DNA of 47,442 bases from Armatimonadota bacterium (GCA_036504095.1 DASXVS010000049.1:1-47442), one strand, 5' to 3'. Positions 1-47,442 are shown, counted from the stretch's first letter. Made by a program: numbers and translations. The notes: generated by a model from the letters alone, not told the origin.

Positions 1-303
1 CAGCGCATGGACGCCCTCTACGAACAGGTGCGCCTCCTGGTCAACTTCTTCTTACCCTCCATGAAGCTTCTCGAGAAGACCCGAGAGGGCGCCAGGGTCA
101 GGAAGACCTATGATACACCCCGGACTCCCTATCAGCGAGTGTTGGCTTCGCCGGATGTCTCCCAAGAGGATAAGGATCGGCTCACCGCTGTCTACGACAC
201 CCTCAACCCGGCCGAGATCACCAGGAACATCAAGAAACTACAGGCCGAATTGCGATCACGTAAAGTAAGATTCCTAAATGAGGCAACCAAGACCCCAAAG
301 TAA
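1..303 (+). CDS. Transposase/integrase-core protein, C-terminal fragment (5' end outside window)
   Basis: The reading frame is already open at base 1, so the start lies upstream of the window; about 100 codons remain before the TAA. The residues (NFFLPSMKLLEK, then RKTYDTPRTPYQRVL) are the typical C-terminal end of an rve-type DDE transposase group common in environmental bacteria. The catalytic DDE residues would lie in the missing part and cannot be judged. The stop codon lies inside the second of two direct repeats that look like the element's right end, so the gene runs almost to the edge of the element. Family assignment is by motif memory; the exact IS family is not determined. Confidence 0.75.
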   Translation, partial: QRMDALYEQVRLLVNFFLPSMKLLEKTREGARVRKTYDTPRTPYQRVLASPDVSQEDKDRLTAVYDTLNPAEITRNIKKLQAELRSRKVRFLNEATKTPK

Positions 304-321
304 GATTCTTAGATGATGCAA
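262..321 (+). repeat. Two 25-bp direct repeats at the right end of the insertion sequence
   Basis: Positions 262-286 and 297-321 are the same 25-mer with three mismatches, spaced 35 bp apart. Both contain AAAGTAAGATTC and end in GCAA. The first copy lies in the last codons of the transposase gene and the second spans its stop codon. Repeated subterminal motifs of this kind are typical transposase binding sites. The outer element boundary is probably at or just after 321, but the left end is outside the window. Confidence 0.6.
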
Positions 322-620
322 TACGGCCCGGTTCGAATCCTCGCGACCTGCGCCCACTCCGACCCAGCATTCCGGCGCCCGTTTCAGAGAGCGTGCCTGA
401 GGATGACCCACACGGCGACGGTGACGCTTGGAGCAGGCCCGCCGGGAAACGGGACCAAACCCGGCACGTGGGAAGTAGTTGGTTCGAGGGTCGGTCGGCT
501 ATCATCCTCGCTATAGCGGGCAGGAGACGTCGAAGTCTCGATGGAATGGTCCGCCGTCGACCGTTGAAAGCTGCCCGCCGTCTCGGCGCGGGTCGCCACT
601 GTGCCGGAAAGGACACTCTG
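322..620. other. Intergenic region without a recognisable gene
   Basis: This stretch lies between the insertion-sequence end and the start of the secreted propeller gene. Open frames here look like chance frames: they lack a ribosome site, and the in-frame upstream extension of the next gene (from 393) precedes a clear signal peptide. Only the Shine-Dalgarno-like GGAAAGGA at 606-613, just before the ATG at 621, has an assignable role. A T-arm-like GGTTCGAATCC near 329-340 does not fold into a tRNA. Confidence 0.6.
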
Positions 621-2105
621 ATGCGTACTCGTCCGGTCCGCGTTTTCAGCGTGTTCACGCTCCTCACCCTGGCCCTCCTCGCGTCCGTGCCGGCGTACGG
701 GGAGATGACCACCGTGCTGGTCACCGCAAAGACGGACGGCTCGGCTCCGCCTTACGGTGGTGACTACCCGGCCGTCAGCTCGGACGGCCGATGTGTGGCC
801 TTCATGTCCGGGTCCGACGAGCTTCCGCCCGGAGCGGGCAATGGATACGCGCAGTTCTACCGCCGCGACGTGCTCACCGGCACGACAGTCCGCGTGAGCG
901 TGTCCAGTTCGGGCGCCATGGCGAACTACAACCCCTACAACTGGTACCAGCCGGAGATCAGCGCGGACGGCTCGCGGGTGGAATTTAGCACAATGGCCAC
1001 AAACGTCGTGCCGGACGCGGCAAACTGGACCGATGTCTTCATGCGAGACGTGAATGCCGGGACGACTTCGTGGGTCAGCGTGAACAGCAGCGGGGTTCAG
1101 GGTAACCGGAACAGCGATTTTCCGGCCATCAGCGCCAACGGACGCTACGTGGCCTTCTCGTCCACGTCGTTCAACCTGGCGCCCGGCACCGAGGATAACA
1201 TCGAGAACGTGTTTCTTCGCGACACGACGGGCGGCACGACCGTGAGGGCAAGCATCGCCGAGTCCGGCGCGCAGCCGAAGGCGGACTGCTCATATCCAAG
1301 CGTGAATAACAATGGCGATGTGGTGGCGTTCGTATCGCGGGCCAACAATCTCGTGGCCAACGATGCGAATACCTGTGACGACGTGTTCGTCCGCTACCTC
1401 TCCACCAACCACACCATCTGCGTGAGCGTTGACACCATCGGCACCCCCGCTAACTCCACAAGCAGTATGCCGGTCCTTACCCCCAACGGCCGATACGTAG
1501 CGTTTGTTTCCGCCGCCTCGAATATCCTGCCGGGAGCGACCGCCGGATTCTTCCAGGTCTACGTTCGCGATCTTCAGAACGGTACCGTCACACGGGCCAG
1601 CGTAGCCACGGACGGTACCATCGGCGCGCGTGGGGGTACCAGCCCCTCCATTTGCGACGATGGGCGATACGTGGCGTTCACATCGCAGTCGGCTAACCTT
1701 GTCGCTGGGGACACCGATGGCGCCAACGATTACTTCGTCCGGGATATGGTGGCGCAGACGACCACCCGGGTGAGCGTGGCATACGATGGTGCGCAGTCCA
1801 ACGGCGACGTTTGGCGGGCCGCCATGAGTGGGGAGGGACAGTGCTTCGCGTTCGCGTCCGAGGCGACGAATCTCATCCCGGGCGGATCCAGCGGGCGCCA
1901 GATCTTCCTTCGGAAGGCTGCGTCGAATCCCCCGTATGTTCCATCAGATGTGGCCAGCGCCGCGAAGGCGATCGCGGGCCTCACCGTGCTGTCGGCGTCG
2001 GACAGCGCTCGCCTGAACGTGGTGGACCCGGCAACGAGCGGCGTCGATCTTCGCGACGCCGTGCGCATCATGCGCAAGGCAGCGGGACTTGACGCGAACC
2101 CGTAG
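621..2105 (+). CDS. Secreted seven-bladed beta-propeller protein with dockerin-like C-terminus
   Basis: The 494-residue product starts with a signal peptide (RTRPVR, then a Leu/Ala/Val core, cleavage after about residue 26), preceded by GGAAAGGA at 606-613, which decides the ATG at 621. Seven TolB/WD40-like (PD40) blades follow, each marked by a strand of the form (D/N)GRYVAF.S and most by DVFVRD...GTTTRVSV; the count of seven implies a closed propeller. The last 53 residues (about 442-494) form a dockerin-like helix pair (RLNVV, then DLRDAVRIMRKAAGL) that is also found at the C-terminus of the protein encoded at 14168-16348. Probable role: extracellular or cell-surface binding; no catalytic residues are recognised. 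It converges with the GH39 gene 50 bp downstream, which may supply a partner activity, but that is inference. Confidence 0.8.
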   Translation: MRTRPVRVFSVFTLLTLALLASVPAYGEMTTVLVTAKTDGSAPPYGGDYPAVSSDGRCVAFMSGSDELPPGAGNGYAQFYRRDVLTGTTVRVSVSSSGAMANYNPYNWYQPEISADGSRVEFSTMATNVVPDAANWTDVFMRDVNAGTTSWVSVNSSGVQGNRNSDFPAISANGRYVAFSSTSFNLAPGTEDNIENVFLRDTTGGTTVRASIAESGAQPKADCSYPSVNNNGDVVAFVSRANNLVANDANTCDDVFVRYLSTNHTICVSVDTIGTPANSTSSMPVLTPNGRYVAFVSAASNILPGATAGFFQVYVRDLQNGTVTRASVATDGTIGARGGTSPSICDDGRYVAFTSQSANLVAGDTDGANDYFVRDMVAQTTTRVSVAYDGAQSNGDVWRAAMSGEGQCFAFASEATNLIPGGSSGRQIFLRKAASNPPYVPSDVASAAKAIAGLTVLSASDSARLNVVDPATSGVDLRDAVRIMRKAAGLDANP

Positions 2106-2155
2106 CATCCTGAACCCGACGCTCAGCGGCGAGACACTGGGCAGCGCCGAGGCGA

Positions 2156-3865
2156 TCACCAGCTTAGTTGCAGAAGGGTGACGCTCTGGCGGGGCAGCGT
2201 CACGTCCACGTCCACCTGTCCGTCCTGAACGGAGAGCCATTCCGGCGAGCCTTCCGCCGTCAGTTGGCCGGCGGCGCGGAGGGTCTCCACCTGTGCTGGA
2301 GTGGGCGTCTGGGGCGATCCCATGTCCTTCCAGACGGTGAAGGCGTTGCTGTGCTGTTCATCGATGGCGTACTTCCGGACCAGAACCCGCTTCGGGGACG
2401 ACGTTATCTCGTTGACCGCCAGGCGAACACTCGCGGCAGGCCCTGCCACGTCATCGTCGTGGTAGTGCCAGAGCAGGACGGAGATATCGCGATCGGTTCC
2501 CGATGCCAGGCCGGATATGTCCGGTCTCTCTCTCGCTCCGGTTTTCAGCAGGGATTCCGCGCCAATGGCGCCGGTGCTGTCCAGTTGGAGTCGCTGACCG
2601 CGCATCAGGCCGAGCATCCGGAAGAGGTTGAGGATCGGCTTGTCGATGCCGTTCGTCGCCAGTGTACGGTATCCTTCGAAGTACGGCTGCCCTTCGAACT
2701 CGAAGGCCCAGGTCACGCTTCCCATGAGGTTCGCGTGGGTGCGCCGCGCGAGGTCGTACGTGCCGGCCAGCACGGCCGCGGTGTACGCCGGGTACTGGCT
2801 GCCGTTGCGGTAGCCGTTCTGGGGGAACCGCTTGGCCGAGTAGGCCGCCCCGCCCTCCGGATCGGACTCGCCCAAGATGATCGGCGTCTTCCGGTACTCC
2901 GGGAAGGAGGTCACAATCTCGAAACCACGGGCGATCGACTCCAGTTGGTGAGCGATGCCCATTCGCACGTGGCCGTCCACCATCGCCGTGTCGCCTTTCG
3001 GGTGGAATCCGACGTAATCCAGCGGGGAGCCGGTCTTTCCGGTGGCGTAGTTGGTACCGTGGGCGCAGTGATCGAGGAAGCGCCGGAGGAAATCGGCCGC
3101 GTGGGGGTAACGCGGCCCAGTTGAGTGCGGCCCCCCGATGCGCGCTGCGGGGAGCGCCCGCTTCACTGCGTCCGCCGAGTAATCGTAGAGCTTGAAGTAT
3201 TCCTCCGGGGTGCCCTGCCAGTACGCGATGTCCGGCTCGTTCCAAACCTCCCAGAGCCACGTAGCGACGGCCTTCTCCCCGTATCGGTCCACGCAATGGC
3301 GCACCCAGTGGTAGACAAGGTCCGCCCATTTGCCGTAGTCCTTCGGCGGGTAGCCCCAGCCGGCCCATATCTCGCCGTCCGGGAAATGGTGCCGATAGGG
3401 TTCGGGCTTGACCGAGAGAGCCTCTGGCATGAAGCCGATCTCGACAAGGGGAACAACGCCGGTTTCCCGGAAGGTGTCGAAAATGCGGTCCAAAATCGTC
3501 CAGTCGTATACCGGCCGACCCGCGAGATCCTCAGTATAGGCGTTGGTGGAGCCCCACTTGAGAGAAGCGGTTCCGTCTCCCGACGTCAGAAGGTTGTGGG
3601 TCCGGATGTAAACCGGCACCGGACTGAGAGCGGACAGCTCCTTCAGCAGCGCGCGGCCGTGTTCCATCGTCGTGTAGTTCGGCTCGTCATACCCGAAATA
3701 GGCCCACGCGGGCTCCAGCGGGCCGAGCGACTTAGAGGCATCGACCTTCATCGTCACCGCGAGGTTCCCCTCCTTCACATCCGGCTCCTTCCCCCATGCC
3801 GACGCCGACATCAGCGTCACGGCCGCTGTCAGCAGTCGTGGCAGTGCGTTCGTTCGATGCTTCAT
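2156..3865 (-). CDS. Secreted GH39-family glycoside hydrolase (beta-xylosidase/alpha-L-iduronidase type)
   Basis: The product is a 569-residue secreted enzyme with a (beta/alpha)8 barrel. The start ATG at 3865 is chosen because it begins a signal peptide (KHRTNALPRLLTAAVTLMSASAWG); an upstream in-frame extension lacks one. The sequence WEVWNEPD carries the probable acid/base Glu (about E210) and ILGESDPEG the probable nucleophile (about E333). This NEP...GE spacing is usual for clan A retaining glycosidases, and YFGYDEPNYT near residue 55 matches the GH39 N-terminus. The C-terminal third (about 440-569) is a beta-rich accessory region of the kind seen after GH39 barrels. The substrate is unknown; xylan or uronide side chains are the family norm. 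No sugar transporter or regulator lies next to it. Confidence 0.82.
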   Translation of the reverse strand: MKHRTNALPRLLTAAVTLMSASAWGKEPDVKEGNLAVTMKVDASKSLGPLEPAWAYFGYDEPNYTTMEHGRALLKELSALSPVPVYIRTHNLLTSGDGTASLKWGSTNAYTEDLAGRPVYDWTILDRIFDTFRETGVVPLVEIGFMPEALSVKPEPYRHHFPDGEIWAGWGYPPKDYGKWADLVYHWVRHCVDRYGEKAVATWLWEVWNEPDIAYWQGTPEEYFKLYDYSADAVKRALPAARIGGPHSTGPRYPHAADFLRRFLDHCAHGTNYATGKTGSPLDYVGFHPKGDTAMVDGHVRMGIAHQLESIARGFEIVTSFPEYRKTPIILGESDPEGGAAYSAKRFPQNGYRNGSQYPAYTAAVLAGTYDLARRTHANLMGSVTWAFEFEGQPYFEGYRTLATNGIDKPILNLFRMLGLMRGQRLQLDSTGAIGAESLLKTGARERPDISGLASGTDRDISVLLWHYHDDDVAGPAASVRLAVNEITSSPKRVLVRKYAIDEQHSNAFTVWKDMGSPQTPTPAQVETLRAAGQLTAEGSPEWLSVQDGQVDVDVTLPRQSVTLLQLSW

Positions 3866-3941
3866 GGCACTTTCGTTCCTTCGGAAACACGCGTCCGGGA
3901 TTCGTTGGATATGGTGTGTCGGCAGGGCGCCAAGAGGCAAA

Positions 3942-3961
3942 GCCCGGGTCTTGGGCCGGGC
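3942..3961. terminator. GC-rich hairpin, possible terminator of the kinase operon
   Basis: GCCCGG (3942-3947) pairs with CCGGGC (3956-3961) around an 8-nt loop. It lies in the 168-bp gap between the last phosphorelay gene (stop at 4034, minus) and the GH39 start. There is no clear U-run on the minus strand, so intrinsic termination is uncertain. Confidence 0.35.
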
Positions 3962-4033
3962 GACAATGATGCGGGCACGGCTCTCATTAGCGCCGCGCCG
4001 GGCCCTGTATTGGATCGCCGGGGCCGCACCCGC

Positions 4034-5038
4034 TTACACGAGGTTGCTCACCATGGCGACAAGCTGTTCGCCGCTTGTCGCCGCCAGCTCAATGCATTCC
4101 TTCTGATCGTCGTTGAGCGGACCCATGTCCGGCACGGACCGGATGCCCGCCATGAATGCCGTCAGCGGTTGCTGGATGTCTTCCACGATCAGCTTCGTGA
4201 GGTCGTCTCGAACCTGCTGAAGTTCCTTAAGGAGGGAGTGGTTTCTCTGGAGCTCCTTATACAGGCGCAGTTCCGAATCGCGAAGGCGCTTCTTTTCCAG
4301 GGACGCGCCGACGCGGGCCTCCAGCAGGACGGTATTGAACGGCTTTGGAAGATAGTCGTCTGCGCCAAGCTGGATGCAACGGACCACGCTCTCGAGGTCA
4401 TCCAGGGCGGACACCATGATGACGGGGATATGCCGGAGCGATTCCTCGGCCTTCATCCTGGACAGAACGTCAAAGCCGTTCATGTCCGGCATGATGATGT
4501 CGAGAAGCACGAGGTCAAAGGGGGTTTCGGCAAGTTCCCGCAGGGCTTCCTCGCCGCTTTCCGCAGCGACGACCAAATGGCCTTGCCGCTCCAGGCGCCG
4601 TCCCAGAATCTCGCGGTTGCTGGCTTCGTCGTCCACTACCAGCACACAGGCGGACTGTCCAATCGTTTCCGCCTCTCCCGTTCGGTCGTGTTCGGTCGTT
4701 CTGGGAAGCGCGGATCGGAGCGAAATCTCCTGCGCTGTTGGGCTTCCGGGGGTCGCGAGGTCGAGGGTCTCGCCGACAAGTTTCTGCAGGCGCTTGCCCG
4801 CCGCGTTGACCTTCCTGAGATCGCGGGCGAGATCGGCGTTGGCGGCGGCTTCGGCGTCTTCGATGAGGAGGTCCGTGAACCCGATGATCTGGTTCAGGGG
4901 CGTCCTCATCTCGTGGCGGAGCTGGGTGAAGGTGAGGCTCGGTGACGGCGAGGCAAGCGGATTAGCGCGGTGCAAGGACGAATTCCCAGCCGCTTCCGTT
5001 GTGGCGGATCCGCCGGATTCCGCATTGATCGTTTTCAT
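4034..5038 (-). CDS. HisKA-receiver protein with a histidine-less second DHp segment and no ATPase domain
   Basis: The protein has 334 residues from the ATG at 5038, which overlaps the TGA of the receiver gene upstream as ATGA and implies translational coupling. Residues about 36-95 are a histidine-kinase dimerisation domain with the H-box LRHEMRTPLNQIIGF (H42). Residues about 130-250 are a receiver domain with DDE near 136-138, phospho-acceptor D180 (VLLDIIMP) and K232. A coiled linker (LYKELQRNHSLLKELQQ) leads to about 60 residues resembling another DHp domain, but its H-box position reads VEDIQQPL with no histidine, and the protein then stops. No HATPase domain is present, so it cannot autophosphorylate. 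A phosphorelay intermediate or scaffold fed by the hybrid kinase encoded upstream is the likely role. Truncation by an early stop is the alternative. Confidence 0.8.
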   Translation of the reverse strand: MKTINAESGGSATTEAAGNSSLHRANPLASPSPSLTFTQLRHEMRTPLNQIIGFTDLLIEDAEAAANADLARDLRKVNAAGKRLQKLVGETLDLATPGSPTAQEISLRSALPRTTEHDRTGEAETIGQSACVLVVDDEASNREILGRRLERQGHLVVAAESGEEALRELAETPFDLVLLDIIMPDMNGFDVLSRMKAEESLRHIPVIMVSALDDLESVVRCIQLGADDYLPKPFNTVLLEARVGASLEKKRLRDSELRLYKELQRNHSLLKELQQVRDDLTKLIVEDIQQPLTAFMAGIRSVPDMGPLNDDQKECIELAATSGEQLVAMVSNLV

Positions 5039-5412
5039 TGTTTGGCTCCTGTACTCAGCAGGCACTCTATCTTCTGAAGCAGGCGGGGCAGCTCGATCGG
5101 CTTGATGTCGTAGTCATCGCATCCTGCCTCAAGCGCCCGCTCGCGATCGCCGGTCATCGCGTGTGCGGTGAGCGCGATGATGGGGAGGCGCCGCGTCTCG
5201 GTGTCCGCCTTGATTCGGCGAGTGGCCTCCAGGCCGTCGACGTCGGGCAGGCTGATATCCATCAGAACGACGTCCGGCGATGCCGTCCTCGCCATGGCAA
5301 TCGCCTGTTCACCATCCTCCGCCTCGGCGACCTCATAGCCGCGCCTGGCCAGTCGACGGGACAGCATCTCACGATTGTCTTCGTTATCTTCCACTAACAG
5401 GATTTTGGGCAT
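5035..5412 (-). CDS. Stand-alone receiver (CheY/DivK-like response regulator)
   Basis: The 125-residue single receiver domain has acidic residues in LLVEDNEDN, phospho-acceptor D52 (VVLMDISLPDVDG), switch T82 (ALTAHAM) and K104 (DIKPIELP). It has no output domain, so it acts through protein contacts or as a phosphate shuttle. The start at 5412 is preceded by GGGAGGGG on the coding strand; an upstream in-frame ATG at 5442 lies beside the previous gene and lacks this site. It begins 34 bp after the hybrid kinase gene and overlaps the next gene by 4 bp, so the three form an operon. The DivK-like ALTAHAM segment is typical of receivers in multistep relays. Confidence 0.88.
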   Translation of the reverse strand: MPKILLVEDNEDNREMLSRRLARRGYEVAEAEDGEQAIAMARTASPDVVLMDISLPDVDGLEATRRIKADTETRRLPIIALTAHAMTGDRERALEAGCDDYDIKPIELPRLLQKIECLLSTGAKQ

Positions 5413-5446
5413 TTGTATCCCCTCCCGCTTCACAAGCGGCAACGCT

Positions 5447-7771
5447 CTAGGCGGCTGTTGCGCTCTCTGCTGCGATGGCGCCTGCGCAGGTGATCAGGCG
5501 CCGTACCTCAGCCAGCAGCTGCTCGCGGCCGTAGGCGTCCTTTCGCAGAATGCGCTCCACCGATTCGCTGAGGCGCTTCCTCTCGTCGGGCGTGATATCC
5601 CTGGCTGTCACAACGATGACAGGAATACTCCGCCACTCCGGGCTGGCATGCAGGTGCGAAGCCAGTTCGAACCCGTCCATGACCGGCATGATCAGATCGA
5701 GCAGGATCACCGACGGGCGATTTCCGGCGAGCCAATGGAGAGCGGTATTTCCGTTGTCCGCTTCCTCCACCCGGTATCCGTCGCTCACGAGCCACTGCTC
5801 CATTTGTCTTCGGGCGAGCGGATCGTCGTCGACGACCAGCACTGGCTGCTCCGTCCGGTGCAGGCCGAGCCGCCGCAGCGCCGCTGACAGGCGGTCGCGG
5901 TCGAGCGGTTTGGTGAGGAAGTCCGACGCGCCGAGGGCATATCCGAGATCGGTGTTGTCCAGCATGGTCAGCATGATGACCGGGATGTGCGCGAGATCGG
6001 GGTCGGCCTTGAGTGCGGTAAGGACGGCCCAGCCGTCCATATTGGGCATGAGGACGTCGAGCGTGATCACCGAGGGATGAAGCCGGCGGGCTGCTTCGAG
6101 CCCTCTTACGCCATCCGGCGCGGCTTCGCCGCGGTACCCTTCGCGGTCGAGGAACCGCACGAGCAGGTCGCGGATGGCGGGGTCGTCGTCAATCACCAGA
6201 GCGACAGGACGTGGTGGCCCGGAAATCGAATCCGCGGCGCTTTCGTTTCCGCGTTCCGCGGTGGGCTCCGCAACGGGCGGCGTGCTGTCGGGGGGCACAT
6301 CGTGGGGGATGCTCGCCGGGAGGCGGATGGTGAATGTTGACCCTTCCCCGGGGCGGCTCTCAACCGAGATGTCGCCGCCCATCATCTCGCAGAAACTTCG
6401 TGTGATGGCCAGCCCGAGGCCGGTGCCACCGTATTTGCGTGTAGTGGAAGCGTCGGCCTGCGCAAACGGCTGAAAAAGACGCTCGATCTGATCGGGCCGG
6501 ATGCCGATGCCGGTATCGGCGACCGCGAACACCAGAAGATCGCCGGTGGACGCCATCTGCCGGCTTGCCTCGAGCGTGATCTTGCCTTCCTTTGTGAACT
6601 TGGCGGCATTGCTGAGAAGGTTGAGAAGCGACTGTCGAAGCCTCGTCACATCCGCGTGCATCTGTCCCAGGTCGGCGGGTGCGACCACATCGAGGCTGTT
6701 TCCGTTGTTCTGGACCAGCGGATCGACCGTGGTGACGATCTCTTCGATAAGCGGCGCCACATCGAACGTCTCCGGGCAAAGCGTGATTTTTCGCGCTTCG
6801 ATCTTTGATAGGTCGAGGACGTCGTTGATGAGCGTCATGAGGTGTCTGCCTGCGGCCGTGATCTTTTTCAGGTCCGGCAAGATGCCGTTGTCACCGGCAT
6901 CGGCGGCCTCCTCCTGCAGCATCTCGCTGTAGCCGATAATTGCGTTCAGCGGTGTCCGCAGTTCGTGGCTCATGTTGGCGAGGAATTCGCTCTTGGCCTG
7001 GCTCGCGGACAAGACGGTCTGCCGCGACTCGCTCAGCTCCTCGTTCAGGCGCTTCAGCTCTGCTTCACGCGCCTGGATATGGTCCAGCATTTCATTGAAG
7101 CACACGAACAGGTCGCTGATCTCATCGCTGCCGTGGCCGCGCGCCCGGATGGTGAAATCCTGTGTGGCGGAGACCTGCTTCGCCGTCCTGGCCAGCGACA
7201 GTATACGCCGCGAGATCATCCGCTGAAGCCTCGCCGCCATAGGCATCACCGCGAAAAACGAGATGACGATGACGGCCGCGATAGCCCCGCCATACCTTGC
7301 GAGCGTGACCGACACGTCCTTCTCGTTGCGCACGATCTCTATATAACCGATTGGGGTGGGGTCAACGTTGCTGCGAGTGATTGCGAGGCGCATGTGGAAG
7401 TGCCCCGCTTTCCAGGAGCCCCCTTCCACGGGCAGGGCAGGCGGGGGAATCCGCTTCTCGCGTTTGGCGTAGAACGAAGCGAAGAGGTTGCCCTGGGTAT
7501 CGTAAACCCCGATGAACTCGACGGACTCACGTCGGCGGATCGCGTACAAGTAAGACGAGACCGCTTCGCGGTCATTGCGGATGAAGGGATCCCGGCACAG
7601 CTCGGCCAGAATGGCTCCGAGCGCGTTGATGTCGCGGGTGGCATATTGGCGGACGCTGAAGTAGGTGACGACGACGAAGAGTATCGAGGCGATCAGCAAG
7701 GCGGGCGTGCTGGTCAACATGGCGATCAGTACGAGTTTCCTCTGAATCGACGTGCCCCGGAAGCCAATCAC
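5447..7771 (-). CDS. Hybrid sensor histidine kinase: CHASE8-like sensor, HAMP, HisKA, HATPase, two receivers
   Basis: The 774-residue inner-membrane kinase has transmembrane helices near 12-36 and 160-180 that bracket a periplasmic domain with CHASE8 character ([18 protein letters not shown], then [15 protein letters not shown]). A HAMP region (about 181-235) and a coiled stretch lead to HisKA with H269 ([19 protein letters not shown]), then HATPase with N388 (LLSNAAKF), DTGIG (419-423) and GGTGLGLA (448-455). Two receivers follow, with D572/K621 and D692/K744. All catalytic residues look intact. The start codon is GTG at 7771 with AAGGTGG upstream. It is the first gene of the relay operon, with a good promoter at 7900-7928. 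The signal is unknown. Confidence 0.93.
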
Positions 7772-7899
7772 CGCTCACCACCTTCAGAACAGGGCGGACA
7801 ACAGGATTGCATATCTCGCGCAACGCCGGCGCCTTCCGGAGGACTCGGCCCCGCGGATGCCGGAGCATCTGGCGATGCGACCCGACCGGAAGCAAGCCA

Positions 7900-7928
7900 A
7901 TCTTACACCGTCCAACCAGAACGGTCAA
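7900..7928 (-). promoter_or_regulatory. Sigma70-type promoter for the phosphorelay operon
   Basis: On the minus strand TTGACC (7928-7923) and TAAGAT (7905-7900) are separated by 17 bp. The predicted transcript starts near 7893, giving a leader of about 120 nt before the GTG at 7771. The -10 hexamer is the same as in the rpsA promoter in this window. Confidence 0.65.
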
Positions 7929-8169
7929 GCGGACAGACATGCCTTGGGTCTTAACTGATATGAGGCGAGGGCTTCAGGTGATGGATACGGAATGATTAGG
8001 CTCGCGAAGGCGCGGGTAGACATAGTCCTGTCCATATCTGGCGGCGTCTGCCAACGCGATGGCGCCCCTCATCATCGCTCGCGTGCCATCAGGATCGCGG
8101 GTCGCCTGCCAGAAGGATTCATCAGGGCTGCCCCTCGTCGGGGTGGCCTATTTGGATAAGGAGAGCAGA
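7929..8169. other. Divergent intergenic region, no gene seen
   Basis: This lies between the kinase promoter and the plus-strand secreted protein gene. No credible small gene, tRNA or strong promoter for the plus-strand gene could be picked out. The only assigned element is AAGGAGAG at 8158-8165, the ribosome site for the ATG at 8170. Confidence 0.5.
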
Positions 8170-10455
8170 ATGGTTAGTTCGATTTGCCGGCTGGTCCGCG
8201 GACCGGCGCTCCTCCTCGCCGCATTAACGTTGGGTGCTTCATCCGGGTTCGCGGGAAACCTATCGTATCACGGCGGGCGCGTACTGCATCACCCGCGCGT
8301 GCACATGCTCTACTGGCATGATAACTGGGATGGAATACACACCGATCCGCTGTTCAAACGCGCCAACATAGACGCCTGGGTCCAGTCTTTTATGTCCGGC
8401 AATTTTTGGGACACTGCCGGTCAGTACAACGTTCATAGCGGCAGCCTTCAGACTTCCAACGGCCCCAGCATCCTCACCCTCGTGACAGACCCGGGTTCGA
8501 CAACGAACTCGTTATTTATCCACCTCTGGCTGACCGCCGAAGTCGAGATTCCCGGCACCGGCGTGCCGTACCCGTGCGATGACGACGACGTCTACGTCGT
8601 GCTGATTCCAAAGGGCACCCAGATCGACAACATTTTCAACCATACCTGCGACAGCTTCGGGGCGTATCATCTCTTCGCCCCCATCGTGATTCCTCCGTTC
8701 GCCTGCGACCTGGACCCATTGCCCAAAGGACAGACCGCGCCCTATGTGGTCATCCCCGTGGACTGCGCGACCAAGGCGCCGGGCCCGAACGGCTTCTATA
8801 ACGATTTCGACGGTCTGACGGCCCTGCTGAGCCACGAGATCGTTGAGGCGGCAACCGACCCCCTGGACACGTTTATCACGAGCATCCCCGTGATAGGTGA
8901 TATCTTCCAGTTCATTGCCAGCATCACCGGGGGAGGCCCCGGATGGTATGACGACTCCTTGCCCATCGGTGATCTGTTTACCAAGGCCGAAGCCGCCGAC
9001 AAGTGCGAGTTTTCGCCATTCAAGCCGGATGTGTGGCTCAACGATTCCATCGTTTCCGCCTATTGGTCCAATACGGACGGGACGGCGGCGGCAGGGCCGG
9101 GGATCGTGACGACGTTCGGCCTCGCGCAGACCGGCGTCCCAGGCGGGATCGCCGTGCCCGTGAGTTTCGACAACCGCGCCCCCGAGGTCGGAATCGGCGG
9201 ACCGTTCAGCATTCAGGTGGCGACCAACACACAGCACTCGTACACATTCCCGACTCCGGTAAACGGAGCCACCGGGGTGCGTTACGTGACGAGTGAGCCA
9301 CCGGCCACGGTGACCGTCACAGGGCCGTTTTCAAAGACGGCGACCTACACGGCGCAGTACAACCTTACGGTTTCCACCAATCCGGCGGCCGCAGCGGTGG
9401 GCAATTCCACGCTTACGCCTTCGGGATTCTACGATGCCGGTCCATTCACGATCCACGCGGACAAGGATGTCAGCGCCGGATCGGGATCCAGGTTTGACTT
9501 CAGTTCGTGGTCAGGCGGCATTTCGTCGATCACCCCTGACTATTCGTTCAACCTGAGCGCGCCAATGAACGCTGTGGCGAACTACGCGCTGCAGCGCCTG
9601 ATCGACTTCCAGCAGGCGGGCATCCCGGCCGCCGTGCCCTGGCAGATCACCGTCGGCGCTACGCCTCACGCAGGCCCATACTCCGAATGGTTCAACGACG
9701 GCTCCGCGGTCAACTACTCCTACCAGACTCCTGTCCCGGACCTTGCGCCGGGAACCCGGTACGTCCTTACGGGCAGCGCGCCGCCCAGCGGGTTCGCCGC
9801 CAATGCGCCGACAACCGTGATCGGCACGTACAAGACGCAGCACCTGCTGACCATCAATACGACCGGACTTGGCGCCAACCTGACCAATCTGTTCAATAAC
9901 GGAACCCATATCGGGACCGCGAGTGACGTTGCTCCGTACTCCGACTGGTACGACCATGGGACTCCGCTGGGTTTGACCGCCGACCTGCTGGTAAACGGGG
10001 CCGGCGGCATCGAGTACTTCTTCCAGAACCTGTCTCCCGTGCCGCCGGCGACGCTGCTTGCGCCATTCGCCACGACGGCCAAATACGAGACGATGGACCA
10101 ACTCATCCAGGACGCCCTCAACAGCGGGGGCATTTCGGGCCCAGGTTCAAACGGCATCGGCAACGCTCTGAGCCAGAAGTGGGCGGCGGTCACACACGAT
10201 CTGGCCGCGCCGAACTACAATGCGGCGCTGGGCAGCATTAAGGGGTTCATCGCGCTACTGCAGGCTCAGTCGGGCAGCAAAATCACTCCGGCCCTGGCGA
10301 AAACCCTGGAACTCGACGCTCTGATGGTGTTCCACTCCGCGCTCTGCAAAGGGGTTGCTTCCGGTGACATCAACACCACGAAGGCCGCTATGGAGTACGC
10401 GTGGTACAGCAGTCTCGTAACCAGTCTGGGAGGGGTTGTCCTTCCGGCGTGCTGA
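8170..10455 (+). CDS. Secreted EXORDIUM-like protein with HEIVE metal-site motif, InlB-B-like repeats and FIMAH-like tail
   Basis: The product has 761 residues. The ATG at 8170 follows AAGGAGAG and begins a signal peptide (VRGPALLLAALTLGASSGFA). The N-terminal 300 residues begin with LSYHGGRVLHHPRVHMLYW, reminiscent of the phosphate-induced protein 1/EXORDIUM family. They contain LLSHEIVEAATDP (H222, E223, E226), a possible zinc site, and a downstream GWYDD...GDLF region seen in bacterial relatives. Several beta-rich repeats follow (about 310-660: YTFPTPVNGATGVRY, YNLTVSTNPAAAAVG, LINTTG-type units), resembling divergent InlB B-repeats. Near the C-terminus AALGSIKGFIALLQAQSGSKITPALAKTLELDAL matches FIMAH-like domains. 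A surface-acting protease is possible but not shown; a binding protein is the alternative. Family assignment is from motifs only. Confidence 0.75.
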   Translation: MVSSICRLVRGPALLLAALTLGASSGFAGNLSYHGGRVLHHPRVHMLYWHDNWDGIHTDPLFKRANIDAWVQSFMSGNFWDTAGQYNVHSGSLQTSNGPSILTLVTDPGSTTNSLFIHLWLTAEVEIPGTGVPYPCDDDDVYVVLIPKGTQIDNIFNHTCDSFGAYHLFAPIVIPPFACDLDPLPKGQTAPYVVIPVDCATKAPGPNGFYNDFDGLTALLSHEIVEAATDPLDTFITSIPVIGDIFQFIASITGGGPGWYDDSLPIGDLFTKAEAADKCEFSPFKPDVWLNDSIVSAYWSNTDGTAAAGPGIVTTFGLAQTGVPGGIAVPVSFDNRAPEVGIGGPFSIQVATNTQHSYTFPTPVNGATGVRYVTSEPPATVTVTGPFSKTATYTAQYNLTVSTNPAAAAVGNSTLTPSGFYDAGPFTIHADKDVSAGSGSRFDFSSWSGGISSITPDYSFNLSAPMNAVANYALQRLIDFQQAGIPAAVPWQITVGATPHAGPYSEWFNDGSAVNYSYQTPVPDLAPGTRYVLTGSAPPSGFAANAPTTVIGTYKTQHLLTINTTGLGANLTNLFNNGTHIGTASDVAPYSDWYDHGTPLGLTADLLVNGAGGIEYFFQNLSPVPPATLLAPFATTAKYETMDQLIQDALNSGGISGPGSNGIGNALSQKWAAVTHDLAAPNYNAALGSIKGFIALLQAQSGSKITPALAKTLELDALMVFHSALCKGVASGDINTTKAAMEYAWYSSLVTSLGGVVLPAC

Positions 10456-10493
10456 TTTGCTGGCTTGAACCCGGCCTCCGGGTTCAGTTGTGA

Positions 10494-10616
10494 GCAGGGC
10501 CTCCGGGTGAGGTGCACATGGGCGTGCGCTGCATCTGGAGGCCCTGCCGCGAGTAAAGCGTTCTGCACGGGCCGCAAACAACACGGCGTCAAGCCCGGAT
10601 TGGGCTCGACGCCGTG
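10494..10616. terminator. Two hairpins between convergent genes (bidirectional terminator region)
   Basis: The first is an 11-bp perfect inverted repeat (GCAGGGCCTCC at 10494-10504, GGAGGCCCTGC at 10537-10547). The second has CACGGCGTC (10582-10590) pairing with GACGCCGTG (10608-10616), plus an inner AGCCC/GGGCT stem and a 5-nt loop. They lie between two converging stops at 10455 and 10654. Neither has a marked U-run. Confidence 0.55.
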
Positions 10617-10653
10617 CAGGCGCCTTACGATGGAGCCGCTCTCCATCAGGAGG

Positions 10654-13600
10654 TTATTTGAGCACCGTAGTGATGGTGATGCTGTGCTGCGCGTTCGGCG
10701 CCATATCGCCAAGTGGCAGGGTAAAGTAGCCCGAACCGACCGTGATGGTGGCAGGCTTGCCGTCCAGCATAGCGCTTGCTGCGTTGAGGGTGACTTGCGC
10801 GGGGATGGCCTGCTTGAGAACCACGCCCGTCATGGGGCGGGAGGTGGGGTTAATGACGACGACCGTGTACACGATGGGCTCTCCGGGTTTGGCATTCTGC
10901 CTGGAGGGCGTCATGGAAATGGTGAGGCTGCCGCCGGGCAGTTGGGCCGGGTTCACCGGGATGTCGATCTGCGCCACGGTTGTGGCGCCCTTGTCGTCCT
11001 GGGCGATGGCCGCGACGCGCCAGGTGCCAACGGAAGGGGGTGTGAACGTGATCTTGGCGGAGCCCGCACCGTTGTTCTCCCACGTGGAGGGGAGCACACT
11101 ACCGGCCGAGTCTGAAACGGCCGCTGAAATGCTGGTAACGGTGTCATCCGGATCGCTGTAGCTGATGGAAACGGGGATGGCGGTTCCGGGGCTTCCTGTC
11201 AGGTTCTGCGGAAGTGTGATGACGGGAGGCATATTGGGCACCGATGCTCCACCCGTTCCCGGGACGGCGCCCGCTGTCGGGCGTCCCGCCTCTTCATAGG
11301 CTGTCCATCCGGGGCCGCAATCCACGGTGATGTTGGCCAGCGGCACTCCCAAACCGACGGCGTCGCTGCCGTTCACCGGCTTGAAGTTGCCATTGAGTGG
11401 ATCGGTGAGGGTGTGGGTGCCTTCGCTGAACTTGCTGTCCGGATCGTGTGTCCACGGCAGGAGTACGCTGTGGGTGGAATGGAGGTATGCGGCCAAGTCG
11501 GTTGGATTGGCCTGATACGCCGGCCAATTGTATCCGGACCGAACATCCTTCCCCATCTGCCAGTCATTCCAGGTGTGGCTGACACGCATGTATCCAATTT
11601 CGCCCTGTTTCGGGGAGACTCGGCCCAGAGCCACGCAGTTGGAGGTGCCGTACCCTGGGAAGACGTCGGCCATCCGTTTGGCATAGTACCGGTTGCCGTT
11701 GAAGATGTGCGGGTATCCCAGGGTGCCGTCGCCCCATTCCACGGGGTAGGCGTCACAGGCGATGTAGTTGTTGTAGATGTACGTGTTATAGCTGGCGCCG
11801 CTGGCGCTGATGCCGGTGAGAACCGTTCCTGTTGGATTGTCGTTCACGCTGAAGTCGGTGTTGTTGGCGCAGAGCTTGTAGCCGGTGTCGCCGGGATCGT
11901 CATTGCCGAACTTGGTCATGTGCTGCTTGTACCCGGAGAACTGGTACTCCCCACGGCCAACCCAGGTATTACGCAGAAAGTACTGCGGTCCGCCGGTAAG
12001 CGGTGCGACGGACCAGCCGTCATAACAAATGGACATTCTGTTTCGCGTGGCGGCCACGCACACAGCCCAGGTTTCCATTTCGAGACAATCGTCGGTGATC
12101 TGCTGGAACGCGTTGTTGTCTATTTCCCACGCCTCTGAGTGCGCGGACTGGGTTGCGTCATACACCGGAGCCTGACCGGCATTGGTCTGGGGAGTAGTGC
12201 CCGAAGTAACGCCGTTGTTCATGCCAATGAAAGTGTTGTCTAGAACGGAAATCCCGAAGCCCCGCAGCATGATGGCATAGCCTTCCTCCTGCGACGTCTT
12301 CATGTGGTTCCAGAGCGTCCCGCGCCATTCGCCGGTAGTTGTGTTCCTCTCGGGGCAGAGGCCGCGTTCCAGGAAGCGATTGCCCTTGATGACGATGTTT
12401 TGCTTGACAGAGCTAAAAGCTGTCCGGTTTCCCAGGCAGGTGCCGAGGCCCTTGAACTCGCAGCCCTCGATGATGACGTTGGTTGCGTTGTCCATATGCA
12501 GCCCGCCGAACAGCGCCCAGCCATCGCCGGGGCCCCGGAAGTACTGAATCTTCAGTCCTTCTACACGCACGTACTGGGTGGAGGAGAGGTCCAGCGGAGA
12601 TTTCAGCACGGGAATCTTCATATACACGGTGTTGGGGTCAATACCGTTCTGAAGATGCACATACAGGAAGCCATCTTGGGCGCTGAACGCCCCCTCATTT
12701 GGCGTGCCTGTGGCTCGTTCGTTGAGGGTGGCGATGCCATTGGTCGGGATTGGATTGAACTGCTCGTCCGCCGATGTGCGGCCGGGCGACACGTCCGAGA
12801 GGCGAAACCCGTCCGTGCCGGGCGACTTCTCAAAGAAGACCATCATCGGCTTCGGGCGCAGGGCTGTTCCGGCGGCGAAATTCACATTAGGATTGGCGGG
12901 ATCGTAGTATTGAACCACAGTGCGGTAGATGTTCTGGGATGCGGGGACGGTTGAGCTCGTATACCGGACCCATTTGCCCGCGTTGACGACATCATAATCA
13001 GCGTCCGACCCGTCGAAAACCACATCGTGACCGGCCTTGGTCTGAAGGGTCAGCCAACCGTCCGATGTGCCCTTGTAAGTGAAGGGTAAGCTACCCGTTT
13101 CATAGTACGAGGCGATCGGTTTTCGGATGACGGTGCGAACCCCCATGGCGGTACCGGCGATCTCGATGACCTTGTTGGTCTGTGGCGTCGTGTCCGAGCC
13201 AAGGGCTGCTTTGATAGCGGCAGAAATGTTCGGAGTGTCCTTCGTTATCGTCACCGTCGCAGTGGTGCCATGCGGAACCGTGGTCGTCAGCGTTGTGAAC
13301 GTCCCTGTGAAGACGGTAGATGGATACCCGGCGCCCTCGAACCGGACACGGTACTCGTATGTCTTGCCTTCTTCAAGGCCGAAGAGCATCGTGGCCATTC
13401 GTGGGTCAACGACCTCCGCCGGAACGCGGAAGCGGTCTGACTGGACGCGGACGAAGTCCTGGGCGCGTTTCCACGCGGTTGTGCCGGGGACCCGCCACTC
13501 CAGGATCGCCCATCGTCCGACCTCCATCCATGGTGCGGGGGCCGTACCGGAGTAGAGATTCGGGGCGACTTCGTCCAGGCGGAACCAGAATGCCGCGGAT

Positions 13601-13710
13601 CGCGCCAGCGGCGTCACCAGTACCTTCGACGTGTCGGCCAGTGCCGGTGCGGCGATAACCGCGATGGACAGCCATATGGCGCGCAACGCGCCTGCATTTA
13701 TGCGAAACAT
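10654..13710 (-). CDS. Secreted right-handed beta-helix protein with FN3-like N-terminus, Ig-like and DUF11-like C-terminal domains
   Basis: The product has 1,018 residues. The ATG at 13710 begins a signal peptide (RAIWLSIAVIAAPALA) and is preferred over an in-frame codon 60 bp upstream. Residues about 30-140 look FN3-like (WAILEWRVPG, then LEEGKTYEYRVRFEG). The centre (about 380-760) has parallel beta-helix features: VRVEGLKIQYFRG, NVIIEGCEFKGLG, NIVIKGNRFLERG and repeated asparagine-rich turns, as in pectate-lyase-like proteins. A PPVITLPQNLTG segment (about 830-915) is Ig/cadherin-like. The last 100 residues (TPSRQNAKPGEPIVYTVVV, then GDMAPNAQHSITITT) are a DUF11-type repeat common at cell surfaces. 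Polysaccharide lyase or surface adhesin are both possible; no catalytic set was identified. It diverges from the LamG gene at 14168. Confidence 0.8.
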   Translation of the reverse strand: MFRINAGALRAIWLSIAVIAAPALADTSKVLVTPLARSAAFWFRLDEVAPNLYSGTAPAPWMEVGRWAILEWRVPGTTAWKRAQDFVRVQSDRFRVPAEVVDPRMATMLFGLEEGKTYEYRVRFEGAGYPSTVFTGTFTTLTTTVPHGTTATVTITKDTPNISAAIKAALGSDTTPQTNKVIEIAGTAMGVRTVIRKPIASYYETGSLPFTYKGTSDGWLTLQTKAGHDVVFDGSDADYDVVNAGKWVRYTSSTVPASQNIYRTVVQYYDPANPNVNFAAGTALRPKPMMVFFEKSPGTDGFRLSDVSPGRTSADEQFNPIPTNGIATLNERATGTPNEGAFSAQDGFLYVHLQNGIDPNTVYMKIPVLKSPLDLSSTQYVRVEGLKIQYFRGPGDGWALFGGLHMDNATNVIIEGCEFKGLGTCLGNRTAFSSVKQNIVIKGNRFLERGLCPERNTTTGEWRGTLWNHMKTSQEEGYAIMLRGFGISVLDNTFIGMNNGVTSGTTPQTNAGQAPVYDATQSAHSEAWEIDNNAFQQITDDCLEMETWAVCVAATRNRMSICYDGWSVAPLTGGPQYFLRNTWVGRGEYQFSGYKQHMTKFGNDDPGDTGYKLCANNTDFSVNDNPTGTVLTGISASGASYNTYIYNNYIACDAYPVEWGDGTLGYPHIFNGNRYYAKRMADVFPGYGTSNCVALGRVSPKQGEIGYMRVSHTWNDWQMGKDVRSGYNWPAYQANPTDLAAYLHSTHSVLLPWTHDPDSKFSEGTHTLTDPLNGNFKPVNGSDAVGLGVPLANITVDCGPGWTAYEEAGRPTAGAVPGTGGASVPNMPPVITLPQNLTGSPGTAIPVSISYSDPDDTVTSISAAVSDSAGSVLPSTWENNGAGSAKITFTPPSVGTWRVAAIAQDDKGATTVAQIDIPVNPAQLPGGSLTISMTPSRQNAKPGEPIVYTVVVINPTSRPMTGVVLKQAIPAQVTLNAASAMLDGKPATITVGSGYFTLPLGDMAPNAQHSITITTVLK

Positions 13711-14167
13711 GTTCCGGAGTCCTACCTCTCGCTGAATCACGCCGCGGCTACGGGGCGTGAAAGTCTGCACTCCGGCCTTCGCTGCATTGAAGATGTCGTT
13801 CGGGTCCCGGAGCGCTCACATAGTCCTTCCACATCCGGGATTGCCGTTTACGGTCGGAAACGTCTTGCACCTAACTGTGAGATCCGCAATGCCGTGGTGT
13901 TGCCGGGTCGGCGTACCGGCATTTCACCCAGCACGGGCCGAGCGTCCCTCTCGTGTGTGAGACTCGCCTTGGTCAGCGCGAGTTCCGCACGTGCGCGGGC
14001 CACCGGTGGGGAAAGAGCAATCGCCATGCCCGCTGGCACGAACCTTGCTAAGTCATTTGGTAAAGTCGGCGGCCGCCCGGTGATTTTACCTAAATTGTCA
14101 TGGGCGACGTGCGCGATGGATATGTTCTGTTGCTGTCCGCTCTGTTTGCCCGCTAAGATCGAAGTCA
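13711..14167. other. 457-bp divergent intergenic region with one stem-loop
   Basis: This region must hold the promoters for the beta-helix gene (minus) and the LamG gene (plus), but no hexamer pair with good spacing was found for either. GGTAAA (14059-14064) and TTTACC (14085-14090) form the ends of an imperfect stem-loop that could be an operator or part of a leader. No riboswitch signature was recognised. Confidence 0.4.
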
Positions 14168-16348
14168 ATGAAGACTACCGGCTCATCCCATGTTCGTGCG
14201 TCGCTCAAAGCGTTGCTGCGGCGTTGCGCGCGGCCAATTTCGGTTATCTGTCTCACCACGCTCTGTGTTACCCCGCCTGCCCGGTGCAATATCCGCGGGC
14301 TTCGTATCCGGGCGGGCGGAGCCATTTCCACCGCTCCGGCGGCCAGTTTTCCAGTGAACGGCGATATGACGCTGCGCATTCTGGTTAAGCGCAATCCGTG
14401 GGACCTTGTGGCGCACGATATCCTGACGTTGCAGGACGCGGACGGCAGCAGGCGGTTCTCCCTGGGAGTGAATACTTCGCCGTGGATCACGGCGTACTTC
14501 TCCGATAACGGCTGGTCTTCGGGAACTCACCGGTACGGCGGGGACGGGGCTGTTCCGCACGGTTGCCCGTCGGGAACCACCTACGAAGACTGGTGGATGG
14601 TGTTCAAGGCGCCGACGGCCGTGGCTGATGGCTTTTTCCGACTCTATCGGGGCGGCGTTGTCGCGTACCTCGACAACGGTACCACACTTTACGAGTTCAT
14701 CATACCCGCTGGAACGGACGTGAACTGGAAGGGGAAGCCCCTGACCCTCAGAATCGGGGATTCGAACCCGAATACGATGGCGGACTACCAGGTGCTGGAC
14801 GTATGCTGGTGGAAGTCAGCGTTGACCGACGCGGACATCGCAGCCATCAACAATCGGCAGATCGCCAGCATAACGGACGACAGCGTGCGACACCTGTCGG
14901 ACATCTATTGGTACGTTCGGCCGAGCAATACCTATTCCGATCATCTGACCTGCGAGCTGGGCGAATGCACCGGGAATACCGCGCGCGATGCCACGTTCTC
15001 CGGGGACGTGTCCTATACCGTCGATACGCCGCGCGTTGCGGGATGGGAGCTTCCGGACGATCTCATTCCGCCCGATCCCGGGCCGACACCCATCGACGTG
15101 AGCGCGACCGACAGCACCCTGACAGCCATGGTTCAGCCCGGCAGTGCGAAGACGGCCTCCCGCACGCTGGTTGTGAGCTCCGGCGTGCTGTGGCCATATT
15201 CCAGCGTTGCGGAACAGGCGCTTGGCGCGGGCGCAGTGGCTGACGCCAGTGTGACGGGCCTGAAGCCGGGGACCACGTATTACGTGACCGGAGAGTGGGC
15301 AGACGCTTCCGGCAACGTGGCGACGCGCCAGGTGCCGGTCAGAACGTCCGGGTCCAGTGAGCCGATTGCCGGACCGACGCATTCGCTGCATTTCACCCGG
15401 GGCGCGGAGGCCGTGACGTCTCTCGATGCCGCCGGCTTACAGCCGCTGTTTCTCCGTATGCCATACGAATCGGACGCAACGATCCGCGTGCTCCTGCGAT
15501 GCGCGCCGACGATGCACGGCCCCTGCTGGTTCATCTGCCAGAGGGCGGATGCCGCGGGCGCTTTCGGCTATGCGAGGTTCGCCATCGGACTCGACCAGTA
15601 CAGCGATCTGTCCGCGCGGGTGAGCGACGGGCAGCAGACATTCGAAGCGAACTCCGGCGAAACGGTGAGCAGCACGAGTTTCGACGAGGTCTGGATGGTC
15701 TATCGTGGGCCGACTCAGACGTCAGACGGCTTTGTCCAGCTCTACAAAGGGACGGTTCTGAAAGCCAATACCGCCATTCCGGCCGGAACGGACATGACGT
15801 GGAAGAAATGGGACGCCCAGTTCGTGCTGGGAGGATACGCGGACTGGAGCTACAACACGTCGATCGATTACGAAATGCTGGAACCGGCATGGTGGACAAA
15901 AGCGATTTCGCCGCAAGATATGGCGGCTATTTCCGGAAAGCCGTTGTTCTCCCTGCCCGATTCGGTACGGCAGACGGGTGACCTTTACTGGTACGCCCGG
16001 CCTCACTCCGCAAACGGCCTTGTGGAGCCGGACCTCGGCGCCTCGATTGGCACCACGCCGACCCGCCAGAAGGGCGCCCTGACCCTGAACCCCGGCACCA
16101 TCGCACCCCTGTTTGCCAGCGGAACAGACGGGACCATCACCTACAGCGATGTGGTGCCCGCGGGATTCGGTGGGTCCGGGTACACTCACTCGGACGTCGT
16201 AGACGCACTGCTGGCCGCCGCCGGACTCACGCGCGCCGGCGACTCGTTCCCAAGACTGAACCTGCAATCCACCGGCGATTCCGCCACGGTGATCGACATC
16301 GCGGATGCACTGGCGGTGGCGCGATCGGCGACCGGGCTGGCTTCGTAA
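14168..16348 (+). CDS. Secreted protein with duplicated LamG-like domains flanking FN3, dockerin-like C-terminus
   Basis: The product has 726 residues. The N-terminus is basic followed by a modest hydrophobic stretch (PISVICLTTLCVT), so export is likely; the ribosome site is weak and the start is uncertain. Two concanavalin/LamG-like domains (about 48-280 and 405-640) are internal duplicates. Both contain a (W)WMV(F/Y)..PT...DGF..LY(R/K)G segment, then IPAGTD(V/M).WK and finally D(I/L)YWY(V/A)RP. An FN3-like domain (about 299-395) separates them (TASRTLVVSSGV, LKPGTTYYVTGEWADASG). The last 52 residues (about 675-726: SDVVDALLAAAGLT, RLNLQ, DIADALAVARSATGL) match the C-terminus of the protein encoded at 621-2105. 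Carbohydrate binding at the cell surface is the likely role; no enzyme domain is seen. Confidence 0.78.
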   Translation: MKTTGSSHVRASLKALLRRCARPISVICLTTLCVTPPARCNIRGLRIRAGGAISTAPAASFPVNGDMTLRILVKRNPWDLVAHDILTLQDADGSRRFSLGVNTSPWITAYFSDNGWSSGTHRYGGDGAVPHGCPSGTTYEDWWMVFKAPTAVADGFFRLYRGGVVAYLDNGTTLYEFIIPAGTDVNWKGKPLTLRIGDSNPNTMADYQVLDVCWWKSALTDADIAAINNRQIASITDDSVRHLSDIYWYVRPSNTYSDHLTCELGECTGNTARDATFSGDVSYTVDTPRVAGWELPDDLIPPDPGPTPIDVSATDSTLTAMVQPGSAKTASRTLVVSSGVLWPYSSVAEQALGAGAVADASVTGLKPGTTYYVTGEWADASGNVATRQVPVRTSGSSEPIAGPTHSLHFTRGAEAVTSLDAAGLQPLFLRMPYESDATIRVLLRCAPTMHGPCWFICQRADAAGAFGYARFAIGLDQYSDLSARVSDGQQTFEANSGETVSSTSFDEVWMVYRGPTQTSDGFVQLYKGTVLKANTAIPAGTDMTWKKWDAQFVLGGYADWSYNTSIDYEMLEPAWWTKAISPQDMAAISGKPLFSLPDSVRQTGDLYWYARPHSANGLVEPDLGASIGTTPTRQKGALTLNPGTIAPLFASGTDGTITYSDVVPAGFGGSGYTHSDVVDALLAAAGLTRAGDSFPRLNLQSTGDSATVIDIADALAVARSATGLAS

Positions 16349-16394
16349 GGTGAGCGCGACGGGTATCCGGTTGCAGGCGTCAGCAGCCTGAGTA

Positions 16395-17519
16395 CTACCC
16401 TGTCGCGATCTTCAGCAGCCCCGTTTCTTCGGTCCCCCCGCCGATGCCGGCCTCGAACTGGCGGGCCTTCTCCTCGATGCGCGCCATCAAGGCGTCCACC
16501 ATCTCGTCTTCCTTGTACTTGCGGACGATTTCGCCGTCCTCAATGAGGAGTCCCACGCCTACGCCGCCCGCCAACCCGACGTCGGCGTGGCGCGCTTCGC
16601 CGGGGCCGTTGACCTCGCACCCCATGACGGCCACGCGCATCGGGATCTTCATCAGGTCGGGTCGCTCGCGGAGGCGTTTATCGACCTCGTTGGCCATGGC
16701 AACGATGTCCACGTCGGCGCGCCCGCAGGAGGGGCATGAGATCAGCGTGATGCCGCTGGCGCGAAGGTTCAGCGCACGAAGGATCTCGTGGCCGGCCTTG
16801 GCCTCCTCGCAGGAGTCGCCGGTGAGCGAGACGCGGATCGTGTCGCCGATGCCCTGGCTCAGCAGGGCGCCGATGCCGACAGCGCTTCGGATATTGCCCT
16901 GCCACGGCAGGCCGGCCTCAGTAACGCCAAGGTGGAGCGGGTAGTCGAACTCTTCGCTGGCCATCTGGTAGGCCTTGATCATGGTGGGCACGTCCGTGCT
17001 CTTGAGGCTGATGATGATGTCGTGGAAATCGTTGTCTTCGAGCACGTGAACGTGCTCCTTCGCGCTGTCCACCAGGGCCTCCGGAGTGGCGTCCGGGTAT
17101 TTCTTGATGTTGACGCTGCCGGCGTTTACTCCAATGCGGATGGGTATCCCCCGTTCTTTCGCGGCGTTGCATACCAGCGCCACCTTTTCCGGGTCGCGGA
17201 TGTTGCCCGGGTTGAGGCGTAGCTTGTCCACACCCTGCTCAATGGCCTCCAGCGCGAGTTGGTACTGGAAGTGGATGTCGGCGACGAGCGGGATATTGAT
17301 CTGCCGCCTGATCTCGCCGAGGCATTTGGCTGCCGCCATGTCCGGTACGGCCACGCGGATGATCTCACACCCGGCGGGGATCAGTTCCCAGATCTGCTGA
17401 ACGGTGGCGTCTATATTGGTTGTCTGCGTGGTGGTCATCGACTGTACGCTGATGGGCGCGTCTCCGCCGATTTCCACGTTTCCCACGCGGACCTTATTGG
17501 TTTTCTTGCGGTGAATCAT
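16395..17519 (-). CDS. ispG: 4-hydroxy-3-methylbut-2-en-1-yl diphosphate synthase (IspG/GcpE)
   Basis: IspG converts methylerythritol cyclodiphosphate to HMBPP in the non-mevalonate isoprenoid pathway, using a [4Fe-4S] cluster. The 374-residue length is normal for the compact bacterial form. The start has RKKTNKVRVGNVEIGG and SVQSMTTTQTTN, and the TIM-barrel part has ADIHF and KLRLNPGN. The cluster ligands are present: C262 and C265 (SCPSCGR), C301 (MGCEVNGPGE) and E308. The ATG at 17519 follows GGGGAAGGA, and a TATAAT -10 element lies 39 bp upstream. The C-terminal Gly/Glu-rich tail (GIGGGTEETG) is ordinary. It converges with the LamG gene and has no pathway neighbours here. Confidence 0.97.
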   Translation of the reverse strand: MIHRKKTNKVRVGNVEIGGDAPISVQSMTTTQTTNIDATVQQIWELIPAGCEIIRVAVPDMAAAKCLGEIRRQINIPLVADIHFQYQLALEAIEQGVDKLRLNPGNIRDPEKVALVCNAAKERGIPIRIGVNAGSVNIKKYPDATPEALVDSAKEHVHVLEDNDFHDIIISLKSTDVPTMIKAYQMASEEFDYPLHLGVTEAGLPWQGNIRSAVGIGALLSQGIGDTIRVSLTGDSCEEAKAGHEILRALNLRASGITLISCPSCGRADVDIVAMANEVDKRLRERPDLMKIPMRVAVMGCEVNGPGEARHADVGLAGGVGVGLLIEDGEIVRKYKEDEMVDALMARIEEKARQFEAGIGGGTEETGLLKIATG

Positions 17520-17557
17520 GCATTCCTTCCCCAGTGCGGCGAATTGCCGCCGCCTCC

Positions 17558-17563
17558 ATTATA
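17558..17563 (-). promoter_or_regulatory. -10 element of the ispG promoter
   Basis: A consensus TATAAT is read on the minus strand at 17563-17558, upstream of the ispG ribosome site. The -35 region (about 17581-17586) is a pyrimidine-rich stretch without a good TTGACA match, so activator help or a weak promoter is possible. The heptamer array begins about 30 bp further upstream. Confidence 0.5.
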
Positions 17564-17596
17564 GGGGAACGCGGCGAGAGGGAAGGAAGTTGCACT

Positions 17597-17714
17597 CTGA
17601 GGGCTGAGGGCTGAGGGCTGAGGGCTGAGGGCTGAGGGCTGAGGGCTGAGGGCTGAGGGCTGAGGGCTGAGGGCTGAGGGCTGAGGGCTGAGGGCTGAGG
17701 GCTGAGGCTGAGGG
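17597..17714. repeat. Heptamer tandem array, CTGAGGG x15 perfect plus two terminal units
   Basis: Fifteen uninterrupted CTGAGGG units run from 17597 to 17701. They are followed by a shortened CTGAGG (17702-17707) and one more full unit (17708-17714). The array ends 3 bp before the stop of the phosphotransferase gene and lies between that gene and the ispG promoter. Seven-base units shift frame, and the open frame that runs through the array (a Ser-Pro-Gln repeat) is not a gene. It resembles the short heptameric repeats that spread in intergenic regions of some cyanobacterial and other bacterial genomes. Confidence 0.95.
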
Positions 17715-17716
17715 CG

Positions 17717-18715
17717 CTATGATTTGTGAACTGTCGTCGCGAGGAAGTCCAGCCGTTCCATGAACGACCGAAGCGTTTGAGGCGATGCATAGTCCATGTA
17801 GTGCGGCCATTGCAGCAGACGAACGGACCATTCGGACGCGTCCGCGGCTGACCGAACGGCCTCCATCGGGACGTCCAACCCGGAACCTCGGAGGCCGGCG
17901 TGGTAGGCTTCCACCATCGCGTTACACGGTACCGTTCCACCCGCGAATTCAGCGCGTTGGTACAGGAAAGAGACGTCTTCCGGCCCACGCCCAACCGAGG
18001 CGCAGGTCCAGTTTGTCCAGACGAGGTCGCCGCATTCGCCAATGAGGATGTTGCCAACGTGGCAGTCGCCGTGAATGAGCGTTGGTGGAAGCGCGGCCAG
18101 CGGACCGATCCGGCTCTGAACGGTCTGAATCTGTGCTTCCAGCCAACGCAGACGGTCCTGCCCCAGGATGGGCTCGAACCGGGGCACCGTGGACAGGTAG
18201 GTCCAGCATTCGCGAGCGTGGTTTGTATCCGCGTCCGACACGTCAAGGGTACGATGCCCGAGGAATCCGCATGCAGCGAGGTCATCCGCCCCGTCCCAGA
18301 ATGTTGCATGCAGTCGCGCGAGATCGCCCGCGGCCTGCAAATAGAGCGCCTCCGTCCAATGCTCAACCGGAGGCGACGGACTGTACGATCCGATCAGCAG
18401 AGTAATGCCAACGCTTTCATCCGTGCAGATGCCGTGGACCTTGGGCGGGGAGATCGGAAGACGCGGTGCGAGGTGCCGATAGAAGAGCGCTTCACGCTTA
18501 AGGGCGGCGATGTGGTCCGGTGGCCCGCCGGGGAGCTGCGCTTTAAGGACGAATCGCGATTCATCCGACATTGTCAGCGCGTATGCATCGCAAGCTCCGA
18601 TGCCCCCCGGCAGCACCGAGACCTCGGCGATGCTTGCGGGGTCCATGCCGATCACGGCGAGGGCTGCGCGCGCGATCTCGGTCGGGGAGCCCGGTGAACT
18701 TGTCTGTTTATCCAT
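17717..18715 (-). CDS. APH-family phosphotransferase, possible pseudokinase
   Basis: The product has 332 residues and the aminoglycoside/choline phosphotransferase fold. The ATP-side Lys lies in RFVLKAQ (K58), a Glu in KREALFYR (E75), and the catalytic loop HGDCHVGNIL carries D217 and N222. The following metal-binding motif, usually an Asp-Trp pair, reads LVWTNWTCASVG, so the expected Asp is Asn at 235. That is a missing key residue if the alignment is right. The ATG at 18715 follows GAGAAGCGG and is preferred over an upstream codon at 18745. The gene ends at the edge of the heptamer array. Such proteins phosphorylate small molecules such as antibiotics, choline or sugars; the substrate cannot be told. 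Confidence 0.85.
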   Translation of the reverse strand: MDKQTSSPGSPTEIARAALAVIGMDPASIAEVSVLPGGIGACDAYALTMSDESRFVLKAQLPGGPPDHIAALKREALFYRHLAPRLPISPPKVHGICTDESVGITLLIGSYSPSPPVEHWTEALYLQAAGDLARLHATFWDGADDLAACGFLGHRTLDVSDADTNHARECWTYLSTVPRFEPILGQDRLRWLEAQIQTVQSRIGPLAALPPTLIHGDCHVGNILIGECGDLVWTNWTCASVGRGPEDVSFLYQRAEFAGGTVPCNAMVEAYHAGLRGSGLDVPMEAVRSAADASEWSVRLLQWPHYMDYASPQTLRSFMERLDFLATTVHKS

Positions 18716-18763
18716 CCGATCACGCCGCTTCTCATACCGTCGCATATGTGCTGGACGTAGACT

Positions 18764-20215
18764 CTACCTTGCCGCGCCGACCTTGATCTGGCGGAAGCGG
18801 GCATACGGGGCGCCGTGGGTCATCTGGGCCACCTGGCCGGGGTCGCCCTTGCCGCAGTTCTGGATGCCGGTCATCCGCCAGAATCGTTCGTCGCTCAGGC
18901 CGTCGCAGGAGTTCCAGAAGTCGGGCGTGATGCTCTGGTAGGTCACGTTTTTCATCATGCCGGCCTTCTTGCCGTTCACAATGCGCCAGAACGCGTCGCC
19001 GCCGAACTGGAAATTGTACCGCATCTGGTCGATGCTGAATGATCCGCGCCCTTCGATGTAGATGCCATCGTCCACGCCGGCTATGAGATCGTCCGGCGTG
19101 CATGCCTGGCTTCCAGGCATCAGCGAGAGGTTCGGGATCCGGACGATCGGCGTGTGCGACCAGTGGTCGGCCCTGCTGGCGCCGGTGGAGCGATTCAGCT
19201 CGATCGCGCCGGCGACCTCGCGGCTGGTACCGTAATTAACAAACACCCCGTCCTTGATGATGTGCCAGCGCTGTGCGGCGACGCCGTCATCGTCGAAGCC
19301 CTGGGTCGCCAATCCGTGCTGAAGGGTGTTGTCCGCGACGAAGTTGATAAGCGGCGAACCGTACTGGAACGTCCCCAGCTTGTCCGGCGTGGCGAACGAA
19401 CGCCCGGCGAGCGATTCCTCCATGCCCAACGCGCGGTCGAGTTCGGTTGGGTGGCCGACCGACTCGTGGATGGTGAGCGCGATGTGGCCCGGGTCCAGAA
19501 CGAGGTCGAAGAAGCCCTGCGGGCACTCCGGCGCCTTCAAGTGTTCAATGGCCTGCTCGGCCACGCGTTCCGTATTGGCGAGAAGGTCCGCCCGGTCCAC
19601 GTTTTCCCAACCGGCGGTGAGCGGTGTGGGGATGTACGAGCGCGAGCGAGCGTCGCCGTCCCCCACGGCGGTCGCGGTATAACCGCACGATGAGGTGGTC
19701 ACATCACTGGTGAGCCACGAGCCCTCCGAAGTGGCCAGGGCGCGTTCCTCGCCTTTCAGCAGAATCCATGCGTTCGCCTTTTTGATGCCCTCGCGGGCCA
19801 GAAGCGCGCGGTTGATCTCCAGGAGCAGGCCGGTCTTCTCGGTAACGCCAATGGTGAACGGATCGACCAGGGTGGGAGTGCGGAAATCGGTAGTCCATGC
19901 CGGCTCGGGCACGAGTACAACCGGATCACCCATCACGGAGGCGCCCGCTCGCGCGATTTCAACCGCGTCGGCGGCTACCGCATCGACGCAGTCAGCCGAT
20001 ACGCTGCCACTGGACGCAAAACCCCACGCACCGTTAACGAGTACCCTGATTCCGAAGCCGAAGTCGTTGGTGTCCGCCAGGTTGCTGACGCGCGTGTCCT
20101 CGGTAGAGATCACCTGCCGGCGAATCCGCAAGAACCGGACGTCAGCGTATGACGCCCCGAGGCGGGTTGCCGTATCCACGCCCCGAAGGGCTAATTGCCT
20201 GATTGAGTCGTTCAT
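18764..20215 (-). CDS. tldD: TldD-type metalloprotease (TldD/PmbA family)
   Basis: The product has 483 residues. TldD forms a heterodimer with TldE/PmbA and cleaves unfolded or modified peptides. The zinc motif HESVGH (H250, E251, H255) and the third ligand C454 (TGIQNCGKGDPGQ) mark it as the catalytic TldD rather than the inactive TldE subunit. Other family segments are GFGIRVLVNGAWGFA, GTFQYGSP and IEGRGSFSID. The ATG at 20215 is preferred over a TTG at 20239. It begins 55 bp after the HEAT-repeat gene on the same strand, so the two are probably co-transcribed. No tldE partner is present in the window, so it may be elsewhere or the protein may act alone. Confidence 0.93.
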   Translation of the reverse strand: MNDSIRQLALRGVDTATRLGASYADVRFLRIRRQVISTEDTRVSNLADTNDFGFGIRVLVNGAWGFASSGSVSADCVDAVAADAVEIARAGASVMGDPVVLVPEPAWTTDFRTPTLVDPFTIGVTEKTGLLLEINRALLAREGIKKANAWILLKGEERALATSEGSWLTSDVTTSSCGYTATAVGDGDARSRSYIPTPLTAGWENVDRADLLANTERVAEQAIEHLKAPECPQGFFDLVLDPGHIALTIHESVGHPTELDRALGMEESLAGRSFATPDKLGTFQYGSPLINFVADNTLQHGLATQGFDDDGVAAQRWHIIKDGVFVNYGTSREVAGAIELNRSTGASRADHWSHTPIVRIPNLSLMPGSQACTPDDLIAGVDDGIYIEGRGSFSIDQMRYNFQFGGDAFWRIVNGKKAGMMKNVTYQSITPDFWNSCDGLSDERFWRMTGIQNCGKGDPGQVAQMTHGAPYARFRQIKVGAAR

Positions 20216-20270
20216 ATTCAGTAGTACCTGTTTTCTCAACGCGGAGGTCGCGGGGACGCAGCGCGATATG

Positions 20271-21818
20271 TCACCGAAGGGGTTTCTTGAGGCCTCCGGC
20301 TTCGAGCATGCCGTTGATAACGGTCATTGTGCGCGGATCGGACATCCGTTGAATGGCGGCCTGCGTCTGGTCGCGCACGTCCTTGTCCGGATCGTTGAGT
20401 GCGGCGATGAGTGGTTTGAGGGCCCGCGTGTCCACGATTTTTCCGATGGCCACGGTGACGGCGGCGCGCACGAACTGATTGCTGTCCTGAAATGCATCCA
20501 GGAGCGGTTCAACGGCGCGAAAATCGTTGCATTCTCCGAGCGCCTCGGCCGCCTGGATGCGCACCTGCGAGTGCTGGTCTTTGAGCGCCGGGAGCAGAAG
20601 GTCCACGACCGCCGGCGTCCCGATGCGCCCGAGGCTGTGCAGCGCCTTGAGGCGAACCTCCTGCTCGACGTCCTGCAAGGCGCTTGAGAGCAGGGGAACG
20701 GCGCGCTCGTCACCGGTATCGCCCAGCACGTCCATCATCCAGCCGCGATGGGCGGGGTCGGCGTTCGGCAATTCCGCTTCGATGCGCCCGAACAGCGTTT
20801 CCAGAACGGTGCGGCGGACCTTTTCATACGTGCCGACCGGCATCTCACGCGGCGGCGTGGGCCGCGTGGGATCCGCGTGCGTCACGTTGTCCAGGACCTG
20901 CAACTCCCGCCACCAGGGAACATCGCGCAGGAGGTCGTGCCAGAAGCCGATAGCCTCATCCCCAGTGAAGGACTCGGCTGCGCTGATGGCCTTCAAGCGG
21001 ACGAGCCAATCGGGGTCACGTTTGACCACCTGCCCGAGGGCGTGCAGCGTCGTGATGTCCGCCTTGCGGCCGAGCGATGCGACGGCCGCGACGCGAACGG
21101 CGGGATCCGGATCTTTCAGCAGGTTCAGCAGCGCCCCCACGGCGTCCGGGTCGTCCAGTGCGCCCAGAGCCTCGGCGGCCCAGGCCCGCGGGCCGGCGTC
21201 CATGCTGCGAAGGCGACTCTGGAGATCCGCCAGCGTGAGCGGTCCAATGCGAAGCGCGTTGAACAGCCTGATTACGTTCTCGGGGCCCCACTGGCGCTGC
21301 GTCTGAACCGCCGCGAGCACCCATTCGTGGGCCCGCCCGCGGTTGATGACGAGCAGGTTGTCGAGGGCGAGGCGCTGGGCCTCCGTCACCTGGGCGAGCG
21401 CGGCAAGGTCCGGAGCGAACTCCTGCGTCGAAAGCGGGCCGGCAGTCAGAGTCGCGGAAGCGTCAGTGATGGCGCCTGTGTGTCTGGCGCACGCTATGAG
21501 CTGGGTGTCGGCATCGTGCCATATCTGAAGCGCCTCCGCAGCGCGGTCCCGCGCTGCGGGGCTCAGCTCGCCGAGGAGTTCCACGGCCTCGGCGCCGGCC
21601 CACGCGCGCACGGCGCGGAGCGACGAAGTGGGCTGCTCCGGTGCGGACCGAGCGGGATCGGCGATCGGCGGCGTCGGGCCGAGGTCTACCGGAGGCGTTG
21701 GCGGCGGCGTGGGTTGAAGGGCCTGAGCCGCCGCCGCGACGGCGAGGGTCTCGTCCTCGCCCTCATCGAACTCCTCGTCCTCTCCGTGGAATAATCTGTC
21801 CCACAAACTGCGTTTCAT
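20271..21818 (-). CDS. HEAT-repeat (PBS-lyase-type) protein
   Basis: The 515-residue protein has no signal peptide. An acidic N-terminus (GEDEEFDEGEDE) and a Pro-rich linker lead to a helical region. HEAT repeats cover about 205-280 (AAEALGALDDPDAVGALLNLLKDPDPAVRVAAVASLG) and 370-500 (GDTGDERAVPLLSSALQDVEQEVRLKALHSLGRIG and two further units). These form a right-handed solenoid for protein binding. The ATG at 21818 has GGGAGAGG upstream. A weak promoter-like TTGCCT followed after about 18 bp by TAAATC lies near 21853-21882 on the minus strand. The partner is unknown; linkage to tldD is the only hint of function. Confidence 0.85.
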   Translation of the reverse strand: MKRSLWDRLFHGEDEEFDEGEDETLAVAAAAQALQPTPPPTPPVDLGPTPPIADPARSAPEQPTSSLRAVRAWAGAEAVELLGELSPAARDRAAEALQIWHDADTQLIACARHTGAITDASATLTAGPLSTQEFAPDLAALAQVTEAQRLALDNLLVINRGRAHEWVLAAVQTQRQWGPENVIRLFNALRIGPLTLADLQSRLRSMDAGPRAWAAEALGALDDPDAVGALLNLLKDPDPAVRVAAVASLGRKADITTLHALGQVVKRDPDWLVRLKAISAAESFTGDEAIGFWHDLLRDVPWWRELQVLDNVTHADPTRPTPPREMPVGTYEKVRRTVLETLFGRIEAELPNADPAHRGWMMDVLGDTGDERAVPLLSSALQDVEQEVRLKALHSLGRIGTPAVVDLLLPALKDQHSQVRIQAAEALGECNDFRAVEPLLDAFQDSNQFVRAAVTVAIGKIVDTRALKPLIAALNDPDKDVRDQTQAAIQRMSDPRTMTVINGMLEAGGLKKPLR

Positions 21819-21920
21819 TGCGTGGCCTCTCCCGAAGGCGGGGCGGCGCCCCTACATCCAGATTTATGGTACGCCGTGCGCGGGAGGCAAAGCAAGGGAG
21901 AAGGGCCTGGGGGTTGGAGG

Positions 21921-22937
21921 TCAGGGTTTGGGGCGGCGGCGTAAAGCTGCAAGCAACGGAAGGATTGAGACGCACAAGAGCGCCAGTGAGCCCGGCTCAG
22001 GAATGGAGTTCGTGGGCGCGAGGCGGAAGGCGTGGCGCTGGCCGTTCAGGAACCCGGTGCCGCCGATCTGCCCGGCATTGTTGATGCTTCTAGCGTACGC
22101 GAGGTTCCAACCGAGAGCGGGATCGATGAGCGTATTGAGAATGACCATTCCGTTCTTCGTGCCCAACCATGCCTCGGTCGCATCTTCGTCGAGGTACTGG
22201 TTGCCTACCCAGGCTCCGGCATCGTTTATGTCCCGGCCAAAGGCAGAACCACCCAACTGGGTCACGGTTCCGTTGGCCCATCGAATCGCGGGTCCTTGGT
22301 CGGTGGTACCGATGACACCACCCAGATTGTTCAGCGCCGAAGCAGACAGGAGCGGGGTGAGCCGACGATAGTCATCTGGTGGCGCGAATGAATAGGCACC
22401 TCCGCCGCCGGATACCGGGTAGACGTAGCTGCTCAAGACGGTACCGCTGTCGTTCATATCGTAAACGGCGGGACGTATCCCCGGGAGCCATGGAGTGGCA
22501 AAGCACTGGACCCCCGTGATACCAATGTAGTACCCGCCGGTGGTGTCGGCATACGCGATATCACCCAAGTTGTTCGGGCGCGTCAGGGTGAGCAGAGCGT
22601 CTGCTTTGGCCAGCGACTCAAGACCAACGCCGTCTGAATAGCGCTGAATGTCGAGTACGCCATCGCCAGAGGTCGCCATCGACACTTGCCCCCGGTCGTT
22701 TATCCCGCCAATTAAGAGGAAGTAAGGATTCGATGCCAGGAATTCCAAGCCAACGTTGTCCGTATACCGGAATGCCTTCCCGTCAGCCGAGAAAGCGACC
22801 TGGCCGCGTTCGTTGAGGAAGACATCGCGCTGGGACGTGGATCCAAGGTCGAGGATGGTATAGGCGGACGGCGCCGCGCTGAGCGTGGCCGGCGCAAAGA
22901 TCGAGACGCAGATCAAAGCGAGAGAAAGAAAGCGCAT
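21921..22937 (-). CDS. PEP-CTERM sorting-signal protein with HAF repeats
   Basis: The 338-residue exported protein has a signal peptide (RFLSLALICVSIFAPATLSA) after GGAGAACC; the ATG at 22937 is therefore chosen over 22958. The body carries HAF-type repeats (INDRGQVSMATSGDG, MNDSGTVLSSYVY, INNAGQIGGTGFLNGQRHAFRL) that probably form a propeller-like fold. The C-terminus is a standard PEP-CTERM tail: IPEPGS, a hydrophobic helix (LALLCVSILPLLAAL) and RRRPKP. Such proteins are sorted and cleaved by an exosortase and are usually tied to exopolysaccharide production, which fits the neighbouring glycan locus. No exosortase gene is visible in the window. Confidence 0.9.
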   Translation of the reverse strand: MRFLSLALICVSIFAPATLSAAPSAYTILDLGSTSQRDVFLNERGQVAFSADGKAFRYTDNVGLEFLASNPYFLLIGGINDRGQVSMATSGDGVLDIQRYSDGVGLESLAKADALLTLTRPNNLGDIAYADTTGGYYIGITGVQCFATPWLPGIRPAVYDMNDSGTVLSSYVYPVSGGGGAYSFAPPDDYRRLTPLLSASALNNLGGVIGTTDQGPAIRWANGTVTQLGGSAFGRDINDAGAWVGNQYLDEDATEAWLGTKNGMVILNTLIDPALGWNLAYARSINNAGQIGGTGFLNGQRHAFRLAPTNSIPEPGSLALLCVSILPLLAALRRRPKP

Positions 22938-23048
22938 CGTGGTTCTCCAAGCGTGCACATCGGGTGCCGCGAAGTGGCTCGCGTGGCGTGATGTGCCATT
23001 ACGTGAGACGGCGGAGAGTTTACGCTCGTTCCCTCAAATGGCCGGCGG

Positions 23049-23927
23049 CTACTCCCTTGAGATGGTGAGGCCCTGGAAGTCGAGTTTGCAGGGGATGATG
23101 CGAACGCCAGTGGCGCTGAGCGCATCGGTGAGCTCCGTGGACCGGCCCTTCTCGGCGAAGAACACCAGGCACCCGCCACCGCCCGCGCCGCCGGCCTTGC
23201 CGCCGATGGCGCCATTGCCGCGCGCAAGTTCAAAGAGCGTTTCGATACGCTCGTTCGTCACGGACGCGTCCAGGCATTTCTGGTTCTCCCAGTTTTCCTG
23301 CAGGAGGCCGCCGAAGCGCTCCCACTCGGAGTGGCGCAGCGCATCCGTCATCAGCACCGCAATCTCGCGAATCCGGTAGAGGGCCCGCACGGTCTCGTTC
23401 TTGCCGGCGCGGAAGGCTCCCCAGACGTTGTCGTGGATGTTGCCGCTAAGGCGTGACTGGCCGGTGTAACACAGGACGAGACGGGTTTCCAGTTCGGTGA
23501 CCGCCTGGTCATCCAGTTCCACGGATTCGACGGTGACCTTGTCCGTGAAGCGCATCAGGTTTATCCCGCCGAGCGCCGCGGCATACTGGTCCTGCTTTCC
23601 GCCGAGGATGCCCAGCACGGATTCGAGATTGTAAGCCAGTTCTGCGATGCGCTCTTTGTCCTCACGGGATGAGATGCGCGATTGCACGAGGCTGAGCCAC
23701 ACGACGTTGAGGGCGGAGGATGTGCCGAGGCCGGAGCCGGCCGGGAGGTCGCTGTTGTAGGACACCCGGATGCCGTTGCCATCCTGGCCGGTTTCCATCT
23801 CGCCGTACACGTACTGGGCGACGGCCGCATTGAGAACCGCGCCTCCGGCGGATTCGGCGAAAATGGGAACGTCTGTCCAGCCGCCCGCAAAGTCGATGCG
23901 CACTGGCGCCCTGCTGGTCAGTTTCAT
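23049..23927 (-). CDS. GHMP-family sugar kinase, heptose-7-phosphate kinase (HddA)-like
   Basis: The 292-residue cytoplasmic kinase has the three GHMP motifs: N-terminal APVRIDFAGGWTDVP, the ATP loop LPAGSGLGTSSAL (61-73) and the Gly-rich C-terminal AIGGKAGGAGGGGCL. GGKQDQYAAALGG (109-121) holds the likely catalytic Asp113. The FAGGWTDVP start is characteristic of the D-glycero-D-manno-heptose 7-phosphate kinase and fucokinase branch. The presence of gmhB (a heptose bisphosphate phosphatase) 2.6 kb upstream supports the heptose reading. A strong AAGGAG precedes the ATG at 23927. It is separated from the Wzi-like gene by a 14-bp hairpin, so expression may drop here. Confidence 0.85.
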   Translation of the reverse strand: MKLTSRAPVRIDFAGGWTDVPIFAESAGGAVLNAAVAQYVYGEMETGQDGNGIRVSYNSDLPAGSGLGTSSALNVVWLSLVQSRISSREDKERIAELAYNLESVLGILGGKQDQYAAALGGINLMRFTDKVTVESVELDDQAVTELETRLVLCYTGQSRLSGNIHDNVWGAFRAGKNETVRALYRIREIAVLMTDALRHSEWERFGGLLQENWENQKCLDASVTNERIETLFELARGNGAIGGKAGGAGGGGCLVFFAEKGRSTELTDALSATGVRIIPCKLDFQGLTISRE

Positions 23928-23958
23928 AATGCTCCTTCGAGTTGCGCAGAAATGAACA

Positions 23959-23989
23959 CAGCCGCCAGCCCGATACGGGCTGGCGGCTG
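23959..23989. terminator. Perfect 14-bp GC-rich hairpin after the Wzi-like gene
   Basis: CAGCCGCCAGCCCG (23959-23972) and CGGGCTGGCGGCTG (23976-23989) pair perfectly around a 3-nt loop. It lies between the stop of the Wzi-like gene (24005) and the ribosome site of the GHMP kinase. It is probably a terminator or attenuator or an mRNA 3'-end stabiliser; there is no long U-run. Confidence 0.7.
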
Positions 23990-24004
23990 ATGAGAGCGCC
24001 GGAC

Positions 24005-25840
24005 TCAGTAGGCGTACGTGCCCATGAGTTCGAATGCGTTGGGCCGCTGCGTGTAACCCTGACCGCGGAAGCGTTGCGGGATGATCTGAACGCTGATCGA
24101 TTCGGCGGGAGTGATGTCATGGGCGAGGGTGACGGCGAATTCGAAGCGGTCACCCATGTCCGGCAAACCGTTGTGATATTGCACGGCGTCACGAAGTTGG
24201 AGCGACCCCTTGGTTTTGTCCGTGAACCGGTAGTCCAGGCGGCCGAAGAACGCCTGAGTATTAGGCCCAAACGGGTTGCCGATCAGCAGGTCCTTGTTTG
24301 TCCACCCGACTTGCGGCACGATGCCCATGTAAGTTTCGCGGTCGGCGCTGTAGATTTCGAAACGGCCGTCGCCCCGTTTGCCGAACAGTTCCGGGAAGCG
24401 CATGCCGAAAACGTATGCCAATTTGCGCGGAACATTTCCCACACCGAGCCCGGACGGAGCAGAGATGTCGTCCAGGATCAATTCGCCGTACGCATCCGCT
24501 TTGCGATTCAGGTGGGCCACCAGGTCGACCTGGGCCATGTAGTTGAACGTGTCGTTGCCGGCCGAGCTTGTGGAATGGCCGCCAAGCCTGGAGCGGTTGA
24601 TGACGAGGCGCTGATATGCGTAGAACGGCATGACGAGACTCAACGGGTTCGGCGCGTGGGTGGAAATATAGGCTTCGCCGAGGCCGAGCTCCAGACGTTT
24701 GTTGATGCGGGATTCCATCCGGCGGAAGCCGAAATACTTAGGCCCGTCCAGATCGCGGAAGCCGCCGTATACCTGCGTGCCGATGAACCGCCCGAGCGGG
24801 CCCCATTTGAAGGCACCGCGCGCCTTGACCATCACCATTCCGGGGGAGTTATCGCTCAGCAGGCCATCGCCGGACGCCAGTGGGCCGGAGGACAGGTAGG
24901 TTTTGCCGACTTCCCAATCCATGCCGAGGCCGCGGAAGTTCGCGGTGGCGACATCGATGGCCGGGAACGCTTTGGGGAGCGAACTCGTGAGTTGGTGGAG
25001 GTTGTTCACGGACAGGGCCAGGAAGACGTTGTCGTTGACATCGTAGATGCCGCCGACACGGCCGGTGACGTTTACCTTGCTCTCACCGCGGAATCGCCAG
25101 TAACGAAGGCCGCCATAAGCGGAAAGGCCAGGCGCCTCCGGCACCAGCGTGGGTTTCGCCGGATGGTCGAGCGTAATCTCCAGCGCCGCTTCAACCGCCT
25201 GTTGAACGGCGGGGTCATAGCGGAATGAGCCGGCCAGGCGGCGCAGGAGCGCCGGGTCACGGTCTGTGCCCATTCCGGACGTATAAAGGAGAAGGGCTTG
25301 GGCGGTCAGGCCGCCCAGTTCGCCGCGGGTGAACTGGCGTGTGGCCTGAAAATCCCGGGCGGCATATCCGGGCAGCAACCCGTCTACCGCCAATGACGAC
25401 AGCGCCATATACTCCCACCGCTCCCAGGGGATAATATCCATCAGATGCTCGTTGTACGAGCCGTGTGTGGCGGCGGGCGCGCGGGGAGCCTCACGGGGCG
25501 GGTTTGTCTTCGGGGCGGAAACGGGAAGCTGGTCCGCGGACGGAAGCTGGACGTCGTCGAGAACCTGTACCGTCGCTCCCTCCACGGTGGACACGCGTCC
25601 CGTGGCGGACTCGTTTTCCACCTTCGTCAGCACGATGCTGCCGACCTTCACACCGGAGTGGAGCACGGGGAGTTCCTGCCCCACGGTCAGGCCGGCATTG
25701 GCCCCGGCGCCGATCACGGCTGTGTCCGCGGCGGGCATGGATGTGATGGACGCGTTGCTGCCCTCAGTGTGTCCGGGCGCGGCGAAAAACGGGTACAGAA
25801 TCGCGATCGCCAGGATACGCAGGATGCCATGATGGCGCAT
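24005..25840 (-). CDS. Outer-membrane beta-barrel protein: FlgT-C-like domain, SLH segment and Wzi-like capsule barrel
   Basis: The 611-residue protein has a signal peptide (ILRILAIAILYPFFAAPGHT). Residues about 38-95 (AVIGAGANAGLTVGQELPVL, VGSIVLTKVENESATGRV) resemble the small beta domain found at the end of FlgT-like proteins. A Pro-rich linker leads to an SLH-like segment (about 133-185: IPWERWEYMALSSLAVDGL, FQATRQFTRGELGGLTAQAL). The remainder (about 230-611) is a beta-barrel with the Wzi-like stretch ASGDGLLSDNSPGMVMVKARG, alternating aromatic strands and a terminal aromatic (GTYAY). Wzi anchors or organises capsule on the outer membrane; here the SLH part could bind cell-wall polymer and link wall to outer membrane. 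The ATG at 25840 shares a base with the stop of the sugar transferase gene (TAATG) and follows GAGGAG. Confidence 0.8.
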   Translation of the reverse strand: MRHHGILRILAIAILYPFFAAPGHTEGSNASITSMPAADTAVIGAGANAGLTVGQELPVLHSGVKVGSIVLTKVENESATGRVSTVEGATVQVLDDVQLPSADQLPVSAPKTNPPREAPRAPAATHGSYNEHLMDIIPWERWEYMALSSLAVDGLLPGYAARDFQATRQFTRGELGGLTAQALLLYTSGMGTDRDPALLRRLAGSFRYDPAVQQAVEAALEITLDHPAKPTLVPEAPGLSAYGGLRYWRFRGESKVNVTGRVGGIYDVNDNVFLALSVNNLHQLTSSLPKAFPAIDVATANFRGLGMDWEVGKTYLSSGPLASGDGLLSDNSPGMVMVKARGAFKWGPLGRFIGTQVYGGFRDLDGPKYFGFRRMESRINKRLELGLGEAYISTHAPNPLSLVMPFYAYQRLVINRSRLGGHSTSSAGNDTFNYMAQVDLVAHLNRKADAYGELILDDISAPSGLGVGNVPRKLAYVFGMRFPELFGKRGDGRFEIYSADRETYMGIVPQVGWTNKDLLIGNPFGPNTQAFFGRLDYRFTDKTKGSLQLRDAVQYHNGLPDMGDRFEFAVTLAHDITPAESISVQIIPQRFRGQGYTQRPNAFELMGTYAY

Positions 25841-26580
25841 TAATATGCTCCTCTACCAAAAAGAACGGCTGGAATAGTACGGAGGAGAATGGATAGGTCC
25901 TGCTTAATGGAGCACTTGTTGATGTACTCGAGGTCCATCCTCATCCATTGCTCAAAGGATATGTTGCTGCGTCCGCTGATTTGCCAGATGCAGGTGATCC
26001 CGGGGGTGACGCTGAGGCGGGGAAGCATCCAGTCCTCGTATTTTTCAACCTCCGAGGGAATCGGCGGCCGCGGCCCCACCAGGGTCATCTCGCCTTTGAG
26101 TACGTTGATGAGTTGGGGCAGTTCGTCAATGCTGCCCTTGCGTATCCATGAGCCAACGCGGGTAACGCGTGGGTCATTCCGGATCTTGAACACCGGACCG
26201 TCCACTTCGTTCAGGTGCGCTATCTCATCACGCCTCTTTTCGGCATCGGCGGTCATCGAACGGAATTTGAGACAGTAGAACGGACGATGGTTCCTGCCCA
26301 CGCGGACCTGCCTGAAGAAAATGGGGCCGCGGGAGTCGATCTTGATAGCGATAGCCACCAGAAGGAGGAGCGGGGAAAGAACGACGAGCCCGACGGAGCA
26401 GAGGACAACGTCTATGACACGCTTCGCGAGGAGATAACCGCGCGCAAGCGGGACGGGAGGGCCGGGCGGCTTCGCCCGACTGAGGTTTGGGGATTCCGGG
26501 ACGGCGTCGCTCCTCGGGGCATCGTACCGTTTGCGGAACGGCATCTTCAGGAGGGGTCCGATCCGCATCTGTTTATCCAT
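25840..26580 (-). CDS. Initiating sugar transferase (polyisoprenyl-phosphate hexose-1-phosphate transferase family)
   Basis: The 246-residue monotopic or membrane protein transfers a sugar-1-phosphate to undecaprenyl phosphate, the first step of repeat-unit assembly. It has one hydrophobic helix (VIDVVLCSVGLVVLSPLLLL) and then the conserved core: GPIFFRQVRVGR, FYCLKFRSM, SIDELPQLINVLKGEMTLVGPRPP and ITCIWQISGRS. It lacks the extra N-terminal helices of WbaP or WcaJ, so it is a short, PglC/EpsL-like form. The start at 26580 overlaps gmhB by 34 bp and has GGAAG upstream; ATGs at 26568 and 26544 are alternatives. The stop is coupled to the Wzi-like gene. Confidence 0.9.
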   Translation of the reverse strand: MDKQMRIGPLLKMPFRKRYDAPRSDAVPESPNLSRAKPPGPPVPLARGYLLAKRVIDVVLCSVGLVVLSPLLLLVAIAIKIDSRGPIFFRQVRVGRNHRPFYCLKFRSMTADAEKRRDEIAHLNEVDGPVFKIRNDPRVTRVGSWIRKGSIDELPQLINVLKGEMTLVGPRPPIPSEVEKYEDWMLPRLSVTPGITCIWQISGRSNISFEQWMRMDLEYINKCSIKQDLSILLRTIPAVLFGRGAY

Positions 26581-27107
26581 TCCGCGGCTTCCATCAATGA
26601 ATTGAATATGTGGTCGGGAGGAGACGGCCAACGTTTCACCTCTTCCGCGGGCGTGAGGCCCGTGGCGACCGTGATGACGGCGCATCCGGCGGCTCTTCCG
26701 GCGCGGGCGTCGATTTCGGTGTCTCCAATGAAGAAACTATGAGCCAGGTCCAGGTCATAATCCCGGGCGGCCTGGGAGAGCATACCGGGCAAGGGTTTGC
26801 GGCATGCACAACGGTCTTCGTCGCGGTGCGGGCATACGTAGAAGGCAGTGATGTCGCCGCCCGCCTGCTGAATAACCGACCGTATGCGTTGGTGTATCTC
26901 GCTCACGTCGGTCATCGTGTAAAGGCCACGAGCGATTCCACTCTGGTTTGTGATTACCACGATGGGCCAGCCGGCATTCGAGAGGGCGGCGACTGCCTGG
27001 GGGACGCCGGGCAGCCAGCGAAGCTGTGAAACGTTTCGGATGTAGTCTCCCTTGACACCAACATTGATGACGCCGTCTCGGTCCAGAAATATGGCTGGCC
27101 TGGGCAT
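26547..27107 (-). CDS. gmhB: D-glycero-D-manno-heptose-1,7-bisphosphate 7-phosphatase (GmhB)
   Basis: The 186-residue HAD phosphatase has nucleophile D9 and D11 (FLDRDGVIN), ITNQSGIARG, K104 (CRKPLPGML) and the acidic motif GDTEID (D129, D133). The structural zinc ligands C92, H94, C100 and C102 (CPHRDEDRCACRKP) are intact. This step removes the C7 phosphate while making ADP- or GDP-heptose precursors. The ATG at 27107 directly follows the rmlB stop (TGAATG), so translation is probably coupled. Partner genes gmhA and hddC/hldE are not in the window; the GHMP kinase at 23049 may be the heptose kinase. Confidence 0.93.
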   Translation of the reverse strand: MPRPAIFLDRDGVINVGVKGDYIRNVSQLRWLPGVPQAVAALSNAGWPIVVITNQSGIARGLYTMTDVSEIHQRIRSVIQQAGGDITAFYVCPHRDEDRCACRKPLPGMLSQAARDYDLDLAHSFFIGDTEIDARAGRAAGCAVITVATGLTPAEEVKRWPSPPDHIFNSLMEAAEWINRCGSDPS

Positions 27108-28124
27108 TCAGGGTTTCACCTTGTTCAGCCGCTCCGCGTACATGGACTGATAATACGCCCGGTACTCGCCGGATTTCAAGGGTTCCCACCAGTCACGACG
27201 CTCGACATACCAGGCGATGGTGGACGCAAGGCCTTCGGTGAATTCGATGGCTGGCGACCACCCAAGTTCGCGGATTGCGTCCGAGCAGATTGAGTAGCGA
27301 CGATCGTGGCCCGGCCGGTCGCTTACCCGGCGAATCAGCGTCTCATCCTTACCCAGATGAGTGAGTATCTGCTGGGTAATCTCCCGGTTCGAACGCTCGT
27401 TTCCCCCGTCGATATTGTAAACTGCTCCCGCCAGTCCCTTTCTAAGCGCCAGGTCGATACCGCGGCAATGGTCGTCCACGTGGATCCAGTCGCGGACGTT
27501 CGCTCCGTCCCCGTAAAGCGGTAGAGATTGGTCGTCCAAAGCGTTGGTTATGAAGAGGGGAATCAGTTTCTCCGGGTACTGGAAGGGGCCGTAGTTATTC
27601 GAGCCGCGCGTGATGACCGTGTCCAAGCCATAGGTCGTTCCGAAGGCCATCACCATCATCTCGCCGCCCGCCTTTCCGGCGGAGTATGGCGAAGAGGGCG
27701 CCAGGCGATCGGTTTCGCGGAACGAGCCGCTCTCGATACTGCCGTAGACCTCGTCGGTCGAGACTTGCAGGAAGCGTTGAACGCCCGCCGATCGGGCCGC
27801 TTCCAACAGGACGAACGTCCCCTTGACGTCGGTTTCGATGAAGGACGCCGGGTCCATGAGCGAGCGGTCTACATGGGTTTCCGCCGCGAAGTTCAGTACG
27901 GCGTCTATTCCGGACATCGCCCCTTCGACGGCTTCGGCGTCGCAGATGTCGGCGTGAAGAAACCGGTATCGCGGGTTGTCCGCTACCGCTTCGAGGTTGC
28001 GGAGGTTGCCCGCATAGGTGAGTTTGTCCAGCACCAGCACCGAATCATCCGGGTGGGTGGCAAGCGCCATTTTCACGTAGTGGGAACCGATAAAACCGGC
28101 CCCGCCTGTTACGAGGAGTTTCAA
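27108..28124 (-). CDS. rmlB: dTDP-glucose 4,6-dehydratase (RmlB)
   Basis: The 338-residue short-chain dehydrogenase makes dTDP-4-dehydro-6-deoxyglucose. It has NAD loop VTGGAGFIGSHYVK near the N-terminus, catalytic STDEVYG, YSAGKAGG (Tyr and Lys), RGSNNYGPFQYPEKLIPLF and VRDWIHVDDHC. The start is a TTG at 28124, chosen because it places the nucleotide loop at the usual distance from the N-terminus and has GGAGA seven bases upstream; the in-frame upstream extension (to 28259) overlaps the previous gene and has no family similarity. It lies 70 bp after the epimerase gene and abuts gmhB. Confidence 0.95.
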   Translation of the reverse strand: MKLLVTGGAGFIGSHYVKMALATHPDDSVLVLDKLTYAGNLRNLEAVADNPRYRFLHADICDAEAVEGAMSGIDAVLNFAAETHVDRSLMDPASFIETDVKGTFVLLEAARSAGVQRFLQVSTDEVYGSIESGSFRETDRLAPSSPYSAGKAGGEMMVMAFGTTYGLDTVITRGSNNYGPFQYPEKLIPLFITNALDDQSLPLYGDGANVRDWIHVDDHCRGIDLALRKGLAGAVYNIDGGNERSNREITQQILTHLGKDETLIRRVSDRPGHDRRYSICSDAIRELGWSPAIEFTEGLASTIAWYVERRDWWEPLKSGEYRAYYQSMYAERLNKVKP

Positions 28125-28194
28125 ACAGCATCTCCAGCGGCCCCCGTTGGCGCCGCGACGGTCGATTTCAGGCCACAGTACAGCGGGAACAGCG

Positions 28195-28650
28195 TCAGGT
28201 GATCTTGACGTCCCAGTTGTAGGGAATGCCCGGGTCGTCCCACGGACGGCGGAACTCATCGGGTTGCTGGCGGTCGTATAGGTTGTCCGTGAAGTTCAGC
28301 AGCAGGCATGGCCCATCACCGAGGCATTTGTAACCGTGAAGGATACCGATGGGGATGACAAGGGTGACATGGTTGTCATCACCCATAAACACTTCCTGCA
28401 CCTCGCCGAACGTGGGGCTGTCTTCGCGGGCGTCGTAAAGGACCGCCTTGATCATCCCGCTGATGACGCACCAGATATCGTTCTGGCGGGCGTGGTAGTG
28501 CCACGCCCGGATGATGCCGGGGTAGGACTTGCTCACGTAGACCTGTGCGAAATGCTGGAAATGGGGGTCGGATTCGCGCAGGATCTCCATGAGGAAACCG
28601 CGTTCGTCCGCGTTGGGCTTCAGTGGGGCAATTGTGACGCCGTCGATCAT
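28195..28650 (-). CDS. rmlC: dTDP-4-dehydrorhamnose 3,5-epimerase family protein (RmlC-like, short form)
   Basis: The 151-residue cupin is shorter than classical RmlC (about 180). It keeps the signatures IIRAWHYHARQNDIWCVISG (catalytic-type His), YDAREDSPTFGE, VIPIGILHGYK and FRRPWDDPGIPYNW. The acceptor-loop residues differ from classical RmlC (AWHYH instead of GLHYQ), so it may act on a related dTDP-sugar or give a 3- or 5-epimer only. The ATG at 28650 overlaps the rmlA stop (ATGA). No rmlD reductase is present, so the final sugar is not proven to be rhamnose. Confidence 0.85.
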   Translation of the reverse strand: MIDGVTIAPLKPNADERGFLMEILRESDPHFQHFAQVYVSKSYPGIIRAWHYHARQNDIWCVISGMIKAVLYDAREDSPTFGEVQEVFMGDDNHVTLVIPIGILHGYKCLGDGPCLLLNFTDNLYDRQQPDEFRRPWDDPGIPYNWDVKIT

Positions 28651-29714
28651 ATGAGCTCTATCCTGGAATCGTCGCCGAGTGTGAAACGGTAGACGCGCGG
28701 CCGGCTGTCCACGCGTGTGAGGTGTACGTCCCTGGCAATCAGAGAATCCGCCATCCGGCCGTCAAGGTTCCGGACGGTTGTGTTGTCGAGGATGATGGAA
28801 TGCTCCATCTCCACGTTTTCCAGCGTCACGTTGTTCGCGATGCTGCTGTACGGGCCGATGAACGCATTCGAGATGCGGCAGTTCCGGCCGATGACGACCG
28901 GTCCGCGAACGGTGGTGTTCGTCAGGACCGTTCCCTCGCCGATCTGCACCCGGCCAACGGCTTGCGACGCGGCATCCATCGTACCGCCAATCAGCCTCGG
29001 CACGGTGTCCAGCACCGTCCGGTTGGCCTCCAGGATGTCATCCTTCTTCCCGGTGTCCAGCCACCAACCAGAGAGCTCGTGGCTCAGAACCCGTTCGCCC
29101 CGGTCGATGAGGTCTTGAATTGCATCGGTGATCTCGAGTTCGCCGCGCGCGGAGGGTTTGATGCGCGCGATGGACGCGTGGATCTCGGGAGTGAAAAGGT
29201 AGACACCCACGAGGGCCAGATTGGACTTTGGCTCGGCGGGCTTCTCTTCCAGCGCCGCGATTGTACCGTCCGGGTTCAAAAGCGCAACGCCGAAGTCACG
29301 CGGGTTTGAGACTTGCTTCAGCAGTATCTCCGCCGCGGGCTTCTCTCTCTTGAACTCCTCGACGAACCCGGCGACGCCACCCTCAATCAGGTTGTCCCCG
29401 AGATACATCACAAAGGAGCTGTCACCGAGGAAATCGCCGGCGATCGCCACTGCGTGGGCGAGCCCGAGCGGGGCATCCTGGTGAATGTAAGTAATCTGAA
29501 CACCCCAGCGCGATCCGTCGCCCGTGGCCGCCATCACCTCCTCGCGGGTATCACCGACGATGATCCCTATGTTGGTGATCCCGGCGTCCCGGATGGCCTC
29601 GATGCCGTAGAACAGGATGGGCTTGTTGGCTACGGGCAGGAGTTGCTTTGCAGATGTGTATGTGATGGGGCGGAGGCGCTTCGCTTTTCCGCCGGATAGA
29701 ATGAGTGCTTTCAC
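28647..29714 (-). CDS. rmlA: Glucose-1-phosphate thymidylyltransferase, long form (RmlA)
   Basis: The 355-residue enzyme activates glucose-1-phosphate with dTTP. The nucleotidyltransferase domain (about 1-240) has TYTSAKQLLPVANKPI, YLGDNLIEGG, EEKPAEPKSN and the WWLDTGKKDDI motif. The C-terminal region (about 245-345) is a left-handed beta-helix with hexapeptide-like steps (VQIGEGTVL, VVIGRNCRI). The signature loop that is normally GG.GTRL reads GGKAKRLRP, so the Gly-Thr pair is Ala-Lys. The GTG start at 29714 follows CTGGAG. It lies 57 bp after the Wzc-like gene, with a hairpin between, and overlaps rmlC by 4 bp. Confidence 0.93.
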   Translation of the reverse strand: MKALILSGGKAKRLRPITYTSAKQLLPVANKPILFYGIEAIRDAGITNIGIIVGDTREEVMAATGDGSRWGVQITYIHQDAPLGLAHAVAIAGDFLGDSSFVMYLGDNLIEGGVAGFVEEFKREKPAAEILLKQVSNPRDFGVALLNPDGTIAALEEKPAEPKSNLALVGVYLFTPEIHASIARIKPSARGELEITDAIQDLIDRGERVLSHELSGWWLDTGKKDDILEANRTVLDTVPRLIGGTMDAASQAVGRVQIGEGTVLTNTTVRGPVVIGRNCRISNAFIGPYSSIANNVTLENVEMEHSIILDNTTVRNLDGRMADSLIARDVHLTRVDSRPRVYRFTLGDDSRIELI

Positions 29715-29726
29715 GGCAAACTCCAG

Positions 29727-29757
29727 CGGTTGGGGAGGCGGCGAGCCTCCCCAACCG
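29727..29757. terminator. 13-bp GC-rich hairpin between the Wzc-like gene and rmlA
   Basis: CGGTTGGGGAGGC (29727-29739) pairs perfectly with GCCTCCCCAACCG (29745-29757) around GGCGA. It fills most of the 57-bp gap inside the polysaccharide operon. An attenuator that lowers expression of the sugar genes relative to the kinase, or an mRNA-stabilising stem, is plausible. Confidence 0.65.
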
Positions 29758-29771
29758 GAACCGCAGTTACA

Positions 29772-32642
29772 TCAGGCTCCGGACTTCCGGGTTTTTCCGG
29801 CCGGCGCGCCGGATTCGGATGAGGCGGAATAGTGGCGATAGTCGGCGGACCTTGGGGCGTCGCCGCCGACGAGCACGACACCAATCAGTTGAGCGCGGCC
29901 CGAGGTGGTCAGCTTGGCCACCGCGCTGCGCGCTTCGTCCGGCGTAATGGTTCCCGCCTCGATAACAAGGATGGTTGAGGCCGCCAGGGAGGCGATGATG
30001 GCGGCATCGGAGACAACGCCGATGGGCGCGGTATCTATCACGACCAGATCGCCGACTTCGGCGAGGTCATCCAGAGCGGCGCCGAACCGACCGTTCTCGA
30101 GCAATTCGCTCGCGCCGGAGGACACGGTTCCGGCCGGCAGGACGTAAAGGCCCGGAATCCGGGTCGCCTGCCTGGCGTCGCGGGCCGGTGCGCCGGCGGA
30201 CAGGACGTCCGCGAGCCCGGACGATGCATTTGAGCCGAAATAGGATGCCAGGCGCGGGCGCCGAAGGTCGGCGTCCATGGCCGTGATAGTGAGTCCGGCC
30301 TGCGCGAGCGATGCGGCGAGGTTGGCAACGACAGCGGATTTTGCGTCGCCGGCTCGTACCGCGGTCGCGGCGATCGATCTGGGTGGTGTATCTCCGCCGG
30401 CGAATCGAACCGATGAACGCAGAGACCGGAATCCCTCGGTGATCTCGGACGCCGGCTCGGACTCTACAATCAATACATTGCCGGCCGGGATTGCCGGGAG
30501 GTGGGCCAGAACCGGGAGTTTGAGTTCGCGCTGAACGTCCTCTGCGGTGCGCAGGTGTACGTCAATCGCGGAAAGGGCAAAGGCGCACAGGCAGCCAAGG
30601 AAGGCGCCAAGAAGGAACAGGGCAATTACATTGCGCATCCTGGGCGCGGATTTTTCGCCAGGCGCGGTGGCAACGGCGATGACGCGGGCATTTCCCTGAC
30701 GGATAACGCGGTTGCTCTTGGCGTCGATGAGACGCTCATTAAGGTATTGGTATTCTCTTTCCGCGAGACTCTCCGCGCGCATCAGCCGGAGCATTCGCGC
30801 TTCTTTCCCGGGCAGTGCGGAAAAACGGTTGTCCATCTCGCCGATCAGCCGTCCCAACGCGGTCTGGCGAGCCTCCAGGCCGACAATTGTGGCCGCGAGA
30901 TCAGCGGCTTTGCCCGCAAGCGCGAAATGGACCGGCTCGGGAGTGAACTGCTGCTCGATGGAATCCTTGAATTGAGCGTTCAGCCTGCGCTGAAGATTGG
31001 CTAACTGCGCTTTCGCGCTCATCACGGCGGGCCATTCGTCGGTAAAGCCCTGAGCGCGGAGGCCGGCCAATTCCGTTTCCGCTTTGATCAAGTCGGATCG
31101 GAGGCCCTCCTTAACGGCGTTCAGTTTGATGTTTGGCGCGATGACAAATCTCTGTTTCTGCGGGCCTCCAAGTTGCTGGAGCACGTTGCCTAGGCTGGCC
31201 CGAGCATCGGCGATCTCAACCCGCGCTTTGCCACGATCTGCATCAAGAGAGGCGGCTTCTTCGGCGGCGGATTTCAACTGGGTGGCAGAGTCCACCAGGC
31301 GGTTGGTCCGCTGGTACTCGGCCAACTGGTCTTCCCTGATGCGCAGTGTTCTTGAGGCGCCGGAGTTATCGTCGCCGATCTGGGCCTTGAGGAAACGCAC
31401 GCTGCGTTCGTCATTGGCGACCTTGGTCATGCGGTCTTGCCAGACCATCACGGCAGCCATGGCGTTGGCGGCGAGGCGCGCCTGGTCCGCGGTCGGAGCG
31501 GTCTGCGTAATTGTAACGATGTCAGTGCCGGTCTCACCCTCTTTTGCGCTGACGTCCCACACGAGTTCCGACTTGCTCATGTGCTTGCCGTGCCACACAT
31601 TCAGTCCGTCGCCGGCTTTCAGGATCGCATCCTGCTTTTCTTTTGGAGAGAGATTCAGCCAATCCACGTGGCCAGGACCGAATTCGAGGCCCTCCACGAA
31701 CTTGGACGTCATGATGGTGCCGGCGTTTGTCAGTACTTCTGATGATGATTTCGACTGAGTGATGTTGCTGCCGCGCTTCTTGGCTGTGCCCGAAACCTCG
31801 TCCAGGTCACTCAGGATGCCGATGAGCTTGGCGGCGAGGGCGACCTTCGCATACTCGGAGAGTTTCGTCGAAGCCGGCGCGTCTGTTGCGCTGACCATAG
31901 AGGCGCCTGCTTCACCGGTGACGCCCAAAGACCCCAGCGCCTTCAACATCGCAGAATCAGCGAGTTGGCGCATATTCTCACGGACTGCGTGGTCGCTACG
32001 GCCAGGCCGCCCGTGAGACCAGCCGGAACTGAGGGCTGATGTATTCGCAATCCGCGCCAAAGTGTCCAGGTTCTTCCGAAGGGCGGGCGCCATCTTGATG
32101 ACCTTGGTCTGCTGGAACGACTCGAGGCTGGCTGAGGGCTGATCATAGAGCGCGATACGAACCGGAGTTACATACTCCGAATCGAGAACGTCCGTCTGAA
32201 TCACCGTGCTGATGTCGTCCAGGGTGGCGGAATCCGTCAGGTCGAGCGGAATACGAGGCGCGAGGTCGGTAAGCGCCCTGGCGATTTGCTGATAGCTGTT
32301 GGTTTCCACGAAGTGCGACGCCTGCTTGGTGGAAAGGGCAGACCCTGTGTTGAGGCCGCTGCCGAGGATACCGGCACCCATCCCGCTGATCGAATATCCA
32401 GACGGGCGTTCAACGAGGACTTCGCTGGTCGCCTTGAACGCTTTGGCCGATGTGTAGTAAGTGAAAGCTCCGGCGGCGAGACCCAGGATGGCGAAGGCGG
32501 CGACGACCTTCCAGCGCTTTGATATGACGCGTCCGTAGTCTCGAAGGGACAGATGCTGTTGTGGTTCCAAGGTTCCGCGGACCTCCTGAATGGGCTCTCG
32601 GGCGTCTGATGCCGGTTTCCAGTCGACACGACACGTCCACAT
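29772..32642 (-). CDS. Wzz/Wzc-type polysaccharide co-polymerase with BY-kinase-like domain
   Basis: The 956-residue inner-membrane protein has a Wzz chain-length domain: a first helix near 46-64 (VVAAFAILGLAAGAFTYY), a long periplasmic coiled-coil, and a second helix near 690-710. The cytoplasmic tyrosine-kinase-like domain keeps EITEGFRSLRSSVRF, the A'-like motif AMDADLRRP and Walker B (GDLVVIDTAPIGVVSD). Its Walker A loop is AGDAKSAVVANLA, with K768 present but Ala replacing the usual Gly before it. The C-terminus has only two tyrosines (DYRHYSASS) instead of a Tyr cluster, so kinase activity may be weak or lost. The start is either ATG at 32642 (no clear ribosome site) or TTG at 32570 (AGGAGGT ten bases upstream). 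First gene of the glycan operon. Confidence 0.9.
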   Translation of the reverse strand: MWTCRVDWKPASDAREPIQEVRGTLEPQQHLSLRDYGRVISKRWKVVAAFAILGLAAGAFTYYTSAKAFKATSEVLVERPSGYSISGMGAGILGSGLNTGSALSTKQASHFVETNSYQQIARALTDLAPRIPLDLTDSATLDDISTVIQTDVLDSEYVTPVRIALYDQPSASLESFQQTKVIKMAPALRKNLDTLARIANTSALSSGWSHGRPGRSDHAVRENMRQLADSAMLKALGSLGVTGEAGASMVSATDAPASTKLSEYAKVALAAKLIGILSDLDEVSGTAKKRGSNITQSKSSSEVLTNAGTIMTSKFVEGLEFGPGHVDWLNLSPKEKQDAILKAGDGLNVWHGKHMSKSELVWDVSAKEGETGTDIVTITQTAPTADQARLAANAMAAVMVWQDRMTKVANDERSVRFLKAQIGDDNSGASRTLRIREDQLAEYQRTNRLVDSATQLKSAAEEAASLDADRGKARVEIADARASLGNVLQQLGGPQKQRFVIAPNIKLNAVKEGLRSDLIKAETELAGLRAQGFTDEWPAVMSAKAQLANLQRRLNAQFKDSIEQQFTPEPVHFALAGKAADLAATIVGLEARQTALGRLIGEMDNRFSALPGKEARMLRLMRAESLAEREYQYLNERLIDAKSNRVIRQGNARVIAVATAPGEKSAPRMRNVIALFLLGAFLGCLCAFALSAIDVHLRTAEDVQRELKLPVLAHLPAIPAGNVLIVESEPASEITEGFRSLRSSVRFAGGDTPPRSIAATAVRAGDAKSAVVANLAASLAQAGLTITAMDADLRRPRLASYFGSNASSGLADVLSAGAPARDARQATRIPGLYVLPAGTVSSGASELLENGRFGAALDDLAEVGDLVVIDTAPIGVVSDAAIIASLAASTILVIEAGTITPDEARSAVAKLTTSGRAQLIGVVLVGGDAPRSADYRHYSASSESGAPAGKTRKSGA

Positions 32643-32690
32643 CTTTATCGGGATGTAAACGTTGATTAGCGAGGACTGGGAGATGCTCCT

Positions 32691-32720
32691 ATTCTACCAT
32701 TCTTCCCGCAGGTGTTTCAA
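32691..32720 (-). promoter_or_regulatory. Sigma70-type promoter of the polysaccharide operon
   Basis: On the minus strand TTGAAA (32720-32715) and TAGAAT (32696-32691) are separated by 18 bp. The predicted start near 32684 gives a leader of about 42 nt to the ATG at 32642 or 114 nt to the TTG at 32570. No other good promoter was seen before 24005. Confidence 0.65.
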
Positions 32721-32905
32721 AGCGCTGAAGGGTGACGGTTGTGTGCGTGGAAGGCATCGTACGGATGGCACGGGCACGGGGCGAAAAACGGGCAGGCGCA
32801 TCTGGCACGGGCAGGCGGCGCGATCGACGACGTATGGCGCTCATTGATGGCGCCGGCAGGGGCTTCGAGGCCGGTCGCGGATATATAAACGCGGATAGAT
32901 AAACC

Positions 32906-32935
32906 TTGACTCGAAACCGCATTGGGTGGTAAGAT
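32906..32935 (+). promoter_or_regulatory. Sigma70-type promoter of rpsA
   Basis: TTGACT (32906-32911) and TAAGAT (32930-32935) are separated by 18 bp. The predicted transcript starts near 32942 and has a leader of about 154 nt before the ATG at 33096. The leader has an unused AAGGGAGG at 33008-33015. A long S1 leader often serves autogenous control, but no specific fold was identified. Confidence 0.7.
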
Positions 32936-33095
32936 TAGTTCGCTTATACTGCGTCGGCGCGGCTTGGGGCAGTGGTCTTCAAGCGGTGGCGGCGCTAAAT
33001 CTTTGTTTAAGGGAGGCACGTCCTTTCCACGCCCCTCTGCGCCGGTTGCAGGATCATAGCCGGTTGCCCAGACTGTGTGAAAGACGGGAAAACGA

Positions 33096-34727
33096 ATGGT
33101 AGACGAAACCCAAACGAACGAACCGATCGAATTCGCCGCTGCTGAAGCGGTTGAGGTGGAGGCCGCGGCGGCCCCGGAACCGATCGAGGAACCCAAGGCT
33201 GAGGCAGCCCCCGAGGAGCGAAGACCGCTTCCTGTGGTGGGCGAGCCGACCCCGTCTTCACTGGATAACATGTCTGACGCGGAGTTGTTCGGCGCGCACC
33301 TGTCGCCGGGTTCGGAATACACAGGAACCTTCCGCACGCTGAGCGAGGGTGATGTGGTGAAGGGCGAAATCGTGCGCATCGACCGGGAAGGCGTCCTGGT
33401 TGACGTGGGCCAGAAATCCGAAGGCTTGATCAAGCCGCAGGAGATGGGCCGCGAGAACGCGGACGAAGCCCCTCTGGCCGTGGGAGATACGGTTGACGTG
33501 ATGGTGATGCAGGGCGAAACCCCCGAGGGCCAGCTTCTGCTTTCCAAGAAGCGCGCCGATTTCGAAAAAGCGTGGGACCACGTAATTGAGGCCCAGCAGA
33601 ACGACGAGATCATCCAGGCGATGGTCACGGATCGCGTGAAGGGCGGCCTGGTGGTTGACCTCGGCATCCGCGGGTTTATCCCGGCGAGCCATGTGGGCAA
33701 CGGCAAGGTTCGCAACCTTGAGAAGTACATCGGCGAGGCGCTGCCGTTGAAGGTCATCGAAGTGGACAAGGAGCGCCGCAAGGTCGTTCTTTCCCACCGG
33801 TTGGCCACCGAAGGCGAGCGTGAGAAGCAGCGCGAAGAGACGCTTGAGACCCTGCGCGAGGGTCAGGTTCGGGCCGGTGTGGTTCGCCGCATCACCGATT
33901 ACGGCGCTTTCGTGGACTTGGGCGGCGTGGACGGCCTGCTGCACATCTCCGAGATGTCCTGGAGCCGCATCAAGCACCCGAACGAGGTTGTGAAGCAGGG
34001 CCAGGAAATCCAGGTGATGGTGCTGAAGGTCAACCTGGAGCAGGGCCGCATCAGTCTCGGCATGCGCCAGATCCTTCCGGATCCGTGGACCGAAGCCAGC
34101 AAGAAGTACCACTCCGGTGACATCATTGAGGGCAAGATCAGCCGGCTGGTTCAGAGCGGGGCATTCATGGCGCTTGACGGCGGCATCGAAGGCTTCATCA
34201 AGAACAGCGAGCTGGCCCAGCGCCGCGTTGCCCGCCCTGAGGACGTGGTGAAGGTTGGCGACGCCGTACAGGTGAAAGTTCTGGACGTGCGCCCGGACGA
34301 GCGCCGCATCGAACTGAGCCGCAAGAGCCAGGAGAAGCGTGAAGAGCGCGAACAGGGCGAACGCGGCGAACGCGGTGACCGTGGTGACCGACAGGCTCGC
34401 GAGTACCGCCAGAAGCAACCGGATGACCGCTTCACCCTCGGCGACAGCCAGGGTGATGCGCTGGCCGCCTATAAGGCCGAACTGGAAGCCGCGGAAGCCG
34501 AAGCGGCTGCGGCCACCCCGGAAGAGGCTGTGGAAGCTGCCCCCGAGGTTGCGGAAGCTGCTCCCGAGGTTGTCGAGGCGGCCCCTGAGGTTGCGGAAAC
34601 CGCCCCCGAGGTTGTGGAAGCTGCCCCCGAGGTTGTCGAACCGACCCCTGAGGTTGTGGAAGCGGCCCCCGAGGCAACTGAAGCCACCGAGGAGACCGCC
34701 GAGGTCGAGCCGAAGGCGGCAGAGTGA
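33096..34727 (+). CDS. rpsA: 30S ribosomal protein S1
   Basis: The 543-residue protein binds mRNA on the small subunit. It has four S1/OB domains at about 82-152, 168-235, 253-322 and 338-407, seen as GDVVKGEIVRIDREGVLVDVG, KGGLVVDLGIRGFIPASHV, GAFVDLGGVDGLLHISEMSW and SGAFMALDGGIEGFIKNSEL. The second is the usual degenerate one. An acidic N-terminal 60 residues (EAVEVEAAAAPEPIEE) precede the domains. After a charged Arg/Glu/Gly region, about 55 residues of near-identical seven-residue units (APEVVEA type) form the C-terminus. Six-domain proteobacterial S1 differs; four domains are usual in Gram-positives and several other phyla. A terminator follows at 34757. Confidence 0.95.
   Translation: MVDETQTNEPIEFAAAEAVEVEAAAAPEPIEEPKAEAAPEERRPLPVVGEPTPSSLDNMSDAELFGAHLSPGSEYTGTFRTLSEGDVVKGEIVRIDREGVLVDVGQKSEGLIKPQEMGRENADEAPLAVGDTVDVMVMQGETPEGQLLLSKKRADFEKAWDHVIEAQQNDEIIQAMVTDRVKGGLVVDLGIRGFIPASHVGNGKVRNLEKYIGEALPLKVIEVDKERRKVVLSHRLATEGEREKQREETLETLREGQVRAGVVRRITDYGAFVDLGGVDGLLHISEMSWSRIKHPNEVVKQGQEIQVMVLKVNLEQGRISLGMRQILPDPWTEASKKYHSGDIIEGKISRLVQSGAFMALDGGIEGFIKNSELAQRRVARPEDVVKVGDAVQVKVLDVRPDERRIELSRKSQEKREEREQGERGERGDRGDRQAREYRQKQPDDRFTLGDSQGDALAAYKAELEAAEAEAAAATPEEAVEAAPEVAEAAPEVVEAAPEVAETAPEVVEAAPEVVEPTPEVVEAAPEATEATEETAEVEPKAAE
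34522..34680 (+). repeat. 21-bp tandem repeat in the 3' end of rpsA
   Basis: About seven imperfect units of 21 bp (consensus around GCCCCCGAGGTTGTGGAAGC) encode A-P-E-V-(V/A)-E-A heptads in the tail of protein S1. They are in frame, so change of copy number would lengthen or shorten the acidic tail without breaking the gene. Confidence 0.8.
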
Positions 34728-34756
34728 CAGGCCGTCCTTGAGGCGTTTCGTGGGAG

Positions 34757-34781
34757 AGCCCGGCCATGCGCCGGGCTTTTC
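34757..34781 (+). terminator. Rho-independent terminator after rpsA
   Basis: AGCCCGG (34757-34763) pairs with CCGGGCT (34771-34777) around a 7-nt loop, followed by a T-run (TTTTC). It lies 30 bp after the rpsA stop, in the usual place for an intrinsic terminator. Confidence 0.85.
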
Positions 34782-34879
34782 TGCGACTGAAGGATTCGGC
34801 GGCCGGGTGGATCAAATAAGGTGGCGCGGACGAATGCGCGGCGGCCGGAATTGAAGGTTTCAAATTCGGACTGAAACAA

Positions 34880-35497
34880 ATGAGCAAGATGACGCGTCAA
34901 AAGGGTTTGGTGCTCGGAGTGACAGGAGCGGCCGGCAGCGGGAAATCCACCGTAACGCAGATGCTGTCCTCATTGGGGGCGCAGACGATCGACGCGGATG
35001 CGCTCGTCCGCTGGGCGTACAATGATAGCGCCTTCCGGGGCAGGGTTGTTGCCCGTTTCGGGGACGGTATACTGGATTGCCGGGGCGGGGTAGACCGTGG
35101 GAAGCTGGCCGATATCGTGTTCCAGAATCCCGAAGCGCTGGCGGATCTTGAGGGGCTGGTACACCCGGCCGTTCTGGACCAGATGGCGGAGTCCATCGAG
35201 ATGTACCGCGCGGAACCGGAGCGCGCGCCCGTGCTGGCCGTGGAGGTACCGCTGTTGTTTGAAGCCGGCGCGGACACAATGGTGGATCGGGTATTGACCG
35301 TGACCGTTGGCCCGGAGACCCGGGCGCGCCGGCTAGCCGAGCGCGGTTGGGACGCCGAACGCATCGCGGCGGTTGACAGGAGTCAGATGCCGCTTTCCGA
35401 GAAGGCGGCGCGCGCAGATTACGTTGTTGAAACGGATGGCACGCTTGAGGACACCGCGGCGCGCGTGGAAGCCCTCTGGCGTCGCATGGTTGAATAA
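34880..35497 (+). CDS. coaE: Dephospho-CoA kinase (CoaE)
   Basis: The 205-residue P-loop kinase phosphorylates dephospho-CoA in the last step of coenzyme A synthesis. Walker A is GAAGSGKST (16-24), followed by DADALVRWAY (the usual CoaE DAD motif), a lid-like region around VHPAVLDQM, VEVPLLFEAG, VTVGPETRARRLAERG and the MPLSEKAARADYVVET segment with the family Q.....K..AD pattern. The start could be the ATG at 34880 or 34889; neither has a strong ribosome site. The length is normal for bacterial CoaE. It lies alone between a terminator and the promoter for the large secreted protein. Confidence 0.96.
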   Translation: MSKMTRQKGLVLGVTGAAGSGKSTVTQMLSSLGAQTIDADALVRWAYNDSAFRGRVVARFGDGILDCRGGVDRGKLADIVFQNPEALADLEGLVHPAVLDQMAESIEMYRAEPERAPVLAVEVPLLFEAGADTMVDRVLTVTVGPETRARRLAERGWDAERIAAVDRSQMPLSEKAARADYVVETDGTLEDTAARVEALWRRMVE

Positions 35498-35554
35498 ATG
35501 GCGTCTCATTTGTATGTCGTTTCGCGCACGCCGCCGTCATGGAGGGCATGCTTC

Positions 35555-35583
35555 TTGCCTTGGTATCGGGCGACTGATATAAT
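35555..35583 (+). promoter_or_regulatory. Promoter of the 1,978-residue secreted protein gene
   Basis: TTGCCT (35555-35560) and TATAAT (35578-35583) are 17 bp apart, with a TGA just before the -10 (extended -10). The transcript probably starts near 35590, giving a leader of about 174 nt. The leader has a hairpin GAGCGGA (35679-35685)/TCCGCTC (35691-35697). Confidence 0.75.
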
Positions 35584-35763
35584 CTGTACTGTGCCTCCTG
35601 ACGTGTCATGCCAGCATCAGCCCCGCGCCCTTCACAGTGCGCGCCGGGAGCCGCCATTTCCTCAAAACAATCCTCGCCGAGCGGAGTCTGTCCGCTCGTC
35701 GGGCCGCATAGCAGACTTTTCCCACACGTCGGCCGTTTTCACATTGAGGGGGAGATAAGGGAC

Positions 35764-38700
35764 ATGTTTTTACGAATCGCCGCAAAGGGTACGGCTGTCT
35801 GGTTGGGCCTGGTAACGGCCGTTCTTCCGGTGTCAGCCGGCGGCGCCAGGATGACCGTGCTCAGGACCATGCGCCCGGCGCCGGTCGCCGTGGCCGCACG
35901 CAAGCCGGCGCCCAAGCCGAAGAAGCCCGCAATGCGCGGCCCGAACTACCTTGGGATCAGGGCTTTGCCCGTCTTCCCGTTGCGCGTTGCCGCGCCGGGC
36001 GAGAGGACAGCGTCGGCTTCGCAGGCGCGCGCCAGGTCCTCGCAAAAGACTCACGGCGGAACGCCGGACATCGACACCAATACCACCAACGGATCGTATA
36101 ACAGTGTTGAGCCAAAGTTCCTCTCCAGCGGAGGCGTCGCGTATACGGCGAACGGCCCGAACGGCAGTGACAACTACCCGCCGCCCGCTCCCGACATCAC
36201 CAAGGACCCCAATGCCGATCCGCCCCTTGGTATCCAGATGCCCCCCTTCCTGGTTGGGGCAAACGACTACCACATCAGGTACCGGACGCCTGCCGGGACG
36301 GTCCTCGTGCGGGTCGCGGTGGGTGACAACGAGGTTGGGGAACAGTTCGAGCCGACTGCCAACAAAACAAACACACTGGGCTTCACGGCGTTTCTGGGTA
36401 TCCACCACGACATCTATAAGCCCAATGTGACTGTCACGCTTGCGGACGGTACCCAGGTGACCCTGGATTACCATGGATTTCCTGTTCGGACGATCTGTCT
36501 GAGTGACGACGCCCTGGCGACATCCCTGACCGGCGACAATGGCACCATTTCCAAAATCCTGCAGCCCGACCTTTACGGCGTTGGCCAGGTTCCGATCACG
36601 GGGACAGACGGAACGGTTACGAATAAGTACATGCCGTTGTTCACGCCGGACGCCACCCCGATCTTCTACCCGAATAACAGCCGTTACGTGTTCTTTGTGA
36701 GCCTGCGCGGTTACGACCCGAAGAACCCCGCCACGCAGGTCACCAGCCTCTGGATGTGGGACACCGCCAAAGCCATTACCGACGCCGGCTACGTTCAGAA
36801 GATTTATTCGTCCCCGACCGGCAAGTCCGTGCTATACCCGCGGTTTTCCGTTGACGGCACTTACCTGACATGGACGGAAGCGGACATCAAATATCCGATG
36901 GACGAGAAAACCGGCGCCATCCAGGATCCGGTGTTCGACATTGATGTGTCTCGCTCGATACTGCAGACGCCGTTTGCCTCGCGCGTGTTCCTCGGTAAGA
37001 TCGCCGTTAGGAACCCCCCTGCCGACAACAAGCCCGCTTCCGCTTCGATCGGCGGCGCCACCCAATTGACGTTGTACGTTGACGAGAAGAATGACGCGCC
37101 GCGCGACATGATGTCGTTCTTCAACGGCCTGAACCAGGTGGGTTTCTCCTCCGATCGGCTTGACAAGGATGGCGACGGCCTCGCCGACGGTGTTGAAACC
37201 GATCCGACGAAGGCGCTGTTCGACATTTACGTCTATCCGTTCCCGTACGATCCGAACTGCTCCGATGAAAGCGTTCCGGACTCGATGGCACATCGCCAGA
37301 CACTGGGCGACAAGATGGTCCCCACGATCCCCACTGACCCGACGAGCCCGCTGATTCACTTCGACGATTCGAACGAGCTCTACGGGGACGCGGCGCCGGT
37401 CAACTACGGGTCCGACTTGCTGAGCCTGATGACACCGAACATCATGTACCAGGCGGACGACCGCATTCCGACCATACCGCCTCCGACGACCGTCGATCCG
37501 AATGACCTCGGGTGGGACATCTGGACGACCAATCGTGCCGGCGCCATCACGTCGCAGGGTGACATCCTTAACGGCCTGCCGGTTGTGACGCCTGATCAGG
37601 ACCTTCCGGCCGTTCAGCAGAGCGACCTCGTGCTGACGCATCGCAAGGGCTTCCCAAGCGATTACGTCAACATCACCGTCAACGTCAACCCGAAATACTA
37701 CCACTTTGACGATACGACCAAGGCTCCCACAACCGAGGTGTACGCCCTCGTCAAGGACCCCGACAACCGGATCTACCGCAGCGTGGAGAGCGAAGTTGCT
37801 CCGAGCGTGACCTTCACGGCGGACCAGGAAGTCGACGCGTTTCCGGTGAAATTCTGCAAGCCGGACTTCGACGCCTATACGGCCGCCTGGGGCGGTAAAG
37901 CAGGCGCTCCGCAGATTGGCGCGCTCATCAAGCTGAAGGCGGTCAATGACACGCCGAATCCGTTGTTCCCCGTGGCCTATACCGGCAAGTGGTACACTCC
38001 GGCCGAAGTTTCCGACTTCATGATTGATATCATCGTGAAGGTGCCGCCGATTCCGGCCACACAGACCACCCCGGCGATTCCAGCGCATAGCTATATCACG
38101 GATAACATCGGCGGATTCTCTACCGCGCCCTTCATCCCGACCAGCCGAGTCCTGGTTGTCAGCGACTTCGCCGCGGGCCAGAAGTCGATGGACGATACCA
38201 CAGGCGGTTCAGCCGCTCGTTACGGTACGAACGGTGTCCGGACCGAGAGCTATTTCCTGGACCATCCCGGCCCAAGCGTCACCTCCGACGGTATCCCGAT
38301 TTTCTCCCAGAAGTATGGCGGCGATCCCTGGGCTGTCTTCGGGCCCCGCCGCGAATGGCAGACCGAGCCGACTCTCACGGAGGACCCGATTTCCCATCGC
38401 CTCGTCGCGGGGAACGACGGGCTCCTGAATGCGGGCGATCCGCTCTTCGTTGATTCCGCCGGGCACACGGAATACGATCTGTGGCGCACGCAGTGCCGCG
38501 AGCCGATTACGCTCGATGACGTAAAGGAATCGACCGGCAGAACCGTCTCCCGCGGCGTATTGCACAACTACCTCCCGTATACCCACTCCCAGCCGGGCTA
38601 CCCGATTCCTTCCGTCCTGAGAACGCAGCGTGTCGCGGATCGGTGCGTCGTCTGGGTCTCCCCGCACACGGGCAACCTGAACGGCAACGCCGGACAAAAC

Positions 38701-41700
38701 TCCGCGGAGGTCGGCACCATTGCCAATCTCTCCACGCAGGGCGAACTGGTGAATTACATGAACCGCGGCGGGCGTTTGATGCTTGCCGGCGCGGACGTGG
38801 CGTACGTGCTGTCCGGGGACAACCCCAATTCGTCCAACGCCTTGCTGGCGCGGATGAAGGTGGCGTTCCAGAGCGACGCGGACGTTGACGAGGTCTCTCC
38901 GTTCCAGTTCCATCGCACAAACGCAGTGAACGCCAAAGACGGCAGTATGTTCGGGCTGAACCCCATACCGTACGTGATGGTTGAAGCCCCTCTCGCCCCG
39001 CACTGGCCGGGCGGCGAGCCCACCAATCTTCCGCTGCACAGCCCTCGCGGGAACCCGGATCACGAAAGCCGCGCGGACGGTTCGCTGTCCAACTACCATC
39101 AGGACGGAATCACCGGCGTGGACATCGGCACGGTCGGCGGCGCGGAGCCCGTTTACTACTACGCCACATCGGACGTCGGCGACAAGACGCTTCTGTGCGC
39201 CGTTCAAACTCATATTCCGGTTACCTCGGACAACGCGAGCGCGTCCAAGACGTTCTTCATGTCCTTCAACCCGGACGCGATTTCACGAGGCTATGCCGCC
39301 CCGACCGGGACGCCTCCGTACGTCATCAGCCCCAACAACCCGGCAACGATGTTCCACAACGTCGTTGACTACTTCTGCACCGGCGGGTTCCTGGGGAACG
39401 TGTTCATCACCACGAACGTCTCGAGCCTGAAGAACGTCCTCGTGTACGCGGTCGATGACTACAACGCTGAAGCCGCCGGCAACATCCGCGGCACTGCGCT
39501 GACGGACGACACGGGCTTCTTCACGATGGATGGCCTGGAGCCGAGCATCTACCGGATGTACGCTTACAAGGTCGGCTTTGCGATAGGGTCTCACGAAGTC
39601 CGCGACGCCGTTGACACCATGCGGAGCGGTTATACCCGGGACAACATCACTCTGGTGCCTACCCAGCCGGGCTCCCTCGCCGGTACCGTTTACCAGAAGG
39701 GCACGTCCCCGCGCCTCGTGCTGGCGGGTGTGCCGGTGACCCTCACGGACATCACGGGCGCCGCGAACATGATGGCTATCACGGACGCCAACGGGCAGTT
39801 CGCGTTCATTAACATCCCGACCGGTTTCTACACCATCACCACGCCATACGGGCAATGGAAAGCCGGAGTATATTACGCCGCATACACGAATCCGGTTGGC
39901 TCATTGACCATCACCACGGGCGTGAACAAGACGTTCGACATCGCCCTGACGACCACGACGCCGATCACTATCTCCGGAAACGTGACGGATGCCGACACGG
40001 GCAATCCAGTCAGCGGCGTTACTGTAACGGTGACTGACGCGACCGGAGCCAATACCGCGACCGCCGTGTCCGACACAGCCGGTTACTACGCCTTTGGCGA
40101 CCTGCCGAATGGCGCGTACACTGTGACGACGCCCGAAGGCCAGTACACCATGGTCATCAGCGCTACGAAGAGCGAGCAGCACTACTACGCAGCGACTTCG
40201 AACGCAGGCAAACCGCTGGCCGTAACGCAGTTCGGCAACGTCTCGTTCCCGATCGTGCTGACGCGGACTGCTCCGAAACCGGCGACGATCGTGGTCTCCG
40301 TGAAGGACGCGTTCACGCTGCCGGCCAAACCGGCGCAAGGCGCGGTCATCACCGTCATTGACGTAGCGACAGGCGCTCCCGCCGTCCCGCTTGACAGCGG
40401 GCTGAACCCGATCACGACGACCGTGACGGGCGATCCGACGGACGGCACCGGCACGTTCAAGGTCAACTCCGGCACGTACACGATCACCGTGACGTACCAG
40501 AGCCTGGCGCCGCAGAGCAAGACGATCATCGCCGCCCCGGATGACCCGGCTGACCCGACCAAGGTCAATCAGGTGAACTTCGAATTCGGCGTTATCCATA
40601 CCTTCACTGCCGGCAGTGTGCTGATGGCTTCCCTGCCGTACGACTACAGCGGGACCACCTCGGTTCCGATCACGTTCAGCAAAGTGCTGACGCTGACCAA
40701 CGCTCAGCTGGCGAACGCCGTGGTCGGCTACAACGCCGGCACGCAGGCCTTCGTGTTCTACCCGAACAACCCCGCCGATACAGCCCGCCTGGGCCGCGGC
40801 TACGGGTTCAAGCTGCCGGCTGACGGCAAGGTGGTGGACCAGGGTACGTCAATGTCCGGCACAACGGGAATCATCAGAACCGACATCGGTTGGAACCTGA
40901 TTGGCGACCCGTGGCCGGGGACAGTGGTCTGGAACGGCACGGGAACGGACTCCGTTCGGGTGACGCTGCGCGACGATGCGACTCAGACCAAGATGACCAT
41001 CGACGACGCGAAGACGAAGGGCTACATCCTCAGCGACCTGTGGGGTGGCTCCAGCGTAGACGCGAACGGCAACTCCGTGTACTCAGGAACATACCAGGTG
41101 GCCTCGCCAACTATGTCTCTGGTGCCGTGGCGTGGTTACTGGGTGAAGGTTGCCCAGCCGCTGCTCTTCTACGTACCCAAACCCGCCGTCCCGGCCGGAG
41201 CGAACATCAAGGCTGTTGCCGAGATTGAAGCGATGAAGGGCGCGCTGATGCCCGCGGCCGATAAGTGGGGCATGAACATCACCGCTTCCGCGGACGGCAT
41301 GACCGATAACGGCCTGGCGCTGGGCATCAGCAGCCGTGCCACCGCCGGAATCGATCCAGGCCTTGACCTGGCGAAGCCGCTTCCGATGAGCGGCGGCAAA
41401 TACCTGTACACCGCCTTCCCGATGGGGTCCGCCGGAGCCTACGCTACCGACGTCCGCAGTCCGGGAGCGCTGAATATCTGGACGATCAACGTCAGCACCT
41501 CGTTGAACGCGCGGATGGTTACCCTTACGTGGACGCCGGTGGGCAGTTTGCCTGCCGGATACACGGCCTGGCTGGTGGACTCTGCAACAGGCCAACGAAC
41601 CAACATGAGCGCGGTGAATCAGTACGCGTTCCGATCCGCCCGCGACGGTGGTGTCCGCACATTCCGTGTGGAAACGCGCCGTGCCGGCGTTTCTAGATAA
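35764..41700 (+). CDS. Very large secreted multidomain surface protein
   Basis: The product has 1,978 residues. The ATG at 35764 follows GGGGGAGATAAGGG and starts a signal peptide (RIAAKGTAVWLGLVTAVLPVSAGG), so an upstream in-frame extension to 35608 is not used. A Pro/Lys-rich stretch is followed by a beta-rich region with PD40-like sequences (FTPDATPIFYPNNSRYVFFVS, YPRFSVDGTYLTW). A thrombospondin-3-type calcium site, DKDGDGLADGVETDP, lies near 467-481. A region around 960-1060 (STQGELVNYMNRGGRLMLAGADVAYVLSG) resembles a ThuA or class-I glutamine-amidotransferase-like fold. Three or four carboxypeptidase-regulatory-like beta domains lie at about 1230-1600 (GTVYQKG, SGNVTDADTGNPVSGVTVTVTD). 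The C-terminal 350 residues have DIGWNLIGDPWPG, typical of secreted Armatimonadota proteins. No enzyme site is recognised. Confidence 0.8.
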   Translation: MFLRIAAKGTAVWLGLVTAVLPVSAGGARMTVLRTMRPAPVAVAARKPAPKPKKPAMRGPNYLGIRALPVFPLRVAAPGERTASASQARARSSQKTHGGTPDIDTNTTNGSYNSVEPKFLSSGGVAYTANGPNGSDNYPPPAPDITKDPNADPPLGIQMPPFLVGANDYHIRYRTPAGTVLVRVAVGDNEVGEQFEPTANKTNTLGFTAFLGIHHDIYKPNVTVTLADGTQVTLDYHGFPVRTICLSDDALATSLTGDNGTISKILQPDLYGVGQVPITGTDGTVTNKYMPLFTPDATPIFYPNNSRYVFFVSLRGYDPKNPATQVTSLWMWDTAKAITDAGYVQKIYSSPTGKSVLYPRFSVDGTYLTWTEADIKYPMDEKTGAIQDPVFDIDVSRSILQTPFASRVFLGKIAVRNPPADNKPASASIGGATQLTLYVDEKNDAPRDMMSFFNGLNQVGFSSDRLDKDGDGLADGVETDPTKALFDIYVYPFPYDPNCSDESVPDSMAHRQTLGDKMVPTIPTDPTSPLIHFDDSNELYGDAAPVNYGSDLLSLMTPNIMYQADDRIPTIPPPTTVDPNDLGWDIWTTNRAGAITSQGDILNGLPVVTPDQDLPAVQQSDLVLTHRKGFPSDYVNITVNVNPKYYHFDDTTKAPTTEVYALVKDPDNRIYRSVESEVAPSVTFTADQEVDAFPVKFCKPDFDAYTAAWGGKAGAPQIGALIKLKAVNDTPNPLFPVAYTGKWYTPAEVSDFMIDIIVKVPPIPATQTTPAIPAHSYITDNIGGFSTAPFIPTSRVLVVSDFAAGQKSMDDTTGGSAARYGTNGVRTESYFLDHPGPSVTSDGIPIFSQKYGGDPWAVFGPRREWQTEPTLTEDPISHRLVAGNDGLLNAGDPLFVDSAGHTEYDLWRTQCREPITLDDVKESTGRTVSRGVLHNYLPYTHSQPGYPIPSVLRTQRVADRCVVWVSPHTGNLNGNAGQNSAEVGTIANLSTQGELVNYMNRGGRLMLAGADVAYVLSGDNPNSSNALLARMKVAFQSDADVDEVSPFQFHRTNAVNAKDGSMFGLNPIPYVMVEAPLAPHWPGGEPTNLPLHSPRGNPDHESRADGSLSNYHQDGITGVDIGTVGGAEPVYYYATSDVGDKTLLCAVQTHIPVTSDNASASKTFFMSFNPDAISRGYAAPTGTPPYVISPNNPATMFHNVVDYFCTGGFLGNVFITTNVSSLKNVLVYAVDDYNAEAAGNIRGTALTDDTGFFTMDGLEPSIYRMYAYKVGFAIGSHEVRDAVDTMRSGYTRDNITLVPTQPGSLAGTVYQKGTSPRLVLAGVPVTLTDITGAANMMAITDANGQFAFINIPTGFYTITTPYGQWKAGVYYAAYTNPVGSLTITTGVNKTFDIALTTTTPITISGNVTDADTGNPVSGVTVTVTDATGANTATAVSDTAGYYAFGDLPNGAYTVTTPEGQYTMVISATKSEQHYYAATSNAGKPLAVTQFGNVSFPIVLTRTAPKPATIVVSVKDAFTLPAKPAQGAVITVIDVATGAPAVPLDSGLNPITTTVTGDPTDGTGTFKVNSGTYTITVTYQSLAPQSKTIIAAPDDPADPTKVNQVNFEFGVIHTFTAGSVLMASLPYDYSGTTSVPITFSKVLTLTNAQLANAVVGYNAGTQAFVFYPNNPADTARLGRGYGFKLPADGKVVDQGTSMSGTTGIIRTDIGWNLIGDPWPGTVVWNGTGTDSVRVTLRDDATQTKMTIDDAKTKGYILSDLWGGSSVDANGNSVYSGTYQVASPTMSLVPWRGYWVKVAQPLLFYVPKPAVPAGANIKAVAEIEAMKGALMPAADKWGMNITASADGMTDNGLALGISSRATAGIDPGLDLAKPLPMSGGKYLYTAFPMGSAGAYATDVRSPGALNIWTINVSTSLNARMVTLTWTPVGSLPAGYTAWLVDSATGQRTNMSAVNQYAFRSARDGGVRTFRVETRRAGVSR

Positions 41701-41738
41701 CAAATGGGGAGAGCAGGCAGCAGCCTGTAGACGGTAGG

Positions 41739-41779
41739 CGTCAGGCGGCCCTCGGCAGAACCGAGGCGCCGGCCTGACG
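41739..41779. terminator. Long hairpin after the large surface protein gene
   Basis: An outer 8-bp stem (CGTCAGGC at 41739-41746, GCCTGACG at 41772-41779) encloses a GGC/GCC step and an inner CCTCGG/CCGAGG stem (41750-41755, 41761-41766) around CAGAA. It lies 38 bp after the stop. Read-through to the next gene on the same strand is possible. Confidence 0.7.
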
Positions 41780-41838
41780 ATACCGGCTAACGACTACTGC
41801 CCGCCGAATGCTCCACAATTTCAGGAGGAACAGAGACT

Positions 41839-43821
41839 GTGAATAGGTTTCTTCGCCGCGCCGCGCTGCTGACAGCCGCCATTGCGCTCGCGGTTACCGC
41901 CATCGGCACCGCCATGGCGCAGGTTGGCAAACCGCTTACCGTGGCTGTGCTCACGTTTACAAACTCCAGCGGAGTGGGGGGAGCGTTGTTAGGCAACAGC
42001 GCATCCGCCGCCGCGGAAACTCAATTCATCGGCTCCCCAAAGTATGACGTCGTGAAGAAGGACACGGTCGTTAAGACCATGTCCGACCTTTCACTCACGT
42101 ATCCGTTGGGCCGAGTCGGCATACAACAACTTGCTACCGCGCTGGAAGCGGATGCCGTCATCACGGGCGACGTGGCGAAGGTTGTCAAGGACCCGAAGAC
42201 CGGGCAGGTGAGACTGACGCTTCGCGTGGAGATGACGGATCGTTCATCCGGTGAACTGGTGAACGGCGCCATCGTGACAGGCGAGAGCGGCGTTCGGCCG
42301 GGCTTGACGGGGTCCGAGGACGCGCTTCTCGACGAAGCGTTGAACAAGGCCGCATTTGCGGCGGTTCGCTCGATGAACGAGCGCATCCTGCCGGAAGGCA
42401 CAGTTTACGCGACGTCCAGCCGTGAAGGCCAGATTGAAGCGCTTCTGAATATCGGCAGCAACAGCGGCGTTCGCCAGGGGATGGAATTCATCATCCTGCG
42501 CAATCGCGAGCAGGTTGGCCGGCTACAAATCACCTCCGTTTCACCGACGGACTCGACGGCGGCCGTTATCGCCACCACGCGCGGCGTGCAGCCGGAAGAC
42601 AAGGTCCGCGCGGTATTCCGTTTGGAGAACATCCCCGTTGACCTCGGCGGCACCGGCGCGTCCAAAGCGACGATTCGCCGCCCGAAATTGAGCCTCGGCA
42701 ACCTGGCCATCGGCGCGGGTATGCTGTTGGGGTTGACGAAGCTTGCCCACGGCAGTTTCAGCCAGGGTAGATCCGTGCGGAACGCCACCGCTGTCGCCAC
42801 GGGCCCGTTCAATGGCGCTCCATTCCCGAACGATCTACCGGACGTGCCGGTCGTTCATATCAAGTGGAGCCCGCCGAGTGGTGTCCTTCAGTCGGACATC
42901 ATTGGGTACTCCGTTCGCCGCCTGGACCGCCCCGATGGCAACCCCGTCGACATCGTAAACGCGGGACAGACGAGCGTCTATGATACAGGCCGTGCCCGCG
43001 ACATCCAGGCCCTGACGCCGTTCGTTGAATCCAAAGTTGACGGACTGGACGCCGGCGCGCCGACGCGCTACCTGATCAGCTGTGCTTATAACTTTACGAG
43101 CACAACCGGCACCGGCACAGGCACCGGTACGGGCACCGGCACAGGCACGACCACGACGACCGTGAAATACGCGACAGACGTTATCACGGGCGCCGCGACG
43201 GGCCTGATCCCGCCGCCTACGGTCTCCGGCTCGCTTTCACTCGACCCCGCGGCGATGGGCGCCAGGGTGTTCACGTTCCAGCAGGTGCCGGGCGGCGACA
43301 GATACGTTGTCCAGATCGCGAACAATCCCCAGTTCACCGGCGCCGAGACGTATCCGAAGGGTGGCGAGGGTTTGGCGCTCGCGCCGACGCCATCCCTTCT
43401 GTTGATGTGGTACGGCGCGATGGACACGTCTACGCCCCCTGTCTGCGTTCCCGGATTGGATACAACCTGTGTGAACGGAATCAACACCGATCCCCGGACC
43501 AATACCACCCTCAAGCCGATCTACTGCCCCGATGCGTCGATGACGCTGAACCTGCTGACCAGCCAGTTCGACTTCACGACAGGTACGTACTACTGGCGCG
43601 TTGGCACGCGGAACACCCGCGACGATAACGTGCCGGAGAACGGCGGCTGGGTGTGGGGCGCGATGAGCCCGCTCGTTTACGAAGGCTCGACGCCGACGAT
43701 GAAGTCCGTTGCCGGGCGCCACCCGGGCGCCGGTCCGGTTCGCCCGCGCCAGCCAGGCGCCGGAACCACTTCGACGGAGCTGCCCACCGCGCCATTGGGG
43801 CGCTCGGGCCGCGGTCGATAG
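41839..43821 (+). CDS. Secreted CsgG/TolB-like protein with FlgT-C-like and FN3 domains
   Basis: The product has 660 residues. The GTG start at 41839 follows AGGAGGA and begins a signal peptide (RRAALLTAAIALAVTAIGTAMA). Residues about 33-185 resemble CsgG/TolB-N folds (TVAVLTFTNSSG, QLATALEADAVITGDVAKV, LRVEMTDRSSGELV). About 188-265 is a FlgT-C-like beta domain (LLNIGSNSGVRQGMEFIIL, VGRLQITSVSPTDSTA), the same type seen in the Wzi-like protein. A short hydrophobic stretch near 294 and an FN3-like domain (about 335-450: VVHIKWSPPSG) follow; a Gly-Thr run interrupts a loop near 424-437. A second beta domain and a basic C-terminal tail end it. Probably envelope-associated with the neighbours on both sides; no known function. 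Confidence 0.75.
   Translation: MNRFLRRAALLTAAIALAVTAIGTAMAQVGKPLTVAVLTFTNSSGVGGALLGNSASAAAETQFIGSPKYDVVKKDTVVKTMSDLSLTYPLGRVGIQQLATALEADAVITGDVAKVVKDPKTGQVRLTLRVEMTDRSSGELVNGAIVTGESGVRPGLTGSEDALLDEALNKAAFAAVRSMNERILPEGTVYATSSREGQIEALLNIGSNSGVRQGMEFIILRNREQVGRLQITSVSPTDSTAAVIATTRGVQPEDKVRAVFRLENIPVDLGGTGASKATIRRPKLSLGNLAIGAGMLLGLTKLAHGSFSQGRSVRNATAVATGPFNGAPFPNDLPDVPVVHIKWSPPSGVLQSDIIGYSVRRLDRPDGNPVDIVNAGQTSVYDTGRARDIQALTPFVESKVDGLDAGAPTRYLISCAYNFTSTTGTGTGTGTGTGTGTTTTTVKYATDVITGAATGLIPPPTVSGSLSLDPAAMGARVFTFQQVPGGDRYVVQIANNPQFTGAETYPKGGEGLALAPTPSLLLMWYGAMDTSTPPVCVPGLDTTCVNGINTDPRTNTTLKPIYCPDASMTLNLLTSQFDFTTGTYYWRVGTRNTRDDNVPENGGWVWGAMSPLVYEGSTPTMKSVAGRHPGAGPVRPRQPGAGTTSTELPTAPLGRSGRGR
43105..43149 (+). 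repeat. Hexanucleotide repeat encoding a Gly-Thr run
   Basis: About seven and a half units of GGCACN (variants GGTACG, GGCACA) encode alternating Gly-Thr inside the FN3-like domain of the gene at 41839-43821. A change in copy number keeps the frame, so this is a possible site of length variation. Confidence 0.8.
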
Positions 43822-43830
43822 GATAGAGAC

Positions 43831-43853
43831 GGGGGAGGGGTCTTCCCTCCCCC
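43831..43853. terminator. G/C-rich hairpin between two envelope genes
   Basis: GGGGGAGGG (43831-43839) pairs with CCCTCCCCC (43845-43853) around GTCTT. It lies 10 bp after the stop at 43821 and just before the ribosome site of the next gene. Attenuation or transcript processing is plausible. Confidence 0.65.
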
Positions 43854-43873
43854 TGCTTTGTGGAGAAACCCGT

Positions 43874-44662
43874 ATGATTAGAGTTCCGATATCGACGCTG
43901 GTTCGATCACTGGGGGTGGCGGCATTATGCGCGGCGGTGATTGCCCCCGTGTTCGCCGCAAACCAAACCCTGCTGGTGTTTCCAGTGGATAAGCCGGAAG
44001 CCGTGGACCAAGGCGTTGCGGATGCCGTGCTGTCCGGCTTGCGGTCGCGCGTAGCCGGCCCCGTGAAGTACGACGCGATGGCGTTCTCCCCAACTTCGGC
44101 GCTTGCGAAGATGGCCGTAACCGGCGGAACGCTTACCGCGGCGCAGGTGGCCGGCCCGTATACGCCGGAGACAGCTTCCGCGATCGCGCGAGCCGTTGGC
44201 GCGGACATGGCCCTGGTAGCCAGCGTTGAGGACGCTTCTGTGGATACCGCAGCCAACAAGGCCACGGTGACCATTTCGGCGCAGCTGCTGGGCGCGTTGG
44301 ACGGCAAGGCCGTCAAGACGGCCGGAGCTTCCGGCGAAGCCGTGAACGCATCTTCGCCGCAACTGAGCCTGCTGCGACAGGCAGCGGACGCGGCGGCTGG
44401 CAAGGCCGCGGCGCAATTGTTCGGCGCCTCCGCTAATGCTCCGGGACCCGTTGTACGGCCTCAACCTGGCAAGACCCCCGGCGCAACGTCCGAGGGCGCG
44501 GTTCCCACACCGCCGGCAGCCAAGAAGTCGAAGAAGGGCGGCAAGACCGGCCTTCTCATCGGCGGGCTTATCCTGGTCGGCGTAATCATCGCCAGCAGCC
44601 ACGGCAGCAGTGGCGGCGGCACGAATACGGGCGGCGGCGGACCGCCACCGTTCCCGTTCTAA
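43874..44662 (+). CDS. Small envelope protein with CsgG/TolB-like body and C-terminal membrane helix
   Basis: The product has 262 residues. The ATG at 43874 follows GGAGAAA and starts a signal peptide (RSLGVAALCAAVIAPVFA). The body (about 28-195) has the same order of elements as the N-terminal part of the upstream protein: a LLVFPV strand, a KYD segment, SAIARAVGADMALVASVEDAS and a repeat-like DGKAVKTAGASGEAV, so a common fold is likely. A Pro/Lys-rich linker (KKSKKGGK) precedes one hydrophobic helix (TGLLIGGLILVGVIIAS) and a Gly/Pro tail (GGGGPPPFPF). It may sit in a membrane next to the large surface protein; the function is unknown. Followed by a strong inverted repeat. Confidence 0.72.
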   Translation: MIRVPISTLVRSLGVAALCAAVIAPVFAANQTLLVFPVDKPEAVDQGVADAVLSGLRSRVAGPVKYDAMAFSPTSALAKMAVTGGTLTAAQVAGPYTPETASAIARAVGADMALVASVEDASVDTAANKATVTISAQLLGALDGKAVKTAGASGEAVNASSPQLSLLRQAADAAAGKAAAQLFGASANAPGPVVRPQPGKTPGATSEGAVPTPPAAKKSKKGGKTGLLIGGLILVGVIIASSHGSSGGGTNTGGGGPPPFPF

Positions 44663-44678
44663 AACAGCCCCCGGGATG

Positions 44679-44733
44679 ATGTGGAAATGGGGAAACGAGG
44701 GGATAGGATTCCGTCGTTTCCCCATTTCCGCAT
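44679..44733. repeat. 20-bp inverted repeat (stem-loop) between envelope cluster and cysS
   Basis: Positions 44679-44698 and 44714-44733 are reverse complements at 19 of 20 positions (the exception is a G-T wobble in RNA), around a 15-nt purine-rich loop. The arms are A/G-rich (GGAAATGGGGAAACGA). This may terminate the surface cluster transcript or be a copy of a dispersed element. Confidence 0.8.
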
Positions 44734-44793
44734 TGGCATGGTGCCCCAACTCCGTTTCGTCGCGCATCCCCGACGTGCTATCCTGAACCCGAT

Positions 44794-46224
44794 ATGCCAT
44801 TACACATAACCAACTCCCTCACACGGACGAAGCAGTTGTTCGAGCCGATCGAGCCCGGGTTCGTCCGAATGTATGTCTGCGGGCCGACCGTTTATGACAG
44901 CCCGCACCTCGGACATGCGAAGTCGTACATCGGTTTCGATGTCATCGTCCGCTACCTCAGGCACGCGGGCTACAACGTACGGTACGTGCAGAACATCACC
45001 GACGTAGGGCACCTGACAAACGAGGCTGACGATTCGGGCGAAGACAAGATCGAGCGCCGTGCCCGGTCTGAACGTCTCGAGCCTATGCAGATCGTGGAGA
45101 CCTATACGCGCGAGTTCTTCAGCGCCATGGACCGGCTGAACGTCCTCCGGCCGGATATCAGCCCGCGCGCGAGCGGCCACGTCCCGGAGATCATCGGCCT
45201 CTGCGAGATTCTGATCGAGCGTGGGTGGGCGTATGAGTCGGACGGCAACGTGTACTTCGACGTTGCCAAATGGGCGGCGGCCGGGCACTACGGCAAACTG
45301 AGCGGGCGTGACCTGGAAGACCAGGAAAGCAACACCCGCGGCACCGTTGCGGAAGGGAAGCGCCACCCGTCCGACTTCGCGCTCTGGAAGAAGGGCACGC
45401 CCGAACACATCATGCGCTGGCCGAGTCCGTGGGGCGACGGCTATCCGGGCTGGCACGTGGAGTGCAGCGCGATGAGCATGAAATACCTCGGCGAGACCAT
45501 CGATATCCACGGCGGCGGCGTTGAAAACATGTTCCCGCACCACGAGGACGAAATCGCTCAAAGCGAGGCCGCAACAGGGCATCCCTTCGTTCATTACTGG
45601 GTGCATAACGGCTCTCTGAAGATTGACGGCGTCAAGATGAGCAAGAGCCTGGGGAACTTTATCACCGTGACCCAGGCGTTGGAGAAGTGGCCGGCGGAAG
45701 TGCTTCGCCTGTTCTTCCTGAGCAGCCACTACCGCAGCATGACGGACTTCAGTGACGAAGCCATCGAGGCCGCGCGCAAAGGGTACGACCGGCTGACGAC
45801 CGCCCTCGCGCACGCGACGCGGCTGGCCGGCGACGCGGAACCGGCCCCGAGCGCGGTTTCGGAGGCAGCCTGGGAGCGCTTCCGGACCGCGATGGACGAT
45901 GACTTCAACACACCCGTGGCGGTCTCCGTACTGTTCGAGCTGGCCTCTGAGATTAACAAGACGGCGCCGGGGGACAATCGCGGGCTGGCGGCCCTCCGCG
46001 CCGCGCTCCTGCAGATCGGCGCGGTGCTGGGCCTGACGTTTGAGACAGTGTCCGCCGTCGGCGACGCCGGCATCGAGCGTCTGATGGCCCTGATTCTCGA
46101 TATGCGGCAGAAGGCGCGCGCGGAGAAGGACTGGGGCGCGGCGGACCAGATCCGCGATGCCCTGAAGGAAGCGGGCATTGTTGTGGAGGATGGCCCGGAC
46201 GGATCGATCTGGCGCAGGAGTTAG
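44794..46224 (+). CDS. cysS: Cysteine--tRNA ligase (CysRS)
   Basis: The 476-residue class I synthetase charges tRNA-Cys. The sequence has C29 (YVCGPTVYD), the HIGH motif as HLGH (38-41), zinc ligands C224 ([13 protein letters not shown]) and the HHEDE stretch (249-253), and KMSKS (281-285) in [13 protein letters not shown]. The C-terminal helical domain ends with [26 protein letters not shown], the usual end of CysRS. All key residues are intact. A weak TATCCT near 44779-44784 may be its -10. It follows an inverted repeat that probably ends the preceding transcript. Confidence 0.97.
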
Positions 46225-46281
46225 GCACTCCGTGGCGGAGCGACAGGTGTGCGGCGCCATCCTTCAACACGCATCCCCTGC

Positions 46282-46287
46282 TATAAT
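46282..46287 (+). promoter_or_regulatory. -10 element before the first FmdB-type gene
   Basis: A consensus TATAAT lies 33 bp before the ATG at 46320. No convincing -35 is present at 17 bp. The ribosome site GAGGGG lies at 46309-46315. Confidence 0.45.
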
Positions 46288-46319
46288 GGGAATAGAACAT
46301 TAGCACTCAGAGGGGTAGA

Positions 46320-46616
46320 ATGCCAACTTACGAATATCAGTGCGTCGCCTGCAACGACAGGTTTGAACGCTTTCAGAGGATGTCCGATCCTGCGGTAACG
46401 AATTGTCCCAAATGTGACGGGGCGGTTCGAAAAGTGATGCACGCGCCCGCTATCGCCTTCAAAGGGCCCGGCTTTTACGTGAACGACTACAAGAAGCCGA
46501 ACCCCGCGTCAACGCCTCAGGTTGAATCAGCGGGGACTCCCACTCCTAAGTCCGGCGAGGCTTCCACGCCCGTTGAAGCTCCGAAAGCGGCCGTTCCGGC
46601 CACCGCTTCGGCTTGA
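46320..46616 (+). CDS. FmdB-family zinc-ribbon protein with Pro/Ala tail
   Basis: The 98-residue protein starts with the FmdB signature PTYEYQCVACNDRFERFQRMSDPAVTNCPKC (split here by reading as YEYQCVAC then NCPKC), giving two CxxC pairs that bind one zinc. Residues 60-98 are a low-complexity Pro/Thr/Ala tail. The ribosome site GAGGGG precedes the ATG. FmdB-type ribbons are regulatory or of unknown function. A paralogue follows 49 bp downstream. Confidence 0.88.
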   Translation: MPTYEYQCVACNDRFERFQRMSDPAVTNCPKCDGAVRKVMHAPAIAFKGPGFYVNDYKKPNPASTPQVESAGTPTPKSGEASTPVEAPKAAVPATASA

Positions 46617-46665
46617 GACGGGACCAATTGTGCCTCTACGGCACGTTTGCAGAACACAAAGAAAA

Positions 46666-46884
46666 ATGCCAATATACGAGTACGAATGCACGGAATGCCG
46701 CGACCGCTTCGAGCGCCGGCAGCACATGACCGATCCGCCGGTCAGCGAATGTCCGGTGTGCGGCGGAGGTGTGCGGAAGGTGCTGCAGTCGTTTGCGGTA
46801 TCGGTGAAAGCCGGGGGCAGGCCGGCGTCATCTCCGTGCGCGGACGGCGGTTGCCCATTCGCAGGGCAATGCGGCGTCAACTGA
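46666..46884 (+). CDS. FmdB-family zinc-ribbon protein, second copy
   Basis: The 72-residue product begins PIYEYECTECRDRFERRQ and has SECPVCGGGVRKV, so both CxxC pairs are present, and it ends with a Cys-rich tail (CADGGCPFAGQCG) common in the family. The ATG at 46666 is set by the match to the neighbour's N-terminus; the ribosome site is weak (AAAGAAAA), so translation may depend on the upstream gene. Its N-terminal half closely resembles that of the protein encoded at 46320, indicating a tandem duplication followed by divergence of the tails. Confidence 0.85.
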   Translation: MPIYEYECTECRDRFERRQHMTDPPVSECPVCGGGVRKVLQSFAVSVKAGGRPASSPCADGGCPFAGQCGVN

Positions 46885-46991
46885 ATAGCGCGGGGCTCCG
46901 GGAAATGGCGGACGCTCGGCGCGTAGTCGGTGTACGAACTGGGTTTCGGTGGCGGATATCTGTTAGAAGGTAATCTTTCAAGGAGAGTATC

Positions 46992-47378
46992 ATGTTCAAG
47001 GAATTCAAGGAATTCATCGCGAAGGGCAACGTTCTGGACCTGGCGGTCGCCGTGCTGATTGGCGCCGCGTTCGGCAAGATCATCACTTCGTTCACCAGCG
47101 ACATCCTGACCCCCATCATTGGCGCTTTCGGCAAGGCAGATTTCAGTGCACTCGCCATTCAGGTTGGCGCCGCGCAGATCAAGTACGGAATGTTCATCAA
47201 CGCGGTGATTGACTTCCTCATCGTCGCGTGGGTCCTCTTCATGATCGTGAAGGCGGCGAACAAGATGAAGAAGCCGACTGAAGGCCCAACCCCGCCCGAG
47301 ACAAAAGATTGCCCGTTCTGTCTGTCGACAATCCCCGCGGCGGCCACACGCTGCTCCGCGTGCACGTCGCAACTGTAA
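46992..47378 (+). CDS. mscL: Large-conductance mechanosensitive channel (MscL) with C-terminal zinc ribbon
   Basis: The 128-residue inner-membrane channel opens on membrane tension after osmotic downshock. The N-terminal FKEFKEFIAKGNVLDLAVAVLIGAAFGKIITSF is the MscL amphipathic helix plus first transmembrane helix; the second is FINAVIDFLIVAWVLFMIVKAAN. The C-terminus carries CPFC...CSAC, a small zinc ribbon found on MscL in several phyla. The ribosome site AAGGAGAG precedes the ATG. A palindrome follows 6 bp after the stop. Confidence 0.96.
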   Translation: MFKEFKEFIAKGNVLDLAVAVLIGAAFGKIITSFTSDILTPIIGAFGKADFSALAIQVGAAQIKYGMFINAVIDFLIVAWVLFMIVKAANKMKKPTEGPTPPETKDCPFCLSTIPAAATRCSACTSQL

Positions 47379-47384
47379 TCCGAA

Positions 47385-47442
47385 GCACACAAAGGGGCGA
47401 GGCTCAAACGGGATCCCGTTTGAGCCTCGCCCCTTTGTGTGC
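47385..47442. terminator. Perfect 58-nt palindrome at the window end, likely mscL terminator
   Basis: Two 29-nt arms (47385-47413 and 47414-47442) are exact reverse complements, with GGATCC at the centre. As RNA it would fold as a hairpin with about a 4-nt loop, an A-run on the 5' side (CAAAGGGG) and a T-run on the 3' side (CCCCTTTG), which fits a bidirectional terminator. The window ends exactly where the palindrome ends. Confidence 0.75.

Follow-up and report, generated by a model that had tools for sequence, protein, structure and literature searches.

What does a giant exported protein do beside two smaller exported proteins that are encoded immediately downstream of it? The question is raised by a stretch of 47,442 nucleotides from an Armatimonadota bacterium (GCA_036504095.1 DASXVS010000049.1:1-47442; hereafter the window), in which three genes, here called A, B and C, follow one another on one strand. 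The initial annotation likened B and C to CsgG, which forms an outer-membrane secretion pore, and considered an export or anchoring role for A conceivable. Here we find that A, B and C appear to belong to an undescribed system that builds or displays the cell surface, and we infer that the trio may act jointly in export or anchoring, by a route other than a CsgG-type pore.

Three exported proteins among housekeeping genes

The open reading frames agree with the initial annotation in number, length (1,978, 660 and 262 residues), strand and position. They are separated by 138 bp (A-B) and 52 bp (B-C), and all genes neighbouring the trio are housekeeping genes: rpsA and coaE upstream (33096-35497), in an order kept in many relatives, and cysS and mscL downstream.

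33096-34727, + strand: rpsA, housekeeping gene upstream of the cluster (Pfam S1)
34880-35497, + strand: coaE, housekeeping gene upstream of the cluster (Pfam CoaE)
35764-41700, + strand: A, ATG start, 1,978 aa, giant exported multidomain protein (open reading frame and family HMM match)
41839-43821, + strand: B, GTG start, 660 aa, FlgT-like exported protein (open reading frame and family)
43874-44662, + strand: C, ATG start, 262 aa, exported protein paralogous to the first B domain (open reading frame)

GC content at the third codon position (0.80 in A, 0.77 in B and 0.74 in C) exceeds that at the first (0.57-0.68) and second (0.49-0.58), as expected of real genes in a GC-rich genome, and each of the three start codons is preceded by a purine-rich site of the ribosome-binding type. 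The signal peptides first proposed for all three proteins are matched by hydrophobic, signal-peptide-like N-terminal segments, and across the B family the A-x-A|Q-type end of this segment is nearly invariant. A promoter-like site (TG plus TATAAT) lies about 180 bp upstream of A, in a region where such sites occur as often as expected by chance.

Homology and predicted folds of B and C

B and C had been noted to share an order of short sequence elements. The two proteins are so distant that a pairwise comparison does not detect the relationship (BLASTP E 0.26), and single-sequence Pfam and NCBIfam scans of B and C gave no match over threshold. When 27 B and 17 C homologues were aligned and compared as profiles, the first domains of the two families matched over 152 columns with a probability of 98.7% (E 1.5e-16), and the listed elements fall within the matched stretch; the shared order thus reflects real homology. 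Profile searches and predicted folds divide the two proteins as follows.

41935-42393, + strand: B, PelC/LpoB/TolB-N/CsgG-type alpha/beta domain, residues 33-185 (profiles, predicted fold)
42394-42624, + strand: B, FlgT-C/TsaP-C-like beta domain, residues about 186-262 (TsaP E 7e-4; FlgT match over both domains)
42688-42738, + strand: B, hydrophobic helix preceded by basic residues, residues 284-300
42841-43698, + strand: B, FN3-like region, residues about 335-620 (weak matches of the fn3 type, from scans of family members and from PDB profiles)
43964-44428, + strand: C, PelC/CsgG/LpoB-type alpha/beta domain, residues 31-185 (predicted fold)
44546-44599, + strand: C, hydrophobic helix after a basic stretch and followed by a Gly/Pro-rich tail, residues 225-242

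The AlphaFold2 models of B and C were built on three-sequence alignments (the window and L032, an Armatimonadetes MAG), with block pLDDT values of about 60-88 over the domain of C, mostly 57-83 over the first domain of B and about 50 over its second. For C, Foldseek retrieved CsgG (E 1.2e-5), GNA1162, PelC, FlgT, LpoB and TolB at E-values of 1e-5 to 2e-3, and VIA-align placed PelC first (Z 11.6 over 124 residues, 3.0 A), followed by CsgG (Z 10.2), TolB (9.8) and FlgT (9.5-9.7). For B, Foldseek placed FlgT first (E 5e-11 over 278 columns, to the cryo-EM LPHT ring, and 8e-10), as did VIA-align (Z 13.5-13.8, the lower value over 145 residues of the middle domain); TolB, PelC and CsgG (Z 12.5) come within about one Z unit of FlgT for the first domain, and LptE chains are found among the matches at Z 8.4-9.0.

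Sequence profiles point the same way. Against the PDB, the B profile matched LpoB over positions 31-119 (E 5e-5), which makes LpoB the closest hit by sequence to the first domain, and, over positions 193-264, the C-terminal region of TsaP; the matches of the C profile, to PelC and XCC0632, were weak. When family members were scanned one by one, Pfam LpoB was found in eight of the 27 B proteins (best 1.1e-9) and four of the 17 C proteins, CsgG in seven and two, and LptE in three and four, respectively, while FlgT_C (3/27) and the MreC core (9/27) were found in B members. Structure prediction, proposed earlier as a test of whether the two small proteins are related in fold, thus gives folds that match CsgG, PelC, LpoB, TolB and FlgT and are not unrelated to each other; Foldseek, VIA-align and the PDB profile search agree on a predicted CsgG/TolB-type fold for both, and structural and profile searches likewise uphold the FlgT-C-like second domain of B.

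PelC, LpoB, CsgG, TolB and FlgT form one fold family, so that the order of Z scores alone cannot decide function. What singles out FlgT, of the Vibrio H ring, as the likeness of B is its domain order, a TolB-N-like middle domain followed by FlgT-C. B differs from FlgT in that it lacks FlgT_N, its TolB-N-like domain starting a few residues past the end of the signal peptide, in its additional hydrophobic helix and FN3-like domains, and in not being tied to flagella. PelC agrees in alpha/beta fold and in size with C and with the first domain of B, and is the best VIA-align match of C, but it is a lipoprotein dedicated to exopolysaccharide, whereas the C of the window has no lipobox and ends in a hydrophobic helix, and no PelB-like partner was identified.

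Could B or C, or both, then form a CsgG-type outer-membrane pore through which A is secreted, as the initial annotation had it? The fold matches, and the Pfam CsgG model touches members of both families. In the models, however, residues 1-164 of C align to residues 49-251 of CsgG and residues 1-153 of B to residues 49-248, so that about 200 residues of CsgG are covered by 164 and 153 model residues and its membrane hairpins have no counterpart. The models, although built on shallow alignments, contain strands of the PelC/LpoB type only, in domains of PelC/LpoB size. A lipobox was found in none of the 27 B proteins and not in the C of the window, with one candidate among the 17 C homologues. 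B and C thus have the core alpha/beta fold of CsgG in common but differ from it in hairpins, lipobox and recognised partners, and we consider such a pore highly improbable.

The same searches bear on a second reading, in which B and C activate peptidoglycan synthases in the manner of LpoB and have nothing to do with the adjacent A. LpoB is an activator of peptidoglycan synthesis. The profile and Pfam matches to LpoB speak for this reading, and the fold that LpoB has in common with GNA1162 and the N-terminal domain of TolB is also that of B and C. The domain context and the partners differ, however: B has FlgT-C-like and FN3-like domains in addition, B and C of the window lack the lipobox, and the genomic partners (see below) are surface-type proteins and an outer-membrane barrel. 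An activator role therefore appears to us very hard to sustain.

The C-terminal membrane helix that had been reported for C is confirmed; the helix of B was absent from the earlier description. In the 15 residues on either side of the C helix, Lys and Arg number 58 before and 6 after (13 helix-bearing members), and around the B helix 87 before and 43 after (25 members). Under the positive-inside rule, basic residues before a helix that follows a periplasmic domain are the reverse of what is expected of an inner-membrane stop-transfer segment, and, judged from sequence, the charge pattern around both helices seems to fit no simple topology. A Wza-like barrel of amphipathic helices is not favoured, because the B and C helices are hydrophobic throughout and have a low moment (0.09-0.11).

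A locus conserved across the phylum

The initial annotation named conservation of the gene order in Armatimonadota as a check on the trio. We surveyed 81 genomes of the phylum, 61 of them high-quality. That this phylum is Armatimonadota is indicated by L032, whose RpsA is 76% identical to that of G033, a genome placed in the same phylum as the window. B was found in 74 of the 81 with a single query sequence and in 79 with a profile, including 60 of the 61 high-quality genomes, and is thus a core protein of the phylum. A has matches in 66 genomes, some limited to its repeats or its C-terminal module. Among the 73 other genomes in which the single-sequence search found B, A is the immediate upstream neighbour of B, on the same strand, in at least 37 (counted by hand, with G027 added from the locus table; several other loci end at contig edges). 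At E 0.1, C has matches in 43 of the 81 genomes, of which chance may account for the weakest, and is on the same contig and strand as B in at least 21 (hand count). In the 30 B loci that we tabulated, some of them overlapping, the identified neighbours of B are always co-directional; with A upstream of B in so many genomes, this means that the grouping is not due to chance. Among the titles and abstracts listed in literature searches on the Armatimonadota (Armatimonadetes) envelope, we found no description of this locus.

The grouping is therefore kept across the phylum, but the trio is not its natural unit. In full, the order is (polA)-rpsA-coaE-[A]-B-[X]-[Y]-[Z]-C-D. C follows B at a distance of several genes in most relatives, as many as three large exported proteins (X, Y and Z) standing between the two, and after C comes D, a protein that combines an N-terminal, invasin-type Big_1 domain with an LptD-like region. 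In the window the cluster is reduced to A-B-C and D is on another contig. G002, a genome of the same class, likewise has A, B and C in direct succession, and this direct A-B-C is a reduced arrangement seen in the class of the window and a few other lineages. The D homologue of the window's own genome (L080:12684-14783, - strand, equal to G000:C43 about 40689-42776) has both Big_1 and LptD-like parts. X, Y and Z were not found in that genome by way of the module they have in common with A (see below), and no full copy of the module besides that of A was detected there.

D is nearly as widespread as B (78 of the 81 genomes); in 43 of them it shares contig and strand with B and lies downstream (hand count). 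Its profile matches LptD (7omm), in the jellyroll and barrel region, with an E-value of 3.5e-6 over D positions 171-334 (164 positions), which is part of the protein only. Where C and D are both visible, C is in most loci the gene that immediately precedes D. This pairing underlies the strongest rival to the reading that we favour, namely that C, and perhaps B, is an LptE-like plug or adaptor of the barrel D in the transport of LPS or another glycolipid, the A-type proteins being separate surface proteins of the same operon. The fold of C is related to that of LptE, and Pfam LptE touches members of both families; D is nearly universal, and Pfam LptD was found in none of the 41 genomes in which it was sought, an absence that proves little, since the same model also misses the control Synechococcus. 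On the other hand, PelC, CsgG, TolB and FlgT are better fits than LptE, this reading leaves the large proteins encoded between B and C without explanation, and in the genome of the window D is unlinked from C; D also differs from LptD in its invasin-type N-terminal domain. We regard an LptE-like role for C as unlikely, though it deserves to be weighed before the other alternatives.

Protein A and its C-terminal module

A matches its family HMM over the full length apart from the last 96 or so positions. The family layout comprises a TolB/PD40-type propeller near the N-terminus, a central region, CarboxypepD_reg repeats and a C-terminal module; the propeller was not detected by Pfam in the A of the window, in which the other three parts are found as follows.

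37681-39408, + strand: central region, residues 640-1215 (block conservation; no PDB match)
39421-40443, + strand: CarboxypepD_reg-type repeats, residues about 1220-1560 (Pfam PF13620, E 6.3e-22)
40579-41697, + strand: C-terminal module of the GWNLIG/GYW type (positions 1-345 of 442 of profile A4, E 1.1e-89)

Residues from about 700 to 1050, within the central region, are among the best-conserved parts of the family, and a PDB profile search detected no relative of this region among solved structures. The C-terminal module, of about 350 residues, is common to the large multidomain proteins A, X, Y and Z. FlgD_ig matches were found in 20 of 22 aligned modules, and in most copies FlgD_ig runs to the last residue; the module of the A in the window lacks this end. 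The NCBIfam models of the type IX secretion system (T9SS) that matched weakly among the 22 modules were PorU (15), PorZ (9) and the type A sorting domain (6), and the module also matches the C-terminal domain of PorU itself (6za2, E 0.0046).

Such matches bring to mind the T9SS attachment complex of PorU, PorZ and cargo with C-terminal domains. A, with propeller and C-terminal domain, would then resemble PorZ, and X, with protease and C-terminal domain, PorU, while other proteins that bear the module would be cargo. In many relatives A does have a propeller and X an S8 subtilase domain, and the large exported-type proteins end in FlgD_ig/T9SS-CTD-like domains. The locus nevertheless differs from a T9SS: SprA, the T9SS part that was searched for, exceeds the TIGR04189 cut-off in none of the 61 genomes searched, the protease is of family S8 and not C25 (with S8 motifs not found in several copies of X), FlgD_ig is common outside the T9SS, and the A of the window lacks the terminal domain. 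SprA matches in 35 genomes at first resembled a T9SS, but all were below threshold and nearly all fell in one short stretch; two of the matching proteins had no informative Pfam domain. A T9SS-like attachment complex thus seems to us very unlikely.

B and appendage rings

The likeness of B to FlgT, and that of its second domain to the C-terminal region of TsaP, raise the question of whether B is a ring or scaffold of a known appendage, either TsaP-like, at the secretin of type IV pili or type II secretion, or FlgT-like, in the flagellar H ring. Secretins were found in all 41 genomes tested, with two to nine in each, so that a collar around a secretin is conceivable. The P-ring protein FlgI, by contrast, was found in 47 of the 81 genomes and is absent from the 98.6% complete genome of the window, as against 79 genomes with B, and flagella are thereby excluded as the context of B. 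In addition, B has neither a LysM domain, in which it departs from TsaP, nor an FlgT_N domain before its alpha/beta domain, and none of the genes that recur in the cluster could be assigned to pili or flagella. Membership of a known appendage therefore strikes us as improbable.

A proposed ring or collar for the large proteins

From the family identities and the synteny described above, we infer a function for the locus. The reading that we favour, tentatively and at slightly less than an even chance, is that the window has, as A-B-C, a shortened version of an envelope locus found across the phylum, rpsA-coaE-[A]-B-[X-Y-Z]-C-D, in which a ring or collar serves the A-type proteins. B and C would assemble in the periplasm into rings or collars that dock at the outer membrane and could help the A-type proteins to reach, cross or stay attached to that membrane. 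B and C themselves would form no CsgG-type pore, and the channel would be a separate one, whether D, a secretin or another. A ring or collar is favoured by precedent, since the outer-membrane examples of the fold are rings: PelC assembles, as 12 subunits, into a periplasmic ring on the barrel PelB (PMC12141448), and FlgT together with FlgO builds the H ring associated with the outer membrane (PMC6504787).

The homology of B and C, their predicted folds and the profile matches to LpoB, TsaP and, weakly, PelC are consistent with this ring or collar, as are the core status of B, the conserved synteny, the module common to A, X, Y and Z, and the LptD-like D. Against it stand the non-collars in the same fold family (LpoB, TolB and LptE), the charge pattern of the helices, the three-sequence alignments behind the models, and the composition of the window's genome, with D unlinked, no X, Y or Z recognized by the module, and an A without the FlgD_ig end.

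A more specific and more speculative possibility, which we consider doubtful, is that Armatimonadota have their own outer-membrane machine for protein export or display beside rpsA-coaE. It would combine rings of B and C with the barrel D, would operate without a T9SS translocon, and would have as clients giant proteins marked by the FlgD/T9SS-like C-terminal module. If such a ring-plus-barrel arrangement holds, the CsgG/PelC/FlgT fold would have gained a further, new use, and the locus would be a candidate system for protein display, testable in the few cultured members of the phylum. Whatever its precise role, a protein that 79 of 81 genomes encode, that has conserved partners and for which no curated family was found is likely to be central to the envelope of these bacteria. 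Armatimonadota are diderm relatives of mostly monoderm groups, and their outer-membrane machinery bears on how that membrane was retained or lost.

Other features of the locus and the window

Two C homologues are extended by FN3-like domains that echo the FN3-like half of B, one (L066:14657-15940, + strand) by these alone and the other (L056:3-3203, - strand) by FN3-like domains followed by Ig-like repeats. The latter, in G009, was considered as a fusion of C with D, a notion we dropped, as the open reading frame consists of C, FN3-like and Ig-like (Big_1) repeats and ends at the contig edge.

Within the window, the gap between B and C contains a GC-rich stem-loop of 10 pairs with a weak T run (43831-43853), and a second inverted repeat lies in the gap between A and B, around 41740-41780; these could affect the expression of B and C. 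Between about 23 and 33 kb, on the strand opposite to A, B and C, lie open reading frames that resemble sugar-nucleotide and polysaccharide genes, among them one for a Wzi-type capsule assembly protein (24005-25840, - strand; PF14052, E 2.6e-12).
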